From Halogeometricum pallidum JCM 14848 (GTDB lineage: Archaea > Halobacteriota > Halobacteria > Halobacteriales > Haloferacaceae), in contig NZ_AOIV01000021.1 in the NCBI RefSeq assembly GCF_000337095.1, positions 138,083-201,408 on the forward strand: DNA of 63,326 nucleotides. The letters run 5' to 3'. Within the stretch, counting starts at the first letter, position 1, and each line of letters opens with the position of its first letter. Positions 1 through 63,326 of this stretch are shown here, piece after piece. The notes under the pieces are model-generated. The model did not search any database. It worked only from the letters and a program-made list of their open reading frames with translations, and had not been told where the DNA came from. A program made the position numbers and the translations under genes.

Positions 1-2106
1 GTTGGACTTCCCCATCGTCTTGTACTCGTCAGAGTCGGCGCTCCACTGGTAGACGTCCTGAACGTTGATCTCGTTGTTCTCGGCGTCGTAGTGGTTTATC
101 TCGGTGAGCGATTTGTTCCGACGCACCTTCCGGCCCTGTATTCGCGTCTGCGTCTGGACCGAGACGAGATCGAGCGACGTGAACAGCGACTTCGAGACGT
201 TGATCGGTTCGGTCGTGAAGCGCTTGAGCACCTCGCCGACGCTGTCGGCGTGGAACGTCGTCAGCGTCGTGTGGCCGGTACTCATCACCTGAAACAGCGT
301 CCGCCCCTCTTCGCCGCGGACCTCGCCCATGACGATGTAGTCGGGTCGCTGTCTGAGGGCGGCCTCCAGCAGGTCGAACTCGTCGATATCGCCCTTGTCG
401 CTCGTCCCGAAAGCGGGGCGGGTGATGGATGCGATCCAGTTTCGCTGGGGGAGTTCCACCTCCCGGGTGTCCTCGATAGAGACGATCTTCGTGTTGTTCG
501 GGATGAACAGCGACACCGCGTTCAGCGAGGTAGTCTTCCCGGAGGCGGTCCCGCCGGCAAAGATGAGCGACCGGTTGTTCTCGATGCAGAGCCACAGGAA
601 CGCCATCTGTTCGAGTGAGAACGTGTGCCAGTTGATGAGATCGACCGGCGTGAACGGCACGTCCTTGAACTGCCGGATGGTGTAGTTCGTCCCGTGGCCC
701 GAGACGGTCTTCCCGAGCGTGAGTTGCGCGCGCGACCCGTCGGGGAGCGTCGCGTCCACCTGCGGGCGACGCTGGCTGATCCCTTTGCCGGAGCGCTGAG
801 CGAGTTTGATCACGAAGTCGTCGAGTTCGCCCTCCCCGTGTTCGACGTTCGTGATGATCTGCTCGTAATCGGTGTGGTAGACGAACACCGGCGAGTTGTA
901 GCCGTCGCAGGAGATGTCCTCGACGTTGATGTCGTGTTTGATACCGTCGATGCGCTCGTACCCGAGGAAGTTCCGCTTCAGCAAGTAGAGCAGTTTGTGC
1001 ACCTGATACTCGGTCAGCGTGTCCGCGTCCTCCGCCAGAACGGCGGGTTCGGGTCTCGCAGCGATGCCGTCCAGTTCACCCTGCGTCTCGGTTTCGAAGG
1101 TGCTGTCGTCGTCGAGCAGGCGCAGCAGTTCCTCGATGCGTCGACGGGGATTCGAGAGCAGCGAGCTGCCGTCACCGTACAGGTCGTAGCGGTTCAGGAG
1201 TCGGTGCGTCTCGCGTTCGAGAACCCGCTCTCTGTCGGCGTCCGGCCCGCGGACGATGACGTCGTCGTCGGAGTACTTGATGGCGGTGCGGAGCTTCCCC
1301 GAGAGGAACGACATCAACGACTGTTCGATCTCGTTACGGTACGGCGATACGAGGTAGTACTTCTTCTCGTTCTCCCGAAGCGAGTGGAAGACGACGACGA
1401 AGCAGTAGGGCTTGTCCACCCAGTACCGCTCGACCTCGAAGAAGTGACCCTTCTTGTCCATCGACACCGCCTTCTCCAGGTCGTACCGATTGACCAACGT
1501 TGTGTGTCCGTCGAGCGTCGAGAAGAACACATCCTCGTCGAGTTCGGGGTGGACGTTGACCGTCCGCCTGTCGATGAGCGTTCGGACGTCGCGGGCAGCG
1601 TCCGCACCGCGGTCGAGTCTGTCGCCGAACGCGTCCGGGTCGAACCCGAGATGCGCTTCGGGACGGAACGGTACCACCTCGCCCTCTTCGCGGGGGAGCC
1701 GACCGTCCTCGTAGTAGTACTCCCACTTGAAGTGTTCCCACGTGTACTCGCCTTTGGTGACGGGCGTGTTCTCGATCAACCGGGCGAACCACCCGCGGAA
1801 CGTCTTCGCTCGGGTCGCCGCCAGTTCGATGCGGCCGGGGAGTTCGTCGGGGTCGAACCCGAGCCACTCGGCCGGGTCGAACGCCACGGCACTCCAGTCG
1901 GGCGAGGACGGCGACGTCGGGTCGCGGGGTCGAAGTCCGAACCACCCGCCGTTCGACTTCGAGTCCGTCTTTACGTCGCGGTAGGCCGCGGCCACGTCTT
2001 CGCCGTGCCCGTGTTCCCGCATGAACTGGGCCCAGGTGTACGCGCCGACGGTGACGGGTGCCTCCGCTTCTTCTCGGACGTCCGTCCACCGAGAGTCAGT
2101 ACTCAT
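1..2106 (-). CDS. Type II/IV secretion (pilus assembly) ATPase, 3' end outside window
   Basis: Hexameric ATPase of the GspE/PilB/TadA (VirB11-like) family that powers assembly of archaeal type IV pili on the cytoplasmic face. About 702 residues are visible and the reading frame is still open at base 1. Walker A GGTASGKTT is near residues 518-526, and the Walker B-like stretch IVMGEVRGEE near 591-600 is followed by the STGHTT His-box. The first ~250 residues form an archaeal-specific N-terminal extension. The start ATG (2104-2106) has a GAGGTGGT ribosome-binding sequence just upstream and overlaps the stop of a 39-codon ORF (ATGA). The partner membrane platform (PilC/TadC) would be expected beyond the left edge. 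An AT-rich stretch at 2277-2320 could carry the minus-strand promoter. Family assignment is confident; the pilus it builds is not known. Confidence 0.93.
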   Translation of the reverse strand, partial: MSTDSRWTDVREEAEAPVTVGAYTWAQFMREHGHGEDVAAAYRDVKTDSKSNGGWFGLRPRDPTSPSSPDWSAVAFDPAEWLGFDPDELPGRIELAATRAKTFRGWFARLIENTPVTKGEYTWEHFKWEYYYEDGRLPREEGEVVPFRPEAHLGFDPDAFGDRLDRGADAARDVRTLIDRRTVNVHPELDEDVFFSTLDGHTTLVNRYDLEKAVSMDKKGHFFEVERYWVDKPYCFVVVFHSLRENEKKYYLVSPYRNEIEQSLMSFLSGKLRTAIKYSDDDVIVRGPDADRERVLERETHRLLNRYDLYGDGSSLLSNPRRRIEELLRLLDDDSTFETETQGELDGIAARPEPAVLAEDADTLTEYQVHKLLYLLKRNFLGYERIDGIKHDINVEDISCDGYNSPVFVYHTDYEQIITNVEHGEGELDDFVIKLAQRSGKGISQRRPQVDATLPDGSRAQLTLGKTVSGHGTNYTIRQFKDVPFTPVDLINWHTFSLEQMAFLWLCIENNRSLIFAGGTASGKTTSLNAVSLFIPNNTKIVSIEDTREVELPQRNWIASITRPAFGTSDKGDIDEFDLLEAALRQRPDYIVMGEVRGEEGRTLFQVMSTGHTTLTTFHADSVGEVLKRFTTEPINVSKSLFTSLDLVSVQTQTRIQGRKVRRNKSLTEINHYDAENNEINVQDVYQWSADSDEYKTMGKSN

Positions 2107-2222
2107 GCCGGCACCACCTCGGCAACGGACCGATAGGCCCCTCCCTCTTGTCCGCTCCGTGCGAGGCGACTCAGAGCGTCTGAATCCCCCGTCCGAAGCT
2201 GTTTTCGAATGTTCGTGTCCAT
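2103..2222 (-). CDS. Small ORF translationally coupled to the pilus ATPase
   Basis: A 39-codon ORF, too short for routine ORF lists, beginning MDTNIRKQLRTGDSDAL. Its TGA overlaps the ATG of the secretion ATPase (ATGA), and the ATPase ribosome-binding site lies inside its last codons. The product is charged and helical-looking, with no membrane segment. It may be a real small protein of the pilus operon or a leader peptide that couples translation. I recognise no family. The overlap is the main argument; conservation is untested. Confidence 0.4.
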   Translation of the reverse strand: MDTNIRKQLRTGDSDALSRLARSGQEGGAYRSVAEVVPA

Positions 2223-2366
2223 AGCTCTCTTTAGACGCCGGTCCGGTCGCAGTCGTCTCAGCGTCTCTACTGCAAGGTAGAAATGTAGTTAGATTGTAAT
2301 AGTAAGAATAACTGAACGAAACGGGTTGTTAAACGGTCACAAGGTCCCGGGAACGCTGCGACCGGC

Positions 2367-2990
2367 TCAGACGATGTTTCGACTGACGTCGACGTCGACG
2401 TCGGTCGTCAGCGTGAGTTTGATGACGTCTTCGAGCGCCTCTCCGCCCCGGAACTTCGGAACCGTGAGATAGTTCTCGACGACGTCGCCGCGCCGTTCCG
2501 TCGAGAGCTCGAACACCAAATCGGCGACGTACTCGGTCGTGTCGCGGTGCGCTGGAACCTGCCGACCGTTCAGACAGTGGAGAAACCCGACTGCGTTCGC
2601 CGCGTCGAGACCGTCGCGGAGGTCGTTCAAGAACGACCAGTACCGCGCCGCGGGAAGCGCCTCGAACACTTCCATCGGGTCGACGACGAGCGTCGATGCG
2701 TCGGGCAGTGCATCGAGCAGACGGAGGACCATCTCCGGTTCGGTCGGGTCGACGGACGTGACGACGATGTCGTCGCGGGCCCGCCGCAACCCGACCATCG
2801 CGGAGTCGACGTCGTCGACGGCGCGCACCGGGCTGACGTACAGCGTCGGCCGAGCGGTCGCGATCTCGTACAGCAGCAGTTCGGACTGGCTGGCGGGAGG
2901 TGCCAGCACGGCGGTGAGACTCCCGCGGGGGACGCCACCGGACAGTCGTCTGTCGAGTAGCTCGATGCCTGTCTCGAATCGACCGCTCAT
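2367..2990 (-). CDS. RecA-fold HTR-like regulatory protein
   Basis: 207-residue protein of the RecA/KaiC/RAD55-like fold, often annotated as 'HTR-like protein' in haloarchaea and found beside pilus secretion genes. It opens with RFETGIELLDRRLSGGVPRG, the usual KaiC-type lead-in. The place of the P-loop reads VLAPPASQSE, with no GKT/GKS lysine, so ATP hydrolysis by a classical Walker A is unlikely. A Walker B-like strand (TLVVDPMEV) follows. The start was set at 2990 because of GGAGG about nine bases upstream; an in-frame extension to 3080 lacks such a site. It sits upstream of the pilus ATPase on the same strand and is probably a regulator or assembly partner (inference from context). Confidence 0.75.
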   Translation of the reverse strand: MSGRFETGIELLDRRLSGGVPRGSLTAVLAPPASQSELLLYEIATARPTLYVSPVRAVDDVDSAMVGLRRARDDIVVTSVDPTEPEMVLRLLDALPDASTLVVDPMEVFEALPAARYWSFLNDLRDGLDAANAVGFLHCLNGRQVPAHRDTTEYVADLVFELSTERRGDVVENYLTVPKFRGGEALEDVIKLTLTTDVDVDVSRNIV

Positions 2991-3527
2991 ACGCCGGCCT
3001 CCGCTGGGGTGCGCGAGTCGCACCGACCTCGTCGCATCACAGTATTGTCTCGCATGCGTGAGAGGACGTACGAAGAACATCCGTATTGTTACACATCAGA
3101 TTCTTTTGGTTAGTGTACTGGTTAGAGTCGTGCGCATCGTTCACGCGCGTATGGAACTGCAGGACGGATTGTGCGGTCGAACCGGACCGGCGCGAACGTT
3201 CGGTCTATCGGGGTAGAATGGGTGTAATGGCCCATTGAGCGGTGAATCCAATTCTTGGTGAACGTTAACGAGTCACGTATGTGTCGGCGGAGTGGGCTAA
3301 ACGTGTGATTCTGTAAAAATTATAATTTCAATTACAATGGTGGTATCGGTCATCGATGGAATCACACCGATGAGCCGAACAGGACGGCAGCACACGAACG
3401 CGAACTGGGGTGGGGCGCGAGGCGTCCACACCCGGGTGGTAACTGGGGGGCGGGGTCAGATCCGCTCGTCTGGGTGCGTTCCGTCGTCGTCTCCGTCTGG
3501 CCGCACCCGGTGTGTGAGAAACCAACC
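2991..3527. other. Intergenic region with AT-rich promoter-like stretch
   Basis: No convincing gene on either strand between the divergent HTR-like gene and the pilin. A clear drop in GC at 3313-3338 (contains TTATAATTTC) is the best TATA candidate for plus-strand transcription. It would give a leader of roughly 170-180 bases before the pilin ATG, so another start site closer to the gene is possible. Confidence 0.4.
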
Positions 3528-3938
3528 ATGAAGCTATTCGAAACCTTCCGAACGGACGACCGGGCAGTCTCCCCTGTCCTCGGTGTCGCACTGCTGATCG
3601 CCATGACCGTCATCCTCGCGGGTGTCGTCGGTTACGTCGCCCTCGGCGTCGATGCCGACAGCGCGAACGCGCCGCAGGTGAGTCTCAAGTTCAAACAGGA
3701 CGCAGACGCAGGGACGGTCACGATGTACCACAAGGGCGGTGACGCCCTCGCTGCCGGCGAAGTCATCGTGAAGACAGACAACGCATCGGCGGATCCGGAC
3801 GACCCCGGAGCCCTCGCGACCGGTGACAGCTACAAAGTTGTCACCGTTGGTGCCACCACTGGCGACGTCGTCAGCATCGTCTGGCAGGACCCCAGCAGCG
3901 ACCGCGAAGTGCTCCTCGCCGAGTACACGGTGGAGTAA
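3528..3938 (+). CDS. Archaeal type IV pilin (PilA-like)
   Basis: 136-residue secreted pilin. A short charged N terminus (MKLFETFRTDDRA) is followed by VSPVLGVALLIAMTVILAG, the haloarchaeal class III prepilin pattern in which a PibD-type peptidase cuts before the hydrophobic assembly helix. The remaining ~95 residues are a small acidic beta-rich domain. The start was set at 3528 because the prepilin signal begins there; the longer in-frame extension adds only arginine-poor non-signal sequence. It lies upstream of a second secreted pilin-like protein and divergent from the pilus ATPase operon, so it is a likely substrate of that machine. Confidence 0.88.
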   Translation: MKLFETFRTDDRAVSPVLGVALLIAMTVILAGVVGYVALGVDADSANAPQVSLKFKQDADAGTVTMYHKGGDALAAGEVIVKTDNASADPDDPGALATGDSYKVVTVGATTGDVVSIVWQDPSSDREVLLAEYTVE

Positions 3939-4021
3939 TCCACTAAACTACCCTTCAACGCACAGCCTTTCGACCACCCGTTCGCGTGACGCGAACGACA
4001 TTCGGTCCCACTCATATTACG

Positions 4022-5866
4022 ATGATACCCAACGTACCCACGCAGCGACAGTTTGATACAGAGAGGGACGGGGTCCGACGACGATTCGCTCGTCGCGTCC
4101 GACCGTCCGTGAGCGGGATCGACCGCCGACGAACGGGCGACGACAGAGGACAGTCCGAGGTTCTCGGATTCATCCTCCTGACGGCCGTCGTCGTCTTCGC
4201 GTCGAGCATGCTCGTCGTCTACGGGAGCATGGCCATCAGCGGACAGGAAGACGTCGCCGCCGTCTCCCACGCCGAACGCGGCCTCGACCAGTTCGACGCG
4301 CGCGCGAGTCAGGTCGCCCTCGGTGGGTCGTCCGTCCAGCAGGTCGATTTAGCGAGTCTCGACAACCTCGGGCACGCCTACACCGACGACGACGGCTGGG
4401 TCGCCGTGACCCTCCGCCCCGAGTCTGGCGCGCCGACGGAGGTGGTGAACGGGTCGCTCGGAAGCGTCTTCTACCGACGCGGCGAGACGACCGTGGCGTA
4501 CCAAGGCGGGGGAATCTGGCGCGCCGACGGCGAGGGAACGACCATGCTCTCGCGTCCGGAGTTTCACTACACCGAGGGGACGTTGACGATACCCGTCGTC
4601 TCCGTCGACGGTGACACGGGCCTGACCGACCGCGTGTACGTGCGCAAGAACGGCACGTCGACGCGGGCGTTCCCGGACCGGAGTCGCGACCTGCACAACA
4701 AACTCGAGAGCGGACGGGTCGAGGTCACCGTCCAGAGCGACTACTACGAGGCGTGGGGCCGATACTTCGAGGACAGTACGGACGGCGTCGTGACGTACGA
4801 CCACGACGCCGAAGCGGTGACGGTAGTCTTCTTCGCGCTTCCCGACGTTCGGAAGTACGATGTGGGTATCGTCGCCACCTCCGGAACGGGCGAACTACGG
4901 GTCGCCGGAACCGGAGCCTACGTCGACAGTTACGACTCGACGCAGGGCGAGTACGCCGCCACGAAGTCGCTCAACGGGTCGATGCGGATTTCCGGTGACG
5001 TGTACACCACCGGTGACTCTCGCATCGACGGGGACGTCACCTCCGGCGGCATCGTCAACCTCGACGGGAGTTCGCAGATAAACGGCAACGTCCAGTGGAC
5101 CGACGAACCCGAACCCGATGCGACGGAGCGATCGAAGATTAGCGGGACGGTGACGAAGATTGACGGCATCGAGAGCGTCGATCCGATCGATAGCTTCGTG
5201 CGCGCGTATACGGACCGTATCCGCGCCGACGCCGACAACGACCAGACCCCGTATATCACCGACAACGAGCTCTCGGTTCCGGGGACGACCGCCGAACTCG
5301 GGCCGGGAGACTACTACCTCGAGAGCCTCAACCTCGAGGGCGACGAGACGCTCGTACTGAACACGACCGACGGAAACGTCAGAGTCGCAGTCCGCGACTG
5401 GGTGAATCTCGACTCGGGGAACATACGCGTCGTGGGCGACGGTACCGCCCACGTCGTCGTCGCGAGCGAGGCCACGACGAGGGCCCAAGTGACCGGCGAA
5501 GGGTCGAAAGACGTGCACTTCCACGTCGGCAAGTCCTCGAGTGTCCACATCCCCGGCGAGAAGGCGAACCGGCTCGTCGTCTTCGGCCCCCGTCACTTCA
5601 GCGCGACCGTTACAGGGTCGAACGCGAATCCGGCGTCGTTCGACGGCGTCATCTTCGCGCCGGCCGGCGAGACCGGTACGGGATATCTCTACGTCAAACA
5701 GGGGGACGTCTACGGACTCGTCATGACGGGGAACCTGACCGCCGGACAGTACGGCGCAGTCCACTACGACCGTGGCCTCGATAACACGCTAACAGATGAT
5801 TCGACGCTCTCGGAACTCGAGTACCTACACGTCTCCGTCCACCGCCTGCTGGTGAAGAGCGCCTGA
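4022..5866 (+). CDS. Large pilin-like surface protein with beta-helical repeats
   Basis: 614 residues from the ATG at 4022. A long basic leader ends in DDRGQSEVLGFILLTAVVVF (about residues 41-60), a type IV pilin-like signal and assembly helix. The body resembles DUF7289-type haloarchaeal secreted proteins. The stretch around residues 315-375 has polymer-forming/bactofilin-like turns (ISGDV, IDGDV, INGNV repeats), which suggests a right-handed beta-helix. No enzyme motif is seen. An in-frame GTG at 3986 is an alternative start, and neither start has a clear ribosome-binding site. Position directly after the pilin suggests a minor pilin or adhesin tip. Function is inferred; the signal and repeats are seen. 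Confidence 0.75.
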   Translation: MIPNVPTQRQFDTERDGVRRRFARRVRPSVSGIDRRRTGDDRGQSEVLGFILLTAVVVFASSMLVVYGSMAISGQEDVAAVSHAERGLDQFDARASQVALGGSSVQQVDLASLDNLGHAYTDDDGWVAVTLRPESGAPTEVVNGSLGSVFYRRGETTVAYQGGGIWRADGEGTTMLSRPEFHYTEGTLTIPVVSVDGDTGLTDRVYVRKNGTSTRAFPDRSRDLHNKLESGRVEVTVQSDYYEAWGRYFEDSTDGVVTYDHDAEAVTVVFFALPDVRKYDVGIVATSGTGELRVAGTGAYVDSYDSTQGEYAATKSLNGSMRISGDVYTTGDSRIDGDVTSGGIVNLDGSSQINGNVQWTDEPEPDATERSKISGTVTKIDGIESVDPIDSFVRAYTDRIRADADNDQTPYITDNELSVPGTTAELGPGDYYLESLNLEGDETLVLNTTDGNVRVAVRDWVNLDSGNIRVVGDGTAHVVVASEATTRAQVTGEGSKDVHFHVGKSSSVHIPGEKANRLVVFGPRHFSATVTGSNANPASFDGVIFAPAGETGTGYLYVKQGDVYGLVMTGNLTAGQYGAVHYDRGLDNTLTDDSTLSELEYLHVSVHRLLVKSA

Positions 5867-5897
5867 GCCCCTCGGGGTGACGGAGACGATTCCTTTC

Positions 5898-6962
5898 TTA
5901 CTCGAATTCCTCGGTGTCGTCCCGTTCGACGCCGGAGAACTCGAGAACGTAGTCCGCCCCGAACGCTTCGCTCGGCGTGTGGAAGCCGGCGGCGACGTCG
6001 CCGTCGAGCACCCGTCCCGCGGCGTCGACGGCGGTTTCGGCGGTAAGGTCGTACGTATCGGGTGTTCGGAGGCCGGCCGACGCGGTGTCGCCGTCCGCGT
6101 TCTCGACTTCGGCGGCGATGCGATTGTGACTCTGTGCGCGCTCGGCCGCGGTCGGTCCCTCGACGACGGCGTCGACCACCGCTTGGAGGGCGGACTGGAC
6201 GGGCCCCCAGCCGAGAATCCCCGAGAATCCACGGGCGCGCTTCATGGCCGTCTGCGCGTACTCGGGGACCGTCGCGTAGGTTTCGACGTTCGGAATCCCC
6301 GTCGAATGGTAGGCCGTCGAGACTTCCCCCCAGGGGACGGTGACGGCCGACTTGGCCTCGCCCTCGAAGCTGAACTCGCGGCGCTTCCACGCGAGCGGGA
6401 CGCTTCGAAGTCGACCGTCCTCGCGAACCGCTCCGGGGTCGCCGGCCTGTTCGAGGATGGCCTTCACCGTGCCGGGCGAGAAGGTGCCGAGGCCATCGAT
6501 CGCGACTCGGAGATGGGTCGGGTCCTCGACCTGCTCTGTGAGGTAGCTCGTCAGGCAGTTCGTCGGAACGACGTCGAAACCGACGGCGGGCAGGAGAGTG
6601 ATACCGGCATCGCTCGCCTCTCCGTCGCGTTCGGCAGTTTCCTCGAGTACGTCGTACCGCCCGGCGATATCGAGGTACTCCGTTCCCGTTTCGATGCAGG
6701 CGTCGATGAGCGGCCGAGCGGTCGCCGAGAACGGGCCGGCGCAGTTCAGGACCGCGTCGGCGTCGGCGATGCGATTCTCGACGACTTCGGGGTGTTCGAG
6801 GCTGAACGTCCGGTTCTCGAGTCCGTAGTCGGTCGCCTGCGCCTCGAGCGGTTCCGCTCGGCGACCGGCCAGTATCGGCTCGAAGCCTCGGTCGACGGCC
6901 GTTTTCGCGATCAGCGACCCGGTGTAGCCGTACGCACCGTAGAGCAGGAGTTCCTCGGTCAT
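5898..6962 (-). CDS. Saccharopine-dehydrogenase-like reductase (trans-acting enoyl reductase family)
   Basis: 354 residues. The N terminus MTEELLLYGAYGYTGSLIAK has the Rossmann GxxGxTG pattern of saccharopine dehydrogenase-like/trans-acting enoyl reductase proteins, followed by DADAVLNCAGPF, which is diagnostic of the family. Members reduce lipid or polyketide intermediates, or are of unknown substrate, using NAD(P)H. The start at 6962 is chosen because the Rossmann strand begins immediately after it; an in-frame ATG at 6998 adds 12 residues. It converges with the pilin-like gene and is monocistronic. The specific substrate cannot be told from sequence. Confidence 0.82.
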   Translation of the reverse strand: MTEELLLYGAYGYTGSLIAKTAVDRGFEPILAGRRAEPLEAQATDYGLENRTFSLEHPEVVENRIADADAVLNCAGPFSATARPLIDACIETGTEYLDIAGRYDVLEETAERDGEASDAGITLLPAVGFDVVPTNCLTSYLTEQVEDPTHLRVAIDGLGTFSPGTVKAILEQAGDPGAVREDGRLRSVPLAWKRREFSFEGEAKSAVTVPWGEVSTAYHSTGIPNVETYATVPEYAQTAMKRARGFSGILGWGPVQSALQAVVDAVVEGPTAAERAQSHNRIAAEVENADGDTASAGLRTPDTYDLTAETAVDAAGRVLDGDVAAGFHTPSEAFGADYVLEFSGVERDDTEEFE

Positions 6963-7513
6963 AGGGTAACTGGGAGTCGGTGTCCGGATAGGTCTCATGG
7001 CAGAACGCCGAGCAGAGCGGTCGTGGCTGAAAAGAGGTTGACGTCCCGCTGATTCTGTTTTATCTGGGACGGCGAGTATGAGATTTTCAGTGTCCCGCCG
7101 ACGGAGTCCCACATTGGTAGTCGTAGATATCCGCCGAGCCGCGAGTCGAGAGCGCTCTTCCGTGGTCGTTCCGGGCGGGTCTCCACTACCAGTGCACACC
7201 GCGCCGTTATCTGCTGGCAGAGACGCTGATAGGCTAGCGAGGTACGATGTCGCCACTCTCACAGGAAGTGTGCCAACTCCCAAACCGCGCCCCACGATAT
7301 GGGGTGCCTCTGAGCAATGGGAGCTGGTGCGAACTGTTATCAGACAGCATCTTTGATAGGTGTTTCTACTGTCCGTTATACGACTACCTCATCCCGTAGT
7401 CAAATCACATAGTCTGTTTTAAATCATGGTCGAGATCCGTAATTTACCCATTCGAATGGTAAGAATGCGAAACTGCTAAATGCTCCTTCATCATTCTACT
7501 AAATGGGGATTGG
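6963..7513. other. Intergenic region without recognisable gene
   Basis: About 550 bases with falling GC toward 7360-7500. Short ORFs here are low-complexity shadows. The AT-rich run near 7405-7470 probably carries the promoter of the small zinc-ribbon gene that follows. Confidence 0.4.
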
Positions 7514-7729
7514 ATGGGTCAATCAACGAATATACCGGAAACTGCGGAATCGACAGTGATGTCCTGCTCGACGTGTGGGGGCGCACGCCAACACCGGGTC
7601 ACGGCGACACTCAAGTCATCACCCCCCGATCAGAGGGTGATCACAGATGGTGGGCACCCACCTGAACAGCAGGTTAAAATTCTGAAGTGCAACGGTTGCG
7701 GGGACTGGGTACGGGTCAAAGTAGCCTGA
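7514..7729 (+). CDS. Small zinc beta-ribbon protein
   Basis: 71-residue protein with two zinc knuckles, CSTCGG near residue 18 and CNGCGD near residue 59. Together they form a four-cysteine zinc ribbon around a variable loop. Haloarchaeal genomes carry many such stand-alone ribbons of unknown role, possibly nucleic-acid binding or protein-protein adaptors. The ATG follows a GGGGATT stretch. No operon partner. The fold is supported by the cysteine pattern; the function is unknown. Confidence 0.7.
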   Translation: MGQSTNIPETAESTVMSCSTCGGARQHRVTATLKSSPPDQRVITDGGHPPEQQVKILKCNGCGDWVRVKVA

Positions 7730-8158
7730 AACCCCTGGCGGAATCTTTGCGTCGTACTCATCTCTTCGGACTGGAGAGCGAAGGATACGTTTCTCGGAGC
7801 TGAGATATGAGTGAGGTCTTGTAGAGCGATATGCTTCTGATACCGTCCTCACTCATCTTGTTTCGTATCGGATTCCCCGCTGTACTCCCGTATGAGCGGC
7901 CGTAGATAGAATCGCGCACGGATTGGAAAGGATATTGACGCCGACACGCAACGTGGTTGGGGCCCCGAACGATCAGTAAGTGAAGCCGTAGTCCGCGCGG
8001 TCGTAGGCCCGGACGCAAGCCCCTATCCACCATCGTACCGGTGTTCCTCGCACAGCCTCTACCGTCCGATTCAGGCGCCTGGGACCCGGTGAGACTACGT
8101 TCCGCTCGAAGAACGGGTTGGCGGACGCGATTGCCGTCCCATCGCCGTCCGCGGTCGC
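7730..8158. other. Intergenic region, no supported gene
   Basis: ORFs on both strands in this stretch are basic, Arg/Pro-rich and lack the acidic bias of the neighbouring proteins, so I treat them as chance. No repeats or inverted repeats of note were seen. Confidence 0.4.
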
Positions 8159-8467
8159 TCAGAACAGCGGGTCGGGTTCGTCACCGGCCACGGGGTCGAC
8201 GCCGATCGCCGCAGCGATCACCTCGAGTTCGTCTTTCGAGAAGTTGCCCTCGTCCGCCGCGTCGATATCCTCTGTGAGGCCGACGGCAACGCGGATCTGT
8301 TGACGCATCTTCTGTGTCGACTCGGTCGGAGTCTCCGTCGTGGTGATATCCAGTGTCGCACAGAGCGCCCCGAGTTCCTCTTTCGTGAACGGCGCCGTGA
8401 CGTCTCGCTTGAACCGCCCGACGCCACCGCGAATCCCGTTTCGAATGTCGTGTTTCGTCACACCCAT
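8159..8467 (-). CDS. Haloarchaeal hypothetical protein with duplicated helical motif
   Basis: 102 residues, soluble and acidic toward the C terminus. Two segments resemble each other: FTKEELGALCATLDI in the first half and FSKDELEVIAAAIGV near the end. This suggests an internally duplicated helix-loop-helix. No enzyme motif and no membrane segment. The start at 8467 is preferred because the upstream in-frame extension is Arg/Trp-rich and unlike a haloarchaeal protein. The gene stands alone between two gene-poor stretches. The family is not recognised. Confidence 0.6.
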   Translation of the reverse strand: MGVTKHDIRNGIRGGVGRFKRDVTAPFTKEELGALCATLDITTTETPTESTQKMRQQIRVAVGLTEDIDAADEGNFSKDELEVIAAAIGVDPVAGDEPDPLF

Positions 8468-8644
8468 ACGCCCTGTCTCGGTCGGTGTCGACAAAAGCCA
8501 CGTGGACCACCGCCACTCCGCACACTCGTATCGACCCCCGCAATCGCATTCGCGTCGCCTCCTCAACCCCGACATCAGTCTCTCCCCGACGAACCCGACT
8601 CGACGGCGCCAAAGAACTACGAGTTCCTCCGACTACCGCCGCTC

Positions 8645-8797
8645 TCACGACGTCTCGATACGCTCTTCGAGATCGGCCAGACGGGGAGGCAGCGTCTCGA
8701 TGACGTCGGACCACTGGACGTTCTGAGCATCGGGACAACGGTCCGCGTGATCAACCAGCGGGTGATGCGAAACGACCGACAGCCGGTGACCGCCATC
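8645..8797 (-). pseudogene. Probable C-terminal fragment of a decayed gene
   Basis: The last ~50 codons of a longer open frame read DGGHRLSVVSHHPLVDHADR and then a stretch ending LADLEERIETS before a stop. This part has protein-like, acidic haloarchaeal composition, whereas the upstream part of the frame is Arg/Ser-rich and implausible, and there is no start codon at the boundary. I read it as the tail of a truncated gene. Family not identified; the evidence is composition only. Confidence 0.3.
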
Positions 8798-8937
8798 CGA
8801 TGACGTTTTGCGCGGCCGTATCGAACACCACTGAGAGACCTCCTGTCCGGATAGGAATCCGACGCCGCGACTCCTGAATCGACTCCGGGAAGACCGACGT
8901 GTCACGATGCCAGAGACGGCAGTGAGTCCACGACGAT

Positions 8938-11112
8938 ATGGAACAACCTGAAGAAATCCCACCGGCGACGTGTACGCTCTCCATCGAACGGCGGGGTGGT
9001 CGCGGCGAAGCCGGAGCGGTGGCTGTCGCACGGACGCTCGAAGCAACGCCGGGAGTCTACGAGGCGGACGTCTCGTTCCGGACCGGCAGCGTTCGTATCT
9101 CCTACGACCAAAGCGCCATCACCAGAGACGATCTCGAGCGACTGGTTCGTGATCACAACGTCACCGTACGAGACGAGACGGAACCGGATACGGACGACGT
9201 ACGGACGCGGGCGGACCTGCGACGAGAAGCCGCCTTCGTCGTACTGACCCTCGCCGGGATGGGTATCGGCCTGGTGACGGGATGGCGCAACGGCCCGCAA
9301 CTCCTGCTGTGGGCGGGCTACGGTGTCGCGTACGTCTTCGGTGGATGGTACGGGCTCAAGGGAGCCGTCGAGACGCTCCGCCACCGGGCCGTCGACATCG
9401 ACCTGCTGATGATCGTCGCTGCACTCGGCGCGCTCTCCATCGGCGCACCCTTCGAGGGCGCGATGCTCCTCTTCTTGTTCTCGCTTTCGAATACGCTACA
9501 GCACTACGCCATCGGGCGCTCCCGGCGCGCGATCAGGTCTCTCGTCGAGATGCGGCCGGAATCGGCACAGGTGCTCCGCGACGGCGCGGAGGTCGCCCTG
9601 CCCATCGACGAGGTCGAGGTCGGTGACGTGTTCGTCCTCCGACCCGGCGATCGGATTCCGCTCGACGGCGTCGTCCGATCCGGGGAGAGTGCGGTGGACC
9701 AAGCATCGCTCACCGGCGAGTCGGTGCCGGTTACGAAAACACCCGGCGACGAGGTGTTCGGCGGGACGATAAACGAGAGCGGAAGCCTGGAGGTCGAGGT
9801 CACGCGGCAGGCTCACGAGTCGGCCATCGCGCGTCTCATCCACATGGTCGAGCGCGCCCAGAGCGAGAAGGCGCCCACCCAGCGACTCATCGACCGGCTC
9901 GAACAGCCCTACGTCCTAGGGGTGTTCGGACTCACGGTCGCGGCGATCGCCGTCCCGCTCGCGCTCGGCGGCGAGTTCGCGAGTACGTTCTACCGGGCGA
10001 TGACGCTCATGGTCGCCGCCTCACCGTGTGCGGTCGTCATCTCGACGCCCGCCGCGGTGCTGTCGGCGATCGCCTCGGGCGGGCGGCAGGGCGTCCTGTT
10101 CAAAGGCGGTGAACACGTCGAGACGGCGGCGACCGTCGACGCGGTGGCGTTCGACAAGACGGGGACGCTCACGGCGGGGGACACGCAGTTGACCGACGTG
10201 GCCGTCGACGACCGACGGGACGAGGTGGCGACCGAAGACGAACTGCTGGCGCTCGCTGCGGCCGTTCAAGCCCGCTCTGAGCATCACCTGGCGAAGGCGA
10301 CCGTCGCGGCGGCGGCGGAGCGGTCGCTCGACGTCGCCGACGCCACCGGATTTCGGGCGGCTGCCGGGAAGGGTGTTCGAGCGACGGTCGGAGACGCGAG
10401 GGTGCACATCGGAAATCGGAGTTACTTCGAGACGACGCTCGCGGACGCAGAGATAGACGGGTTCGAGCGCGGCGTCGACCGGTTAGCGTCGCTCGAGGCG
10501 GAGGGCAAAACGAGCGTCCTCGTCGCTCGGGAGACGAACGGGGTCGTTCGCGTGCTCGGATGGCTCGCGTTCACCGACACGCTCCGTCCGGGGGCCGCCG
10601 AGATGGTCGCGGAGTTGCGGTCACTCGGTGTGGAGCGGGTCGTGATGCTGACCGGCGACAACGAAGGCGTGGCGCGGCGAATCGCCGACGAGGTCGGAGT
10701 CGACGAAGTCCAGGCGGAGCTCCTGCCGGAGGAGAAAGTGACGACCATCGAGGAACTGGTGAGTCGCTACGGGAGCGTCGCGATGGTCGGGGACGGCGTC
10801 AACGACGCCCCCGCACTCGCGACGGCCACCCTCGGTGTCGCGATGGGCGGTGCGGGAACGGACGTCGCGCTCGAAACCGCCGACGTCGTACTGATGGGTG
10901 ACGACCTCGGCAAGATCCCGTACGTCCTCAGGCTGGGACGGAAGACCCGTCGGACGCTCACGGTCAACCTCGCCATCGCGTTCGGTGCCATCGCGCTGAT
11001 GGTGGCCGCGATTCTCCTGCGCGGGATTCCGCTGCCGCTCGCCGTCGTCGGCCACGAAGGCTCGACCGTGCTCGTCTCGTTGAACGGACTCCGTCTGCTG
11101 AGCTATCGCTGA
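8938..11112 (+). CDS. P1B-4-type heavy-metal efflux P-type ATPase
   Basis: 724-residue membrane ATPase. Motifs in order: TGES (259-262), SPC in the metal-binding transmembrane helix (362-364), the phosphorylation site DKTGTLT (Asp406), LTGDN and GDGVNDAPAL. The SPC motif in place of CPC, together with HEGSTVLVSLNGLRLL at the C terminus (from residue 706), is the signature of subgroup P1B-4. That group is linked to Co2+, Fe2+ or Zn2+ export (CoaT/PfeT/CtpD). Unusually for that group there is an N-terminal HMA-like ferredoxin fold (residues ~10-80), but without the CxxC metal site. It stands alone with no metal regulator beside it. The metal is inferred from the motif class. Confidence 0.92.
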   Translation: MEQPEEIPPATCTLSIERRGGRGEAGAVAVARTLEATPGVYEADVSFRTGSVRISYDQSAITRDDLERLVRDHNVTVRDETEPDTDDVRTRADLRREAAFVVLTLAGMGIGLVTGWRNGPQLLLWAGYGVAYVFGGWYGLKGAVETLRHRAVDIDLLMIVAALGALSIGAPFEGAMLLFLFSLSNTLQHYAIGRSRRAIRSLVEMRPESAQVLRDGAEVALPIDEVEVGDVFVLRPGDRIPLDGVVRSGESAVDQASLTGESVPVTKTPGDEVFGGTINESGSLEVEVTRQAHESAIARLIHMVERAQSEKAPTQRLIDRLEQPYVLGVFGLTVAAIAVPLALGGEFASTFYRAMTLMVAASPCAVVISTPAAVLSAIASGGRQGVLFKGGEHVETAATVDAVAFDKTGTLTAGDTQLTDVAVDDRRDEVATEDELLALAAAVQARSEHHLAKATVAAAAERSLDVADATGFRAAAGKGVRATVGDARVHIGNRSYFETTLADAEIDGFERGVDRLASLEAEGKTSVLVARETNGVVRVLGWLAFTDTLRPGAAEMVAELRSLGVERVVMLTGDNEGVARRIADEVGVDEVQAELLPEEKVTTIEELVSRYGSVAMVGDGVNDAPALATATLGVAMGGAGTDVALETADVVLMGDDLGKIPYVLRLGRKTRRTLTVNLAIAFGAIALMVAAILLRGIPLPLAVVGHEGSTVLVSLNGLRLLSYR

Positions 11113-11276
11113 GGGCGGGCGCGCGGGAAGGGTTCGGGTTCTCCGTTCTGGACGGTGCGCGGGTCCCAACGACCGGTGGTCGAGCCGTGGGAGCAAGTTT
11201 CGGGAGTCTCCACGGTCGCGCGAGGAGTACCATGCGGATGCGTACGCATCGAGCGATCGGTCCGAAACGGTCGTTA

Positions 11277-11747
11277 CTAGTTCCGGGGCCGAACGGACAG
11301 TGCGAGCGCGGCGACCGACAGGAAAAGCGTCGGGAGCAGAAAGTACCAGCCGATACTGAAGACGCCGATGACGGTAATCGCGACGCCGGCAACGACGGTG
11401 GCCCACGTGACGTATCGACGGCCGGTCCACGCGCTGTAGCCGCCGAGGGCGACGAGGACGAGCAGGACGACCGCCCACGAGAATAGCACTGAAGCGTTGC
11501 CGCCGCCCGGCGGTCCTCCGGCTCCGAGCAGAACGTCGATTCCGGACTCGCAACCACGACTGATCGTCGGAGTGGTCGTCGTTTCGGTGCCGTTGCTGGA
11601 AGCCGAGCCGCTGGCGGTGTATCCCGTCCAACAGGAGACGGGACCGAACGCGCCCATCAGCGAGAGGAAGTTGTACCCGCCGACGAGGCAGGCGAGTGCA
11701 GCAGCGCCGCGAGCGAGCCGTCGGAGGGACAGTTCGGGGACGTCCAT
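11277..11747 (-). CDS. Four-helix membrane protein, unknown function
   Basis: 156 residues with about four hydrophobic segments: one near residues 10-30, and three between 85 and 152. The loop between the first and second segments is Ser/Thr/Gly-rich (SGSASSNGTETTTTP) with two cysteines and probably faces outside. No motif recognised. It converges with the metal ATPase and is divergent from the Bat-type regulator. The start ATG at 11747 begins MDVPELSLRR, a plausible charged N terminus before the first helix. Confidence 0.65.
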   Translation of the reverse strand: MDVPELSLRRLARGAAALACLVGGYNFLSLMGAFGPVSCWTGYTASGSASSNGTETTTTPTISRGCESGIDVLLGAGGPPGGGNASVLFSWAVVLLVLVALGGYSAWTGRRYVTWATVVAGVAITVIGVFSIGWYFLLPTLFLSVAALALSVRPRN

Positions 11748-12062
11748 GGGAGTGACTACACTCGGAGGTGGCTTTACGACAGCTTCTGACGGTCACGACG
11801 GACGGTGACGTCTCCGCCACGGTCGGACGCTGACGATACTCAATCAATTATGGCTCTCAGCAGCCGTGCCGAATAGAGAGCGTATATCGGGTCCCGGCCA
11901 ACCGTCGGTCGAAGGGCCAACGCCCGACGCTTCGTGGCTACTTCTGTCGTCTGTGACGAGTCGCCTCCGGTGATGTAAGCGCGACGACCGCTGCCCCGAC
12001 AATCCGAGTGGGCTCGTCACCTAGCCAGACAACGTAAGTTACTGGATGGTCTTTCTGGCTCA
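11748..12062. other. Divergent intergenic region
   Basis: About 315 bases between the membrane protein and the Bat-type regulator. No gene. CAATTATGG near 11845 is a weak TATA candidate. Nothing else was seen. Confidence 0.35.
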
Positions 12063-15000
12063 ATGACGCGGCTGGACGAGCGAGAAGCGACTCCCGTCGG
12101 AGCAGATATCGCCTCGGTGATCCGAGCGCTACGTCGAGACAGCCACCCCCTCGGCTCAGTCGATGGTCACGAACGCCCCTTCGGTCACTTCGTCACCGTC
12201 GTTGCGGATTCGGCGACCGCCTCCCCGGAAGTGATTCAGTTTGCCGTCCAGGGGATCGAGCAGGACGAACGCGTCATCGCACTCGTCGATGCCAGCGAGC
12301 GCGAAGCGTTCGAGTCTCGCCTCCGGGACACCGGCGCCGACGTCGGTACAGCGCTGGAGACGGGGATGCTGCACTTCTACCCGAAGACCGAGATTGCGGC
12401 TCCGAAGCCATCTCAGCCGACTTGTCTGGCCGAATACGTCGAGCGGGCTATCGGGAAAATCGATGACGGTGAGACCGCTCGAATCGTCGCCGACGTTGGC
12501 TCGGTCTGTCGCGACGACCCATCGCGCGAAGAACTCGTCGACTACGAACGAGCGCTCACCGACGTGTGTGCGGACTCGAACGTCGTCGCGTTCTGTCAGT
12601 ATGACCGCGGTACCTTTTCGGCATCGCTCATTCGGGATATCGTGCGCGCCCATCCGTATCTCGTGACGGACGCCGGCGTCGCTCCCAACGTTCATTTCAC
12701 GCCGCCGGCAGCACTCGGTAGCCCGGAACCACCCGATCGGCAGGTCGACCGGATGCTCGATACCGCACGGACCCTCACGAAGGTGAGCACGACGTTCGGC
12801 GAGAAGGAGCGCCAGCTCAGACGGACCGACGATCGTCTGCGACTCGTGCTCGAAGCCGGTGGGCACGGTACCTGGGAACTCGACCTGCGGAGCGAGACCG
12901 CCCCGCGCAGGTCGCCACAGCACGACCGCATCTTCGGATACGACGAACCACTCGACGACTGGAGCTTCGAGCGCTTCCTCGAGCACGTCCACCCCGGCGA
13001 CCGCGACGCCGTCGAGGAAAGTTTCGAGGCGGCGTTCGAGACCGGCGAGTGGTCGTTCGAGTGCCGGATCGTTCGCGCCGACGGCGAACAGAGTTGGATC
13101 GCGGCCAACGGCGAGTTCTACTACGACGCCGAGGGAGACCCTGTCCGCGCCGTCGGCGTCGTCGAAGACGTCACCGACCGAAAGGAGCTCGAACGTGAAC
13201 TCCGCACGGAGAAAGAGCACTTCCAGCTCGCGCTGGAGAACTCTCCGTTCGCCGCGTTTCGGCTAGACACTGACCTCCGCTATACGTGGCTCAGCAGTCC
13301 GCACATCGACTTCGACCCGGCGAGTGTAATCGGCAAGCGCGACGACGAACTCCTCCCCGAAGACGCGGCCGAGGTGATACTCGAACCCAAGCGCCAAGTC
13401 CTCGAAACCGGCGAGGGCGTCCGCGGAGAATACACCTACGAACTGCCCAGCGGGACGGTCACCTACGACCTGACGGTCGAACCGCTGCGAGACGAATCGG
13501 GCGAGGTCGTCGGACTCACCTGTGCCGCACTGGACATCACTGAACGGAAGCGTCTCGAACGAACGCTCACGCGCTTGCACGAGGTGAGCCGTGACCTAAT
13601 CGGGGCAGAGTCGCTCGTCGAAGCGAGTGAGCGAACGGCGGCGGCGGCAGCCGACGTGTTCGACGTCGACGGAGTGATCGTCTACCTGTTCGACGACACG
13701 AACAACAGCCTCAACCCCGCCGTCGTTACTGACGGCATCGAGGCGCTGGGTGGCGATCTACCCGTTATCAGCCCCGGCGACCCGTCGATAGCGTGGCAAT
13801 CCTTTGTGAACGGCGAATCCCGCCAGTTCGACGACGTGGACGAGGCTGACGACCCGACCCTGGCGGACGTCCCCGTCCGCAGCGGGGTCTGGCTCCCGAT
13901 CGGTGACCACGGCGTCCTCGCGATCGTCTCGACTGCGGTCGCCGGTCTTCCGGACCAGACGCAGGAAGTCGCGGATCACCTAGCGGCCACGGCAGAAGCG
14001 ACGTTCGACCGAATCGAGCGCGAGGAGGCGCTCCACGATCAGGAACGAGAGCTCGCCGCCAGGAACCGCCGACTGCACGAGCTCAACCGAGTCAACGACA
14101 TCATCCGAGAGATCGACCAGGTACTCGTTCGTGCGACGACGGCCGACGAGATCGAGAAAGCCGTCTGCGAGCGGCTGACGCGCGACGACCGCTTCGCGTT
14201 CGCGTGGATCGGCGACGTCGACGACGGCCAGCTTACGCCGCAGACGTGGGCCGGCGACGCTCGAGGATACCTCGACGAGGTTGATTTCCGTCTCGAGGCG
14301 GAGACGGGCGAGCCCGCGCTGTCGACTGCGGAGACGGGCGAGGTTTCCTACGTCCCGAACGTCGCCGAGAGGTTGCGCGAGCATCAGTGGCGAAAAACCG
14401 CTCTCGCGAGTGGCCTTCACTCGGCACTCAGCCTCCCGATCCGGTACGATGGTGTGGACTACGGCGTCCTGACAGTGTACGCCGGCGAGACAGAAGCGTT
14501 CGATACGCTCACGCGCGAGGTCTTGGCCGAACTCGGCGAAACGATCGCAAACGCGCTCAACGCGGTCGAGACGCGACGGGGCCTTCTGAGCGATAGCGTC
14601 GTCGAGCTCAGGCTGACGATTCGAGACGCCGGGACGGCGCTTGCGGCCCTCGCGACCGAGACAGGGAGCGAACTCGACGTGCACGGCACGATCCCACAAC
14701 AGGAGGGAGGAACTCGCGTCTTCGTCACCGTCCGAGAATGTCCGCCAGACGTGTTCGCGGCCGCCGCAACTGATTCGACGCGGGTCAAGACCGTCGCTCG
14801 CCTCTCCGATGCCGACGAATCGGCGGCCGGACACCGCTTCGAACTCCTCGTGACGGGGGAAACGGTTCCGTCGGTGCTGGCGACGGCGGGAGCGACCGCT
14901 CACACCATCACAGTCTCTGCGACCGGCGCCCGCGTCGTCGTCGAACTTCCGGGAACGATCGACGTACGGACGTTCGTCGACCGAGTAGACGAGCGATTCC

Positions 15001-15278
15001 CGGAGACCGACCTCGTCGCTCGGCGCGAAGTCGAGCGCCGCGGGTGGCCCGGCGGCGAGGTGCCTGGCCCCCTCACCGGCGACTTCACCGACCGACAGCG
15101 CGAAGTGCTTCAGACGGCCTATCTAAGCGGCTACTTCGAATGGCCCCGTGACCGAACGGGAGAGGAAGTCGCCGAGTCACTCGGGATTACCCAACCCACG
15201 TTCAACAGACACCTCCGAACAGCCGAGCGGAAGCTCTTCGCGCGACTGTTCGACCAGGCGTCACTACCGCCCGAGTGA
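12063..15278 (+). CDS. Bat-type multi-sensor transcription regulator (MEDS-PAS-PAS-GAF-GAF-HTH_10)
   Basis: 1071-residue cytoplasmic sensor-regulator of the bacterio-opsin-activator type. Residues ~45-230 resemble the MEDS domain (DcmR sensory; HFVTVVADSATASPEVIQFA...). Two PAS/PAC units follow (~265-370 and ~385-495, each closing with the DVTDRK/DITERK tail). Then come two GAF domains (~505-650 and ~690-845), a Bat-specific segment, and a C-terminal HTH_10 (~1008-1062: LTDRQREVLQTAYLSGYFEW). Such proteins sense light, oxygen or small molecules and switch target promoters. The gene stands directly upstream of a HalOD1 protein, so the pair may be one signalling unit. The ligand is unknown. Confidence 0.88.
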   Translation: MTRLDEREATPVGADIASVIRALRRDSHPLGSVDGHERPFGHFVTVVADSATASPEVIQFAVQGIEQDERVIALVDASEREAFESRLRDTGADVGTALETGMLHFYPKTEIAAPKPSQPTCLAEYVERAIGKIDDGETARIVADVGSVCRDDPSREELVDYERALTDVCADSNVVAFCQYDRGTFSASLIRDIVRAHPYLVTDAGVAPNVHFTPPAALGSPEPPDRQVDRMLDTARTLTKVSTTFGEKERQLRRTDDRLRLVLEAGGHGTWELDLRSETAPRRSPQHDRIFGYDEPLDDWSFERFLEHVHPGDRDAVEESFEAAFETGEWSFECRIVRADGEQSWIAANGEFYYDAEGDPVRAVGVVEDVTDRKELERELRTEKEHFQLALENSPFAAFRLDTDLRYTWLSSPHIDFDPASVIGKRDDELLPEDAAEVILEPKRQVLETGEGVRGEYTYELPSGTVTYDLTVEPLRDESGEVVGLTCAALDITERKRLERTLTRLHEVSRDLIGAESLVEASERTAAAAADVFDVDGVIVYLFDDTNNSLNPAVVTDGIEALGGDLPVISPGDPSIAWQSFVNGESRQFDDVDEADDPTLADVPVRSGVWLPIGDHGVLAIVSTAVAGLPDQTQEVADHLAATAEATFDRIEREEALHDQERELAARNRRLHELNRVNDIIREIDQVLVRATTADEIEKAVCERLTRDDRFAFAWIGDVDDGQLTPQTWAGDARGYLDEVDFRLEAETGEPALSTAETGEVSYVPNVAERLREHQWRKTALASGLHSALSLPIRYDGVDYGVLTVYAGETEAFDTLTREVLAELGETIANALNAVETRRGLLSDSVVELRLTIRDAGTALAALATETGSELDVHGTIPQQEGGTRVFVTVRECPPDVFAAAATDSTRVKTVARLSDADESAAGHRFELLVTGETVPSVLATAGATAHTITVSATGARVVVELPGTIDVRTFVDRVDERFPETDLVARREVERRGWPGGEVPGPLTGDFTDRQREVLQTAYLSGYFEWPRDRTGEEVAESLGITQPTFNRHLRTAERKLFARLFDQASLPPE

Positions 15279-15285
15279 CTGCATT

Positions 15286-15297
15286 CTACATATGTAG
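15286..15297. promoter_or_regulatory. Perfect 12-bp palindrome upstream of HalOD1 gene
   Basis: CTACATATGTAG, 42 bases before the HalOD1 ATG, with a related half (CTACATACGT) about 30 bases further on. It could be an operator for the HTH_10 regulator encoded just upstream, or a TATA element. No binding evidence. Confidence 0.35.
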
Positions 15298-15338
15298 TAG
15301 GTGCGCCCCCGGACGCTACATACGTCGAAGCCAGCCCT

Positions 15339-15695
15339 ATGCCCGTTTCTCGCCTGCAGAGTAGTATGGAGTCACGCATCACCACTGATGTCGGTACGCG
15401 GGCCGCCCGCGACCGCACGGTTACCGAGACCGTCATTGCGGCCGTCGCTGAGGCCAACGGCATCGAGCCGACCGATCTCGATCCGCTCTTCGACGTGATT
15501 GATCCCGATGCGCTGAATGACATCTATCGGACAAAGTGGGCTCAATCGCCCCGCTCCCTGACTGTCGAGTTCCAATACGAGGGTTGTACCGTCGTTGTCC
15601 GTGCCAAGAAAGTCACCGTGAGCAAGTCAACGGGTGTCACCGAGCGTTCGATCGCGGTCGATCAGACGGACAAGGACGATGATTCTCGAAGGTAA
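15339..15695 (+). CDS. HalOD1 output-domain protein
   Basis: 118-residue stand-alone HalOD1 (halobacterial output domain 1) protein. It carries the family's TVTETVIAAVAEANGIEPTD helix, then LDPLFDVIDPDALNDIY and a final beta-hairpin (VEFQYEGCTVVV). The domain is usually an effector in haloarchaeal two-component or sensor systems; its biochemical role is unknown. Two starts are possible, 15339 and 15366 (MESRITTD), and neither has a ribosome-binding site. A TACATA element near 15316 fits a very short leader. It lies 60 bases after the Bat-type regulator on the same strand. Confidence 0.8.
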   Translation: MPVSRLQSSMESRITTDVGTRAARDRTVTETVIAAVAEANGIEPTDLDPLFDVIDPDALNDIYRTKWAQSPRSLTVEFQYEGCTVVVRAKKVTVSKSTGVTERSIAVDQTDKDDDSRR

Positions 15696-15822
15696 AGGCG
15701 AGGCTCGCAGTAGGCCAATCAGTGGCTGCCTCCGAGATGGACGGCCCCACGATGGTCGACACCGCCGCACCGGGGACGTACCAACTGCGGAAAGAGATAC
15801 TTAGAGAGATAGTGGTCATCAG

Positions 15823-16023
15823 ATGCCCATGTTCATCCTCTGTACGGAGGCTAGTACTCGCTGCGACCGCTGCGGCAACCCGATCGAGACGAGCGACTGG
15901 TATCCCATGGAAAAGGAGCGTGATTCGGACGGCGAACTGCGACTGTACTCGTTTTGTAGTGACGGGTGTAAGGAGGCCTGGCTCGACGAGTCTGAGGGGG
16001 TGGAAGAGGGGGAGACGTCCTGA
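15823..16023 (+). CDS. Small CxxC/CxxxC zinc-finger protein
   Basis: 66 residues. CDRCGNPIETSDWYPM provides one cysteine pair and FCSDGCKEAWLD the second, forming a short treble-clef/FCS-like zinc finger known from numerous small haloarchaeal proteins. The C terminus is acidic. Function is unknown; a protein-protein adaptor or nucleic-acid binder is possible. The reading frame was chosen by the cysteine pattern and acidic composition. Confidence 0.7.
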   Translation: MPMFILCTEASTRCDRCGNPIETSDWYPMEKERDSDGELRLYSFCSDGCKEAWLDESEGVEEGETS

Positions 16024-16090
16024 ACAACCGGTACTCAGTCGATAAAGATAGTTCCGCAGCGGTATCGTGGCGTACCGTGAACTACCGTCG

Positions 16091-16097
16091 ATATACT
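16091..16097 (+). promoter_or_regulatory. TATA box of uspA
   Basis: ATATACT about 29 bases before the uspA ATG. At the usual archaeal spacing transcription would begin within a few bases of the ATG, giving a nearly leaderless transcript. The GGAGGG at 16112-16117 would then lie at or upstream of the start site and may not act as a ribosome-binding site. Confidence 0.5.
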
Positions 16098-16122
16098 TGT
16101 GTCTCGGCGCCGGAGGGTACGT

Positions 16123-16554
16123 ATGGAACCGTCACACGTCCTCGTCCCGTTGGACGGGTCGCCGCTCGCAGACGACGCGCTGGCACACGCGCTCGCCACA
16201 TTCGACTGTCCGGTGACGGTGTTGAACGTGGTGACCCCGCTCGATAGCGCGATGAGCGAGGGGGGTGTCATCGAGGCGGACGCTTCCCGAGAGACGGCCG
16301 CTCACGAGCGAGCCGACGACCTGGTCGCAGACACGAAACGACGGGTGGAGGAGGCGGGCCGAAGCGTTACCACCGCGGTCGAAACCGGCGACCCCGCGGA
16401 GACCATCCTCGCATACGTCGACGCGCACGAGGTCGACCACGTCGTCATGGGCGGACACGGCGGCGACCGGAACGCGCTCAGTCGTCGTCTGCTCGGGACC
16501 GTCGCTTCGGCCGTCGTCGGGAAGGCCTCCGTGACGGTGACGGTCGTCAAGTGA
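16123..16554 (+). CDS. Universal stress protein (UspA family)
   Basis: 143-residue single-domain UspA. The N-terminal strand HVLVPLDGSPLADDAL carries the nucleotide-loop Asp. The C-terminal VVMGGHGGDRNALSRRLLGT matches the ATP-binding GxxGx9G(S/T) region of ATP-binding Usps. It probably assists stress adaptation or regulates the adjacent transporter. Its stop abuts the convergent PiT gene with no gap. Confidence 0.9.
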   Translation: MEPSHVLVPLDGSPLADDALAHALATFDCPVTVLNVVTPLDSAMSEGGVIEADASRETAAHERADDLVADTKRRVEEAGRSVTTAVETGDPAETILAYVDAHEVDHVVMGGHGGDRNALSRRLLGTVASAVVGKASVTVTVVK

Positions 16555-17760
16555 CTACGTCCCGAGCACCGCGGCGAAGAGCCGGTAGAGCCCGAAACCG
16601 ATCACGATCGACATCCCGAGCGTGATGAACCAGAACCCCAGGGTGACGCCGATTTTCCGGCGCGAGACGCCCGCGGAGCCACCGGCGAGTCCGCCACCGA
16701 TCACGCCGGAGATGATGATGTTGTTGAACGAGATCGGGATGCCGAGTGCGATGGCGACCTGTGCGATGACGAACCCGGGCACCAACGCGGCGATGGAGCG
16801 CCGGATACCGAGCTGTGCGTACTCGCGGGACGTCGCTTGGAGCAGACGCGGTGCGCCCATCCACGCGCCGCTGAGGATACCGGTCGCACCGAGCGCCAGC
16901 AGTCCGATCGCCGGCAGCCCCAATTCGGCCCGGTAGAGGTTCTCCAGCGGCCCGGTCGCCAGCCCCACCTGACTGCCGCCGCTGGAGAACGCGACGACGC
17001 TTCCGAGCACGACGAGAAACGTCTTGATCCCCTTGTCGACGGACGCCTGGGTTCGCCGCCGGATGTACTGGAAGCTCACGGCGGCGAAGAGCAGCGTCAC
17101 GACCACGGTGGCGATGTCGACGCCGGCGACGGTCAGGACCGGGACGGTGCCCGAGACGAATCCGGCTACCGACTCCTGGGCCGCGCCGGTCGGAGAGGGG
17201 ATGATACTCAACTGGATGTTCGCGACGATGCCGCCGACGACGCTCGCCAGCACGGGAATCGCCACCGTCTCCGGGATGTCGTCGCGGCGCAAAAGCTTGG
17301 CCGTGAGGTACGCGAGTCCGCCGGAAACGGGCGGCACGAGCACCCAGAACGTCGCGATGCGCTGGTAGGTTTCGAACGCCGGGGAGCCGCCGAGCGACAG
17401 TCCGACTCCGATCATCGCACCCGTGGTCGCAAACGCGGCCGGAACCGGATAGCCGGTGTAGATACCGAACGCCATGAAGGCGGTGGCGGTCAGGAGTCCG
17501 GTGGTCGCCGCCAACGAGGTGAATGCGACGCCGTCGATGAGTCCCGACCCGACGGTCTCGGAGATACTTCCGCCCTGCGTGAGCGCACCCAGTGCGGCGA
17601 GGATACCGATGAGGAAGGCGGCTCGCATCGTCGAGACGGCGTTCGCGCCGATTGCAGGGGCGAACGGCGGCGAGTTACTGTTCGCACCGAGCGCCCACGC
17701 CGTGGCGAAGCTGGTGACCGTCGCGAGGGCGACGAGGACCCAGAACACGAGCCCTGTCAT
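16555..17760 (-). CDS. Inorganic phosphate transporter, PiT family
   Basis: 401 residues with about ten transmembrane helices. The duplicated PiT signature is clear: GANSNSPPFAPAIGANAVST near residues 25-44 and the second half GAWMGAPRLLQATSREYAQ with its GIP/FNN segment. PiT proteins are low-affinity phosphate (metal-phosphate) symporters in the cytoplasmic membrane. The start ATG overlaps the stop of the upstream double-Usp gene (ATGA), so the two are translationally coupled. This arrangement suggests that the Usp protein modulates the transporter. Confidence 0.9.
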   Translation of the reverse strand: MTGLVFWVLVALATVTSFATAWALGANSNSPPFAPAIGANAVSTMRAAFLIGILAALGALTQGGSISETVGSGLIDGVAFTSLAATTGLLTATAFMAFGIYTGYPVPAAFATTGAMIGVGLSLGGSPAFETYQRIATFWVLVPPVSGGLAYLTAKLLRRDDIPETVAIPVLASVVGGIVANIQLSIIPSPTGAAQESVAGFVSGTVPVLTVAGVDIATVVVTLLFAAVSFQYIRRRTQASVDKGIKTFLVVLGSVVAFSSGGSQVGLATGPLENLYRAELGLPAIGLLALGATGILSGAWMGAPRLLQATSREYAQLGIRRSIAALVPGFVIAQVAIALGIPISFNNIIISGVIGGGLAGGSAGVSRRKIGVTLGFWFITLGMSIVIGFGLYRLFAAVLGT

Positions 17761-18629
17761 CGTCGGAGCAACCGCCCGAGGCCGCGTAGCGGACCGTCCA
17801 CCACGTCGCCGTTCCGCGCGAGGATTACCGTCCGGTCGGTCCGGTCGACGAACTTCCGGGGGACCGACCCGGCGAGGTTCCGCCGGAGAGCGCCCTTCCG
17901 AGTCGCCCCCAGCACGACCACGTCGTGGGCGGCCGCCTCGGTGACGAGTGCGTCGGTCACGTCGTCGCTCTCCCGAACCGCCGTCTCGACCGGCACGTCG
18001 GGCCCGTCAACGTCGGCCAGCGCGTCGCGTCCCTCGGCGACAAACGACGCGGCGTCGCCGGATGTCTCGACCGAGAACACGAGCACGCGGGCGTCGTTCC
18101 GGGCGGCGATAGCGGTCGCCGCCCGGGCGGCGGTCTCGACGTGCGGGCCGCCCGCGACCGGGAGGAGGACGGAGTCGACGCCGTTCGCCTCGTGGCCGAC
18201 CCGCTCGACGTACAGGTCGCAGGGTGCGCGCTCGACGAGCGCGTCGACGGTCGTCCCGAAGACGGCGTCGGTTCGCCGTTCCTGTGCCCGCCAGCCGACG
18301 ACGAGCGCGGCTGGGTCGGTCTCTTCGACCGCTGCGAGCAGCCCCTTCGTGGCCGACCGTGCGACGAGTACGCCGCGTTCGACGGCGACGTCCTCTGGTG
18401 TGGTCGCCCGGTCGAGCAGCTCGTGGCTGCTGTCGGCGAACTCCCGGACGATAGTCTCGTCGTTGAACACCCTGAACGGGGAGTCCGACCGTTTCACCGC
18501 GACTGTCACGAGTCGCACCGTGCCCGACCCGAGGGAGGCGAGGTCGCCGGCGGTACGAACCAGCTGCTGGACGGTATCCAAGTTATCGACTCCGACCAGT
18601 ACGGGCCTGTCCGACCTCGGGTGATGCAT
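17757..18629 (-). CDS. Tandem universal stress protein linked to PiT transporter
   Basis: 290 residues composed of two Usp domains. The first (VLVGVDNLDTVQQLVRTAGD...) is followed by a second beginning near residue 150 (VDSVLLPVAGGPHVETAARA). The closing VVVLGATRKGALRRNLAGSV carries a GxxxGx(n)GS-like nucleotide loop. Fusions of this type frequently accompany membrane transporters in haloarchaea. The stop overlaps the PiT start. The start was placed at 18629 (MHHPRSDRPVLVGVD) rather than the upstream in-frame codon at 18662, which adds a non-Usp tail. Confidence 0.87.
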   Translation of the reverse strand: MHHPRSDRPVLVGVDNLDTVQQLVRTAGDLASLGSGTVRLVTVAVKRSDSPFRVFNDETIVREFADSSHELLDRATTPEDVAVERGVLVARSATKGLLAAVEETDPAALVVGWRAQERRTDAVFGTTVDALVERAPCDLYVERVGHEANGVDSVLLPVAGGPHVETAARAATAIAARNDARVLVFSVETSGDAASFVAEGRDALADVDGPDVPVETAVRESDDVTDALVTEAAAHDVVVLGATRKGALRRNLAGSVPRKFVDRTDRTVILARNGDVVDGPLRGLGRLLRR

Positions 18630-18760
18630 CGAATAGACTTCTACCCGTCCGGGCAAAAGCATTCGCGCTGGCGACGGCTCTCGGAATTGATGTCCGCACG
18701 GCGACGGGGCGAACGCCGTCTCACCGTCCGAAACAGAATTTCCGGCGGCGTCGTGGCGTG

Positions 18761-19039
18761 TTACTCCACACGCGTCGCCGGTTCGTCCGCGTCAGCGTCG
18801 GTCCGGTCCTTCCAGATGATGGTGCGCTGGCTGCCGGTGAAGTACCGGTATGCGGCGTACAGCAGGTTTGGAACACCCATCGCCCACCAAATCGTCAGGA
18901 TGGCGATGACGAGGTGGATTCCCGGATTGCCGAACTCGCGCCGGACGAGCGTGGCTCGATCTTGGGTCTCTTCTTCGATCTTCCAGCCGGATTCGACCTT
19001 CGCGGTGACCTCGCGCCGATAGGAGTCCGAATAGTCCAT
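18761..19039 (-). CDS. Small membrane protein, unknown
   Basis: 92 residues: a soluble N terminus (VESGWKIEEETQDRATLVRR) resembling short haloarchaeal membrane-anchored domains, then hydrophobic segments (LVIAILTIWWAMGVPNLLYA) and a charged tail. No catalytic motif. The gene is alone on the minus strand, and the leading ATG (MDYSDSYRRE) looks natural. Confidence 0.6.
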   Translation of the reverse strand: MDYSDSYRREVTAKVESGWKIEEETQDRATLVRREFGNPGIHLVIAILTIWWAMGVPNLLYAAYRYFTGSQRTIIWKDRTDADADEPATRVE

Positions 19040-19240
19040 ACGGTCACCTAAGGCGCCGTCCCGAAAAGCGGTTGCGCCAGCGTACGGGGTGCTACGAACG
19101 GTTCGGTGAAACTTTTTTTTTACTTCGTCGGGGGCCTCGTGCCTCCGGCGCTGTGGGGACCCCTCGTGAAAATCCGGACCGAAGAGGGCCGACTCCGTCG
19201 TCTCCGGAAGAGCGAGGCTCTTCGGAGTTCCCGTTCGCAG

Positions 19241-20332
19241 TTACAGATCGAGTTCGACGCGTCGTCCCCGCTCGGCGGAGTCGTAGAGGGCGCGGACAGC
19301 GCGCATGTCGACCATCCCGTGCTCGCCGTCGGCTTCAAAGTCGAGACCGCGCCGGAGATGGTTGGCGAAGTAGTCGAACTCCTCGCGCATCTGGTCGACC
19401 GGTTCCGGTCGATACTCGCCCTCGATATCTGGTCCGGACACCCGGAGCACCTTCCGGGTGTTCGGGAAGAACAGCCCCTCGATGCTCAGTTCGCCTTCAG
19501 TACCGACGAACCGGAGGCTCGAGGTTACCGTCGCGCTGTGCGTGACCGTACACGAGGCGAGTTTGCCGTCGGGGAACTCTAGCTGGAACGCCGCGTGCTC
19601 GTCGGTTCCCTCGTAGGCCGACTGTTCGGACTCCGTCCGGGCGTACACCGCCTGGGGGTCCTCCTCCAGGATGAACCGGATCGTGTTCAGCGGGTAGATT
19701 CCGATATCGTTGAGCGTCGTCCCGCCGGATAGCTCGGGGTCGAACCGCCAGCTCGTTTCGTCGACGGAATCGAGTATCGTGTCCGACATGTGCCCGAGTA
19801 TCGACACGACATCTCCGATGGCGCCGTCCCGAATCAGTTCTCGGGCGCGGCGGGCCACCGGTTCGGTCTGGACTCGGTAGGCGACCATCAACGGGACATC
19901 CGCCTCCCGGCAGGCGTCGACGGACGCCTGGGCGTCCTCGACGGTCGCTTCCAGGGGCTTCTCGCAGAGGACCGCCTTCTCGTGCGTCGCTGCGGCTTCA
20001 ACGTGGTCGCGGTGGAGTCCGTTCGGCGTACAGACGTACACCGCGTCGTAGGCGTCGGTCGCCGCGCCGTCGGCGTACTCCTCGTAGGTGAGCGTTTCCT
20101 CGACCCCCTCGAGATCAGCCGCGACCTCCTCAGCCTTTTCGGTACTGGAACTGACCAAGACCGTCGTCGCGCAATAGTCCGCGTTTTCGACGGCGGGAAT
20201 CGCTTGCTCGCGCGTCCACCACCCGAGTCCGACCATGGCGAATCGGACCGGGTCGGCGTTCGTTGGGCGCTCCCAGTCGCGAGCACTGAAACTGTCGAGG
20301 TTGAACTCCATGAGCAAGGGTTCGAGGTCCAT
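19241..20332 (-). CDS. gfo6: Gfo/Idh/MocA oxidoreductase, D-xylose 1-dehydrogenase-like (Gfo6 type)
   Basis: 363 residues. The Rossmann site FAMVGLGWWTREQAIPAVE, the VCTPNGLHRDHV stretch and CEKPLEATVEDAQ (EKP motif) define the GFO/IDH/MocA fold. The detailed wording of these motifs closely recalls the Haloferax NADP-dependent D-xylose 1-dehydrogenase, which starts oxidative pentose breakdown. No other xylose pathway genes are adjacent, so the sugar is not certain; glucose-fructose-oxidoreductase-like activity is the alternative. The first ATG (20332) was taken because the DSFSARDWE N-terminal helix is conserved in that group; Met8 is a possible start. Confidence 0.8.
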   Translation of the reverse strand: MDLEPLLMEFNLDSFSARDWERPTNADPVRFAMVGLGWWTREQAIPAVENADYCATTVLVSSSTEKAEEVAADLEGVEETLTYEEYADGAATDAYDAVYVCTPNGLHRDHVEAAATHEKAVLCEKPLEATVEDAQASVDACREADVPLMVAYRVQTEPVARRARELIRDGAIGDVVSILGHMSDTILDSVDETSWRFDPELSGGTTLNDIGIYPLNTIRFILEEDPQAVYARTESEQSAYEGTDEHAAFQLEFPDGKLASCTVTHSATVTSSLRFVGTEGELSIEGLFFPNTRKVLRVSGPDIEGEYRPEPVDQMREEFDYFANHLRRGLDFEADGEHGMVDMRAVRALYDSAERGRRVELDL

Positions 20333-20423
20333 AACAGATAATCCTCACGTACGAGGAAACAACCGGTACCGAGCGGAGATGAGTCGTGAGAGCCACTCTC
20401 GTCTCGCCGGCGTCCGACTTCGG

Positions 20424-20561
20424 TCAAGAGACCGCGGTCGCGACGTACGACGGTGAGCGGTGCCCCGTTCGTGTACTGGAGGACTCACCGCCGTCGAACG
20501 TCCGCCACTCCGGTCCGTAGTCGATTCGTCGCTCCTCGATGACGAGTCCGCAGTCTTCGCA
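20424..20561 (-). pseudogene. TFB (transcription factor B) zinc-ribbon remnant
   Basis: Reading the minus strand from 20561 gives CEDCGLVIEERRIDYGPEWR followed by TFDGGESSSTRTG and a stop at 20424-20426. This is the second half of the TFB/TFIIB zinc ribbon plus the B-finger region. There is an in-frame stop just upstream of the first cysteine, and the cyclin-fold core is absent, so it cannot encode a working TFB. It is therefore a degraded extra tfb copy. It lies between gfo6 and the interrupted kinase gene. Confidence 0.6.
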
Positions 20562-20598
20562 TCTTGATCAACGATCGTTCAGTCGGATCGTGTCCCCG

Positions 20599-23130
20599 TC
20601 AGTCTACGAACTCGACGCCCGTGATCTCGAATCGCGCGCCCCCCTCTGTTCCGTCCGCCACACGGATGCTCCACCCGTGTCCATCGACCACCTCTTTGAT
20701 GATCGAGAGCCCGAAACCAGTCCCCTCCGTCGAGGTCGAGTACCCGGCGTCGAAGATGTCCTCGCGGTCGTCTTCGGAAATTCCCGGACCGTCATCCTCC
20801 ACGTAGAAGCCGTCGTCCAGCCTCCCAACGGTGACTGTCACCTCCGTACCGCCGTGTTCGACAGCGTTTCGATAGAGGTTCTCCAGCAGTTGCGTGAGAC
20901 GGCTTCGATCGGCCTGAATCGTCCCGTCGACGGGAGTCCGAATCGTCGCGTCGGCCGTCTCGACGTTCCGCCAGCACTGCGCAGACAACTCCGCGAGGGT
21001 GACCGATTCCGTCTCGCATATCCGGTCGCCTTGCTGAGCCAGCGTCAGCAAATCTTCGATGAGTGTGTCCATCCGCGCGAGCGCGCGGTCGACCGACTCG
21101 AGTTGTTCGCTGTCGCACTCCTCGCGCAGGAGTTCCAAGTACCCCTCCGCGACGTTGAGCGGGTTCCGGAGATCGTGGCTGACGACGCTGGCAAACTCTT
21201 CCAGTTGGTCGTTCTGGCGTTGGAGTGCCTGCTCGCGTTGCTTACGGGCGGTGATATCCCGGCTGATCGCCAGGAACCGATCCTGCTCGTGGAGTTCGAG
21301 CCGGAGGAGGTGGACTTCAACGGGAAACGTCGAGCCGTTCGTCCGTTCGTACCGACCCTCGAACTTTCGACGCTCACCGGCCGTGAAGTTTGCAAGCAGC
21401 GCCTGCACGTCCGCTGGTTCGGCCATCCGATCGATCTGCCAGATCGGTCTGCCGATCACGTCGTCTTTCTCGTAGCCTAACTCTTCGCAAAAACGACTAT
21501 TCACGTCGAGTATCGTTCCGTCCGGATCGAGTACGTCGATCATGTCCGGGGAGTTCTCGTAGAGCGCTTCGAGCCGTGAGGAGGTTTTCCGGAGGCGCTC
21601 TTCGTGATGCTTGTGGTCGGTGATGTCCTGCACCGCGCCGCGCAGTTGGACCACCTCACCGTCTTCGATTGTCGGCTCACCGAGTATCCGGAATCACCGA
21701 ACATCGCCGTCGGACCGGTCGAACCGAGCTTCCACGTCGAACGGATCGCCGGCAGCGATCGCGTCCTCGATCGCCTTCTCGACGACCGATCGGTCCGCTT
21801 CGACGTAGACGTCAAGCGCTTCGTCGAGCGGGGGCGCCTCGTCGCCGTCTATCCCGAGCATCTCGAACAGGTGGTCGGACCAGAAGACCTCGTCCGTCTC
21901 TACGTCGATTTGCCAGCCGCCGACATCCGCGATCCGCTCCGTTTTCTCCAACAGATCCCGGGCGAATTCGAGTTCGCGTTCGCGTTCTTTCCGTTCGGAC
22001 AGGTCACGACCGATGCCGACGAGTCCGAGGAGGTCGTCCGGTGGGTCGGTCAGTCGTTTGCCAGTCAACTCGTACGGAACCCTCCCGCGATCCGCAGTGA
22101 GGACGTCGGCCTCGATCGTCGCGGTTCCCGTGTCTATCGTTTCCGCGACCGCATCGGTCACGACCGAGCGCTGGTCTTCGGGGAAGAACTCGAGCACGTC
22201 TCGTCCGGCCAACTCCTCGTCCGAGTAACCGGTTTCCCGCGCAAGCCGTTCGTTCCATCGTTTTAGCTTCCCATCCGCATCGACGACGTAGAACAGGTCA
22301 TCCAACGTGTCGAGTGCCTGTTCGGTGAACGCTCGCTCCCGTGCGAGCTGCTGTCGTCGCTCCACCCGTTCGGTGATATCCTGAAACTGCGAGAACGTCG
22401 TCACCACGTCGCCGAGGTCGTTTCTGATGACGCGGTGGTGCCACTCGGCGATGATGCGTTCACCGCGTTTCGTGACCGTTTTCCGGTCGTTATCGGAGGC
22501 GTCCGACCCGGTCGCGACCTCCGAGAAGAACTCGGCGGCGGCGTCTTGCTCAGGTTCGGGAACGAGTCGTCGCCAGGAACTCCCGATCAGTTCGTCCTCC
22601 TCGTAGCCGAGGATGTTCTCGCCGGTGTCGTTGATTCGCGTGATTTCGAGGTTCTCGTTCCATTCGATGACCCCGAGCGGGGACCGTTCGAAAAACAGCG
22701 AGAGGCGCTCTTGGCTCGTCTCAATCTCACGCTGGGTGCGGTACTGTGATACGGCGTTCGTGATCCGGTGCGCAAGGAGCGCGTACTGGCTGCTCCCGCC
22801 CTCCTTCTGGAGGTAGTCGGTTATGCCGGCGGAGATCGCATCGCTGGCGATTTCCTCGCTTCCCTTACCCGTGAACAAGATGAACGGCAGATCCGGATTC
22901 GCCTCACGAACGTCGTGGAGGAACTGGAGGCCGTTCGTTCCGGGCATATCGTAGTCGGAGACGACACAGTCGAAGTTCGCTTCTTCGAGACGGTCGACTC
23001 CCGCTGCGGCGCTCGACGCCGTCTGAACGTGCAGTCGGGGATTTTCGCGTTCGAGGAACTTCGAGACCATGTCTGCGAACCCTGGTTCATCATCGACGTG
23101 GAGAACACGGATAGGCGAATCTGAGGTCAT
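20599..23130 (-). pseudogene. Hybrid sensor kinase (receiver-PAS x4-HisKA-HATPase) split by an in-frame TGA
   Basis: An 843-codon frame. The receiver domain (residues ~5-120; phosphoacceptor in VVSDYDMPGTNG, Asp59) is followed by several PAS/PAC units, a HisKA box (FASVVSHDLRNPLNVAEGYL) and a HATPase (N-box NLYRNAVEHGG, DDGPGIS, GTGFGLSI). Codon 479 (bases 21694-21696) is TGA, in the PAC sequence DVR-stop-FRILGEP where PAS domains normally have a Trp (WFR). The reading frame is identical on both sides, so this is a single TGG-to-TGA change, not a frameshift. Possible fates are a pseudogene, a sequencing error, or two separate proteins (receiver-PAS and PAS-kinase, the second from a GTG near 21654). 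The start at 23130 is set by the receiver domain. Confidence 0.8.
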
Positions 23131-23303
23131 AGAGAGAGGCGAGATGCCGAGGTGGCTTCTACTCACCTAGGAAGTCCACTCGTGCTTAAAACGTAGTGGG
23201 TGTGACTCCCGGTGGCGTGAAGCGGTAGGGTTCGTGAACGCCGGTTCCGCGATTCGGAAGGGCACTCCCGTCCCGGAAAATCGAGAAGCCGCGTCGCGGA
23301 GAG

Positions 23304-26258
23304 TTAGTCCAACGTCGGTGTCGTCGATTCCTCCCGACCCACGCCCTCGTTCGACGATTCGGCCGCTGCTGCGGCCCCGCTGGTTCCGGCAGTGGTCCCG
23401 TCGGTACCGGTAGCGGCGCCGACGTCGAACTCGTCGACGAGTTCCTGTAAGGACTGCGCGGACGCAGACACCGTCTGGACGTTCCGTGCGACTTCGTTTA
23501 TCGACGCCGTCTGTTCCTCGGTGGCCGCCGACACGTTGCTGGCCTGCGACGTCATCTCCTCGCTCACGCTCGAGACTTCGTCGACCATCGCCACCACCTC
23601 TTCCGTCGACGCCGCCTGACTCTCCGTCGAGTCAGAAATCTCGCGAACGCCGTACTCGGCTCGCTCGCTCGCGTCCGCGATGTCGTCGAACATCTCGATA
23701 GCGCCTTCGATGGTCTCCGTCCCCGACTGCACGCGCTCGCGCATCGCCTGCATATCGTTCACCGTCGCGCCCGTATCCGCCTGAACCTCCGAGATTAGCG
23801 CTTCAACGTCCTCAGTGGCGTCCTCGACTTCGTTCGCGAGTTGCTTGATTTCGTTCGCGACCACCGCGAAGCCCTTTCCGACGTCACCGGCTCGCGCCGC
23901 TTCGATAGACGCATTCAGCGCCAACAGATTCGTCTGTTCGGTGATGTCCGTGATGAGTTGGACGATGTCGTTGATCTCCGCCATCCGCTCTTCGAGCCCT
24001 TCGACCTGCTCGACGGCCGCGACCGCCTCCGTCTCGATCGCCGAAATCTCCTCGGTCGCCTCGGCGGCCTGTTCGCGACCTTGGTCAGCGAGGGACGACG
24101 CCTCGTTTGCCGTCTTCACGACGCCGTCGGCCGACGCCGCTACCTCCTCGATAGTCGCCGAGAGGGTGTTCATCTCGCTCGATGCCGACTGCAGTTGTTC
24201 GGTCTGCTGTGCCGCGCCGTGCGCGATTTCCTCGACCGATTCCGCCGTCGCCTGACTCGCGGACTCGATTTCTTCCGCACTCGACGCCGTCTCGTTACTG
24301 ATCTCCGCGAACTCGTCGGCGACGCCGTGAACCTCCACGAGGCTCTGACGGATACGCTCGATACCGTCTTCGAGGTCCGTCATGATCGCGCCGAACTCCC
24401 CGGGCAGGTCGGTCCGGATATCCTGGTCCAGATTCCCGTCTCCGAGTTCTTGACTCACCGTGCGGAGTTCGGTGACTTGCTGGCGGAGGTTCTCGCGCAT
24501 CGACTCGAACGCCACGACGAGTTCACCGAGTTCGTCGTCGGTCGCCTCTATCGGGGTGGTCTGGTCGAATCGCCCGGCGGCGAGTTCGGTCGCCTGGTCG
24601 CGAAGTTTCACGATGGGTTCGGAGAAGTACTGCGCCCCGCGATACCCCACGCCCGTCACGACGAGTCCGGCGACGAGGATGAGGCCGATGAAGATGTTCC
24701 GTGCGGAGGCCGTTTTCTGGCGTAGCGACGCCCCGAGCGCCGCGGCGGGTGCGGTGACGTCTTCCTCGGGGACGGTTGCGAGGAGCGACAGTTGCTTGTT
24801 CCCGAACTGCAGCGGCGCGTACCCGACGTAGTACGTGTTCTCGGTCCCGTCCGAGTCGGTCGTCGCGTACGTATCGAGGCCGTCGTCGCCCGTCGTGATG
24901 CTGTTCTGAGCGATGGTCGCCAGTCCGCCAGCGTACGACTCGTCCGTGATTTTGCTCCCGGCGTCGACGACCGAGGCGTTCGGGTGACTCAGGATGGCGC
25001 CGTCCTGATTAACGATACTCAGATATCCCGATTCGCCGACCGTCACGTCGTTCGTCAGCGCTGCGAGGATATCGAAGTCGAACCGGAGCGCGACCGTCCC
25101 GGCGAACTGGCCGTTCTGGTAGACCGGTGACGCGAGGTACACAACCCGTTTTCCGTCGTGGGCGTGGACATCCCCGACGTACACCTCGCCTTCGTCGAGT
25201 TCCGTACTCGCCGTGAACCACGGTTCATCAGCGTACGACTGGTCCGAGACCGAGGTCGTTTCGACCGTCTCTCCGGCCCGGTCGGTTCTGACGACACCCT
25301 GCCCGGTTTCGGTCGTGAGGATGATTTCGTCGTACGCGCGTCGCTCCTCGGCGTTCACCGACACCGACCGCGTCTGGAGGTAGCTCTCGAAGGAGTCGTT
25401 GATGCGGTCTTTCGCGCTCTCCTGCGCCGTGGTCTGGAGTTCGTAGTAGTAGACGCTCGGCGCGAGCACCCAGTCGAGGTCCTCGTCGTAGGTGTACGCG
25501 ACGAACTTTTCCTCGACGGGGTTGCCCTCCTGAGTGGTGTCTTCCCAGTTGTATTCCGCAATCCCCCACGTCTCTCCACTCCGAACTGCCTCGTCGGTTT
25601 CGATGGTGGATTCGACGTCCGCGAACACGGTCAAGCCGGCGTCGTCCTGCAGGTTGAACCCGTCTGCGAGACTGTGGTGCATGACGATGTTCGAGTCCTT
25701 ATCGACGACGTAGGCGTACCCGGTGTTGCCGATGTAGCCGGGGTGAAACATCTCGGTCGCAGTCCCCGACGCGGTTGTGCCGTTCCCGCTCGTGCCGACG
25801 AGGATGCGTTCGATTTGGTCCTCGACCCGCCGTTGCTCAGTCGCCGAGAGGTCCTCCCACGCTCGCCCGTCGTACTCGTTTTCGAGAATCGTCTGTTTCG
25901 TGGTTTCGACCGTACTCCGCATCTGCAACGCTGTGTGGCCGAGTTGCTCTCGACTCTGCTCTTGGACGAGTCGCCACTGGCCGTTTCTGGCGGCCTGGTA
26001 GTTCTGAATCGGAGACGAAGCCGCGAGCGACCGGGTATCGACGCGACGCGCGTCAAGCACGTTCTGGATGCCCGCTTGGCGAGCGGAAACGGTGTTGTTC
26101 AGTTCGCCCGTGACTTGCTGTTCCATGTGAATTGCGCTCTGCGTCTCTGCGGCCGACCCGATCTGTTGCATCTCGACAACCCCGACGACGCCCACAGTCG
26201 ACACCGGAATCAGCGAGATAGCGAGACACAACGCGATGAGCTTGCGATTAATATCCAT
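23304..26258 (-). CDS. Methyl-accepting chemotaxis transducer (Htr) with dCache sensor
   Basis: 984 residues. TM1 (~7-29) is followed by a large extracellular dCache-like region (~40-510, including [20 protein letters not shown] and [16 protein letters not shown]), TM2 (~517-537) and HAMP repeats. A long coiled-coil MCP signalling domain has the hairpin tip [20 protein letters not shown]. It would bind an external small molecule and control CheA and the archaellum motor. It carries the glutamate-rich methylation helices and an Ala/Ser/Gly-rich tail. No che genes are adjacent. Confidence 0.93.
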
Positions 26259-26921
26259 AATAGAGTGAACAGACTATCCTCCCCCCCGAACGTCCTGCTA
26301 CGGACCGTGGTCGTACTCCTGCACTTCGTTGAGGAGAGCCGTACCGCCGTATCCGGAGTGAGATAGTCACTAATATCTCTGTCAAAAATATCCTTTATAA
26401 ACTCTCGCCCGGAGTTATCGAAGGTGATATCTGACGTACTAGCCGATAATAGCGTTGTGGAGAACTAGTCGCAGAGCGACTGTACTGGGCGGTCCGCTGC
26501 CGAGCGACACGTGTGAAAGACCCCTTCGAGCGTATCAGTTCGTGCAACTATGCCCCGTCGCTACTTGAGACGGTATAACAGATGGCCCGTGAATCCCTGC
26601 TCAATCCCGGGGGGATAACGACGCCGTCTGTGCGGTGGGTGGTCTCACAGCGTGCGTGTGAGAGACGTGCGAGAGTTGGTCCGTGCTCCCGTCCGTGGAG
26701 TTCTCTCGGGACAACCACCCCGAACGCGTCATCTCATAGGGTACTGAACCCCAGCGCTCGTATGCCTCGACTCGTCAGCGCGCCCGTCTCCCCCACACAC
26801 GGGGAACAGGCCGCCTCGAGGACCCGTTCAGAAGCACCACCGACAGACGGTCTAAACTGAGCGTTAAGCGGATTCAGTGGGCAAATAGTGTTATGCGGTA
26901 AGCATAATGGTTGTACATAGA
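26259..26921. other. Long intergenic region ending in an inverted repeat
   Basis: No gene is supported over ~660 bases. The AT-rich part at 26370-26400 is the probable promoter region of the minus-strand transducer. A perfect inverted repeat TTATGC-GGTAA-GCATAA lies at 26891-26907, immediately before a 43-codon ORF, and could be an operator. Confidence 0.4.
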
Positions 26922-27053
26922 ATGAAGACAGATACGAAACAGTACGGCGGAACGGTTTCGGCACATGGGGTCGCCGTCTCGGTCGGCTACACCCTGTGGT
27001 TGCTCGTCACGTCGGCGCTACAGGGGCTACGAGAGCGGCTCCACGGAGGGTGA
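26922..27053 (+). CDS. Small predicted single-span membrane protein or gene fragment
   Basis: A 43-codon ORF: MKTDTKQYGGTVSAHG followed by a hydrophobic segment (VAVSVGYTLWLLVTSALQGL) and a basic tail RERLHGG. It begins 15 bases after the inverted repeat at 26891-26907. It may be a genuine small membrane peptide, or the first part of the decayed membrane gene seen downstream. No family recognised. Confidence 0.35.
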   Translation: MKTDTKQYGGTVSAHGVAVSVGYTLWLLVTSALQGLRERLHGG

Positions 27054-27149
27054 GATAAGGGAGATTCGGCTACTGAGAGAGTCGCTCGATAGCGGTGAAG
27101 TCGGTCGGAGATCCACACAATCCAGATGGTGCTTGGATTACTCGCTTTT

Positions 27150-27470
27150 GCACGTGAATCTGGCTCGTGTTGACGCCGTCAACGAAGCGGCCGTCTTCGG
27201 TGTCGTCGGGACCGTTCTCAGCTCTCTCGGCGGACTCCTCGGCTCGGTTCTCCTTTCGAGGCTATCTCTGTGGGTCGCGTTTGTCCTTGCGGGCCCGGTA
27301 TCGTGGGTACGGCACCGTCTTGCTCCCCGTCGTCGCCGTGACGACGCTCCTCGTCCGTTTCGGTTCCTGGACGTTCATCGCCGCGTCGTCGTCCAGCGGA
27401 GACCCGAACGCCGCCGCCGGCCTCGCATCGTCCGCTCTTGCAGTGGGTGTACCGTCCCGTAGCGCGAATG
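27150..27470 (+). pseudogene. Possible frameshifted membrane-protein remnant
   Basis: Two plus-strand frames contain hydrophobic, membrane-like segments that continue one another after a frame change. One frame reads AAVFGVVGTVLSSLGGLLGS and LSLWVAFVLAG; the other reads TVLLPVVAVTTLLVRFGSW and AGLASSALAVGV. Neither has a good start. It could be a degraded transporter-like gene. The evidence is composition only, so this is a weak call. Confidence 0.25.
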
Positions 27471-27588
27471 TAGCGACGTCGTGCCGGTGTAACGCTCAAT
27501 CGGAGGGGCGCGCACCGAGATAGCGGGAGTGAGTGACGGTCTTCGCACCCGGTTGTCTGCGGCCCATCGTGAGCGAATAGGGAGAAAA

Positions 27589-28533
27589 TCAGACGATTCG
27601 ATTGGCCAGCGACTCGCCGTCCCTCCACCGCCGATAGTTGTCCAGGAACAGCCGCGCGAAGCGAATCGCGAAGTCCTCCGAGCGGCCGCCGACGTGCGGC
27701 GTCACGACGGTGTCGTCGCGCTCCCACAGCGGAGAGTCGCGTGGGAGGGGTTCGTCCTCGAACACGTCCAACCCGGCGCCCCGTAGCTCCCCCGTTTCGA
27801 GGGCGGCGAGGAGTGCGTCCTGGTCGACGACCGGTCCCCGCGCGACGTTGACGACGACGGCCGAGTCGGGAAGCGCGGAGAAGACGCTCGCGTCGATGGC
27901 GTGGTGCGTTTCGTCGGTGAGCGGGACCGTCAGTACGAGCAGATCGGTCTCGGGTAGTAGCTCGTGGAACTGCTCGGTGGCGACGACGCGGTCCCCGGTG
28001 AGTACGCCGGAGTATATCGACGGCGTCCGTTTGACGCCGAACACCTCGAAGCCGAACGCACGCGCTCGACGCGCGATGGACTCGCCGATGTTCCCGAGTC
28101 CGAAGACGGTCATCTGCGTCCCCTCCCAGAGCCACATCTCCGCGCCGACGCTTCGGTCCCAGTCGCGTCGACGCTGGTTGTCGAGGACCGGACCGAGTCG
28201 TCGCGAGAGCGCGAACATGAGGGCAAACGCGTGTTCGCTCACCACCGTGTCGTGGAGCGTCTCCGCGTTGGTGAACGTCACGTCGCGGTCGGCGAACTCG
28301 TCGACCGGAAAGGCATCGTAGCCGATGCTCGTCGACTGTATCCACGTTCCCGCCGAAAGCGAGTCCAGAAAGTCGTCCCGCCAGTGGTTCGGATTCGTCA
28401 CGAAGATGTCGGCGTCGGCGAGGTGGTCGCGGACGTCCGCATCGGACTCGGCTGCGACGACGGTCGGATCGTCGGTCAGGTCCTCGACGGTGCTCGCGAT
28501 CGGCGTATCGTGATAGATAACGGCTGTCGGCAT
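27589..28533 (-). CDS. D-2-hydroxyacid dehydrogenase
   Basis: 314 residues with the full catalytic set: NAD-binding VFGLGNIGESIARR (GxGxxG at 145-150), Arg232 (NVARGPVVDQ), Glu261 (DVFEDEPLP) and His280 (VVTPHVGG). Such enzymes interconvert 2-oxoacids and D-2-hydroxyacids with NAD(P)H in the cytoplasm. Substrate is not determined: phosphoglycerate is unlikely because there is no regulatory ACT domain, and a glyoxylate/hydroxypyruvate-type role is possible. Monocistronic; the start ATG MPTAVIYHDT leads straight into the first strand. Confidence 0.9.
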   Translation of the reverse strand: MPTAVIYHDTPIASTVEDLTDDPTVVAAESDADVRDHLADADIFVTNPNHWRDDFLDSLSAGTWIQSTSIGYDAFPVDEFADRDVTFTNAETLHDTVVSEHAFALMFALSRRLGPVLDNQRRRDWDRSVGAEMWLWEGTQMTVFGLGNIGESIARRARAFGFEVFGVKRTPSIYSGVLTGDRVVATEQFHELLPETDLLVLTVPLTDETHHAIDASVFSALPDSAVVVNVARGPVVDQDALLAALETGELRGAGLDVFEDEPLPRDSPLWERDDTVVTPHVGGRSEDFAIRFARLFLDNYRRWRDGESLANRIV

Positions 28534-28768
28534 CTGTCGAGACGGTCTTCGGCAGTAAGGATAGTAAAAATAGGCTTTGTTGAATTCACCAGAAGTTGGT
28601 ATTTTTATACTCTCAATCGCTCAAGACAGGTCAAAGACAGAGCGCGAGAAACGACGACCTCCCCCTAACTGGCAGGATACCCGCGAGATACAGAGGATAC
28701 ATCCACCAAATGGGAGGGAACGCATATACTCTCGTACGCAGAATGGCTACGTGACATACGTGATAACA

Positions 28769-29617
28769 ATGACCAAAGTACATGGAAATCTTCGAGGATG
28801 GATAGATACCTCCACCCGTGACGGTCAAGTCCTTCCGATCACACGATGGGTCGCGCGCTTCATTATGCCGTTTCTAGCCGCGGCATTTCTAGTCCTCTAC
28901 GGACTACCCGATCAGACCACGAGATACTTCGCCTGGACCATTCGGCCCGAAATGACGCCTATCATCATGGGCGCAGGCTATGGAGCCGGTGTGTACTTCT
29001 TCTACCGAGTTTCTACTGTCGAGGAGTGGCACAGGGTTTCGTCTGTCTTTCTCGGAATCGCGACCTTCACGTGGCTGATGGCTATCGCCACCGTCCTCCA
29101 CTGGGAAAATTTCAACCACCGTCACTTCACGTTCGACCTCTGGGTATTTCTCTACGCACTCACTCCCATACTCATTCCAGCGGTTTGGGCGCTCAATCGA
29201 CGGACCAATCCTGTGGAACTGACAGGCAATGGGCCCCACCTCCCACGAGCAGTGCGGGTGCTTAGCGGTGGTATCGGAGTTCTCCTCACAGTCAGTGCTC
29301 TCGGCCTGTTTCTCGCTCCGCAACTCATGATTGATGTGTGGCCGTGGACAGTCTCCCCTTTCACGGCGCAAATTCTGGCGGGATGGTTTGCGCTCTTTGG
29401 CGTCGTCAACGGTGTCGTCGTACTCGATCCACGCTGGAGCGCCACACGAATACTGGTCCAAAGTCAGATACTCGGATTCACGTTGGTGCTGATCGGTGTC
29501 GTCCGTGCCTGGGCGAACTTCGATCCGTCGAACGTCCTCACGTGGGGTGTCGTCGGAGGGATGACTCTGTATCTAATCGCCATACTTCTACTGTATCTGA
29601 GGATGGAAACTCGCTGA
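28769..29617 (+). CDS. Multi-pass membrane protein of lower GC
   Basis: 282 residues with roughly eight hydrophobic helices and Trp-rich loops (WHRVSSVFLGIATFTWLMAI, VLHWENFNHRHFTFDLW). No transporter motif identified. Codon use and surrounding DNA are visibly less GC-rich than the rest of the window, and the gene sits next to a MITE-like element, so recent transfer is plausible. The start at 28769 (MTKVHGNLRGW) is preferred; the open frame extends upstream to 28577, but that part is Arg/Pro-rich and unlike the body. Confidence 0.65.
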   Translation: MTKVHGNLRGWIDTSTRDGQVLPITRWVARFIMPFLAAAFLVLYGLPDQTTRYFAWTIRPEMTPIIMGAGYGAGVYFFYRVSTVEEWHRVSSVFLGIATFTWLMAIATVLHWENFNHRHFTFDLWVFLYALTPILIPAVWALNRRTNPVELTGNGPHLPRAVRVLSGGIGVLLTVSALGLFLAPQLMIDVWPWTVSPFTAQILAGWFALFGVVNGVVVLDPRWSATRILVQSQILGFTLVLIGVVRAWANFDPSNVLTWGVVGGMTLYLIAILLLYLRMETR

Positions 29618-29768
29618 ACGCCTCTCGAAAACCACGTCTCGTGTTGATGGATACGCCCCCTGCATCTTGCACGGAGCTCTGAACATCATCTGAAGTTGGT
29701 AGAAATTCCAGTAACCAGTTCGCACTCTTCAGCGACCAGTCGGTTCAGGCGAGAGTATATCTTAGTGA

Positions 29769-30099
29769 CATCCTCCCGCGCCTAAAGACGCGGGCCTCCC
29801 ACCCGGTGTTGGCCGGGCAGGTCAATCCGGAAGGTTGGGAGTTTAAGGTTTGCTGGACAGTCAGCCAGTGGCTTTGCCACGAAGCCGTTACTCGTACCCC
29901 GTAGGGGCTTCGAGTTACCTGATTGTTTAACGACTGTGGGCGTGGTCGGCTTACGTTTTGATTTTGACTGCAGGTCATGGCAAACACCGAGTCAACTGCC
30001 AGTTCTCCACGTACAGTGCGTGATACGATGGTTTGTGACTTAAATTGTCGGATTCATCTGGTGGCTTTAGCCACCAGTATTCTCCTTGAATCTCTATAA
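29769..30099 (-). mobile_element. MITE-like deletion derivative of a TnpB-type (IS1341/IS605) element
   Basis: About 330 bases with the same ends as the TnpB element at 37.0-38.6 kb. The right end begins GACATCCTCCCGCGCCTAAA, a hairpin with stem CCCGCG/CGCGGG. The left end reads GGATTCAT, hairpin, GTATTCTCC, TTGAATCTCTATAA, matching TATTCTCCTCGAATTTCTATAA in the full element. The interior keeps a trace of the tnpB 3' end (TTTAAGGTTTGC close to the right end) but no transposase or endonuclease. It would be mobilised only in trans. Confidence 0.7.
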
Positions 30100-30114
30100 G
30101 AGGATTTCAACAGA

Positions 30115-30530
30115 GTGTGAACTACCCTGCCCTACCGCGCTCGGGGCTACCCGCCCCTCGCTTGTTGAGGACAGGGCTTCCTGTTTCTGTGTCGGAATTT
30201 ATACCCGACGTGGGCACAGGGACTCCAGACTCCGCAGGCGATTTCCCTTTACGGGTGGTTCGGAGTGTCCCACTCTACCAAATGGACACTCGGCCACAAT
30301 CGACGGTGCGCGCTTTTTGTCGCGCTTGAACACCGTCGGAGGCGTGGTGAGAATCGTACTACCACGTTCGACCGTGTGGGTAGTAAACGTACCGATGAAC
30401 GTGCAAACAAACTTTGCGGCGTTCACGAGAGCAAAGCTCTCGTGTGCGGACGAGACACGGAACGTCTCGTCAACGCTGTATCCCCTCCCTACTCGTGCCT
30501 TCGGCACTCGTTGAGGAAGGGGGCTTAGCG
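30115..30530 (-). mobile_element. Second degenerate TnpB-type element remnant with duplicated end hairpins
   Basis: Adjoins the MITE. It is bounded by two similar modules in the same orientation: CCCTGCCCTAC...TTGAGGACAGGGCTT near 30125-30170 and CCCCTCCCTACTC...TTGAGGAAGGGGGCTT near 30483-30525. The second contains a perfect GTGCC-TTC-GGCAC hairpin. ORFs inside have no recognisable domain. I read it as a decayed IS1341-type element whose RNA-forming ends survive. Confidence 0.45.
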
Positions 30531-30843
30531 CCTCGATTCAGCTAAAAATACGCTCGCTCAAGGACGACGAGACTGCCCGCCCTGACAGGTGGAGTGAGGT
30601 CAACGGCGTGGCTCTCTTTCGCAGCGCCCACAGAACGACGGGAGCGCCCTTCGACCGGCCGTGACGCCACCGACCGAATCGAGGACCGTCCACACGAGAA
30701 AAACCAACGGGGGAGAAAAGCGGACTCCAGAGCGAGCAATCGGGACCGAAATACGTACGATAGTCAGCCAGCGAAGAAGTTCTCATTAATAGGTATGATA
30801 CAACAGTTCCAAATACCATGACACTATTCTATAAGAACATACT
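30531..30843. other. Intergenic region before surface protein
   Basis: No supported gene. AT content rises over 30770-30843 (CATTAATAGGTATGATAC), the likely promoter region of the surface protein that starts at 30844. Confidence 0.35.
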
Positions 30844-32847
30844 ATGGATGAGTTTTCATCTCGAGGGGGTGTTCGAGCCGCCGTCACCGTCACACTGGTC
30901 GTAATGATGTGCGTCTCGCCAAGCGCGGCGATAACGTCCACCGGGTTATCCTCGGGGACGGTCGGCGACGTGGCGGACTCGCAGTTCATCGCGGCGTCGG
31001 ATTCGGTGTCGGTGTGGCGGAACGCGCCGTTTCCGCTCCGCGTAGACGCGGCGTCGAGTAGCGGCACGGTCGTCGAGAACCAACGAATGACCGTTCTCGC
31101 CGAAGAACAGAGCACCGAGGTACGACTCAACAAACAGCGGTTAGCCGTGTTCAATCCCGACGAGGAGATTCGGATGAGCTTCAAATCCCGCGCGCCGATT
31201 ACGACGGAGGCGTTCGAGGACGCGGAGGTGCAACTGCTCGTCGCCAAGACCGGACCGAACGCCTCCTCCCTCCTGTCGGGGTCGAACCTCTCGACGAACG
31301 GCCTCCTCGAAACGCTGACGGACGCCGAGCGGTCCGAGAACGTCACCTTCGAGCGACAGGACCTCGGGCGCCTTCAGGACGGGGCGACCACCACCTCGTA
31401 CGACGTCTCCGCGTCCGGGCCCGCCCGCGGACCCGGCCAGTACGCGTTCTTCATCGTCCAGACGACGGAGGGCGAAGGCTTCACCGTCGAAGACGGCTCC
31501 CTCTCCGTCGACGGGAAGGCGCGCGTTCTCGGGGCGGATATCGCCCTCGTGCAGGCCGCCGAGGCGTCCGCGTCCGTGTCGACGGAGAACCCGACGCCCG
31601 GCGACGAGGTGACGTTCGACGTCGACTCGACGTTCACCCACTCGAACGTGAGCCACGCCGTCGTGCTGTACAACGAATCGCAGTACGCCGATAGCTGGAC
31701 CCGTCTCACCGTGAGCGGGCCGATGAACGAGACGCTCTCGGCGGACCAAGTGACCGCCACGAGTACGATCGTCGGCGTCAACGGAACGCGGAACGTGGCG
31801 GGAACGGCGAGAATCGGCGGCGTGACGCTCGGTGACGGGGTGGTGCAGGGAGAGACGCAGGTCGGCGGTGTCGCCGACTGGCTCGTCGACCGGTCGGACA
31901 GTTCGGCAGAGTCCACCGACACGCCCGGGCAGACGACCGGTACGTGGCTCGACGCCTCCGTGACCGCGGTCTCCTCCGAGGACGGCGCGACGACGGTCAC
32001 CGTCCAGACGGAAGACGGCTGGGCCGACGGGACGTACCGGTACGTCTATCTCGCCCAGGCGCGGGGCCAGAACAACCTCTCGACGACGACCGGGACGGTC
32101 CGACTCGGAGTCGACGACCCCCGAGAGGACGAGTCGAACGGAGCGAGCGGTGGCGGAAACGGCGGCGGTAGTAGCAGCGGAAACGCGCCCCCCGCAAAGC
32201 AGAAGCCCGCGGCGCCCAGTACGGGCGACATCACCGACGGACGGGCCGACCTCAAGGTCGGTACGGCGATCACGGCGCTCCGCGTCGGCTTCCGCGCCGG
32301 CGGCACCGGCGGTTCCGTCACGGCTCGCGAACTGGACGTCCGGCCCGATTCGGTCCCGGCGATCCCGAACGCGAAGGGATTCAGATACGTCGACATAACG
32401 GTCCCCCGGGACCGAACCGAAGGCGAAGCGACGCTCCAGTTCGCCGTCGACACCGAGACGCTGGACGACGTCGCCCCGGACCAACTCGTCGTCTACCACT
32501 ACCACGACGGAGAGTGGTCGGCCTTAGAGACGACCGTCGTCTCGACGGAAGGAGCCGTCGTCACCCTCGAAGCGACGACGCCGGGATTCTCGCTGTTCGC
32601 GATCGGTACGGCGGACGCGTCGTCCAGTTCGGACGGGGACGGAGCGGGCCCGGATGATGCGACGTCCGGCGACGACGAGGTATCGGAACCCGAGACCGGA
32701 AACGAATCGGCGGACGCCGAGACGCCCGAGGGCGGACTGGGCGACGGTCCGATTCAAGAGGAGGGTGGCTTCGACACCATCCTGATCGGTGCAATCGCGC
32801 TGTTCGCCGTCTTGGGCGGCTTCTACATCTACCGAGGCACCCAGTAG
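30844..32847 (+). CDS. Secreted surface protein with PGF-pre-PGF domain and C-terminal anchor
   Basis: 667 residues. A Sec signal (RAAVTVTLVVMMCVSPSAA, ~11-29) is followed by a ~380-residue beta-rich ectodomain, a Gly/Ser/Pro linker (~430-460) and a PGF-pre-PGF domain (~465-600, closing with TTPGFSLFAIG). An acidic Ser/Asp linker and a final transmembrane helix (ILIGAIALFAVLGGFYIYRG) come last. The tail lacks the exact PGF motif of ArtA-processed proteins, so simple membrane anchoring is more likely. Its first ~400 residues are paralogous to the protein at 39143, with one nearly identical DNA tract. Role: cell-surface or S-layer-associated; the ligand is unknown. Confidence 0.8.
   Translation: MDEFSSRGGVRAAVTVTLVVMMCVSPSAAITSTGLSSGTVGDVADSQFIAASDSVSVWRNAPFPLRVDAASSSGTVVENQRMTVLAEEQSTEVRLNKQRLAVFNPDEEIRMSFKSRAPITTEAFEDAEVQLLVAKTGPNASSLLSGSNLSTNGLLETLTDAERSENVTFERQDLGRLQDGATTTSYDVSASGPARGPGQYAFFIVQTTEGEGFTVEDGSLSVDGKARVLGADIALVQAAEASASVSTENPTPGDEVTFDVDSTFTHSNVSHAVVLYNESQYADSWTRLTVSGPMNETLSADQVTATSTIVGVNGTRNVAGTARIGGVTLGDGVVQGETQVGGVADWLVDRSDSSAESTDTPGQTTGTWLDASVTAVSSEDGATTVTVQTEDGWADGTYRYVYLAQARGQNNLSTTTGTVRLGVDDPREDESNGASGGGNGGGSSSGNAPPAKQKPAAPSTGDITDGRADLKVGTAITALRVGFRAGGTGGSVTARELDVRPDSVPAIPNAKGFRYVDITVPRDRTEGEATLQFAVDTETLDDVAPDQLVVYHYHDGEWSALETTVVSTEGAVVTLEATTPGFSLFAIGTADASSSSDGDGAGPDDATSGDDEVSEPETGNESADAETPEGGLGDGPIQEEGGFDTILIGAIALFAVLGGFYIYRGTQ
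31542..31686 (+). repeat. 145-bp near-identical tract shared with 39841-39985 (copy 1)
   Basis: This stretch of the surface-protein gene matches the paralog base for base except for one G/A difference (GTCGACTCG against GTCAACTCG), including at third codon positions. Sequence on both sides diverges strongly. This pattern fits a gene-conversion tract. Confidence 0.8.
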
Positions 32848-33345
32848 CGCTCGACGCACCCGGTCAGGTGGGCGGTCCGCCCCCGAGGACTCCCGGCCCG
32901 TCGCCGGTCGGACTCGGGAGCGATTCTCCCGCAATCGATAACGGGGATTCGGTTCTTCCGACTGTTTCTCGCGGCCGTGTCACAGCGCGTTCCCCGCGAG
33001 CGAGTCGTCGCCACTCCGGTTTCAGTCTCAGGCGTTTTGTGCGACCGCGCCTCGTAGTCCGGTTGTTCGGCCACGCCGCGCCTCCGTGCGTGCCGGACGC
33101 CGATTATCTCGCGTGAATATGTACCGTACGGCTCGCTTGGTCGGGAGATATCGGATTTTACGATGTTCTTCGATCCCCGATATCATTTCAGATTTCTCAA
33201 TCGTCTTCTATCAGAATACCGTAAACCTGGGTTGGCGGCAGTTTGAGCGCTTTTTCGGGAGAATTCTGGCCCCGGCCCCACACATTATTATCAATTCTGA
33301 TATCTGAGACATAGAATACAAAAGCGTCCGGTCGGAGATACGGTC
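32848..33345. other. Intergenic region with AT-rich 3' half
   Basis: Nearly 500 bases without a convincing gene. GC drops after 33110. GAATACAAAAGC near 33312-33323 lies about 28 bases before the GTG of the rhomboid-like gene and is a good TATA candidate for a leaderless transcript. Confidence 0.4.
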
Positions 33346-34245
33346 GTGAAGCCAGCGATACGGCAGCATAACGGGAGCTTTCGTGAGGTGAGCGACGCCG
33401 CCACCGGGACGGTGGGTTCCGATTCTCAGCTGGAAGAACGCGTTCGTCCGGCGGACGTCGTGTTCCTTCTCGCCGTTCCGTGCGTTCTGCTCGCAGTCTT
33501 TCTGCTTCCGGTATCGGTTCGACAGGGGCTCGCACTCTCGTACGCGCGGCCGACGGCGCTCACCATGTACGCTTCGCACTTCGTTCATCTGCAGGCGTCG
33601 TCGCTCCTGTCGAACCTCCTCGTCTTCTTGCTCGTGGTCTCGCCCGCGCTACTGGCGAGCATCCGGAGCGGTCGGCGCCGGCGGTTCTACGTCGTCGCGT
33701 TCACGATACTCCTCGTGTTTCCGTTCGTGCTATCGTCGCTGAACATGCTGTTCCCGCGACCCCGGATCGGAACGGGGTTCTCCGGCATCAACTTCGCCTT
33801 CGTCGGCTATCTCCCCCACGCGCTCGCCGACCGAATCGAAGCGGACCGCCCGGCGCCGACGCGGACCGCGAGGACCTTCCTGCCGGCCGTGTTCTTCGTC
33901 GGTACGGCGGTTATCGTGCTTCGGATGTCGGCCCCGCTGGGAGTGACACCCCCTACCGGCGACTGGCTCACCGCCATCGGCGCCGGCAGCGTTCTGGCGG
34001 TCGGAACCTGTGTGCGGCCGGTGGTTCGGCGTCCGAGACCGCGAACGCGTTCGCTCGTCGGGACGGTTCCGCCGTTGGTGCCGTTCGGAGGTGCGCTGTT
34101 CGTGCTCGTCATCGTCGCCGGCTTTCCGTCCAGCGGGTACGGCGGGCGCGTCATCATCAACGTCTTCCTTCACTTTCTCGGGTACTCGTTGGGCTATCTC
34201 GTCCCGTACGTCGCGTTCCGAGTGCTCGAAGCCAAGTTCGACTGA
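33346..34245 (+). CDS. Rhomboid-like intramembrane serine protease (predicted)
   Basis: 299 residues with about six to seven transmembrane helices. It has the rhomboid arrangement. His78/His81 and Asn90 lie in an early helix (SHFVHLQASSLLSN). The nucleophile motif GFSG (Ser146) follows in a central helix, and HFLGYSLGYLVPY (His276) comes near the end, matching the HxxGxxxG catalytic-histidine helix. Rhomboids cut transmembrane helices within the membrane. The overall sequence is divergent, so assignment rests on these motifs. The start is a GTG with a TATA element at the right spacing for a leaderless mRNA. It lies just downstream of a membrane-anchored surface protein, a possible substrate (inference). 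Confidence 0.65.
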   Translation: MKPAIRQHNGSFREVSDAATGTVGSDSQLEERVRPADVVFLLAVPCVLLAVFLLPVSVRQGLALSYARPTALTMYASHFVHLQASSLLSNLLVFLLVVSPALLASIRSGRRRRFYVVAFTILLVFPFVLSSLNMLFPRPRIGTGFSGINFAFVGYLPHALADRIEADRPAPTRTARTFLPAVFFVGTAVIVLRMSAPLGVTPPTGDWLTAIGAGSVLAVGTCVRPVVRRPRPRTRSLVGTVPPLVPFGGALFVLVIVAGFPSSGYGGRVIINVFLHFLGYSLGYLVPYVAFRVLEAKFD

Positions 34246-34356
34246 GCCGGACGTTCCAGCCGTACACGTTCGTTGAGAAAGCGGGCTTAGCGACTCATTC
34301 CGCGAAGAACAGAATACGACTCGGCGTCGTCCGATACGGCCGTCCGAGGACAGCAA

Positions 34357-35793
34357 TCACGGCTGACGCATCGGCGTCGGAGCGCTTTCGACGACCGTCT
34401 GAGCGCGGGGAAAGCGAATGCGGATCCGATTCCCGTCGGTCGTCGAATCGAGCGAGATGTCCCCGTCGGAGAGTTCGACGATCCAGTAGATGAGCCAGAG
34501 TCCGAGACCGGTGCTGTGAAACACGTTCGTCATCGCGTGCGGGTCCCTGAGTACGTGCGCCTCGATGTCGGGTATCGGGGGCGCGTCGTCTTCGACGCGG
34601 AGTTCGATCCCGTCTCGAACCTCCCGGACGGACACGGCGATCGACGGTCGGTCGCGTTCGCTGTGCACGATAGCGTTTTCGAGGAGTTCCGAGACCGCGA
34701 GTCGGAGGTTACTCAGCGCGTAGACGACCGCGCTGTCGGGCAGCGAGGAATCGATGTCTGCGTGGGGAAACCGCCGTTCGGTCCGCTCGATTTCGGCGCT
34801 GGTGACGGCCGTCAGGTCGACCGAGTCCGACGTGGTCTCCCGGTTCAAGATATCGACGACCTCGCGCTCTTTCTCCGCGCTCTGGAGCAGTTGCTCGCTG
34901 GCGGTGCGAATCGTGTCGGTCAGATGTACGGTGTCGCACGTCGTCTCGTCGATGAGGTCGGCGTACCCCAAGATGACGTTGAGCGCGTTTCGGAGGTTGT
35001 GGCGAAGCAGGTTGTCCATCACCGAAAGCTGTCGCTCCCGCCGATGTCGGTCGGTCACCTCTCGGGTGAAGCCGCTGATGCGGACGACCTCTCCGCCTTC
35101 GAGTATCGGTTGCGCTTGCACCCACACCCACACGCCGTAGTTTCGCTTCGGGTTCACCCGGTACTCCAGGTCGGCGGACTCGCCGCCGGTGAGGCGAGTT
35201 ATCGCGCGTTCGACCGCCGGGACGTCGTCCGGATGCACCGTTTCCAAGAAGGCGCTCGCATCCCCTTCGAGTTCTTCGACCGACTGTCCGTAGACGGCCT
35301 CGTAGGCCGAGTTGACGAACAGGAGTTCGGAGAAATCCCCGGTGAACATCCACAGCACCTCGTCGGTCACCGACGAGATTTCCTGTACGCGAGCGGTGAG
35401 TTCCCGATGTTGACGCTCGGCCTCGACCCGGTCGCTGATATCGCGCGAACTCACGACGTAACCGTCGAGTTGGTCGCAGGTCGCGTTCGACATTCGGCTC
35501 TCGAACCAGACCCACGAGCCGTCCGCGGTTCGATAGCGGTACTCGACGGTCACGTCGGTGAGCGTCTCGCTGTTGATCGCTCGCCGAAAGACGGCGCAGA
35601 CGGCATCGAGGTCGTCCGAGTGGACGTACGCGAGGGCGTTCGCGCCGATTAACTCGCCCGTTTCCCAGCCCAAGAGTCGAGAGACCGCATCGTTCGCGTA
35701 GAGGATGGTCGCATCCTCGTCGATGACGATAATTTTGTCTTGGGTGTAATCCAGGAGAACGTCGAGATCCATCGAGCAGACGTTGGATAGCAA
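34357..35793 (-). CDS. PAS-PAS sensor histidine kinase
   Basis: 478 residues, soluble. Two PAS/PAC units (~8-125 and ~135-255) lead to an archaeal-style dimerisation box LLRHNLRNALNVILGYAD (His near residue 265) and a HATPase domain with the N-box SELLENAIVHSE and GLGLWLIYWIVE. It senses an intracellular signal; no cognate regulator is adjacent. Met8 (MDLDVLLDY) is an alternative start. The first ATG has no obvious ribosome-binding site. Confidence 0.88.
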   Translation of the reverse strand: MLSNVCSMDLDVLLDYTQDKIIVIDEDATILYANDAVSRLLGWETGELIGANALAYVHSDDLDAVCAVFRRAINSETLTDVTVEYRYRTADGSWVWFESRMSNATCDQLDGYVVSSRDISDRVEAERQHRELTARVQEISSVTDEVLWMFTGDFSELLFVNSAYEAVYGQSVEELEGDASAFLETVHPDDVPAVERAITRLTGGESADLEYRVNPKRNYGVWVWVQAQPILEGGEVVRISGFTREVTDRHRRERQLSVMDNLLRHNLRNALNVILGYADLIDETTCDTVHLTDTIRTASEQLLQSAEKEREVVDILNRETTSDSVDLTAVTSAEIERTERRFPHADIDSSLPDSAVVYALSNLRLAVSELLENAIVHSERDRPSIAVSVREVRDGIELRVEDDAPPIPDIEAHVLRDPHAMTNVFHSTGLGLWLIYWIVELSDGDISLDSTTDGNRIRIRFPRAQTVVESAPTPMRQP

Positions 35794-35968
35794 TACATAT
35801 TAATCTTCTTACCAATCATGTTCTTTGAAAGTGTCTATTTCCTATGACATAATCATCGCCAGTTCGTGCGGGCAGAGCCGTCGGACGCGAGTGAATCGCG
35901 CACGCAGGACCGGTGTTCCGTCTCAAACTGAGAGACGAGAGGACGGGCTTATGTCAATTTATTGGTTG

Positions 35969-36886
35969 TTACTGCAGATAGGGCTCGCACACCCGCTCGA
36001 CGCCCTCCTTGAACGACACCTCGGGTTCCCATCCGGTCGCCTCGTGCATCTTCGTGTAGTCCGCCATCGTGTCGTGGACGTACACCTCGAAGGGGTTCTC
36101 GATGTAAGCGGGTTCGACGTCCGTTCCCAGCGCGTCGTTGATCATCGAGACCATCTCGTTGAACGAATAGCTCTCGCTCGTCCCGAGGTTGTAGATGCCC
36201 TGTAGTTGGTGTTCGGCGGCCAGCACCAGTCCACGGACGATATCGTCGACGTGCGTGAAGTCGCGGGTCTGTGAGCCGTCGCCGAACAGTTCGGGTCGCT
36301 CGCCGTTGGCGATCTTGTGAGCGAACTGCGCGACGGTGTTGGCGTACTCGCCTTTGTGCTCCTCGGCGCCGCCGAAGCCCTGGTACACCGAGAAGAACCG
36401 CATGCCGGCGAGCGACATATCGTAGTGGTGATGGAAGTACTCGGCGTAGCGCTCGCGGGCGAGTTTCGACGCCTCGTACCCCGTTCGCGCGATGACCTCC
36501 ATGCTCTCAGGCGAGGGTTCGGTGCGAGAGCCGTAGATGGAGGAGGTGGTCGCGTAGACCACGGTGTCACAGTCGTCTTCGCGCGCCTGTTCGACGGCGT
36601 TGACGAAACCCTCGATGTTCACGCGGGCGCCCGTCGTCGGGTCCTCCTCGTGCATCTTGTACGAGGAGAGCGCGGCGAGGTGATAGAGCACGTCCACGTC
36701 CTCGGTCGGCAGGTCGTCGTCGAGGACGCTCGCGTCGACGAACTCCACGTCCGAAGAGAGATTCTCGGGCGTCCCGAGATAGAGGTCGTCGACGGCGATG
36801 ACGTCGTTGTCTTCGGCGAGGCGGTTGGCGAGGTTAGAACCGATGAATCCCGCACCACCCGTCACGAGAATTCGCTTATTCTGCAT
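35969..36886 (-). CDS. NAD-dependent sugar-nucleotide epimerase/dehydratase (SDR family)
   Basis: 305 residues of the extended SDR type. ILVTGGAGFIGSNLA carries the NAD-binding GxxGxxG. The catalytic site is TTSSIYG (Ser115/116) with YEASK (Tyr137, Lys141). The sugar-binding region follows (FSVYQGFGG..., GDGSQTRDFTHVDD). Likely a UDP-glucose 4-epimerase-like or related enzyme making precursors for surface glycans or N-glycosylation. The exact sugar cannot be read. It is a lone gene; the TnpB element has inserted just upstream of it. Confidence 0.88.
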   Translation of the reverse strand: MQNKRILVTGGAGFIGSNLANRLAEDNDVIAVDDLYLGTPENLSSDVEFVDASVLDDDLPTEDVDVLYHLAALSSYKMHEEDPTTGARVNIEGFVNAVEQAREDDCDTVVYATTSSIYGSRTEPSPESMEVIARTGYEASKLARERYAEYFHHHYDMSLAGMRFFSVYQGFGGAEEHKGEYANTVAQFAHKIANGERPELFGDGSQTRDFTHVDDIVRGLVLAAEHQLQGIYNLGTSESYSFNEMVSMINDALGTDVEPAYIENPFEVYVHDTMADYTKMHEATGWEPEVSFKEGVERVCEPYLQ

Positions 36887-37008
36887 TCGATTATGAGATG
36901 CTGAGTCGATGACAAAGGTGTACCGGTGCGGTGAGGAAGTATGTCTGGATCAAAGAGAGGAACCAGCGACCTAGTGGGGTGAGCACGAGCACCTCATCGT
37001 GAAGGTGA

Positions 37009-37230
37009 GGTAGCTACCGGAAGCCTCGTTGACATCCTCCCGCGCCTGAAGACGCGGGAATCCCACGGCACCGCACCGCTGAGTTGGGATATTAAGGTTT
37101 GCAGTCCACCACTTCTGTCCGAGGTTGGAATCCTCGGGAGAGGTTATGAAGGTAGACTGCTGGCTGTGCCAACCAGCCGGTACTCCTATCTTCGTCCAAA
37201 CTGGCCGAAGACTCGGAGTTACTTTGATTG
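37009..37230 (-). ncRNA. Predicted TnpB guide RNA (omegaRNA/reRNA) with guide
   Basis: By analogy with characterised TnpB systems, the guide RNA overlaps the 3' end of tnpB and its right end, and reads into flanking DNA as the guide. The right-end hairpin (CCCGCG/CGCGGG) lies at about 37040-37058. The element terminates at TTGA (TCAA on the coding strand, 37029-37032). The guide would be the minus-strand copy of 37009-37028. The 5' limit is a guess. Confidence 0.35.
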
Positions 37231-38569
37231 ATGTCGAGACGGATGTTCTCCGCGCCATTCACGTCAGCGTTGAACGCATCACCGTGTTCCTCACACACAT
37301 AGAGACCCCGCTCGACACGCTGACTGTCGTCTACTCTACCGCAGACGCAACACGTTTTGCTCGTGTCGTGTTCTGACACTTCTACGACTTCGATACCCTC
37401 GACCTTCGCTTTGTATTCGAGGATGTTCGAGAACCGGTCGAACGCCCATCCATGCAGGTCGAGATTTCCGTGCTTTCCCCAGTTCTTCGACTCGCCGTTG
37501 TCGTTCTCGCGGACGCCCTCCAAGTCACCGACGTTGATTCTCCCCACCTCTTTCTTGACACACCGTTCAACGATGTGTTTAGCGAGGCTGTGGAAGAAGT
37601 GGGTTCGACGCTCCGACCACTTCGCGTGGAGTCGAGTGGCCCGTTCGCCGCCTGAATCGTCGCACTTTGCAATTTCTTTCGGGAAGTAGTAGCCGTCCTG
37701 CTTCAGACGGTTGCCGGGGTACAGGTCGGCGTCCTCGGTGCTGTACGCGACCGCTGCGAAGTTACAGATGCCAAGGTCGAGACCTGCCGTCTCCTCACCG
37801 GGTGCGTTGGGCGTCTCTACTTCGTCTTTGCAGACGAGGTGGAGTTCCCAGCATCCCTTTGCCTTATCGTAGACGGCTCTGACCTGTTGTAGGTTTTCGA
37901 TGGTGACGCCGGGTCGGGTTTCGTATTCGACAAGGATGTATTCCCACGCTTTCGGGTGTTCCTTGTGGTTCGCGCCCTTTGACAGGCGAACGCGGTTGTT
38001 CTTGGCGTCGTGTTTGATGCCGTTCTGTTTCCACGTCACCGTGCTTCGAGGGTGTTCTTCGTGGACTCGTCGACCTTCTTGGTCGTAGTAGTTTTCCTTG
38101 CGGTAGCCGGGCGGATTCGCACGGTCGTCGGACTTCCTCTTTTCGTACCACGAGTTGAAGGCTTCAGCGAGTTCCTCCAGAACGCGCTGACTGGACTGAC
38201 TATGCAGTCCCTTGTACTTTTGATGGGTCTTCAACTTGTTTTTGAGGTCGCCGTGGTCGGGAATCTCGCCCGTCTCGTCCCACTCTTTTCGGGAGTGGTA
38301 GTTGGCGACGTTCCAGAGCTTGCTGGTACTCCACCCGTGCCGGTCGAGCGGTTCCTCTACCTGTGCGTGGTTGAGGATTTTCGCTCGGTGAGTGCGGTGG
38401 AATTCCAGCATTCTGAACGTCTGTATAAGTGCTTATATTCGGTTCTATTGTGAAGATTCGGATTATAGGCGGTGGAATATCTGGCCTTGCTATCGACTGT
38501 GGATTGTGGAGGGGTTGTCGGATTCATCCCGCGCCTAAAGGCGCGGGTATTCTCCTCGAATTTCTATAA
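37029..38569 (-). mobile_element. TnpB-only IS element (IS200/IS605 group, IS1341 type)
   Basis: A ~1.5 kb element carrying tnpB alone. Right end: TTGA then CATCCTCCCGCGCCTGAAGA. Left end: hairpin CCCGCGCC-TAAA-GGCGCGGG, then TATTCTCCTCGAATTTCTATAA. No terminal inverted repeats or target duplication are seen, as expected for the single-strand (HUH) mechanism. tnpA is missing, so movement needs a transposase in trans. It lies between the epimerase gene and a small zinc-ribbon gene. Confidence 0.8.
37092..38411 (-). CDS. tnpB: TnpB RNA-guided DNA endonuclease
   Basis: 439 residues, full length. The N-terminal helical domain (MLEFHRTHRAKILNHAQVEE) is typical of haloarchaeal IS1341-type proteins. 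The RuvC catalytic residues are present: Asp212 (GLDLGICN), Glu298 (VGDLEGVREN) and Asp383 (NADVNGAENI). The inserted zinc ribbon is CCVCG (354-358) with CEEH (373-376). TnpB cuts DNA matching its guide next to a short target-adjacent motif and helps the element persist. The tail WLAQPAVYLHNLSRGFQPR ends near the right end. It seems intact and is probably active, but no TnpA is present. Confidence 0.93.
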   Translation of the reverse strand: MLEFHRTHRAKILNHAQVEEPLDRHGWSTSKLWNVANYHSRKEWDETGEIPDHGDLKNKLKTHQKYKGLHSQSSQRVLEELAEAFNSWYEKRKSDDRANPPGYRKENYYDQEGRRVHEEHPRSTVTWKQNGIKHDAKNNRVRLSKGANHKEHPKAWEYILVEYETRPGVTIENLQQVRAVYDKAKGCWELHLVCKDEVETPNAPGEETAGLDLGICNFAAVAYSTEDADLYPGNRLKQDGYYFPKEIAKCDDSGGERATRLHAKWSERRTHFFHSLAKHIVERCVKKEVGRINVGDLEGVRENDNGESKNWGKHGNLDLHGWAFDRFSNILEYKAKVEGIEVVEVSEHDTSKTCCVCGRVDDSQRVERGLYVCEEHGDAFNADVNGAENIRLDINQSNSESSASLDEDRSTGWLAQPAVYLHNLSRGFQPRTEVVDCKP

Positions 38570-38637
38570 CGACAGGCGAGCGACCTACTCACTGAGGTGT
38601 TCAGTTTACCCTATCGAGGCTCTTGGTCCGTCACACG

Positions 38638-38829
38638 ATGACATCCACGAACGCGGACGAGGCCCTGACCGTGACCTGCCCGGGATGCGACGGTGCGTTC
38701 TCCGTCGAGATGACGTCGCGCGTCGAACGCACCGACTACAATCCGGATGGCGTCGTCGACGCGGACTGCGGCCGGTGCGGACGGAACTTCGCCGTCGGCT
38801 TCCAACGGCGGGGCGGTTCGAAGGCCTGA
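38638..38829 (+). CDS. Small zinc-ribbon protein
   Basis: 63 residues with CPGC near residue 14 and CGRC near 44, separated by a basic and acidic loop. A four-cysteine zinc ribbon fold is likely. It follows the TnpB element on the opposite strand. Haloarchaeal families of this kind have no known function. The start at 38638 (MTSTNADEAL) is preferred over the codon at 38623 because the upstream residues are unlike the family's acidic N terminus. Confidence 0.65.
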   Translation: MTSTNADEALTVTCPGCDGAFSVEMTSRVERTDYNPDGVVDADCGRCGRNFAVGFQRRGGSKA

Positions 38830-39142
38830 TCGAAGCGTTCGGTATAGGCCGTTTTGAGAGATTGTCTCTCTACTCGTCCGATATCGATAATCGAATATTG
38901 GAGACCGACTCTCGGTCGAAATGATGGATCGAACACGGCGGGGACACCGCAGAAGCACGCCGCTGGCGGACGAAAACGCCCAGTCCAATTCATATGAAAT
39001 TTCTCAAGAGAGTCCACTCAGAATTGGTTTTAATTACACATATACATAGTAGATATACATTCTACTGCTAAATGGGTATTTTCCGTGACGAAAAGTGTAA
39101 TCGTGGCGAAAATACTATCACAGTCGACCGAGACTCCCGAGT
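38830..39142. other. AT-rich promoter region of surface protein 2
   Basis: No gene. A strongly AT-rich run at 39025-39075 (TTTTAATTACACATATACAT and following) is the likely promoter of the surface-protein gene at 39143. Confidence 0.45.
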
Positions 39143-40462
39143 ATGGTTAGGCTGTTCACCGATGGCGTAGCGAGAGCGATAGGAGCGTTGCTCCTCGTCG
39201 TGGTTCTCTGCATCTCACCGGTCGCCGGCGTAACGGACGTTTCAGCAAACGACACGGGCACCGTCGAGAAGGTGCCCGACACGCAGTTCGTGAAGGCGAC
39301 GGAGTCCGTGTCGGTATGGAAGAACGCCCTGTTCCCGCTCCGAGTGAACGCCTCGGCGAGCAACGGGACGGTCATCGAGAATCAGATGGTCACGGTCCAA
39401 GGGCAGGGCGCCGAGGTGCGCCTCAACAAACAGCAGTTGGCCGTGTTCAATCCCGACGAGGAGATTCAGATGAGCTTCCAGTCGCGGCGCCCCATCACGA
39501 CGCGCCCCTTCCAGGACGAGGAGGTCCAACTGCTCGTCGCGAAGGCCGGACCGAACGCGTCGACGACGCTGCAGAACACGCCGCGGACCTCCGTGAGCGG
39601 CGCGCTGAACTCGGTGATGAAGGCGAACGCCTCCGGCAACGTCTCCTACGAACTCGTCGACCTCGGCGAACTGGAGAAGGGAGCCATCGAGACGTCGTAC
39701 AACCTCTCTGAGGAGGGCGAGGCTCGCGGCCCCGGTCAGTACATGTTCTTCGTGGTTCAGGACACCGAAGGTGAAGGCTTCACCGTCGAAAACGGCTCGC
39801 TCGCCGTCGACGGGAAGGCGCGCGTCCTCGGTATGGACACCGCCCTCGTGCAGGCCGCCGAGGCGTCCGCGTCCGTGTCGACGGAGAACCCGACGCCCGG
39901 CGACGAGGTGACGTTCGACGTCAACTCGACGTTCACCCACTCGAACGTGAGCCACGCCGTCGTGCTGTACAACGAATCGCAGTACACGAGCGCTCGCACG
40001 CGCATCCGCGTCAACGGCCCGCTCAACACCAACATCTCGGCGGACCAGGTGACGGTGCAGAGCACGCTCGTCGGCGTGAACGGTACGGCGAAAGTCGTCG
40101 GTAACGCCTCCGTCGCCGGTGTGAGCGTCGACAACGAGACGGTTCGGGGTCGCACGACGTTCCGCGGCCTCGCCGACTGGATCATCAACCGCGCGAACGC
40201 GAGCGGTCAGACGAACGGCACGGCGCCGGCGAGAGGCGGGTCGCCGATGAGGGGCGAGAAGACGTACCTCGACGCCTCCGGCACCCTCGCCGTCTCCACG
40301 AACGGGACGGGCACCGTCGACGTCCAGACGGGCGACGACTGGGAGGAGGGCACCTACCGCTACATCTACATCGGACAGGCGAAGGGACAGAACAACCTCT
40401 CGACGACGACGGGCACGGTCGAACTCGGTAACGCGACCGTCGAGAACGAGAGCGAGAGTTAA
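39143..40462 (+). CDS. Secreted surface protein, paralog without PGF-pre-PGF domain
   Basis: 439 residues: signal peptide (GALLLVVVLCISPVAG, ~13-28) and a beta-rich domain alignable over nearly its whole length with the protein at 30844 (SVSVWKNALFPLRVN against SVSVWRNAPFPLRVD; QLAVFNPDEEIQMSFQSR against RLAVFNPDEEIRMSFKSR; RGPGQY; QAKGQNNLSTTTGTV). It stops where the partner has its linker, so it has no PGF-pre-PGF domain and no C-terminal helix and is probably released or bound to another surface protein. The start ATG follows the AT-rich promoter. Confidence 0.78.
   Translation: MVRLFTDGVARAIGALLLVVVLCISPVAGVTDVSANDTGTVEKVPDTQFVKATESVSVWKNALFPLRVNASASNGTVIENQMVTVQGQGAEVRLNKQQLAVFNPDEEIQMSFQSRRPITTRPFQDEEVQLLVAKAGPNASTTLQNTPRTSVSGALNSVMKANASGNVSYELVDLGELEKGAIETSYNLSEEGEARGPGQYMFFVVQDTEGEGFTVENGSLAVDGKARVLGMDTALVQAAEASASVSTENPTPGDEVTFDVNSTFTHSNVSHAVVLYNESQYTSARTRIRVNGPLNTNISADQVTVQSTLVGVNGTAKVVGNASVAGVSVDNETVRGRTTFRGLADWIINRANASGQTNGTAPARGGSPMRGEKTYLDASGTLAVSTNGTGTVDVQTGDDWEEGTYRYIYIGQAKGQNNLSTTTGTVELGNATVENESES
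39841..39985 (+). repeat. 145-bp near-identical tract shared with 31542-31686 (copy 2)
   Basis: Partner of the conversion tract at 31542-31686: same length, no gaps, one substitution, in frame at homologous codons of the paralogous gene. Confidence 0.8.
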
Positions 40463-40594
40463 ACAGAGAGTCGGAATCGGCCCGAACGCCGGGCCGTCCG
40501 GTTTCGAGACTTTTTCGGGAGGGTTCGGAGGACGCGAGACACTTTTGAGCGATGCGTTCGTCGGTCCGGGGACGCAAAGACCGTTCGGCGGGTG

Positions 40595-40750
40595 CTACTC
40601 GATTTCGATCCCCCAGTACTCCGCCAGCGCTCGCTCCACTACCTCGGATTGGTCGCTTTCGGATTCGAGTCGCTCGACGAGTTTCAGATCGATGCTGAGC
40701 GTCTTCCGGATCTTTCTCCCCATAAAGGGAGTATCTATAGAGACGGACAT
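40595..40750 (-). CDS. Ribbon-helix-helix (CopG/Arc-like) small DNA-binding protein
   Basis: A 51-residue ORF. It begins MSVSIDTPFMGRKIRKTLSI and continues with VERLESESDQSEVVERALAE and a YWGIEIE end. The KTLSID strand followed by two helices fits the RHH fold of CopG-type repressors. Met10 is an alternative start. It lies alone between the surface protein and the ABC operon. It may act as a local repressor; no toxin partner is adjacent. Supported by the strand-helix-helix pattern only. Confidence 0.6.
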   Translation of the reverse strand: MSVSIDTPFMGRKIRKTLSIDLKLVERLESESDQSEVVERALAEYWGIEIE

Positions 40751-41149
40751 ATGATTTACTCTGGCCTATCGTACCCGTCTCGAACGGCGACCATCGAGCG
40801 GAATCGATAGTGTTCCGATTCTGGTACGTTCTCCCCGGGAGGGGTGTGGCCGCCGCAAGGCGACCGAATCGGCCGACTGGAGCGACGCGGGCCGAGCGTG
40901 AAATCGGATTCGGCGGAGCGAACGAAACTCGCCGAGGACAGGGGTACTTTTTTGATACCGACGGGGGATGTTTTACCCGTCAACCGCCCGCGTACCGGCG
41001 GAAGAGCCTTTTTACGCGACTAGGAGTGTAACGTTTCTACACGTCAGAGCGTCGAACGGAGCGACGAATCGGCCGGCGGTGAATCGACCGCTCGGCGCCG
41101 CGAGTACAGCGGACACGGTGGTGTGGTGAATGTCAGCACGGAGGTGGGG
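40751..41149. other. Intergenic region without recognisable gene
   Basis: About 400 bases between the RHH gene and the 3' end of the ABC operon. No gene supported on either strand. A T-rich patch (TACTTTTTTGATA near 40947) is present on the plus strand. Confidence 0.35.
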
Positions 41150-44100
41150 CTACCGCTCCGCGCGGAGCAGTCGGTCGGGGTCGGCGACGAGGAAGACGTA
41201 GCCGACGCCGAGGGCGCTTCCCACCGCGAGAAGCAGCGCTCCCAGCCCCGACCCGACGAGGAGCCACGCCGACAGCGGAACGCCGAGTCGAATGCCGAAG
41301 ACGACGAGCACGTCGGCCCACGAGAGCGCCTGGAGGCAGGCGAACGCCGCCGTGAAGGCGACGACCGTCGCCGGGAGCGCCAGCGTGATCGCGTCGCGCA
41401 CCAACGCGGCGAGCAGTTGCCGCCGACTCGCGCCAGTCGCGCGGTAGATACCGATGCGGCGGCGGTTCGCGTGGACGGCGTGCGCGAACGTGGCGGCCGT
41501 CCCGCCGACCGTGCTCGCGCCGGCGAGGACGATCATGACGAGAAACAGCACGCGCACGTTGCCGAACACGCTCTCGACGGCGCGGCCGATGCCGCTGCCC
41601 TGCGAGTACTCCCCCTCGAAGGCGATGGTCGAACTCACCCGCTCGTCGCCCGTCACCTCGTACGTCGTCGTCGCGAGAACGGCGCCGTCAGAGACGACGC
41701 GCAGGTCGTACGTCCCCGGCGCGAGCGTCCCGTTGAGCCCTGCGTCCGACGCCGGGACGGTTATCTGCTGGACCTCCCCGCCCGACAGCCTGACCGTCCG
41801 CCTCTCCGTCCCCCCGGGCGTCACGAGCGAGACGTTCCGGACGAGGAGCCGCCCCCACGGGTTGCCCACCTGGACGGTGACGGTCGGTCTGGTGAGTTGC
41901 GACCCCGACTCCGGGGAGACGTCGATGCGGCCGCTGAGCCGCTGTGGCGCCCCCTCCTCGACGACGAGCGCGTGTTGCTCGCTCGCGTAGCCGTCCTTCT
42001 CGATGGTCAGCGTGTACTCGCCCGGTTCGGCGGGGACGGGCATGACCGCACCGCCCGACGACCGGGTCTGTCGCGACCGGTCGCCGAGCGTCACCGTCGC
42101 CCCCGACACCAGCGTCTCGTTCGGCGTCGTCGCCGGCACGACCAGCGTCGATCCGGGCGGGGCGCGGGTCGGGTACCCCTCGGGGAGTTGCAGCGTCCGC
42201 GGGTCATACACCTGCACCCGCTTGCTCGTTCCGTCGGCCCGAACCGTGTACGTCCCTGGTTCGGGGAAGGTAACGGCCACGTCGGCGCTCGCCGTCTCGT
42301 CGGGAGCGAGCGAGAACGCCCGCGTCCGCGTTTGGTTACCGGCGCGGACCGTCACGTTCCGCGTCGTCGCCTCCTCGCCGTAGTTTCTGACCTCGACGGT
42401 GACCGTATACGAGTCGTCGACCTGTACGGAGTCGTTCCCGGCGAGGCTGGTCACGGCGAGGCCGCCCGGTCGCTGCGAGAGTCGCTCGAAGTCCTCGGCG
42501 GTTCCGTTCGTCCGGATGAGGTGAACTTCCCCCTCCCCGGTCGCCAGCGTCTGCGCGGTGCTCAGCGGCAACACGAGTTGGTCGTCGGTGATGCCGCTCC
42601 CCGAGAAGCGGCCGACGACGGTCACCCGCCGGACGCCCGGCGTGACGCTCCCGCCGAGGGTGAGCGTCTCGCCGACTTCGACGTTCAGCGTCTTCGCGAG
42701 ACTCGCTCCGATGACCGCCTGGTCGTACGCCCGCGGGGCGTGCCCAGCGACGAGTCGCGCGTCCGTCACCTGCCCGAAGGCGGTGAAGTTCGCGCCGCGG
42801 ACGAGGTAGGGGTCGCCGTCGATCGTCTGCGCGTACAGCACCTCCGGGCTGGCAGCGATACCCTCGTCGCGAAGCATCGGCGCGTACTCCTCGCTGATTC
42901 GACTGTTCAGCGGGTGGACCGACCCCGCCTCGGTGACGGTCCCGCTCTCGGTCGTCGCCAGCGGCGCGATGGCGCCGCCGATGGCCGTAACCAAGAGGAC
43001 GACCAGCATGAACACGGTCAGCGTCGTCGTCGTCGGCACCGCCGCGCGCCAGTCGACGAACGTCGGGCGGACGGCCGCGGCGAGCGCTCGAAGGCGCGCG
43101 CCGAGCGAATCCGATTCGTCCCCCACACCACCGTGTCCGCTGAACTGACCGCCGCGAGAGTCGCGGCCGATGGCCATCGGGTCGCCCCGGACGACGGGAA
43201 GCGTGGCGAGGACGCCCGCGAGCAGGCCCATCCCGACGAGGAAGCCGCCGACGAGCACGACGGCGCGGAAGATAGAGGCCGTGATCACCGCCTGGATGGA
43301 GACGATGAAGCCGGCGTACGTCGCCGCGTTGATGACCGCCTTCACCGCGATGAGACCGAGCGCGAACCCGAGGAGGACGCCCGTCCCCGTCAGCCCGAGC
43401 ACCCGAAGGAGGAGGACGGCGAACAGGCGGGTCGGGGAGGCGCCCGTCGCGCGGGCCACGCGGAGTTCGGGGTGTCGGTCCCGGATGGACATCCGCGTGA
43501 CGCTGTAGACGACGACGACGACGAGAAGGCCGCCGCCGACGGCCGCGATGGAGAGCGTCCGAACCACCTGCCCGAGGCCGCCGACGAGGAAGGGAAGCGC
43601 GGCGATGAGCGGCGCGCCCTCGCGTTGCCACGTCGACCGTCCGTCCGCTGCCGATCGGCCGGTGTCGACGACGAGCGCCCCCGTATCCCCGAGCGACGCT
43701 ACCGCCTCCGCCGACCCGACGTACCACTCCGCCGGGAAGATGGTGCGTTCGTCGGGGTGGGGAGCCACTTGGACGGAGGCACCGCCGAGGCGCTGTTGCG
43801 TCGAACTCTGGACCGGGCCGGTGAAGCCACTGTCGGGCGCCGCGGGCACGCTTGCCGGATTCCACGCCACCGACGCGCTCTCGATGCGCGGCGGCGCGTC
43901 CGGCGGCACGCCGACAACCGTCTGACGCGCACCGTCGCCCGTTTCGGCCGTCGTGACGGGGAAGACTATTTCGTCGGCGGCGCTCGCGTCGGCGTCGGCG
44001 AGAGCGTCGTCGTACGAGGCGTCGTACCTCACCGTCGCCGAACTCCCTAGGTCGCCCTCCAGCGTCGAGACGTAGGAGCCGACGGTGAGCAGCAAGACGA

Positions 44101-44197
44101 CCGAACCGATGAGGAAGGCCGTCGTGACGGCGACGACGGCGACGGTCAGCCACTCCCGGCGCGACCACGACGAGACGAGCGTCGACTCAAACCGCAT
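41150..44197 (-). CDS. FtsX/MacB-like ABC transporter permease 1
   Basis: 1015 residues. A first transmembrane helix (~19-42), an extracytoplasmic MacB periplasmic-core-like domain, then a three-helix FtsX module (~200-360) with the RATGASPTRLFAVLLLR coupling motif. A second helix and core domain (~395-600), CARDB/Ig-like domains (~600-850), and a final three-helix FtsX module with IGIYRATGASRRQLLAALV follow. Such permeases do mechanotransmission or extract lipoproteins rather than move solutes. It lies 66 bases downstream of the operon's ATPase. It is paralogous to permease 2. The substrate is unknown. Confidence 0.85.
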   Translation of the reverse strand: MRFESTLVSSWSRREWLTVAVVAVTTAFLIGSVVLLLTVGSYVSTLEGDLGSSATVRYDASYDDALADADASAADEIVFPVTTAETGDGARQTVVGVPPDAPPRIESASVAWNPASVPAAPDSGFTGPVQSSTQQRLGGASVQVAPHPDERTIFPAEWYVGSAEAVASLGDTGALVVDTGRSAADGRSTWQREGAPLIAALPFLVGGLGQVVRTLSIAAVGGGLLVVVVVYSVTRMSIRDRHPELRVARATGASPTRLFAVLLLRVLGLTGTGVLLGFALGLIAVKAVINAATYAGFIVSIQAVITASIFRAVVLVGGFLVGMGLLAGVLATLPVVRGDPMAIGRDSRGGQFSGHGGVGDESDSLGARLRALAAAVRPTFVDWRAAVPTTTTLTVFMLVVLLVTAIGGAIAPLATTESGTVTEAGSVHPLNSRISEEYAPMLRDEGIAASPEVLYAQTIDGDPYLVRGANFTAFGQVTDARLVAGHAPRAYDQAVIGASLAKTLNVEVGETLTLGGSVTPGVRRVTVVGRFSGSGITDDQLVLPLSTAQTLATGEGEVHLIRTNGTAEDFERLSQRPGGLAVTSLAGNDSVQVDDSYTVTVEVRNYGEEATTRNVTVRAGNQTRTRAFSLAPDETASADVAVTFPEPGTYTVRADGTSKRVQVYDPRTLQLPEGYPTRAPPGSTLVVPATTPNETLVSGATVTLGDRSRQTRSSGGAVMPVPAEPGEYTLTIEKDGYASEQHALVVEEGAPQRLSGRIDVSPESGSQLTRPTVTVQVGNPWGRLLVRNVSLVTPGGTERRTVRLSGGEVQQITVPASDAGLNGTLAPGTYDLRVVSDGAVLATTTYEVTGDERVSSTIAFEGEYSQGSGIGRAVESVFGNVRVLFLVMIVLAGASTVGGTAATFAHAVHANRRRIGIYRATGASRRQLLAALVRDAITLALPATVVAFTAAFACLQALSWADVLVVFGIRLGVPLSAWLLVGSGLGALLLAVGSALGVGYVFLVADPDRLLRAER

Positions 44198-44263
44198 CGG
44201 TGTCGCGGACGCGGTGCCGGCCGCGGGGACGGCGTCGGCCGCCGGGGTGGCGTCGGTCGTCGC

Positions 44264-44956
44264 TCATTGGGGGAGGGAGTAGTCTATCTCGTCGTCCGCG
44301 CCGGCGGTGAGCCGGCCGTCTCGCAGGAGGACCGTCTCCTCGAACCGGGGTTCCAGCCCGCGGTCGTGGCTGATGAGCACCAAGGCGGTGTCCGTCCGCT
44401 CTCTGACGCCGAACAGCAGGTCGAGCACCTTCTCGGCCGTCCGCGGGTCGAGTTGTCCCGTCGGTTCGTCGGCGAGGACGACGTCGGGCCGGTTCGCCAG
44501 CGACCGGGCGATGGCGACGCGCTGTTTCTCCCCGCCGCTCAGCGTCGCGGGGTACTGCGACCGCAGGTCCGAGATATCGAGCGCGTCGAACAGTTCCCCC
44601 AGCCACTCCTCGTCGCGGCTCCCGGTGTGGTCCTGCGGGAGGGCGGCGTTGTCCCACGCCGAGAGGTCGGGGATGAGCTGGAAGTCCTGAAAGACGAAGC
44701 CGATGGTGTCGCGGCGGATGGCCGCGCGCTTGCGCTCGGGGAGGGAACTCGCGTCCTCGCCGTTGACGTAGAGCGTTCCGCTGGTCGGCGTGCTCAGGAG
44801 GCCGAGGACGTTGAACAGGGTGGACTTCCCCGCACCGCTCGCCCCCCGGACGAGCAGGGAGGCGTCGGGGGCGACCGAGAGGGAGACGTCTTCGAGTATC
44901 GCGCTCCCCCCGCGCTCGACGGTGAGTCGGTCGCCGCGAAGGACGGGACCAGTCAT
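44264..44956 (-). CDS. ABC transporter ATPase, MacB/LolD type
   Basis: 230 residues with Walker A GASGAGKST (38-46), Q-loop FVFQDFQL, signature LSGGEKQR (139-146), Walker B LADEPTGQLD (161-170) and the switch histidine in ISHD (197). The short length and signature place it with the LolD/MacB/FtsE group that pairs with FtsX-like permeases. It is the only ATPase in the operon, so it probably drives both permeases as a homodimer under a permease heterodimer (inference). Confidence 0.92.
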   Translation of the reverse strand: MTGPVLRGDRLTVERGGSAILEDVSLSVAPDASLLVRGASGAGKSTLFNVLGLLSTPTSGTLYVNGEDASSLPERKRAAIRRDTIGFVFQDFQLIPDLSAWDNAALPQDHTGSRDEEWLGELFDALDISDLRSQYPATLSGGEKQRVAIARSLANRPDVVLADEPTGQLDPRTAEKVLDLLFGVRERTDTALVLISHDRGLEPRFEETVLLRDGRLTAGADDEIDYSLPQ

Positions 44957-45039
44957 GTGGCGAAGCGTTCACACTTCTCCTATGTAGGTCATTTGTTCCG
45001 GCGGGTGTCAGGACGGCAGGGTCGGGCGGACGCGGCCCG

Positions 45040-45372
45040 TCAGGTTCGATCGCTCACCCGGTCCGTTATCGTGGGCGTCAGAGTCGTGACGCTGGCCGCC
45101 ACGGCGGTGCCGACGACGGTCACGAGGAGGAGCGGATTCGTGACGTAAATCGCGACCCACGGGACCGCGGTCGGGACGCCGGCGGCGAGGGCGCTCAGAA
45201 CGACCCACGAGGACGCCGCGCGGAGCACGCCTACCAACCAGATGCCGGTCGCGACGGCGATTGCCGCACTGATCTGCGGGCGGGTGGGTAGCGCGTCAGG
45301 AATCCAAGCACATCTCGGGCTGGCAGGGCCGGCCGACGCCCGCCGACCGAAAGCGCTAGCAGCCCGTTTCAC
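45040..45372 (-). CDS. Small membrane protein overlapping the GT-C gene
   Basis: 110 residues from a GTG at 45372 that overlaps the last codons of the upstream gene. The first ~30 residues are basic. Two to three hydrophobic stretches follow (SAAIAVATGIWLVGVL, WVVLSALAAGVPTAV, NPLLLVTVVGTAVAA). It shows no motif. Translational coupling to the GT-C gene and its place before the ATPase support a real gene, but the basic N terminus is atypical, so the start may be wrong. Confidence 0.45.
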   Translation of the reverse strand: MKRAASAFGRRASAGPASPRCAWIPDALPTRPQISAAIAVATGIWLVGVLRAASSWVVLSALAAGVPTAVPWVAIYVTNPLLLVTVVGTAVAASVTTLTPTITDRVSDRT

Positions 45373-47005
45373 CGGGTTCGGTCGGCATCGAGACGGCGAC
45401 CGGGTCCAACCCGTTCGCGGTGTACACGACGTTGCGCGAGTCCAGCCACCCCTCGTACGTCGACCGCGTGACCGTCTGGGGGGAAGAGGGGAACAGATGC
45501 GCGCCCGTCGTCGTCCACGAGCGCTGGGAGACGACCGGACAGGTGGGACTCGGCCCGCCGGTGAGCCAACTCGCCGCCGGTCCCACGGCGGCGTCGCTCC
45601 CGAAGATGTAGGCGCCGACGCGGGTGAGCGTGTGGTCGCCGGTCCACGCGCGGTCGGTGTGTGTGCCGAGGAACGCGACGCCCCGATACTCCGAGTCGAG
45701 CGTCGTACTCGGCGCGGAGGCGGTGTCCATGTTGAGGTACGCCAGCGGCGCGGAGGCGACGACGGTGAGGACGACGAGCGCCGCGAGGGCCACGGAGAGG
45801 GCCCGTCTCGACCCGCTGGCGGAGGGGCGTTCGAGTTCGAACACCCGCACCAGCGTCACCGCCGCGAGGGCGAGTGCGGGAAAGTGCAGGAACGTCTGCG
45901 CGCGCATCGCCGTCGCGAAGTACTCCGGCGTGAGCGAGGCGGTGAGGCTGAACCCGATGACGGCGGCCGGTGCGGCGAACAGGGCGACGAGCAGCGTCGC
46001 GCCGCGGTAGGTGTCCAACACGTCCAGGGAGGGCGCCGCGGCGACGGCGACGAAGACGAGGAGGCCGACGAGGGCGAGGACGAGACGCGGCGTGCTCACC
46101 GTCCCCGGGAAGATAGGGGTGAAGGCGTTCAACAGCACGACGGCGAAGAACGTCCCCACGACGGCGAGGTAGACGCCCTGTCGGATTCGGAGGCCGGTGT
46201 GTTGGAACCAGACGACGCCGATGACGAGGACGATGACCCACGCGACGAACAGGCCGGGGTAGGCGGTGACGCGGTCGACGTACGGGACGGTGAGCGACAG
46301 TCGCGTCGCGACGGCGCCGTAGTAGACGGCGACGTACGCCCAGAAGCCGCCCGCGATAGCAACGCCGACGACGAGCGAACGCGCGGAGAGCGTCTCCGAG
46401 ACGTGCCGGGCGGTCAGCGCGGTGACGACCAGTCCCACGACGAACGACGTGAACGTGTGCAAGAGCGGAAACGCGCCGAGGAGGAAGGCGACGAGGCCGT
46501 ACCAGCGGCGCTCGCCCGTCCGGTAGGCGTAGTGGAGCGCGAACGCCACGGTGAGCGTGAGCAGGATGCCGACGATTTCCTCGTCGGGCACCAGCGTCCG
46601 GCGCAGGAACAGTCCCTCGACGGCGAGGAGGCCGGCCGTGGCGACGGCCACCGACGACGGGGAGACCGACAGGCGCGTCGAGTCGCGGACGACGCGGCGG
46701 GCGAGGACGGCGCCGACGACGCAGACCAGCGTTCCGACGACGGACGCGAGCGGTTGGGCGACGAAGAGGGGGTCTGCGTCGAAGACGAGGCCGGCGGTCG
46801 CAAAGAGCGTCGTGAACAGGAGGCTGTCGGCCCGGTCGGTGAAGGGGAACGCCCCGGTGTCGACGACCGTGCGGGCCAGTGCGGCGTAGTTGAAGCCGTC
46901 GAGCGTCGAGGGGTAGGGACTCCAGTAGAGGGGGGCGGCGCGGAAGGCGAGCGCCACGGACACGACGGCGACGAGGAGGAGACCGACCCGGCGGCGGCGG
47001 CTCAT
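45356..47005 (-). CDS. GT-C-like polytopic membrane protein (putative glycosyltransferase)
   Basis: 549 residues with around eleven transmembrane helices and a soluble extracytoplasmic C-terminal domain (~430-549). The N terminus has RAAPLYWSPYPSTLDGFNYA, an acidic loop after TM1 like that of GT-C enzymes such as PMT/ArnT and GT39-type proteins, which use lipid-linked sugars. A catalytic pair cannot be fixed by eye. It starts directly after the TAA of permease 2, so the two are coupled. It might glycosylate the protein that the ABC system handles (inference). Confidence 0.65.
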   Translation of the reverse strand: MSRRRRVGLLLVAVVSVALAFRAAPLYWSPYPSTLDGFNYAALARTVVDTGAFPFTDRADSLLFTTLFATAGLVFDADPLFVAQPLASVVGTLVCVVGAVLARRVVRDSTRLSVSPSSVAVATAGLLAVEGLFLRRTLVPDEEIVGILLTLTVAFALHYAYRTGERRWYGLVAFLLGAFPLLHTFTSFVVGLVVTALTARHVSETLSARSLVVGVAIAGGFWAYVAVYYGAVATRLSLTVPYVDRVTAYPGLFVAWVIVLVIGVVWFQHTGLRIRQGVYLAVVGTFFAVVLLNAFTPIFPGTVSTPRLVLALVGLLVFVAVAAAPSLDVLDTYRGATLLVALFAAPAAVIGFSLTASLTPEYFATAMRAQTFLHFPALALAAVTLVRVFELERPSASGSRRALSVALAALVVLTVVASAPLAYLNMDTASAPSTTLDSEYRGVAFLGTHTDRAWTGDHTLTRVGAYIFGSDAAVGPAASWLTGGPSPTCPVVSQRSWTTTGAHLFPSSPQTVTRSTYEGWLDSRNVVYTANGLDPVAVSMPTEPGETGC

Positions 47006-49945
47006 TTACTCATCACTTCCCGACGGCGTCGGTATATGTCTATCTACTAAGAGCGTCGCCGGGTCGCGCCGGACGACGGCGACGGCGGCCAACATCGCGC
47101 TGACGAGCGAGAGCGCGACGCCGCAGGCGAGCGCTCCGAGGGCGATTCCCGGGGAGAGGGAGGGTTCCAACACGAGACCGAACACGCGGAGTTCGCCGAC
47201 GGCGAGCAGCGCTCGAACCAGGAGATAGGCCACCGCCATCGAGAGCACCGCCGCCGTCGTCCCGATTTTGAGCGCGTCGACGAACACGTCGGCGAAGACG
47301 GAGCGGGGGTCCGCCCCCGTCGCGCGCCGGATGCCGATTTCGCGCTTGGCGGTGTGAACCGCGCGGGTGAACGCCGCGGTGGTGCTGCCGACGGTCATCA
47401 CGCCGAGCAGCGAGACGACGGCGAGAACGAGCACCTCGATGTTGCCGAACGCCACCTGTATCGCCTGCGTGATGCCGCCGCCGCCCGAGAACTGCCCGCT
47501 CTGCGCCAGCGCCGCGCCGAGGCGGGCGTCGCCGCTGACGGTGTAGGTCGAACTCGCGCGCGCGCCGGCCGCCGTCGACGCCGTCACCGCGTACGACCCG
47601 GCCGGTCGCTGCGGAATCTCGACAGCGAGACGCGCCGTCTCGCCCGGTTCGAGCGCCAGCGACTCCGTCCGCTCGACGCCCGGCCCGGTCACGGAGAGGT
47701 TCGCCTCGACCGCCTCCTCCCACGGATTCCGGGCCGCGACGGTCGCCTCCGGGCGCGTGAAGATGCTCGGCGCGTCCGGCGAGACGGTCACGTCCAGTAT
47801 CGGCGCCCGCTCCGCGCCCGGCGCGACGGTGACGTTCGTCCGCGCGCTCCGCCCCTCGTGTTCGGCGACGACGGTGGCGTTGCCGGCCGTCCGGAGCGTG
47901 ATCCGCGCGTCGCCGTTCTCGTCGGTGGTCGTCGTTTGCCCGTCGGCACTGACCGTCGCGCCGGCGACCGGTCGACCGTTTCGGAGCACCCTGACGGCCG
48001 GCGTACCGTCGACGGGCGCGCGGGCGGGCGCTTCGACGACGAGGCCCGCGCTGTCAGCGTCGAGTGCCACCAGCGAGTCGCCGTCGACGGTGACGTTCTT
48101 GCGCACGTCGCCGACGACGAGCGGGTACGTCCCGTCCGAGAGGTTCTCGAAGGAGACGAACGCGCGTTCGGAACGTCGGCCGTCGACCGTCACCTCCGCC
48201 GTGCGCGTCCGGTCGCCGAGTCGCACCTCGACCTCCCGGGTCGCCTCGCTCAGTCCGAGGTTGGTCACGCCGACGGCGACGCCGGGGGTTCCGTTCTCGG
48301 TGCCGACGCGGGCGCTGGTGACGACGATGGTGGAGGTGCCGGCGGCGTCGGCGTCGAGTCCGTCGGTCCGGACGAACTGGACGGAGTCCCCGCCGGTAGT
48401 CGACATCTCGCGGGCGGCCGACAGCGAAACGAGCAGTTGGTCGTCCTGGATGCCCTCCCCCGAGAACGTGCCCGTGAGTTCGAGGCGCATCACGCTGGCG
48501 TCGGTGCTCCCGCCGAGGACGATGGTGTCGCCGGGCGACAGCCCGGTCGACCGCGCGAGGTCCGCGCCGACCAGCGCTTCGTTCTCCGCGTCGGGCGCCT
48601 CGCCGCGCGCCACTTCGACGCCCGAGAGCGCCCGATAGGCGGTGAAGTTCACCCCCCTGGCGACGATGGGTTGTCCCTCGTACACCTCGAACAGGAGTAT
48701 TTCGGGGCTCGCCGTCGCTCCCTGCGCCCGAAGCGCGTCCGCGTACGCGGCCGGGACGCTGCTGGCGATGGGGTGCGGCGCGTCCGGTTGGGTGATGGTC
48801 TCGCCCGTGTCCGCCAGCGGACCGACCGCGCCCGCCACCGCGGTGAGCAGGAGGAGGGCGGCCATGAACACCGACAGCGTCGCCGCCGTCGGCACGAGGG
48901 CGTCCCATTCGACGAGTCGCGTCCCGACGAGGCGGCCGAGTCGGTCGCGGAGGCGTCTCGCGTCGGGACGCTCTGGTCCGGTGAGTGCGGCCGGGTCCCC
49001 CGTCGCGCCGCGGGAGGCGGCGAGGAGGCCCGCCAGTCCGCCGACGAGAAGGAAGAAGGCGACCGCCGGGAGGAGGACGGCGAGGACAGATTCGGTCACC
49101 TGCGCGCTCAGCGTCGTCGGGAGGCCGCGGTAGACGGCGACGTTGACGACGGCGCGGACGAGGATGAGGCCGAAGCCGTACCCCGCCGCGGTGCCCACGG
49201 CGGTGAGCGTGAGCGCTCGGACCGTGAACAGCCGGAGTATCTGAAACGGCGTCGCCCCGGTCGAGCGGAGGACTGCGATGTCGGGCCGGCGCTCGCGGAC
49301 CGTGATCTGGACGACGCTGTAGATGGTCACGGCGACGAGGACGCCCGCTGCGAGGGTGGCCAGTTGCAGGAGGCGGACGAGTTCGGCGGCCCCGCGGACG
49401 AAAAATTCCAGCGCGGAGAGCAGCGGCGTCTCCGCACGCGTCTCCGTCTTCCGGATGGTCACCGCGGATGACCCCTCGAACGCGGCGGCCGTCTCGGAGT
49501 CGGTCACGTACCACGCGTCGGGGAGCACCGGCCGCGACTCCCGCGGTTGGACCCGAACGGTCCGATCGCCGACCGAAACCCGTCTCCCGGCGCCCTGATA
49601 GTCGGCGCTCGCGAGGACGCCGGGGTCGGGCGGCGGGAACTCGACCGTCTGCCCTCTGACGGTGATGCTCGGCGCCCCCCGCGGGACGCCGACGACGGTC
49701 ACCTGCTCGCCGTCGATGGTCGTCTCGGCGACGGTGAGTTCGATAATCGCCGCGCCGTCGCCCCGCCCGGTGTCGTCGATACCGTACGGTGTCTCGAACT
49801 GCGCCGCGATGGCCGTGGTCTGGGACCCGAGCGCGACGCCCAGCACGGCCGCCCCGACGAGGAAGGAGACGGTAAGCGCGATGACGACGACGGCCAGCGT
49901 GTCGCGCCGCGCCCACCCGAAGGAGAGTGCTCGTCGGTATCCCAT
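47006..49945 (-). CDS. FtsX/MacB-like ABC transporter permease 2
   Basis: 979 residues from the ATG at 49945 (MGYRRALSFGWARRD). Same plan as permease 1: an N-terminal helix, a core domain, an FtsX module with VLRSTGATPFQILRLFTVRA, a second core domain, CARDB/Ig-like domains (~590-830, many Thr/Val-rich beta strands) and a C-terminal FtsX module (IGIRRATGADPRSVFADVF). It is probably the first gene of the five-gene operon. The upstream in-frame TTG at 49978 is less likely. Confidence 0.85.
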   Translation of the reverse strand: MGYRRALSFGWARRDTLAVVVIALTVSFLVGAAVLGVALGSQTTAIAAQFETPYGIDDTGRGDGAAIIELTVAETTIDGEQVTVVGVPRGAPSITVRGQTVEFPPPDPGVLASADYQGAGRRVSVGDRTVRVQPRESRPVLPDAWYVTDSETAAAFEGSSAVTIRKTETRAETPLLSALEFFVRGAAELVRLLQLATLAAGVLVAVTIYSVVQITVRERRPDIAVLRSTGATPFQILRLFTVRALTLTAVGTAAGYGFGLILVRAVVNVAVYRGLPTTLSAQVTESVLAVLLPAVAFFLLVGGLAGLLAASRGATGDPAALTGPERPDARRLRDRLGRLVGTRLVEWDALVPTAATLSVFMAALLLLTAVAGAVGPLADTGETITQPDAPHPIASSVPAAYADALRAQGATASPEILLFEVYEGQPIVARGVNFTAYRALSGVEVARGEAPDAENEALVGADLARSTGLSPGDTIVLGGSTDASVMRLELTGTFSGEGIQDDQLLVSLSAAREMSTTGGDSVQFVRTDGLDADAAGTSTIVVTSARVGTENGTPGVAVGVTNLGLSEATREVEVRLGDRTRTAEVTVDGRRSERAFVSFENLSDGTYPLVVGDVRKNVTVDGDSLVALDADSAGLVVEAPARAPVDGTPAVRVLRNGRPVAGATVSADGQTTTTDENGDARITLRTAGNATVVAEHEGRSARTNVTVAPGAERAPILDVTVSPDAPSIFTRPEATVAARNPWEEAVEANLSVTGPGVERTESLALEPGETARLAVEIPQRPAGSYAVTASTAAGARASSTYTVSGDARLGAALAQSGQFSGGGGITQAIQVAFGNIEVLVLAVVSLLGVMTVGSTTAAFTRAVHTAKREIGIRRATGADPRSVFADVFVDALKIGTTAAVLSMAVAYLLVRALLAVGELRVFGLVLEPSLSPGIALGALACGVALSLVSAMLAAVAVVRRDPATLLVDRHIPTPSGSDE

Positions 49946-50193
49946 CTGGTCTGTCGGCCTCTTCGCGCCGGCGACCAAATATGTGTGTGTTCTCCGGGAC
50001 GAAAGCGGCCGCCGGCGGTGTCGGTGTACGACTGCAGGAAGCGGCGAATCGATTCGACGGGGACACCACCGTTTCCGCCGTTCTTTTCGCTTCGATAGGG
50101 GAGGGCTGCATCGTCATCCGGTTCGGGAGAGAGCAGCATCTCGCGCGTTCGTATACGGACACGCCCGAGAGAGGGTAGTCGGGTGAGACATCG

Positions 50194-50994
50194 TTACCGA
50201 ATGGCGCGGATGTCGCCGTGTCCGACTCCTCCTCTCCCGAGCGATTCGATAGCGAAGCCGCGGTCGGTGAGCCAGTTGTGAAGTCTGGCCGGCGAGTCGC
50301 CGAAGGGAGCGAGACGCTCTGAGACTTCACAGTGGATGAGACGACACTCCTCCAAGACGCCGTCCAGCCCCTCCAGTGCCCGGAGTTCGGCACCCTCGAT
50401 ATCGAGTTTCACGACTGTGGGAAGGGGAAGGTCATGCCGTGTGACGATGTCCTCGCCGCGGTAAAGCGGCACCGTCTCGTCGCCATTGCCGTCGGGCGAG
50501 ATGTGGAGAAGCGAACCGCTCTTACTGCCACCGACGACGTTCCCCTGCGTGGTCGTTCGGTCTGAGAGACCACACCCGAACGTCCGGACGTCGACGCCGT
50601 TCAGCGTCGCGTTCTCGCGGACTCGCTCCACATTCGCCGGAAGTGGTTCAAACGCGTACACCTCGGAGACATCGGCACGCGCAGCGGTCACCGAGTAGAC
50701 GCCGACGTGTGCGCCAACGTCGAACACGACGTCGTTCGGACGGAGGTCCGATGCGAACTGTGTGAGGTTGTCGAGTTCGTTGTAGACGGGCCAGAAGTGG
50801 CGGATTTCGTCCCCGGTTTCGGTTCGGAACGTCAGCCCACCCACGGAGGGGACAGTGAACGACCGCGTATCCGGACCGAAACGGCGTACGCCGCCTCGAA
50901 ACGCCTGCATCGGCACTAACGCGGCATCTGTCATGCGCTGGGACTGTAGTATCTTACCACGCACTCGGAGCAAAATATCGCCTAATATTGTCAT
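50194..50994 (-). CDS. FkbM-family SAM-dependent methyltransferase
   Basis: 266 residues. SAM-binding motif VVFDVGAHVGVYSVTAA, then VYAFEPLPANVERVRENATL, and the FkbM post-motif VVKLDIEGAELRALEGLDGV with HCEVSE. Members O-methylate sugars or polyketides. With the GT-C protein and the epimerase in the area, a role in surface glycan methylation is plausible. It is on the same strand as the ABC operon, ~250 bases upstream. The ATG at 50994 begins an amphipathic helix (MTILGDILLRVRGK). Confidence 0.85.
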   Translation of the reverse strand: MTILGDILLRVRGKILQSQRMTDAALVPMQAFRGGVRRFGPDTRSFTVPSVGGLTFRTETGDEIRHFWPVYNELDNLTQFASDLRPNDVVFDVGAHVGVYSVTAARADVSEVYAFEPLPANVERVRENATLNGVDVRTFGCGLSDRTTTQGNVVGGSKSGSLLHISPDGNGDETVPLYRGEDIVTRHDLPLPTVVKLDIEGAELRALEGLDGVLEECRLIHCEVSERLAPFGDSPARLHNWLTDRGFAIESLGRGGVGHGDIRAIR

Positions 50995-51381
50995 TCAGAA
51001 TTGATTTGTTTGCTTGTTAATATAACTAATCCTCATTCGCAGTAGGTCCTCCGGCAGTGGCAACAGCGGCGAAGTTTATCGTCTGCCAGGTCGAATCACC
51101 CCCGTCTGCCGTGATGACGTCCCGAGGCGCCTGAAGAGCGATAGCGTCCTAATCGCTAATAGCTCCCCTATCGAACCTCTCGCATGAATCGACTCGGAGG
51201 GATGCACGCCTCATCGACCGGAGGCCATCAACTCTTCGAGGGAGTCGAAGGTCCGTCCGACGAGTCTACAGTCGGGAACAAAGAGATCTCCGTCGTTCGT
51301 GTGGCGATTGCGGTCCGGAGTAGAACCCGGCGAGTCTGCTGCAAACCCGGGGTTATTGTTCGAGGGAGCGCTACCGCGCTT
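50995..51381. other. Divergent intergenic region
   Basis: About 390 bases between the FkbM gene and the flavin oxidoreductase. AT-rich at 50998-51035 (TTGTTTGCTTGTTAATATAA), a probable promoter of the minus-strand FkbM gene. Open frame upstream of the oxidoreductase start is not family-like. No gene. Confidence 0.4.
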
Positions 51382-52383
51382 ATGGATATCGGATTCGGAC
51401 TGTTGAGCGCCCAGCGACGCCCCGACGACGACCGCTCGGCGGCCGCCATCTACGACGAACTGCTCGAACTCGGCGAGACGGCCGACCGAGTGGGTCTCGA
51501 CAGCGTCTGGACGTCCGAGCACCACTTCAGGGACGACGAGTACCTCTCCGGGACGATGCCCGCGCTCAGCGCGCTCGCGGCTCGGACCGACGACGTGGAA
51601 CTCGGGTCAGGAGTCGCGCTCGCGCCGCTCTACGATTCGGTCCGCCTCGCAGAGGATTCTGCGACGGTCCAGGCGCTCTCGAACGGGCGACTCACCCTCG
51701 GTCTCTCCATCGGCTACTTGGACGAGGAGTTCCGAGAGTTCGGCGTCCCGAAGGACGAGCGCACCGACCGGACCGAGGACGCCGTCCGCCTGCTCCGCGA
51801 CGCGTGGGAACCGGGACCGCTGGACTACGACCCCGAATTCCACCCCGTCTCGCCGGAGACGACGGTGACGCCGACGCCGGACTCGCCGCCGCGACTCGTG
51901 CTCGGCGCGGTGGCGAAACCCGCCGTCCGGCGCGCGGCCCGCATGGCCGACGGCTGGTGCGCCAACGAGGCGCTTTCGGTCGATGACATCCGAAAGCGCA
52001 AGGAGGACATCGAGCGCGTGCGGGAAACGGAGGGCATCGACGGCGACTTCACGTTCTACGTGATTCAGTACGGGTTCGTCGGCGACAGCTACGAGGAGGC
52101 GTGGGAGACCGTCCGAGAGAGCTACTTCTATCAGCAGCGCAAGTACCAGGAGTGGGCCGAGGAGGAGTCCATCGACGAACTCCCCGAAGGGCGGAGGCGG
52201 GACCTCGAAGACGCGGCGCTCGTCGGAACAGCGGAGGACGTCGTCGAGGACCTCGAAACGTACCGCGACGCCCTCGGCGACGACATCCACTTCGTCTTCC
52301 GGTCGTACTACCCCGGAGTCGAGACCGAGAAGATGACCCGGAGTCTCGAACGACTGGGCGAGGACGTGCTGCCGCACCTCTGA
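51382..52383 (+). CDS. LLM-class flavin-dependent oxidoreductase
   Basis: 333 residues of the luciferase-like monooxygenase TIM barrel (MDIGFGLLSAQ..., VWTSEHHFRDDEYLSGTMPA, GVALAPLYDSVRLAEDSATV, GLSIGYLDEEFREFGV). These use FMN or F420. Haloarchaea make F420, so either cofactor is possible. The substrate is unknown. The start at 51382 was chosen because the first barrel strand starts here; the frame is open back to 51184 without family similarity. Monocistronic. Confidence 0.85.
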   Translation: MDIGFGLLSAQRRPDDDRSAAAIYDELLELGETADRVGLDSVWTSEHHFRDDEYLSGTMPALSALAARTDDVELGSGVALAPLYDSVRLAEDSATVQALSNGRLTLGLSIGYLDEEFREFGVPKDERTDRTEDAVRLLRDAWEPGPLDYDPEFHPVSPETTVTPTPDSPPRLVLGAVAKPAVRRAARMADGWCANEALSVDDIRKRKEDIERVRETEGIDGDFTFYVIQYGFVGDSYEEAWETVRESYFYQQRKYQEWAEEESIDELPEGRRRDLEDAALVGTAEDVVEDLETYRDALGDDIHFVFRSYYPGVETEKMTRSLERLGEDVLPHL

Positions 52384-52603
52384 GGTCGGATCACGGCCGT
52401 CCGCGACCGGGCGCGTCGCTTCGTCATCCGGAGGGGGGAGCGGACGGACTCTTCGGAGGAACGCTGAACAGGGATAAACACCGCCTGCTGTTACCCCGGA
52501 CACTTACTATCCGGCAGAGCAAGGCCGAGATAATGGGTAGTCCGACGGCCCCGACGGGGCGTGCGCCGAGCGAGCAGGGAGCGACGAGGGTGAGCGAGTA
52601 CCG

Positions 52604-53014
52604 ATGAACCCGGGAATCCTGTACGGGGTGATAACGATGTTCGCGTGGGGAATCTGGATCGTACTGGGCGACGCCGCCTCGGACTCGATAGACCCCGAGA
52701 TGGCCGCGTTCATCACGTACTTCGTCGCGACCATCGTGGCGGGCATCTACGTCCTCGTCTCCGACGTCTCGCTCGCCGTCACGGAGCGCGGAGTGGTGCT
52801 GTCCTCTCTCGCCGGCCTCGGAGCGGTAACCGGCGTCGTCGCGACGTACATCGGGGTCTCCGTCGGGTCGACGGCCCTCGTCACCACCCTCGGCGGGATG
52901 TACTTCGTCATCACGGCGGTCATCAGCGTCCTCGTCCTCGGTGAACCGCTATCGGTGAACAAAATCGCCGGTATCTGTCTGGCGTTGGCCGCTATCGTCG
53001 TCATCAATCAGTAG
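52604..53014 (+). CDS. EamA/DMT-type half transporter
   Basis: 136 residues with four to five helices and the EamA ending VLGEPLSVNKIAGICLALAA. Half-size DMT proteins work as dimers for export of metabolites. The first helix (GILYGVITMFAWGIWIVLGD) is also typical. Monocistronic, convergent with nikR. Substrate unknown. Confidence 0.82.
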   Translation: MNPGILYGVITMFAWGIWIVLGDAASDSIDPEMAAFITYFVATIVAGIYVLVSDVSLAVTERGVVLSSLAGLGAVTGVVATYIGVSVGSTALVTTLGGMYFVITAVISVLVLGEPLSVNKIAGICLALAAIVVINQ

Positions 53015-53119
53015 CGGCGCTCGGGCGGCTTACCGCCGCTGAGCGGTCCCGTCGGTCGGAAAGGTTCCCGGGGAGGGGGTCCGACCGACGCTCGGGTCGT
53101 TCGGTTCGAACGCTCGGCG

Positions 53120-53536
53120 TCACCGGTCTGCTTCGACGACGGTGAGTTTGACGCGATGGACGCCCTTCAGGGGCCGAAGCTTCGAGAGCAGCGTTTCGAT
53201 TCGCTCGCCGGTGCCGTCGACGGCGATGGATTCCAGACAGAGGTGGTCGCTGAGGTGGACGTGGTGGACGGCGATGATGGTGTCCGAAAAGTCGTGTTGC
53301 AGGTCGGTCATCCGTTCTGTCACCCCGCTGTGGTCGTGTTCGTAGAGAACGACCACCGTTCCGCTGAGCGACCCGGACAGCCCGGTCTGTCGGTTGAACT
53401 CCGTGACGAACGCGCGGAGCGCATCTCTGGCGGCCTCGGAGCGACTGCCGTACTCGCCCGCCTCGACCACGCCGTCCAGTTCCGCGAGCAACTGCGGCGG
53501 GAGAGTGACGCTCATCCGGTCGTTGGCTCGGCTCAT
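53120..53536 (-). CDS. nikR: Nickel-responsive repressor NikR
   Basis: 138 residues: ribbon-helix-helix domain (MSVTLPPQLLAELDGVVEAG) and an ACT-like nickel domain. The ligand set is preserved: His81, His92, His94 and Cys100 in LQHDF and HHVHLSDHLCLE. It is divergent from nikMNQO with a 119-bp shared promoter region, so it probably represses that operon when nickel is plentiful. The start at 53536 fits the RHH strand; upstream in-frame sequence is not family-like. Confidence 0.93.
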   Translation of the reverse strand: MSRANDRMSVTLPPQLLAELDGVVEAGEYGSRSEAARDALRAFVTEFNRQTGLSGSLSGTVVVLYEHDHSGVTERMTDLQHDFSDTIIAVHHVHLSDHLCLESIAVDGTGERIETLLSKLRPLKGVHRVKLTVVEADR

Positions 53537-53597
53537 GACCCCGTGTTTCGGCAGGGAGCCTTTAACGATTGGCAGCGAGCGCCGCGGGCCGTCGGAG

Positions 53598-53625
53598 AGT
53601 ATTACGATTTCGAGCAAAAGTATTA
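53598..53625. promoter_or_regulatory. Candidate NikR operator / nikM promoter
   Basis: Two direct copies of AGTATTA (53598-53604 and 53619-53625) with starts 21 bp apart, two helical turns. The downstream copy is inside the TATA-like AAAAGTATTATTT about 30-40 bases before the nikM ATG. Binding of NikR here would block transcription of both promoters. Predicted from position and repeat only. Confidence 0.45.
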
Positions 53626-53655
53626 TTTCTGCGCTGAGCGACGACAGCGGTACGA

Positions 53656-54309
53656 ATGCACATTCCGGACGGATTTCTCGACCCGTGGGTAGCGGGACTG
53701 TTCTGGCTCGGTTCGGGCGCGGCCGTCGGGGTCGCAATCAAACGCGCGCGCGACGAACTCGGCGACGAGCGGACGCCGCTTCTGGGCGTGGTCGCCGCCG
53801 GCATCTTCGCCGCCCAGATGCTTAACTGGCCGATACCGGGGGGAACGAGCGCTCACTTCGTCGGCGGCGCGTTCGCCGGCATTCTCTTGGGTCCGTCGCT
53901 CGGCGTCCTCGCGATGACCGCCGTGGTCGCGATTCAGGCGCTCGTGTTCGGCGACGGTGGCATCATCGCACTCGGCGCGAACCTGTTCGCGATGGCCGTC
54001 GTCGACGTGCTCGTCGGCTACGCGCTGTTCCGCGCCTGTAGGAACGTCCACGAGTCGGGCGCCGCGTTCCTGGCCGGGTGGGGTGCGGTCACCCTCTCGG
54101 CGTTCGTCGTCGGCGTCGGCGTCGGAGCGTCGTCGGCGTTCGCGTACGAACTCGGAACGACGGTCACCATCATGGTCGTCGGTCACGCGCTGTTGGGGGT
54201 CGTGGAGGGCGCCATCACGGCCGCCGTCTACGGCTACGTCGCGGACGCCCGGCCGGACCTGGTGCTCGGCCGGCGCGACGACGAGCACGCCTCGGGGGTC
54301 GGATTGTGA
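53656..54309 (+). CDS. nikM: Nickel ECF transporter substrate-binding membrane subunit (NikM/CbiM)
   Basis: 217 residues. Starts MHIPDGFLDP, in which His2 and the N-terminal amine provide the metal site of CbiM/NikM. Conserved LNWPIPGGTSAHFVGGAFAG and VVGHALLGVVEGAITA follow. About six to seven helices. First gene of the operon, divergent from nikR, which points to Ni2+ rather than Co2+. The stop overlaps the nikN start. Confidence 0.92.
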   Translation: MHIPDGFLDPWVAGLFWLGSGAAVGVAIKRARDELGDERTPLLGVVAAGIFAAQMLNWPIPGGTSAHFVGGAFAGILLGPSLGVLAMTAVVAIQALVFGDGGIIALGANLFAMAVVDVLVGYALFRACRNVHESGAAFLAGWGAVTLSAFVVGVGVGASSAFAYELGTTVTIMVVGHALLGVVEGAITAAVYGYVADARPDLVLGRRDDEHASGVGL

Positions 54310-54605
54310 GCGCGGTTTCGGAGAAGCCGTGGGTCCGGCGGGCGATGGTCGGCCTCCTCGTTCTCGTCGCCCTCGCGCCGGTGTTCGGGTGGGCGGCGGG
54401 CGCGGTCGGATACGTCGAACCGCTCGAACGCGCCGCCGAGGAGACGGGCGCCGCCGACGCGGCCAATCCGACCATCTCGGGCGTCCTCCCGGACTACTCG
54501 GTGCCCGGCCTCGGGTCGTCGCTCGGGACGCTCGCGTCCGCCGTCGTCGGGACGGCGCTCACGCTCGCAGTCGCCGTCGGCGCGGGCCGCCTCCTCGAAC
54601 GGTGA
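54306..54605 (+). CDS. nikN: NikN/PDGLE-type auxiliary membrane subunit
   Basis: 99 residues from a GTG that overlaps the nikM stop (GTGA). Two transmembrane helices (VGLLVLVALAPVFGWAAG and TLASAVVGTALTLAVAV) enclose an extracytoplasmic loop with GVLPDYSVPGLGSSLGT, the PDGLE-like/CbiN-like region. Needed with NikM for metal capture. The stop overlaps nikQ (GTGA). Confidence 0.82.
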   Translation: MSAVSEKPWVRRAMVGLLVLVALAPVFGWAAGAVGYVEPLERAAEETGAADAANPTISGVLPDYSVPGLGSSLGTLASAVVGTALTLAVAVGAGRLLER

Positions 54606-55414
54606 CCGGCGCGCTCGCCCGCACGGTCGAGTCCATCTCCGGCGCGCTCCGAGCCGTCTTCGCGGCCGAACAGGTCGCCGCCGAAGACGGATTTCTGCAG
54701 GGGCGCGACCCCCGCGTGACGCTCCTGTCGCTCGGCGGGTTCGCGCTGGCCGTGATGCTCGCGCGAACGCCCGCGGTGAGTCTCGGTCTCGGCGTCGTGA
54801 CCGTCGCCCTCGCGCTCCTGTCTTCGGTCCCGCTCCGGGAATTGCTCGCGCGTTCGGCGGTCGTCCCGGCGGCGGCCGCGGTGGTCGTCCTCCCGCAGGC
54901 CGTCCTGCTGCCCGGCGACGCGCTCGCGAGCGTGCTCGGCGTCGCGGTCACCGACGCCGGCGTCGCCTACGTCGTCCGGTTCACGCTGCGCGTCTGGGTG
55001 GGCGTGGCGCTCCTCTCGCTTCTCACCGTGACGACGCCGTTCTCGGCGCTCGTCGCCGCGATGCGGGAGCTCCGAGTGCCGGTCGCGCTCGTGTGGGTCC
55101 TCGCGGTCACCTACCGGTATCTGTTCCTCTTTTTCGACGAACTGCAGCGGTTGGTGCTGGCGCGGGACAGTCGGACGACGGACTCCGCGGGCGCCCGGAG
55201 CGAGTGGCGCGACGCGAAGCGGTTGGCGGGGACGTTCCTGCTGCGGACGCTGGACCGCGGGGAGCGCGTCGGTCGCGGGATGCGGGCGCGGGGGGGCGCT
55301 CGACCGCCGTCGCCGTACGGTCGACCCCGCGCCGTCGACGGATACGACTACGCCCTGAGCGCGTGCGCCGTCGCCGCCGTCGTCGGAGCGGGGGTGGTTC
55401 GATGGCTCCCGTGA
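54602..55414 (+). CDS. nikQ: ECF transporter T component (NikQ/CbiQ)
   Basis: 270 residues, GTG start overlapping nikN. Several helices. It has the coupling region ELRVPVALVWVLAVTYRYLF and the arginine-rich helix GERVGRGMRARGG, which carries the A-R-G motif that contacts the ATPase. It links the ATPase to NikM. The 3' end overlaps nikO by 13 bases. Confidence 0.9.
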   Translation: MTGALARTVESISGALRAVFAAEQVAAEDGFLQGRDPRVTLLSLGGFALAVMLARTPAVSLGLGVVTVALALLSSVPLRELLARSAVVPAAAAVVVLPQAVLLPGDALASVLGVAVTDAGVAYVVRFTLRVWVGVALLSLLTVTTPFSALVAAMRELRVPVALVWVLAVTYRYLFLFFDELQRLVLARDSRTTDSAGARSEWRDAKRLAGTFLLRTLDRGERVGRGMRARGGARPPSPYGRPRAVDGYDYALSACAVAAVVGAGVVRWLP

Positions 55415-56199
55415 TCGAAGCCCGCGGGCTGACGCACGAGTACCCCGACGGAACGACCGCGATTCGGGACGTCGACCTCACCGTCGACCGGGGAGAGCGC
55501 GTCGCCGTCGTCGGAGCGAACGGGTCGGGCAAGAGCACGCTCCAACTCGCGCTCGGCGGCCTCGTCGAACCGACCGCGGGGGCGGTGACGTACTTCGGGG
55601 AGACGAGCGACGCGGAGGCGGTCCGGGACCGACTCGGCGTGCTGCTTCAGGACCCCGACGACTACCTGTTCAACACGACCGTCCGCGAGGACATCGAGTA
55701 CGGCCCCGCCCAACTCGGACAGCCCCGGGAGACGGCGCGGCGGCGCGTGGACGCGCTGGCGGCCGAACTCGGACTGGAGGACCTGCTCGACCGCCCGCCG
55801 TTCCGCCTCTCCGGCGGCGAGAAACAGCGGGCCGCGGTGGCGAGCGTGCTCGCGTTCGACCCCGAGGTGCTCCTCTTGGACGAACCGTTCGGCGCCGTGG
55901 ACGCTCGGTACAGAGAACGTATCCGCGAGTCTGTGACCGACCGCGACGGGACCCTCCTGTGGTTCACCCCGTCGCTCGACGCCGTTCCCGAGGTGGCAGA
56001 GCGGGTCGTGCTCGTGAGTCGGAACGGGTCGATAGCCGCGGACGGGCCCGTCCGAGAGATACTCACCGACCGGACGCTACTGAGAGACCACGGTCTGCGT
56101 CCGCCCGCCACGGTCCGACTGTTCGAGGGACTCGTCGAGCGAGAGAAGCTCCCGCTGACCGTCGAGGCGGCGAGGCGGTATCTACGGCGTGACGAGTGA
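55402..56199 (+). CDS. nikO: ECF transporter ATPase (NikO/CbiO) with altered H-loop
   Basis: 265 residues. Walker A GANGSGKST, Q-loop VLLQDPDDYLFNTTVRED (ECF-type), signature LSGGEKQRAAVASVLAFDP, Walker B LLLDEPFGAVD. Where the switch histidine is expected (STHDxD) the sequence is FTPSLD, so His is replaced by Pro. The operon is otherwise intact, so activity may persist with a slower hydrolysis step or a non-canonical mechanism. Start ATG inside the end of nikQ. Confidence 0.88.
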   Translation: MAPVIEARGLTHEYPDGTTAIRDVDLTVDRGERVAVVGANGSGKSTLQLALGGLVEPTAGAVTYFGETSDAEAVRDRLGVLLQDPDDYLFNTTVREDIEYGPAQLGQPRETARRRVDALAAELGLEDLLDRPPFRLSGGEKQRAAVASVLAFDPEVLLLDEPFGAVDARYRERIRESVTDRDGTLLWFTPSLDAVPEVAERVVLVSRNGSIAADGPVREILTDRTLLRDHGLRPPATVRLFEGLVEREKLPLTVEAARRYLRRDE

Positions 56200-56259
56200 G
56201 CGCCGTCGTCCGCCCGGACTCGACACCACACTTATGTGACAAATCGTGTACGTGCGAGT

Positions 56260-58119
56260 ATGAATCCCATAGGGTCGAACCCGGTGGGCGTCTCTCCCCG
56301 GACGCGCACCGAGTTCCAACGGACCGCCGCGCAACTGATCGAGCCGCTGTTCGACCACGTCAGTCCGGGCAACGCGCGGATTCGACCCACGGCGACGGGC
56401 GCTCACTTCCCCGACGCCGCGGCCGAACTGGAGGGGTTCTCGCGCCTGCTGTGGGGAGCGGTCCCGCTCGGCGTTCAGGCCGAGTTCGGGCGCTGGCCAC
56501 AGATTCGAGAGGGCCTCGTCAACGGCACAGACCCGGAGCACGAGGAGTACTGGGGGGCCGCGGGGGACTACTCGCAGAAGCACGTCGAGATGGCGGCCAT
56601 CGGCGTCGGGCTCGCGCTCGTTCCCGAGCACCTGTGGGAGCCGCTCTCGCACGCCGAGCGCGAGCGGCTGGTGACGTGGCTCGACCAGATAAACGACGCC
56701 GAACTGCACGACTGCAACTGGCTGTTCTTCCGGGTGATGGTGAATCGGGGCCTTCGGTCGGTCGGAGCGCCCCACGACGCCGAGCGCACCGAATCGTCGC
56801 TCGACCGACTCGAGTCGTTCCACCGCGGCGGCGGATGGTACACCGACGGGCCGTCGGGGGAGGGAGACGAGAGTCCCGTCGACTACTACCTCCCGTGGGC
56901 GATGCAGTTTTACGGTCTCCTCGACGCCGCGATGGCCGACGGCGACTCCGAACGAGCCGAGCGGTTCCGCGCCCGCGCGAGGGAGTTCGCGACGCAACAC
57001 GTCCACTGGTTCGACGACGCGGGCCGCGCGATACCCTACGGTCGGAGCCTGACGTATCGGTTCGCACAGGCCGCGTTCTGGGGCGGACTCGCGTTCGCGG
57101 ACGCGAAACCCGACTCGCTCTCTTGGGGCGTCGTCAGGGGGTTGTGGGCGCGCAACGTTCGCTGGTGGCTCGACCAGCCGATATTCACCGACGGCGGACT
57201 GCTGTCGGTGGGCTACCGCTACCCCACCCTGAAGGTGTCCGAGAGCTACAACTCGCCGAACTCCCCGTACTGGGCGCTCAAGGCGTTCTTTCCGCTCGCG
57301 CTCAACGCCGGCCACCCGTTCTGGCAGGCCGAAGAGGAGCCCCTCCCCGACCTGCCCGACGTCACCCCCCAACCCGAGGCCGGCAAACTGCTCTGTCGGA
57401 GCGAAGGGGGAGAGCACTTGTTCGCCCTGTCGCTCCCCCAGACGAGCGTTCACGGCCACGAGAAGTACACCAAGTTCGCCTACTCCGCGCGGTTCGGGTT
57501 CTCGGTCGCGAGCCGGCTGCCGGGCGCGGGTCGAGGGGGTCACGACAGCGCACTCGCACTCAGCCTCGACGGGTCGGGGTACGCCACTCCTCAAGAGGCC
57601 ACGGCGACGGAGATGGACGGAACGACGCTCTCCTTCCGATGGGAGCCGTGGGAGTCGGTCCGGGTCCGAACGTGGCTCGCGCCCGCGCTTCCGTGGCACG
57701 TGCGAGTCCATCGAATCGAGACCGACCGGGCCGTCCGCGCCGAGGAGGGCGGGTTCGCTCTCGACAGAACCGGCGACGACGGGGACGCGGCCGTCCACCG
57801 CGCGCGAGACGGGGCCGCAGTCGCGCGGTACCCCAACGGCGTGAGCGGAATCGTCGACGGGTTCGGTGACCGCGCGCCCGCGGTGGTCGAGGCGGAACCC
57901 AACACCAACCTCTACCACCCGCGGACCGTGGTACCGACGCTTCGGTCGACGCACGACCCGGGCAGACACTGGCTCGGGTCCGCCGTCGCCGCCAGCCCCA
58001 GTCCGGAGGCCGCGTGGGACGCCGACCCGGGTATCTCGTTCGAGACGACCGATGACGGAACGGTCGTCGAAGCGTCCGGCGGCGAGACGCTTCTCCGGTG
58101 TCCGTCGGACGAACGGTGA
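56260..58119 (+). CDS. DUF2264 family protein (putative polysaccharide-related)
   Basis: 619 residues. Conserved DUF2264 features: LEGFSRLLWGAVPL, HDCNWLFFRVMVNRGL, ESFHRGGGWYTDG, DYYLPWAMQFYGLLDA and SPNSPYWALKAFFPLAL. The N-terminal ~370 residues are an alpha/alpha toroid like those of polysaccharide lyases and unsaturated glucuronyl hydrolases; the rest is beta-rich. No signal peptide, so cytoplasmic. Family function is not established; members often occur in pectin/rhamnogalacturonan loci. Convergent with the lyase-like beta-propeller gene. The start at 56260 (MNPIGSNPVG) rather than 56236. Confidence 0.85.
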   Translation: MNPIGSNPVGVSPRTRTEFQRTAAQLIEPLFDHVSPGNARIRPTATGAHFPDAAAELEGFSRLLWGAVPLGVQAEFGRWPQIREGLVNGTDPEHEEYWGAAGDYSQKHVEMAAIGVGLALVPEHLWEPLSHAERERLVTWLDQINDAELHDCNWLFFRVMVNRGLRSVGAPHDAERTESSLDRLESFHRGGGWYTDGPSGEGDESPVDYYLPWAMQFYGLLDAAMADGDSERAERFRARAREFATQHVHWFDDAGRAIPYGRSLTYRFAQAAFWGGLAFADAKPDSLSWGVVRGLWARNVRWWLDQPIFTDGGLLSVGYRYPTLKVSESYNSPNSPYWALKAFFPLALNAGHPFWQAEEEPLPDLPDVTPQPEAGKLLCRSEGGEHLFALSLPQTSVHGHEKYTKFAYSARFGFSVASRLPGAGRGGHDSALALSLDGSGYATPQEATATEMDGTTLSFRWEPWESVRVRTWLAPALPWHVRVHRIETDRAVRAEEGGFALDRTGDDGDAAVHRARDGAAVARYPNGVSGIVDGFGDRAPAVVEAEPNTNLYHPRTVVPTLRSTHDPGRHWLGSAVAASPSPEAAWDADPGISFETTDDGTVVEASGGETLLRCPSDER

Positions 58120-58146
58120 CGTCGCGGCCCTCTCGTTCGTAGGCGC

Positions 58147-59502
58147 TTAGACTCCGGCCACGTTCCGCCAGTTGTACCCGACCGACGCCAGTCGCTGGGC
58201 CTTTCGATAGTACGGGCGTTCGTACCGCCTTCGAGCGGCGTCGCCGTCGGCGGCGTTCGAATCACCCCACAATCGGACGCGCCCGTCCGCCGTGTACGCG
58301 AGTATCTGCTCGCCCGGGAAGTCGAACAGCTTCGACGGCGGGAAGCGAGCCACGCGCCCGTCGACGCGACCGAGTTCCTCGCCGCGGTGGTCGACGACAA
58401 GTCCCTCCCGGTCGAACATCTCGTACACGAGGTCGTGGGTGCCGTTCCCGTCGAGGTCGACCGGAAGCGTCGAGTACACCGGGTAATCGAGTTCTCGTTC
58501 CTCGCCGGTGAACGCGTCCCACGCGTACTCGTCCATCTCCTCGTAGGCGGCGTGTTTGTTCGCGCCGGCCATCGCCACTCGACCGTGTTCGCCGAGTCGC
58601 GCCGTCCACCCGGTGTGCATGTGTCCCTCTTCGAGCGCCGTCCACACCCGTTCGCCCGACGCGTCGTACGCGACGACCCGCGGCGGTTCCTCGACGTGCG
58701 ATTCCCGGCAGGTGAACACCGTCCACTCTCCGGTCCGGTGGTCCAACGTCGGTTGCACGATGTCGGAGTGTCCCGACCAACTGTCCCGGTCCGCACACCA
58801 CAGTTGCTCGCCCGCGTCGAGTTCGAGAAGTCGTTCGCCCCAGAGCACCTCGTCGACGCCGTCGCCGTCGATATCCAACACCGGACATTGGTGACTCCCC
58901 TGCGCGCCCGGGTCCTCGCGCGCGAACGTCGTCTCCCACCGTCGACTCAGGTCGGGGTTCCAGCCCTGGAGCTTCATCTCCCGGTACGTACCCTGTGCGG
59001 TGACCAGAACGGGATCCCCTCGAACGTGTCCGCCGAATATGAAGTTCCGATAGGCCATGCTCATCGGTTCGTAGGGGTAGTCCGGCCAGTCCCACGTGCC
59101 GGTCGTCTCGCCGGTCGCCGCGTCGATGCGCGCGAGTCGGTGGCCGTCGAGGGAGAACGGGTGGTCCGGGTCGACCGTGTCGACGTACCAGATCTCCTCG
59201 ACGCCGTCGCCGTCGAGGTCGAACGGGAAGACGGGGCAGAACCACACCCCCGGAACGATTCCGTCACCGACGTCGTGCGTCCACGCGACCGTCTCGTCGG
59301 CCGTGACGAGCGTTAGTTTCAGCGTATCCGTCGGGAGGGTGAAGTGGTTCTGCCCCGGGTCGACACCGGGGTGAGCGCTGTGGACGCAGAGGAGTGCGTC
59401 GGGACCGTTACCGCCCGTCGCGACCGGTACCGCTCGCAGTTGTCGCATCGCGTCCGCCACCGATACCTCGTACAGTACGTCGAGCGAGATCTCGTCTGCC
59501 AT
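58147..59502 (-). CDS. Rhamnogalacturonan-lyase-like beta-propeller protein
   Basis: 451 residues with calcium-binding FG-GAP/VCBS-like loops DLDGDGVEEIW, DIDGDGVDEVLWG and DLDGNGTHDLVYE spaced through a propeller, Trp-rich strands and His-containing loops (HQCPVL). The pattern recalls PL11 rhamnogalacturonan lyases, but it is shorter than the typical ~600 residues and has no signal peptide. Catalytic residues cannot be verified by eye. Convergent with DUF2264, which supports a plant polysaccharide role. A non-enzymatic propeller is the alternative. Confidence 0.65.
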   Translation of the reverse strand: MADEISLDVLYEVSVADAMRQLRAVPVATGGNGPDALLCVHSAHPGVDPGQNHFTLPTDTLKLTLVTADETVAWTHDVGDGIVPGVWFCPVFPFDLDGDGVEEIWYVDTVDPDHPFSLDGHRLARIDAATGETTGTWDWPDYPYEPMSMAYRNFIFGGHVRGDPVLVTAQGTYREMKLQGWNPDLSRRWETTFAREDPGAQGSHQCPVLDIDGDGVDEVLWGERLLELDAGEQLWCADRDSWSGHSDIVQPTLDHRTGEWTVFTCRESHVEEPPRVVAYDASGERVWTALEEGHMHTGWTARLGEHGRVAMAGANKHAAYEEMDEYAWDAFTGEERELDYPVYSTLPVDLDGNGTHDLVYEMFDREGLVVDHRGEELGRVDGRVARFPPSKLFDFPGEQILAYTADGRVRLWGDSNAADGDAARRRYERPYYRKAQRLASVGYNWRNVAGV

Positions 59503-59642
59503 GTTCTATCGTACCGGTGCTCGACGGGTCGTCATAGAGCTTCGTAGTAGCACTCCGACCGGCGCCGCGGCCGGGTGTGGGTGTGGTTTTTCCCGGCGCG
59601 AGACGAACGTCGACCGTCAGCCGTTCGAACGACAGATCCACC

Positions 59643-60485
59643 ATGAAGGACTTTCCGACGACACCGACCGCCGCTGACGCGCCCGCCGAGACGTTCGAAC
59701 GGGGTCACCTCTGGTTGCTCGAACTGATCGACGGTGCCGGGTTGCGTTTCCGACTCGACGACGACGGCGTCCTCCGCTTCGGCGACGAGACCCGCGTCTA
59801 CGACGACTCCGACGACATGCCCGCGTCGTACCAACACGCCGTCCGGCACGTCCGCGAGAACCTCGACCGCAGTGCGCTTCGAGACGCCGTCGCCGACCCG
59901 AGAGACGTGGTCTTCTTCGGGCAGTCAACCCAGCGGCAGTCGCTGGAGTACGATTGGGAGCGCATCCCCTCGTTTCTCGGCGTCGACGTCTGGTCGGCAT
60001 CGGCCGACGGGTTCCGACCGCCCGACACCGCCGAGAAGATATTCGAACGCCTCGGTCTTCGTCCCGTGAACGCCCTCGAACGGGAGCGAAACACGCGCGA
60101 TTTCGACCCCGACTCGTATGCGGTTCCCCGGTCGGCGTGGTACGACGGGCCGGCGAAGGGCGTCCTGGTTCGGAACAAGCGCGGCGGACGCGCTAAACTG
60201 CGGCATCCCGAGTTCAGCGAACGAGACCCGGACCCTATCGACGTCTCGGCCGAAGCGTTCGCGCGGGAGTGCGCGACGCGGCGGCGGTTCGAGCGAGTCG
60301 CGGACCGAATCGAGGCGATGGGATGGACCGTGACGGTGGACGTGCTGTACGACCGGGTGCTCGAAGCCATCGTTCGCGAGCAACACCGACGGCTGGACCA
60401 CCGCGAGAGCGACGTGGACATGGCGACGTTCCGGTCGGAAATCGCGTCGCTGACGCGGGCGTTCGTCGAATCGCCGGACGAGTAG
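59643..60485 (+). CDS. RNA-ligase-fold protein with all catalytic motifs altered (pseudoenzyme)
   Basis: 280 residues. The sequence follows the haloarchaeal RNA-ligase (nucleotidyltransferase) family: WLLELIDGAGLRFRL, DDVVFF-like region VVFFGQSTQRQSLEYDW, FLGVDVW, PRSAWYDGPAKGVLVRN and RAKLRHPEF. In motif I the nucleotidyl-accepting Lys of ExKxDG is Leu28 (ELIDG). In motif III FGE is FGQ (Gln94). In motif IV EGVV is KGVL (Lys172). Motif V Lys185 remains. Without Lys28 the ligase cannot form the AMP-enzyme intermediate. It may have become a nucleic-acid-binding or regulatory protein. The start at 59643 (MKDFPTTPTA) fits the family. Confidence 0.78.
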   Translation: MKDFPTTPTAADAPAETFERGHLWLLELIDGAGLRFRLDDDGVLRFGDETRVYDDSDDMPASYQHAVRHVRENLDRSALRDAVADPRDVVFFGQSTQRQSLEYDWERIPSFLGVDVWSASADGFRPPDTAEKIFERLGLRPVNALERERNTRDFDPDSYAVPRSAWYDGPAKGVLVRNKRGGRAKLRHPEFSERDPDPIDVSAEAFARECATRRRFERVADRIEAMGWTVTVDVLYDRVLEAIVREQHRRLDHRESDVDMATFRSEIASLTRAFVESPDE

Positions 60486-60797
60486 CGGAGAGTCGACGAA
60501 GCGACCGTTATCGAGGAGATATCCGTCGCCGTCCCCCTTGTTATCTCCCTCTTATCGGGAGTGTCGCCGGACGACCCGATATCGAACGTAGCCGAGACCG
60601 GTACTGCGTCGATAACCGCGAATCGGCGTCGCGAAGCGGTCAGGACCGCGAACGGTAACCTCCTTAGTGGCCGGTTTCGGTTCCGTCAGCCGCGTCCTAT
60701 CGAGATTCTCTCAGGAGGGGAAACGGTCTGTCAGCGGCCCATCCGCCGCTACACGCCCCGAGAACCCACCTAACAGACGTATAACTATCCTTCAAAA
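60486..60797. other. Promoter region of phosphoesterase-cohesin operon
   Basis: About 310 bases without a gene. TATAACT at 60780-60786 lies only 12 bases before the first ATG (60798) but 42 before the second (60828). This spacing favours Met11 as the translated start of the phosphoesterase. Confidence 0.4.
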
Positions 60798-62678
60798 ATG
60801 GCGAATATACTGAGTAAGAACCAATCCATGAGACGATTACAAGCGAACGACTCCGACGGGGACCCGGCGGGACTGACTGCCACGCGGCGAACGGTGCTGA
60901 AGGCCCTCGGGGTCAGTGCGGGACTGGCGGGATTCGGCGCGTCGACGGGGATGGCCGCGCAGAGCGACGAGTCGTGGTCGGTCGTCACCCTGCCCGACAC
61001 GCAGTTCTACGCCCGGGACATGACGCGGTACCCCGCCGAGATGACGCAGTGGATCGCCGATAATCACACCGAAGAGAAGGAGAACATCGCCTTCGTGAGC
61101 CACGTCGGCGACGTGGTCGAGAACGCTGACACCATCGCAGAGTGGGAACACATGGACGATGCCATGTCGACGCTCGACGGCGTCGTTCCCTACTCAACCG
61201 TTCCCGGCAACCACGACTGGGAGGAGAACATGGAGCGGAGTTCGTCGATCGCGAACTACAAGGAGTACTTCGGCGCGTCGAGGTACGAGGCGCGGGAGTA
61301 CTTCGGGGGCGCGGGACCCACGAACGGCGACCCGAACCGCGACGACCTCAACACCTACCAGTTGTTCTCCGCGGGCGGGTACGACTTCCTCCACCTCGCC
61401 TTGGAGTGGGAACCGCCGGGGAGCGTCGACGACCCGTCGACGCCCCTCGGGTGGGCCCAGCAGGTGCTCGACGAGCACCCCGACCGGGCGACCATCCTCA
61501 CCACGCACTCGTACCTTCGAAACCCCCCGGCTCGACTCGACAGAGTCCAGGAGAAAGGGGACAAAGACGGAAACTCGGGTCAGACGGTCTGGGAGGAACT
61601 CGTCGCGCCGAACGCGCAGGTGTTCATGGTCCTCTGCGGCCACTGGTATAAAGAAGACGCCGAGGCCGACCAAATCTCGACGAACGAGTCCGGCGAGGAA
61701 GTGTACGAGATGCTGGCGAACTACCAGGCGCGAGAAGACGGCGGTCACGGGCTCCTCCGGCAGATCGAGTTCCAACCCGGCGAGGGCGGGAGCAGTGACG
61801 CGCCCGACCGCATTCAGATGCGCACGTACTCCCCAGTCACCGGAGTTGAAGACGACGAGGACAGCACGTTCGGCTTCGACCTCGACTTCGACGCCCGCTT
61901 CGGAAGCGAGTCCGCGGAGTCGCCGGAAACCGCGTTCCAGCAGGGAGCCGACGGCTACGGCGGCACGGTCGACACCACGCTCTACGAATCCGACCCGATG
62001 ACGGCGTTCGGGAGCGACGAGACGATGGTCGTCGACAGCGACGAACCGCCGAACTCGGGGAGCGCCGCGCAGGCGCTCCTCCGATTCGACGACGTCGTCG
62101 GCGACGGCGACGGACAGATTCCCGCCGGTTCGACCGTCGACGCCGCCACGCTGGTTCTCGAGTGCGTGAACGACGGCGACGGAGCGACGGTGCATCAGAT
62201 GCGAACCGGGTGGGACGACGGCGACACCTGGGACTCGGTCGGCGGCGGCATTCGAACCGACGGAACGGACGCGGCGTCCGACGCCGTGGCCGAGACCGGT
62301 CCCGTCGAAGTAGGGATGTTCGCCGTCGACGTCACGCAGAGCGTACAGGCGTGGGTCGACGGCGACCGGAACCTCGGGTGGGCGTTCGCCCCCACCGGGC
62401 CGGACGGCTGCGACCTCAAGACGGCGGAGAGCGACAACCCGCCCCGCCTCACCGTCCAGTACACCGCATCCGACGGGGGCGGAGGCGGCGACGACACCGT
62501 GACCGGCGACGTCGACGGCGACGGCGACGTCGACGAGGAGGACGTCGAAGCCATTCAGCGGTCGGTGGCGGGCGAGGACGTCGACATCGACGCCGACGCG
62601 GCGGACGTCGACGGCGACGGTGACGTGGATATCGGCGATGCGATCGGTGCGAGAAATATCAGCGAGGAAGGACAATGA
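60798..62678 (+). CDS. Tat-exported metallophosphoesterase with DNRLRE and dockerin domains
   Basis: 626 residues. Tat signal (TATRRTVLKALGVSAGLAG, Arg30-Arg31), then a calcineurin-like phosphoesterase: LPDTQFYA (Asp67), HVGDVVEN (Asp105), PGNHDWEE (137-140), TTHSYL, CGHWY. Residues ~390-555 resemble a DNRLRE-type carbohydrate-binding/cell-surface domain. The C terminus (~575-622) is a dockerin with two calcium loops, DVDGDGDVDEEDVEAI and DVDGDGDVDIGDAIGA. The last GHxH has become GHWY. It should be exported folded and then bound by a cohesin. The stop overlaps the next gene's ATG. The true start may be Met11 (60828). Confidence 0.88.
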   Translation: MANILSKNQSMRRLQANDSDGDPAGLTATRRTVLKALGVSAGLAGFGASTGMAAQSDESWSVVTLPDTQFYARDMTRYPAEMTQWIADNHTEEKENIAFVSHVGDVVENADTIAEWEHMDDAMSTLDGVVPYSTVPGNHDWEENMERSSSIANYKEYFGASRYEAREYFGGAGPTNGDPNRDDLNTYQLFSAGGYDFLHLALEWEPPGSVDDPSTPLGWAQQVLDEHPDRATILTTHSYLRNPPARLDRVQEKGDKDGNSGQTVWEELVAPNAQVFMVLCGHWYKEDAEADQISTNESGEEVYEMLANYQAREDGGHGLLRQIEFQPGEGGSSDAPDRIQMRTYSPVTGVEDDEDSTFGFDLDFDARFGSESAESPETAFQQGADGYGGTVDTTLYESDPMTAFGSDETMVVDSDEPPNSGSAAQALLRFDDVVGDGDGQIPAGSTVDAATLVLECVNDGDGATVHQMRTGWDDGDTWDSVGGGIRTDGTDAASDAVAETGPVEVGMFAVDVTQSVQAWVDGDRNLGWAFAPTGPDGCDLKTAESDNPPRLTVQYTASDGGGGGDDTVTGDVDGDGDVDEEDVEAIQRSVAGEDVDIDADAADVDGDGDVDIGDAIGARNISEEGQ

Positions 62679-63326
62679 GCGAGCGAATCAACGTGTTGGC
62701 CGTCTGCGCCCTGCTGATGGTGGTCGCCATCATCCCGGTCGGGGCCGCGACGGTGACGCAACCGACGACGACGGCAGCAACGATCAGTGTCGGCGAGGAA
62801 GCGACGGCGGCACCGAACGGAACGATAACCGCGGAACCGGGCGAGACCGTCACGGTGAGCGTGTGGGCGAACGCGTCGTCGGTGAGCGGGTATCAGACCA
62901 GACTCACTTTCGACCCCGCCGTCGTACGGGTCGAGGAGGTATCGGGGAGCGACGACTTCGCCGCCCCGGTCTCGAACGTGGACAACGAGAGCGGCACCGT
63001 CGCGTTCAACCAGATTCGCGCTTCGGACGGCGACGATCCCGTCCTGGCCGAAATCACGCTGACGGTGGTCGGCGAGGCCGGCGAAAGCGCCGTGCTCTCG
63101 TTCGAGGAGTCCGAGACGAAGTTCGCCACCGACGGCGGACAGACGTTCGTCCCGCAGACGATCAACGACGTGACCGTGAGCGTCGAGGAGGCGGAAACGG
63201 AGACGGAGACAGAGACGCCCGCACCCACGACCGAAGCACCGACGACTACCACCGAACAACCCACCACCACCACGGAAGAACCGACGACTACCACCGAACA
63301 ACCCACCACCACCACGGAAGAACCGA
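62675..63326 (+). CDS. Cohesin-domain secreted protein, 3' end outside window
   Basis: 217 codons are visible, still open at the window end. Signal peptide (LAVCALLMVVAIIPVGAA, ~7-24). The cohesin domain (~37-170) has the typical opening EPGETVTVSVWANASSVSGY, QTRLTFDPAVVRVEEV and VAFNQIRASD, closing with AVLSFEE. A Thr/Glu/Pro-rich linker of repeats follows (TTTTEQPTTTTEEP), probably O-glycosylated and leading to an anchor outside the window. ATG overlaps the stop of the dockerin gene (ATGA), so the two are translationally coupled. The pair is likely to interact, but affinity is inferred. Confidence 0.87.
   Translation, partial: MSERINVLAVCALLMVVAIIPVGAATVTQPTTTAATISVGEEATAAPNGTITAEPGETVTVSVWANASSVSGYQTRLTFDPAVVRVEEVSGSDDFAAPVSNVDNESGTVAFNQIRASDGDDPVLAEITLTVVGEAGESAVLSFEESETKFATDGGQTFVPQTINDVTVSVEEAETETETETPAPTTEAPTTTTEQPTTTTEEPTTTTEQPTTTTEEP
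63241..63326 (+). repeat. 42-bp tandem repeat coding a Thr/Pro/Glu linker
   Basis: Two copies of a 42-base unit (GACGACTACCACCGAACAAC onward) with the same phase, encoding TTTTEQPTTTTEEP twice, reaching the window edge. Such perfect repeats mutate in copy number by slippage, which would vary the linker length. Confidence 0.85.

Follow-up and report, generated by a model that had tools for sequence, protein, structure and literature searches.

A haloarchaeal homolog of Rnl2-type RNA ligases with a dismantled AMP site, probably a pseudoenzyme maintained by selection

The window analyzed here is a stretch of 63,326 nucleotides from the genome of Halogeometricum pallidum JCM 14848. Near its end we found an uninterrupted gene whose product is likely a selected pseudo-RNA-ligase: its sequence shows that the AMP site is lost and that the protein is under purifying selection, and most likely it binds RNA without sealing it. 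The parts of this reading differ in strength. That the protein is a pseudoenzyme is highly probable, and for RNA binding as the retained function the chance is about even or slightly better.

We propose the following explanation. A protein with the Rnl2-type nucleotidyltransferase fold would no longer be able to form the covalent lysyl-AMP intermediate, because the nucleophilic lysine and most of the AMP- and metal-holding residues are replaced. Normal purifying selection would still act on the fold and on the remainder of a conserved, partly basic surface, and an RNA-binding shell (R35, H69, R76, K179, R183 and the C-terminal R215, R245 and R264) would be kept. Most likely the protein binds RNA of the type recognized by the ancestral ligase (nicked RNA, structured RNA or RNA ends) but neither uses ATP nor seals strands, and it may act as an RNA-end-masking, chaperone or regulatory protein.

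The gene, its family and the AMP site

The gene and the sites discussed below are as follows.

59643..60485, + strand: putative pseudo-RNA-ligase ORF (Rnl2-like, PF09414 relative), 280 aa; frame intact; 428 bits / 5e-131 against an HMM of catalytically intact homologs only
59721..59735, + strand: degenerate motif I, ELIDG, residues 27-31, K28L; every intact homolog and three halovirus ligases have K here
59787..59789, + strand: motif Ia Arg replaced, R49E; equivalent of T4 Rnl2 R55 by spacing (residue role from PMC3149579)
59913..59924, + strand: degenerate motif III, FFGQ, residues 91-94, E94Q; equivalent of T4 Rnl2 E99
59982..59984, + strand: adenine-contacting Phe of motif IIIa replaced, F114V; equivalent of T4 Rnl2 F119 by spacing (role from PMC3149579)
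60153..60164, + strand: degenerate motif IV, AKGV, residues 171-174, E172K; K172 is shared by genus members G000, G002, G003 and G004 and by Natronomonas aquatica
60195..60197, + strand: motif V lysine K185, kept; Arg in sister species G002 and G004, Thr in G003
60240..60482, + strand: C-terminal helical domain with basic residues kept; R215, R238, R245 and R264 are present in 0.89-0.98 of homologs that lack the motif I lysine

The ORF runs from an ATG at 59643 to a TAG at 60483-60485 and contains 280 codons with no internal stop. By itself the window protein gave no significant match to Pfam or NCBIfam and fell below the PF09414 threshold, so that its assignment to PF09414 needed the intact relatives. 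Intact homologs about 60% identical to the window protein score about 1e-16 against PF09414 RNA_ligase, and the sister protein L005, which lacks the motif I lysine, still exceeds the curated cut-off of this family. With its score of 5e-131 to the HMM of intact members, the window protein belongs to PF09414, and to the Rnl2 type, as a homolog. Judged as an Rnl2-type enzyme, it lacks the lysine of motif I KxxG (K28L), the motif Ia Arg, motif III Glu, motif IIIa Phe and motif IV Glu (R49E, E94Q, F114V and E172K), and has the motif V lysine (K185).

An AlphaFold2 model of the window protein, built from few alignment rows, was poor (pLDDT 54) and unusable for pocket geometry; residues 201-280 reached a local pLDDT of 70-89. 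The best PDB neighbors of a medium-confidence model of an intact halovirus homolog (pLDDT 68) were T4 Rnl2 on nicked duplex and TbREL1. This search served fold assignment only, and the neighbors are consistent with the family assignment. Comparing profiles with T4 Rnl2 alone gave no useful signal, as there is little sequence similarity outside the motifs, and the mapping of residues to T4 Rnl2 therefore rests on motif identity, on spacing and on the Pfam match of both. The Ia, III and IIIa residues lie at +21, +66 and +86 from the motif I lysine position in the haloarchaeal proteins and at +20, +64 and +84 in T4 Rnl2.

The motif IV residue of T4 Rnl2 is E204. In this enzyme, AMP is linked to K35 of motif I, the adenine lies near F119 of motif IIIa, the ribose is contacted by E99 of motif III and R55 of motif Ia, and the phosphate is contacted by K225 and K227 of motif V (PMC3149579). 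At the corresponding columns 28, 49, 94, 114, 172 and 185, the window protein has L, E, Q, V, K and K, and three halovirus relatives have K, R, E, F, E and K. The first five columns are K, R, E, F and E in 94-100% of the intact set, in which the motif V lysine column is weaker (0.68). Since all six residues are intact in the halovirus outgroups, the loss of the AMP site is derived.

None of the five AMP-site columns is kept in the window protein, compared with 67 of the 71 other columns conserved in at least 90% of the intact set (Fisher p = 7e-6). Columns 28, 94 and 172 had served to select the intact set, however, so that R49 and F114 are the ones that offer a fair and independent test. Both residues are gone in all four genus members (G000, G002, G003 and G004). 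Among homologs lacking the motif I lysine, R49 is kept in 0.39 and F114 in 0.16, compared with a mean of 0.87 for the other conserved columns. At the level of sequence it is established that the AMP site is dismantled, and covalent step-1 chemistry would be impossible at motif I. We infer that the protein would show no ligase activity in vitro.

The original prediction described the substitutions in motifs I, III and IV within an intact frame and well-kept family sequence. The alignment with the 60%-identical intact homologs (EKVDG, FFGE and AEGV), which is free of gaps around all three motifs, bears out these substitutions, and the unbroken 280 codons and the 67 kept columns agree with the rest of the description. 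R49E and F114V had been missed, as had the retention of K185 of motif V.

No alignment placed a motif I lysine elsewhere in the protein. It has five lysines, at positions 2, 132, 172, 179 and 185, among which only K172 is both gained and shared throughout the clade. It is very improbable that the protein is a rewired, active ligase in which K172 of motif IV, K179, or K185 of motif V took over as the nucleophile. K172 does occur in all four genus members and in N. aquatica, every one of them without K28, and modeling of the Diplonema ligase DpRNL has led to the proposal that the nucleophile moved to the motif V lysine there (PMC4599027). However, K172 is also found in L008, which keeps K28; position 172 is Ala in 90% of the homologs without the motif I lysine; and K185 is Arg or Thr in the sister species. 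Further, the motif III Glu, the Ia Arg and the adenine-contacting Phe are gone as well, and ATP would be poorly held.

It is also improbable that the protein acts only in step 3, sealing RNA that another enzyme has already adenylated, so that its own adenylylation is not needed. Mutants of T4 Rnl2 deficient in adenylylation still seal pre-adenylated strands (PMC3149579). Against this, the equivalents of the AMP-holding residues R55, E99 and F119 are lost, and no other Rnl2- or Rnl3-type ligase that could make AppRNA was found in the host genome or the genus. RtcB, which works with GTP, is present in the host genome. Thus, both a relocated lysine and a step-3-only enzyme are less likely than a pseudo-ligase, since the AMP-holding residues are gone and the candidate lysines are inconsistently conserved.

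Selection on the gene and its conserved residues

Omega values were estimated by pairwise codon maximum likelihood (GY94-type, F3x4). The window gene and two 85%-identical orthologs gave 0.115, 0.090 and 0.103, and omega = 1 was rejected (2dlnL 96-122). Pairs of intact ligases gave 0.085-0.20, pairs elsewhere lacking the motif I lysine gave 0.094-0.165 (0.43 in one very close pair), and other genes of the same locus gave 0.005-0.13; the comparison with L005 was saturated and was left out. Since the values of the trio resemble those of intact pairs and of the locus genes, selection on the protein as a whole is unrelaxed and the gene shows no decay. The sequence thus combines what defines a pseudoenzyme, namely the absence of catalytic residues from a homolog of an enzyme and a frame held by purifying selection.

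Internal stops were seen in one homolog among about 150 matches listed in the class search. This copy, L114 (G118:C1:78799-79323), has two in-frame stop codons and is the only clearly decayed copy among the matches listed. That the window gene is itself heading for loss, with catalysis recently gone and the frame still unbroken, is the most improbable of the explanations considered. The stops in the G118 homolog and the patchy presence of the family, which has a homolog in 204 of the 391 sampled genomes of the class, are what such a course could leave behind. However, dN/dS in pairs without the lysine (0.09-0.165 apart from the very close pair) is the same as in intact pairs, frames are intact in all other matches listed, and the loss of the lysine is common to every placed member of whole genus-level clades. 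The original prediction of a pseudoenzyme under selection is therefore supported by the AMP-site loss together with dN/dS of 0.09-0.115, with no sign of relaxed selection or of widespread frame decay in the relatives; the non-ligase role itself is inferred.

R35, H69, R76, K179, R183, R215, R245 and R264 are kept at 0.88-0.98 in homologs without the motif I lysine. Several of these retained residues may serve folding, not RNA binding.

Recurrent loss of the catalytic site in haloarchaea

The loss is wider than the original prediction saw; it recurs across haloarchaea and is no peculiarity of the window gene. We aligned 111 homologs, which were taken from among the best-scoring matches and are not a census. 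Of these, 39 keep the Lys of motif I and the Glu of both motif III and motif IV; 61, spread across many genera, are without the motif I lysine, and 11 keep this lysine but are without one or both glutamates.

When the catalytic columns were left out of the tree, the clade of the window protein (G000, G002, G004 and G003; 96, a starred branch) sits among intact ligases. When the tree was rooted on the halovirus ligases, the motif I lysine was ancestral and nine changes were needed, a parsimony count that rests on weak branches, with three of the changes forced by starred branches. A single clade of all proteins lacking the lysine was rejected (delta lnL 100, p-AU 0.000175). The predicted catalytic site is thereby shown to have been lost more than once independently in the family. 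Joint and separate loss could not be distinguished for the window clade and N. aquatica (p-AU 0.29), and independent-pairs tests of co-loss gave no significance, with too few supported pairs.

Active-looking and inactivated forms occur close together. G001, from the same genus as the window host, keeps K28, R49, E94, F114 and E172. The N. aquatica homolog (L002; L-A-K) occupies the chromosomal position at which L043 and L058, both intact orthologs, are found, and the intact L013 also matches this position over shorter flanks. The conversion in N. aquatica therefore appears to have happened in place. In some genus-level clades, for example the large genus g2, all sampled members that the tree contains lack the lysine. 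The copies in Haloferax gibbonsii and Natronomonas pharaonis also lack it and are annotated as hypothetical. The public annotation of these two genes (L122:5001-5831 and L124:3950-4795) starts about 37-40 codons downstream, so that motif I and its surroundings are missing from it, although the annotated starts are preceded by conserved N-terminal sequence and an in-frame ATG or GTG.

The replacements at the lost positions are not random. At position 28, 17 of the 23 inferred changes from Lys led to L, Y, W, A, H or M (background 0.43, p = 0.003), and none led to D, E, G, S, T, N or P. At position 94, 12 of 14 changes led to V, W, A or I (p = 0.003), and the predominance of Ala at position 172 was described above. 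This pattern suggests a cavity that was filled rather than one that drifted, as a lead only, since the counts depend on weak branches. It is conceivable, though somewhat short of an even chance, that in haloarchaea a cellular Rnl2-type ligase has repeatedly and convergently become a protein that binds RNA or acts as a sensor without catalysis, through hydrophobic filling of the ATP pocket, and that this class has been kept across whole genera. The window protein's own E94Q and E172K are polar and lie outside the hydrophobic trend.

The same bias at positions 28, 94 and 172 could also mean that the former ATP pocket was remodeled into a site for a new ligand or partner; the protein would then be more than a relic that binds RNA, namely a sensor or an adaptor. 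We regard this as unlikely, since mere filling of a buried cavity for stability would be expected to give the same bias, the counts depend on a weakly supported tree, and the two polar replacements in the window protein break the bias. For the pseudo-ligase reading that we prefer, the job of the gene is probably something other than joining RNA, because the site is dismantled, the rest of the protein is under selection and the same loss has occurred more than once among its relatives.

Genomic context and comparison with known systems

Searches of the H. pallidum genome found no other PF09414 protein. Since no second ligase of Rnl2 type was found, there would be no active sister ligase of this type for the window protein to regulate by dimerization. 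Identity as the partner ligase of HARP was rejected, as the HARP ligase is Rnl3/PF18330 (Lig_C domain) and no PF18330 protein was found in the genus. A search of viral contigs with the window protein gave no match.

No conserved operon partner was found beyond local synteny, the neighbors being conserved only among close relatives. Divergent to the pseudo-ligase gene lies a gene for a rhamnogalacturonan-lyase (RGL11 C-terminal) / FG-GAP type protein (58147-59502, - strand). On the other side, 60798-62678 (+ strand) encodes a metallophosphoesterase of secreted type that carries CBM96 and, at its C terminus, a type I dockerin. It is overlapped by a gene at 62675-63326 (+ strand) that starts with a cohesin domain and a T/E/P-rich linker; the two form a dockerin-cohesin pair in a haloarchaeon. 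In the sister species (L035 and L036, from G002 and G004), the pseudo-ligase and metallophosphoesterase genes are separated by a sugar-type ABC transporter operon, which the window genome (L034) lacks at this position.

Elsewhere, a second PF09414 paralog of 358 aa with EKFDG and a sub-threshold Pfam score (L023:2364-3440 and L031:2368-3447) lies directly downstream of an intact family member, making a tandem two-ligase pair. As a candidate partner of the window protein it was rejected: it is absent from the genus of the window host, where the search for it gave the family gene already described. A transporter-like gene (510 aa) adjoins the family gene in 14 loci without the motif I lysine, in five genera including g2 (e.g., L113, L107 and L118), and gyrA/gyrB-like genes lie near such loci in g2 and g11. 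Both kinds of neighbor probably reflect shared ancestral synteny.

To our knowledge, RNA ligases of the Rnl2 fold have been studied almost only as enzymes, and little is known of the role of their cellular homologs. No description of inactive Rnl2-type proteins in haloarchaea was found in the open-access literature searched, outside which most subscription papers lie. The presence of active-looking and inactivated orthologs within one genus, and in one case at the same chromosomal place, amounts to a natural experiment. What is preserved by selection in the inactive forms would be a function independent of ligation, and it is directly testable in genetically tractable haloarchaea. Further, homology-based annotation mislabels some of these proteins as "RNA ligase", and "hypothetical" hides their relation.

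Among known proteins, the haloarchaeal "RNA ligase family protein" (PF09414), for example WP_012945014.1 of Haloterrigena turkmenica, belongs to the same family over its full length and has the same C-terminal domain. It keeps EKVDG, R, FGE, F, EGV and K, whereas the window protein keeps only the motif V lysine. T4 Rnl2 and the trypanosome RNA editing ligases represent the PF09414 fold family of the intact relatives, and their motifs I, Ia, III and IIIa are spaced almost identically, but the window protein is without their catalytic residues. The RNA ligase encoded by gene 217 of halovirus HGTV-1 and its IMG/VR relatives, about 25-32% identical to the window protein and of the same layout, have all six AMP-site residues intact, unlike the window protein. 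The N. aquatica protein L002 and the plasmid homologs of H. gibbonsii and N. pharaonis are also without the motif I lysine (ELIDG, EYVVG and ELPTG, respectively), through losses that are at least partly separate. The nearest precedent in the open-access literature searched is Diplonema DpRNL, an Rnl2 that, like the window protein, has a predicted altered ATP site; unlike the window protein, DpRNL is predicted to be rewired and active, and keeps the motif I lysine and all motifs (PMC4599027).

Follow-up and report, generated by a model that had tools for sequence, protein, structure and literature searches.

Cohesin-dockerin pairs are known from archaea, and partners from other species have been verified to bind each other (PMC9012536), including the non-cellulosomal pair of Archaeoglobus fulgidus (Bayer 1999; Haimovitz 2008, as cited there). 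In the same paper, ANME proteins have no more than five cohesins, and earlier work cited there finds large scaffoldins missing from archaea. In haloarchaea, type I dockerins have been read as substrate-binding modules (PMC10963439, PMC13260240). The A. fulgidus pair resembles the one described here in that it is archaeal and non-cellulosomal, with both halves in one genome. Each of the A. fulgidus proteins reportedly carries both cohesin and dockerin modules. To our knowledge, no description of them mentions a phosphoesterase whose cohesin sits on a separate, anchored protein. The bacterial cellulosome (Clostridium thermocellum CipA/OlpA) also has the cohesin fold and the type I dockerin in common with our pair, and its OlpA-type single-cohesin anchors are the nearest functional analogue of the cohesin protein reported below.

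The pair lies at the right-hand end of the window, a stretch of 63,326 nucleotides (C21:138083-201408) of the Halogeometricum pallidum JCM 14848 genome. On the plus strand, a gene for a 626-aa phosphoesterase-CBM96-dockerin protein (60798..62678; ORF call with Pfam and NCBIfam profiles) is followed by the 5' part of a cohesin-anchor gene (62675..63326, running on beyond the window end; ORF call with Pfam), and the two are joined by an ATGA stop/start overlap at 62675..62678 (+ strand, from the ORF coordinates). All four domains of the pair (Metallophos, CBM96, Dockerin_1 and Cohesin) exceed curated cut-offs. An earlier note had described a phosphoesterase, in place of a glycosidase, ending in a two-loop dockerin, its gene overlapping by ATGA with that of a secreted cohesin with a repeat linker; the ORF coordinates and the profile searches of both products bear this out, and they support a single overlapping transcription unit. 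Upstream of the pair lie a gene for a DUF2264 protein (56236-58119; 415 bits, Pfam) and, on the minus strand, a match to a rhamnogalacturonan lyase family 11 C-terminal domain (58147-59502; 43 bits).

The enzyme opens with a twin-arginine signal region, TRRTVLKALGVSAGLAGFGASTGMAAQ (60882..60962, +). The motif TRRTVLK is plain by eye, a hydrophobic stretch is present and, by inspection, the two arginines are conserved among relatives; the Tat profiles score under their cut-offs (TAT_signal 9.9 versus 22.7; TIGR01409 15.3 bits versus 16.7, just under). The calcineurin-like phosphoesterase domain follows (60966..61907, +; PF00149, 28.9 bits versus a cut-off of 21.5), with a metal-ligand core of PDTQ, GD, GNHD, H and GH that is conserved in the alignment of the catalytic family. 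Among solved structures, the phosphoesterase gave only a weak match, to a plant phosphatase (3zk4, 22 bits over 49 residues), too slight to serve as a guide to the substrate. Behind the catalytic domain we found a CBM96/DNRLRE module (61971..62459, +) that the earlier note had missed, matching PF24517 at 31.2 bits (cut-off 26, Pfam) and NF033679 at 50.7 bits (cut-off 34, NCBIfam). The ligand of the founding CBM96 is alginate (PMC9971899), which weakly indicates an acidic polysaccharide; the module probably directs the enzyme to such a polymer.

The C terminus of the enzyme is a type I dockerin (62505..62675, +), in which two tandem 12-residue calcium-loop F-hands, DVDGDGDVDEED and DVDGDGDVDIGD, lie 32 residues apart. 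Dockerin_1 (PF00404) reaches 23.9 bits against a gathering score of 22.9, and 27.5 bits in the genome search. Against a profile built only from haloarchaeal members outside this cassette, the domain scores 39.0 bits and the best of 2000 shuffles 13.1. The nearest solved chains are cellulosomal dockerins. EF-hand families are absent among the Pfam matches of the enzyme at E<=1, and a reading of this region as only a generic EF-hand therefore fails on sequence grounds.

The downstream product comprises a Sec-type signal peptide, MSERINVLAVCALLMVVAIIPVGAA (62675..62749, +; by inspection, with no twin arginine), a cohesin domain (62819..63184, +) and a Thr/Glu/Pro linker of TTTTEQPTTTTEEP repeats (63196..63326, +). 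The cohesin matches PF00963 at 40.2 bits versus a gathering score of 24.1, and scores 75.4 bits against a cassette-free profile, where the best of 2000 shuffles gives 20.3. An AlphaFold model computed with 11 relatives (pLDDT 82.7, pTM 0.77) predicts the cohesin β-sandwich fold for this domain; among the PDB matches listed for the model, all are cohesins, many of them solved bound to dockerins (4uyp, E 1.6e-8, TM 0.71; 6kgc, TM 0.75). A linked CBM96-dockerin-cohesin model of a related locus (L052, with a TGA read as Trp) gave a pTM of 0.45, with dockerin pLDDT of about 50-73, values too low to bear on the complex.

The window ends inside the repeat linker, and the next base of the contig is a lone N (L007:9410). 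Past this assembly join the repeats resume in another frame and are followed by a CARDB domain (34.7 bits) and the tail STPGFGFLVTLVAMTLLVGWRARGRDER (L007:9411-10244). Since an intact paralogue on contig C8 has the identical order, we read the sequence on either side of the N as one gene, interrupted by an assembly gap of undefined length. The tail, which came to light on extending the sequence rightward in search of the anchor, as the earlier note had proposed, consists of a PGF motif, a hydrophobic transmembrane helix and a basic C-terminal end, the layout of an archaeosortase substrate (PMC8559796). The PGF-CTERM profile TIGR04126 scores 21.5-22.0 bits, just under its curated cut-off of 24.5, and archaeosortase A (ArtA) is encoded in the same genome (C42; TIGR04125, 349 bits).

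Taken together, the two genes probably form a surface-display cassette, in which cohesin-dockerin coupling would tether the enzyme to an anchored partner. The phosphoesterase would fold inside the cell and leave via Tat; the cohesin protein would leave via Sec, and its PGF-CTERM-like tail would fix it to the membrane or lipid layer, probably via archaeosortase A. Outside the cell, the calcium-loaded dockerin would bind the cohesin, so that a long flexible stalk would keep the enzyme at the surface; its substrate may be a polymer, of the surface or of the environment, with phospho-ester or phospho-diester bonds. Leaving enzyme and anchor unfused possibly keeps Tat export of the folded enzyme apart from Sec export and C-terminal processing. 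Different export routes and surface tethering had both been put forward in the earlier note, and both find support here. Phosphate scavenging may be the role of the enzyme, with a probability no higher than that of an action on some polymer of the surface. A reading of the locus as a defence system was discarded, with no PADLOC match.

To place the pair in its family, we used the catalytic domain to scan 84,980 species genomes, which gave 19 loci, and obtained more by searching 392 genomes from the order; once duplicates had been removed, 20 of the enzymes had a dockerin and 15 had none (35 loci). The cassette recurs in Haloarcula, Halorubrum, Halobellus, Halogranum and further genera. A cohesin gene lies directly downstream of all 20 dockerin-bearing enzymes and beside none of the 15 dockerin-less ones, 12 of which are informative, since three bacterial ones have fewer than 700 bases downstream. 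Stop and start codons overlap in 17 of 19 inspected pairs (14 ATGA, one GTGA, two TGATG), with gaps of 2 and 6 bases in the remaining two. The twentieth pair (G400) was found via its cohesin, and the upstream enzyme-dockerin gene was then confirmed; conversely, across 292 genomes, 17 of 17 cohesins of this clade adjoin such an enzyme, G400 having been checked after prediction. Four genomes hold both kinds of enzyme (H. pallidum, G202, G248 and Halogranum rubrum), and in each the cohesin stands only beside the copy with the dockerin.

Four changes of dockerin state fall on the enzyme tree, of which the starred branches force at least three, and the cohesin changes along with the dockerin each time. 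Dockerin and cohesin have been gained or lost jointly at least three times, on a tree that does not tell gains from losses. Two sister pairs illustrate this, one member of each having the dockerin and the other lacking it (L048 versus L053, 100/100; L052 versus L046, 96/90). In a partial Mantel test that controlled for the enzyme, the distances of dockerins and cohesins showed a correlation (r 0.34, p 0.0004) that is modest and of supporting value only. These patterns bear on a rival account, in which the partner of the dockerin is a substrate or some other component of the surface, the cohesin has a separate purpose and their adjacency is operon history. Both haloarchaeal papers cited at the outset describe type I dockerins as substrate-binding; joint presence and absence in the 35 loci, joint change on the tree and an independent haloarchaeal lineage with dockerin-subtilase and cohesin genes in the same order argue against it, and we regard it as very unlikely.

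That second family of dockerin-then-cohesin pairs comprises L065, L067, L069, L072, L073, L074, L098 and L099. In the four that were run against Pfam (L065, L069, L072 and L073), the cargo is an S8 subtilase. Gene order is as in the window pair; the differences are the protease cargo, which often has its own cohesin, and cohesins that fall outside the present clade by score. A larger arrangement occurs elsewhere in the haloarchaea: a 2089-aa scaffoldin with 14 cohesins (Pfam, 278 bits; L095:5162-11431, G264:C1:81161-87430, and L096; L079 and L097, G087:C1), bearing a Sec-like signal and a PGF-CTERM-like tail. Its cluster has at least nine dockerin-bearing ORFs; seven were run against Pfam, and six of these encode S8 subtilases. 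The arrangement resembles a protease array of cellulosome-like type.

Within H. pallidum itself, three dockerins passed the cut-off in a genome profile search, as did two cohesins. Two of the dockerins sit on phosphoesterases, that of the window and that of a second pair on C8, where a Tat-type phosphoesterase-dockerin gene without CBM96 overlaps by ATGA with a gene whose product runs from a cohesin through a linker and an Ig-like domain to a PGF tail. When the whole protein is run through hmmscan, the C8 dockerin reaches 20.1 bits and so misses the cut-off of 22.9; in the genome search it reaches 24.0 bits. The window and C8 copies are identical at 80% of positions in the dockerin and at 73% in the cohesin, and for this reason we infer that cross-binding between the two pairs is likely. 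The third dockerin (36.2 bits; L009:8240-9853, C21:112239-113852) belongs to a Tat-exported repeat protein in which inspection found no recognised hydrolase; it was rejected as a partner, being of a different type and having no cohesin found nearby. A cohesin match on C41 was likewise rejected as weak (13.3 bits, in a large enzyme-like protein). An ORF at L010:10181-11689 contains short exact duplications beside an N, probably draft assembly artefacts. The family has a third phosphoesterase in this genome (L089), with no dockerin and no cohesin neighbour; like L053 and L046, it is of the same catalytic family, often with CBM96, and differs in lacking both coupling partners. From their PDTQ motif, we take these dockerin-less enzymes to be YvnB-like.

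The description of the pair as cellulosome-like was not supported. Each unit has one cohesin, and there is neither a scaffoldin nor a glycosidase; with a single cohesin and no glycosidase, the cassette is not a cellulosome. It differs from the bacterial system further in having an archaeal anchor in place of SLH and a Tat-exported cargo. Only the two single-cohesin genes passed the cut-off in the H. pallidum genome, with no multi-cohesin scaffoldin found, and no plant-polysaccharide hydrolase was found among its three dockerin proteins.

Most cassettes adjoin a gene for an HprK-like P-loop protein of ~380 aa (for example, L008:10983-12119). It stands beside 14 of the 17 cassettes with sufficient flank, one copy being a fragment; in Halorubrum rubrum, the HprK-like gene is such a fragment (L049:2307-2900) and the cassette is intact. 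The 392 genomes hold 14 close homologues, all of them within ~1.6 kb of this phosphoesterase, and at L046 the gene adjoins a dockerin-less enzyme. Several loci also contain glycosyltransferase, flippase, sugar-nucleotide or sulfatase genes, noted as raw sightings. We speculate that kinase and exported phosphoesterase could act on one surface polymer: a cytosolic HprK-like kinase would phosphorylate a surface-polymer precursor, and the tethered phosphoesterase would remove or remodel the phosphate outside, a scheme that complements tethering. The adjacency of all 14 homologues speaks for such a system, and the glycan-related neighbours may do so too. Against it stand the absence of the kinase beside the window copy, L045 and L086 and a weak and partial likeness to HprK-related kinases (TIGR04355, 31.7 bits versus a cut-off of 200), so that we hold it to be doubtful. 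Equally tentative is its extension to a previously undescribed three-gene haloarchaeal module of HprK-like kinase, dockerin-phosphoesterase and anchored cohesin, which would set the phosphate on a surface polysaccharide or its precursor, the coupling serving post-export assembly of Tat and Sec partners and the window copy being a kinase-less duplicate.

The missing kinase also enters a further alternative, that the window copy is a duplicated unit whose catalysis has been lost or changed and which acts as a binding protein. Its final GHxH histidine is replaced by tyrosine (GHWY, not GHWH), as such a change might leave it; several further members of the family also vary at this position (GHSW, GHFT) and the window copy keeps all its remaining ligands, which makes this alternative unlikely.

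Archaeal cohesin-dockerin pairs and their binding were already known; what seems new is a probable display cassette with a single, dedicated cohesin. A literature search, with most subscription journals outside its reach, found no paper joining a dockerin to a metallophosphoesterase. The proposed surface-display cassette is a clean case beyond polysaccharide degradation, with dockerin and cohesin as a dedicated one-to-one pair, and it gives a clear test of the role of archaeal dockerins against the substrate-binding reading of recent haloarchaeal papers. For surface display, it would provide coupling partners that are stable in salt. By the coupling with which bacteria build cellulosomes, the enzyme is probably clipped to the cell exterior, and the case suggests a general haloarchaeal means of holding exported enzymes at the surface.
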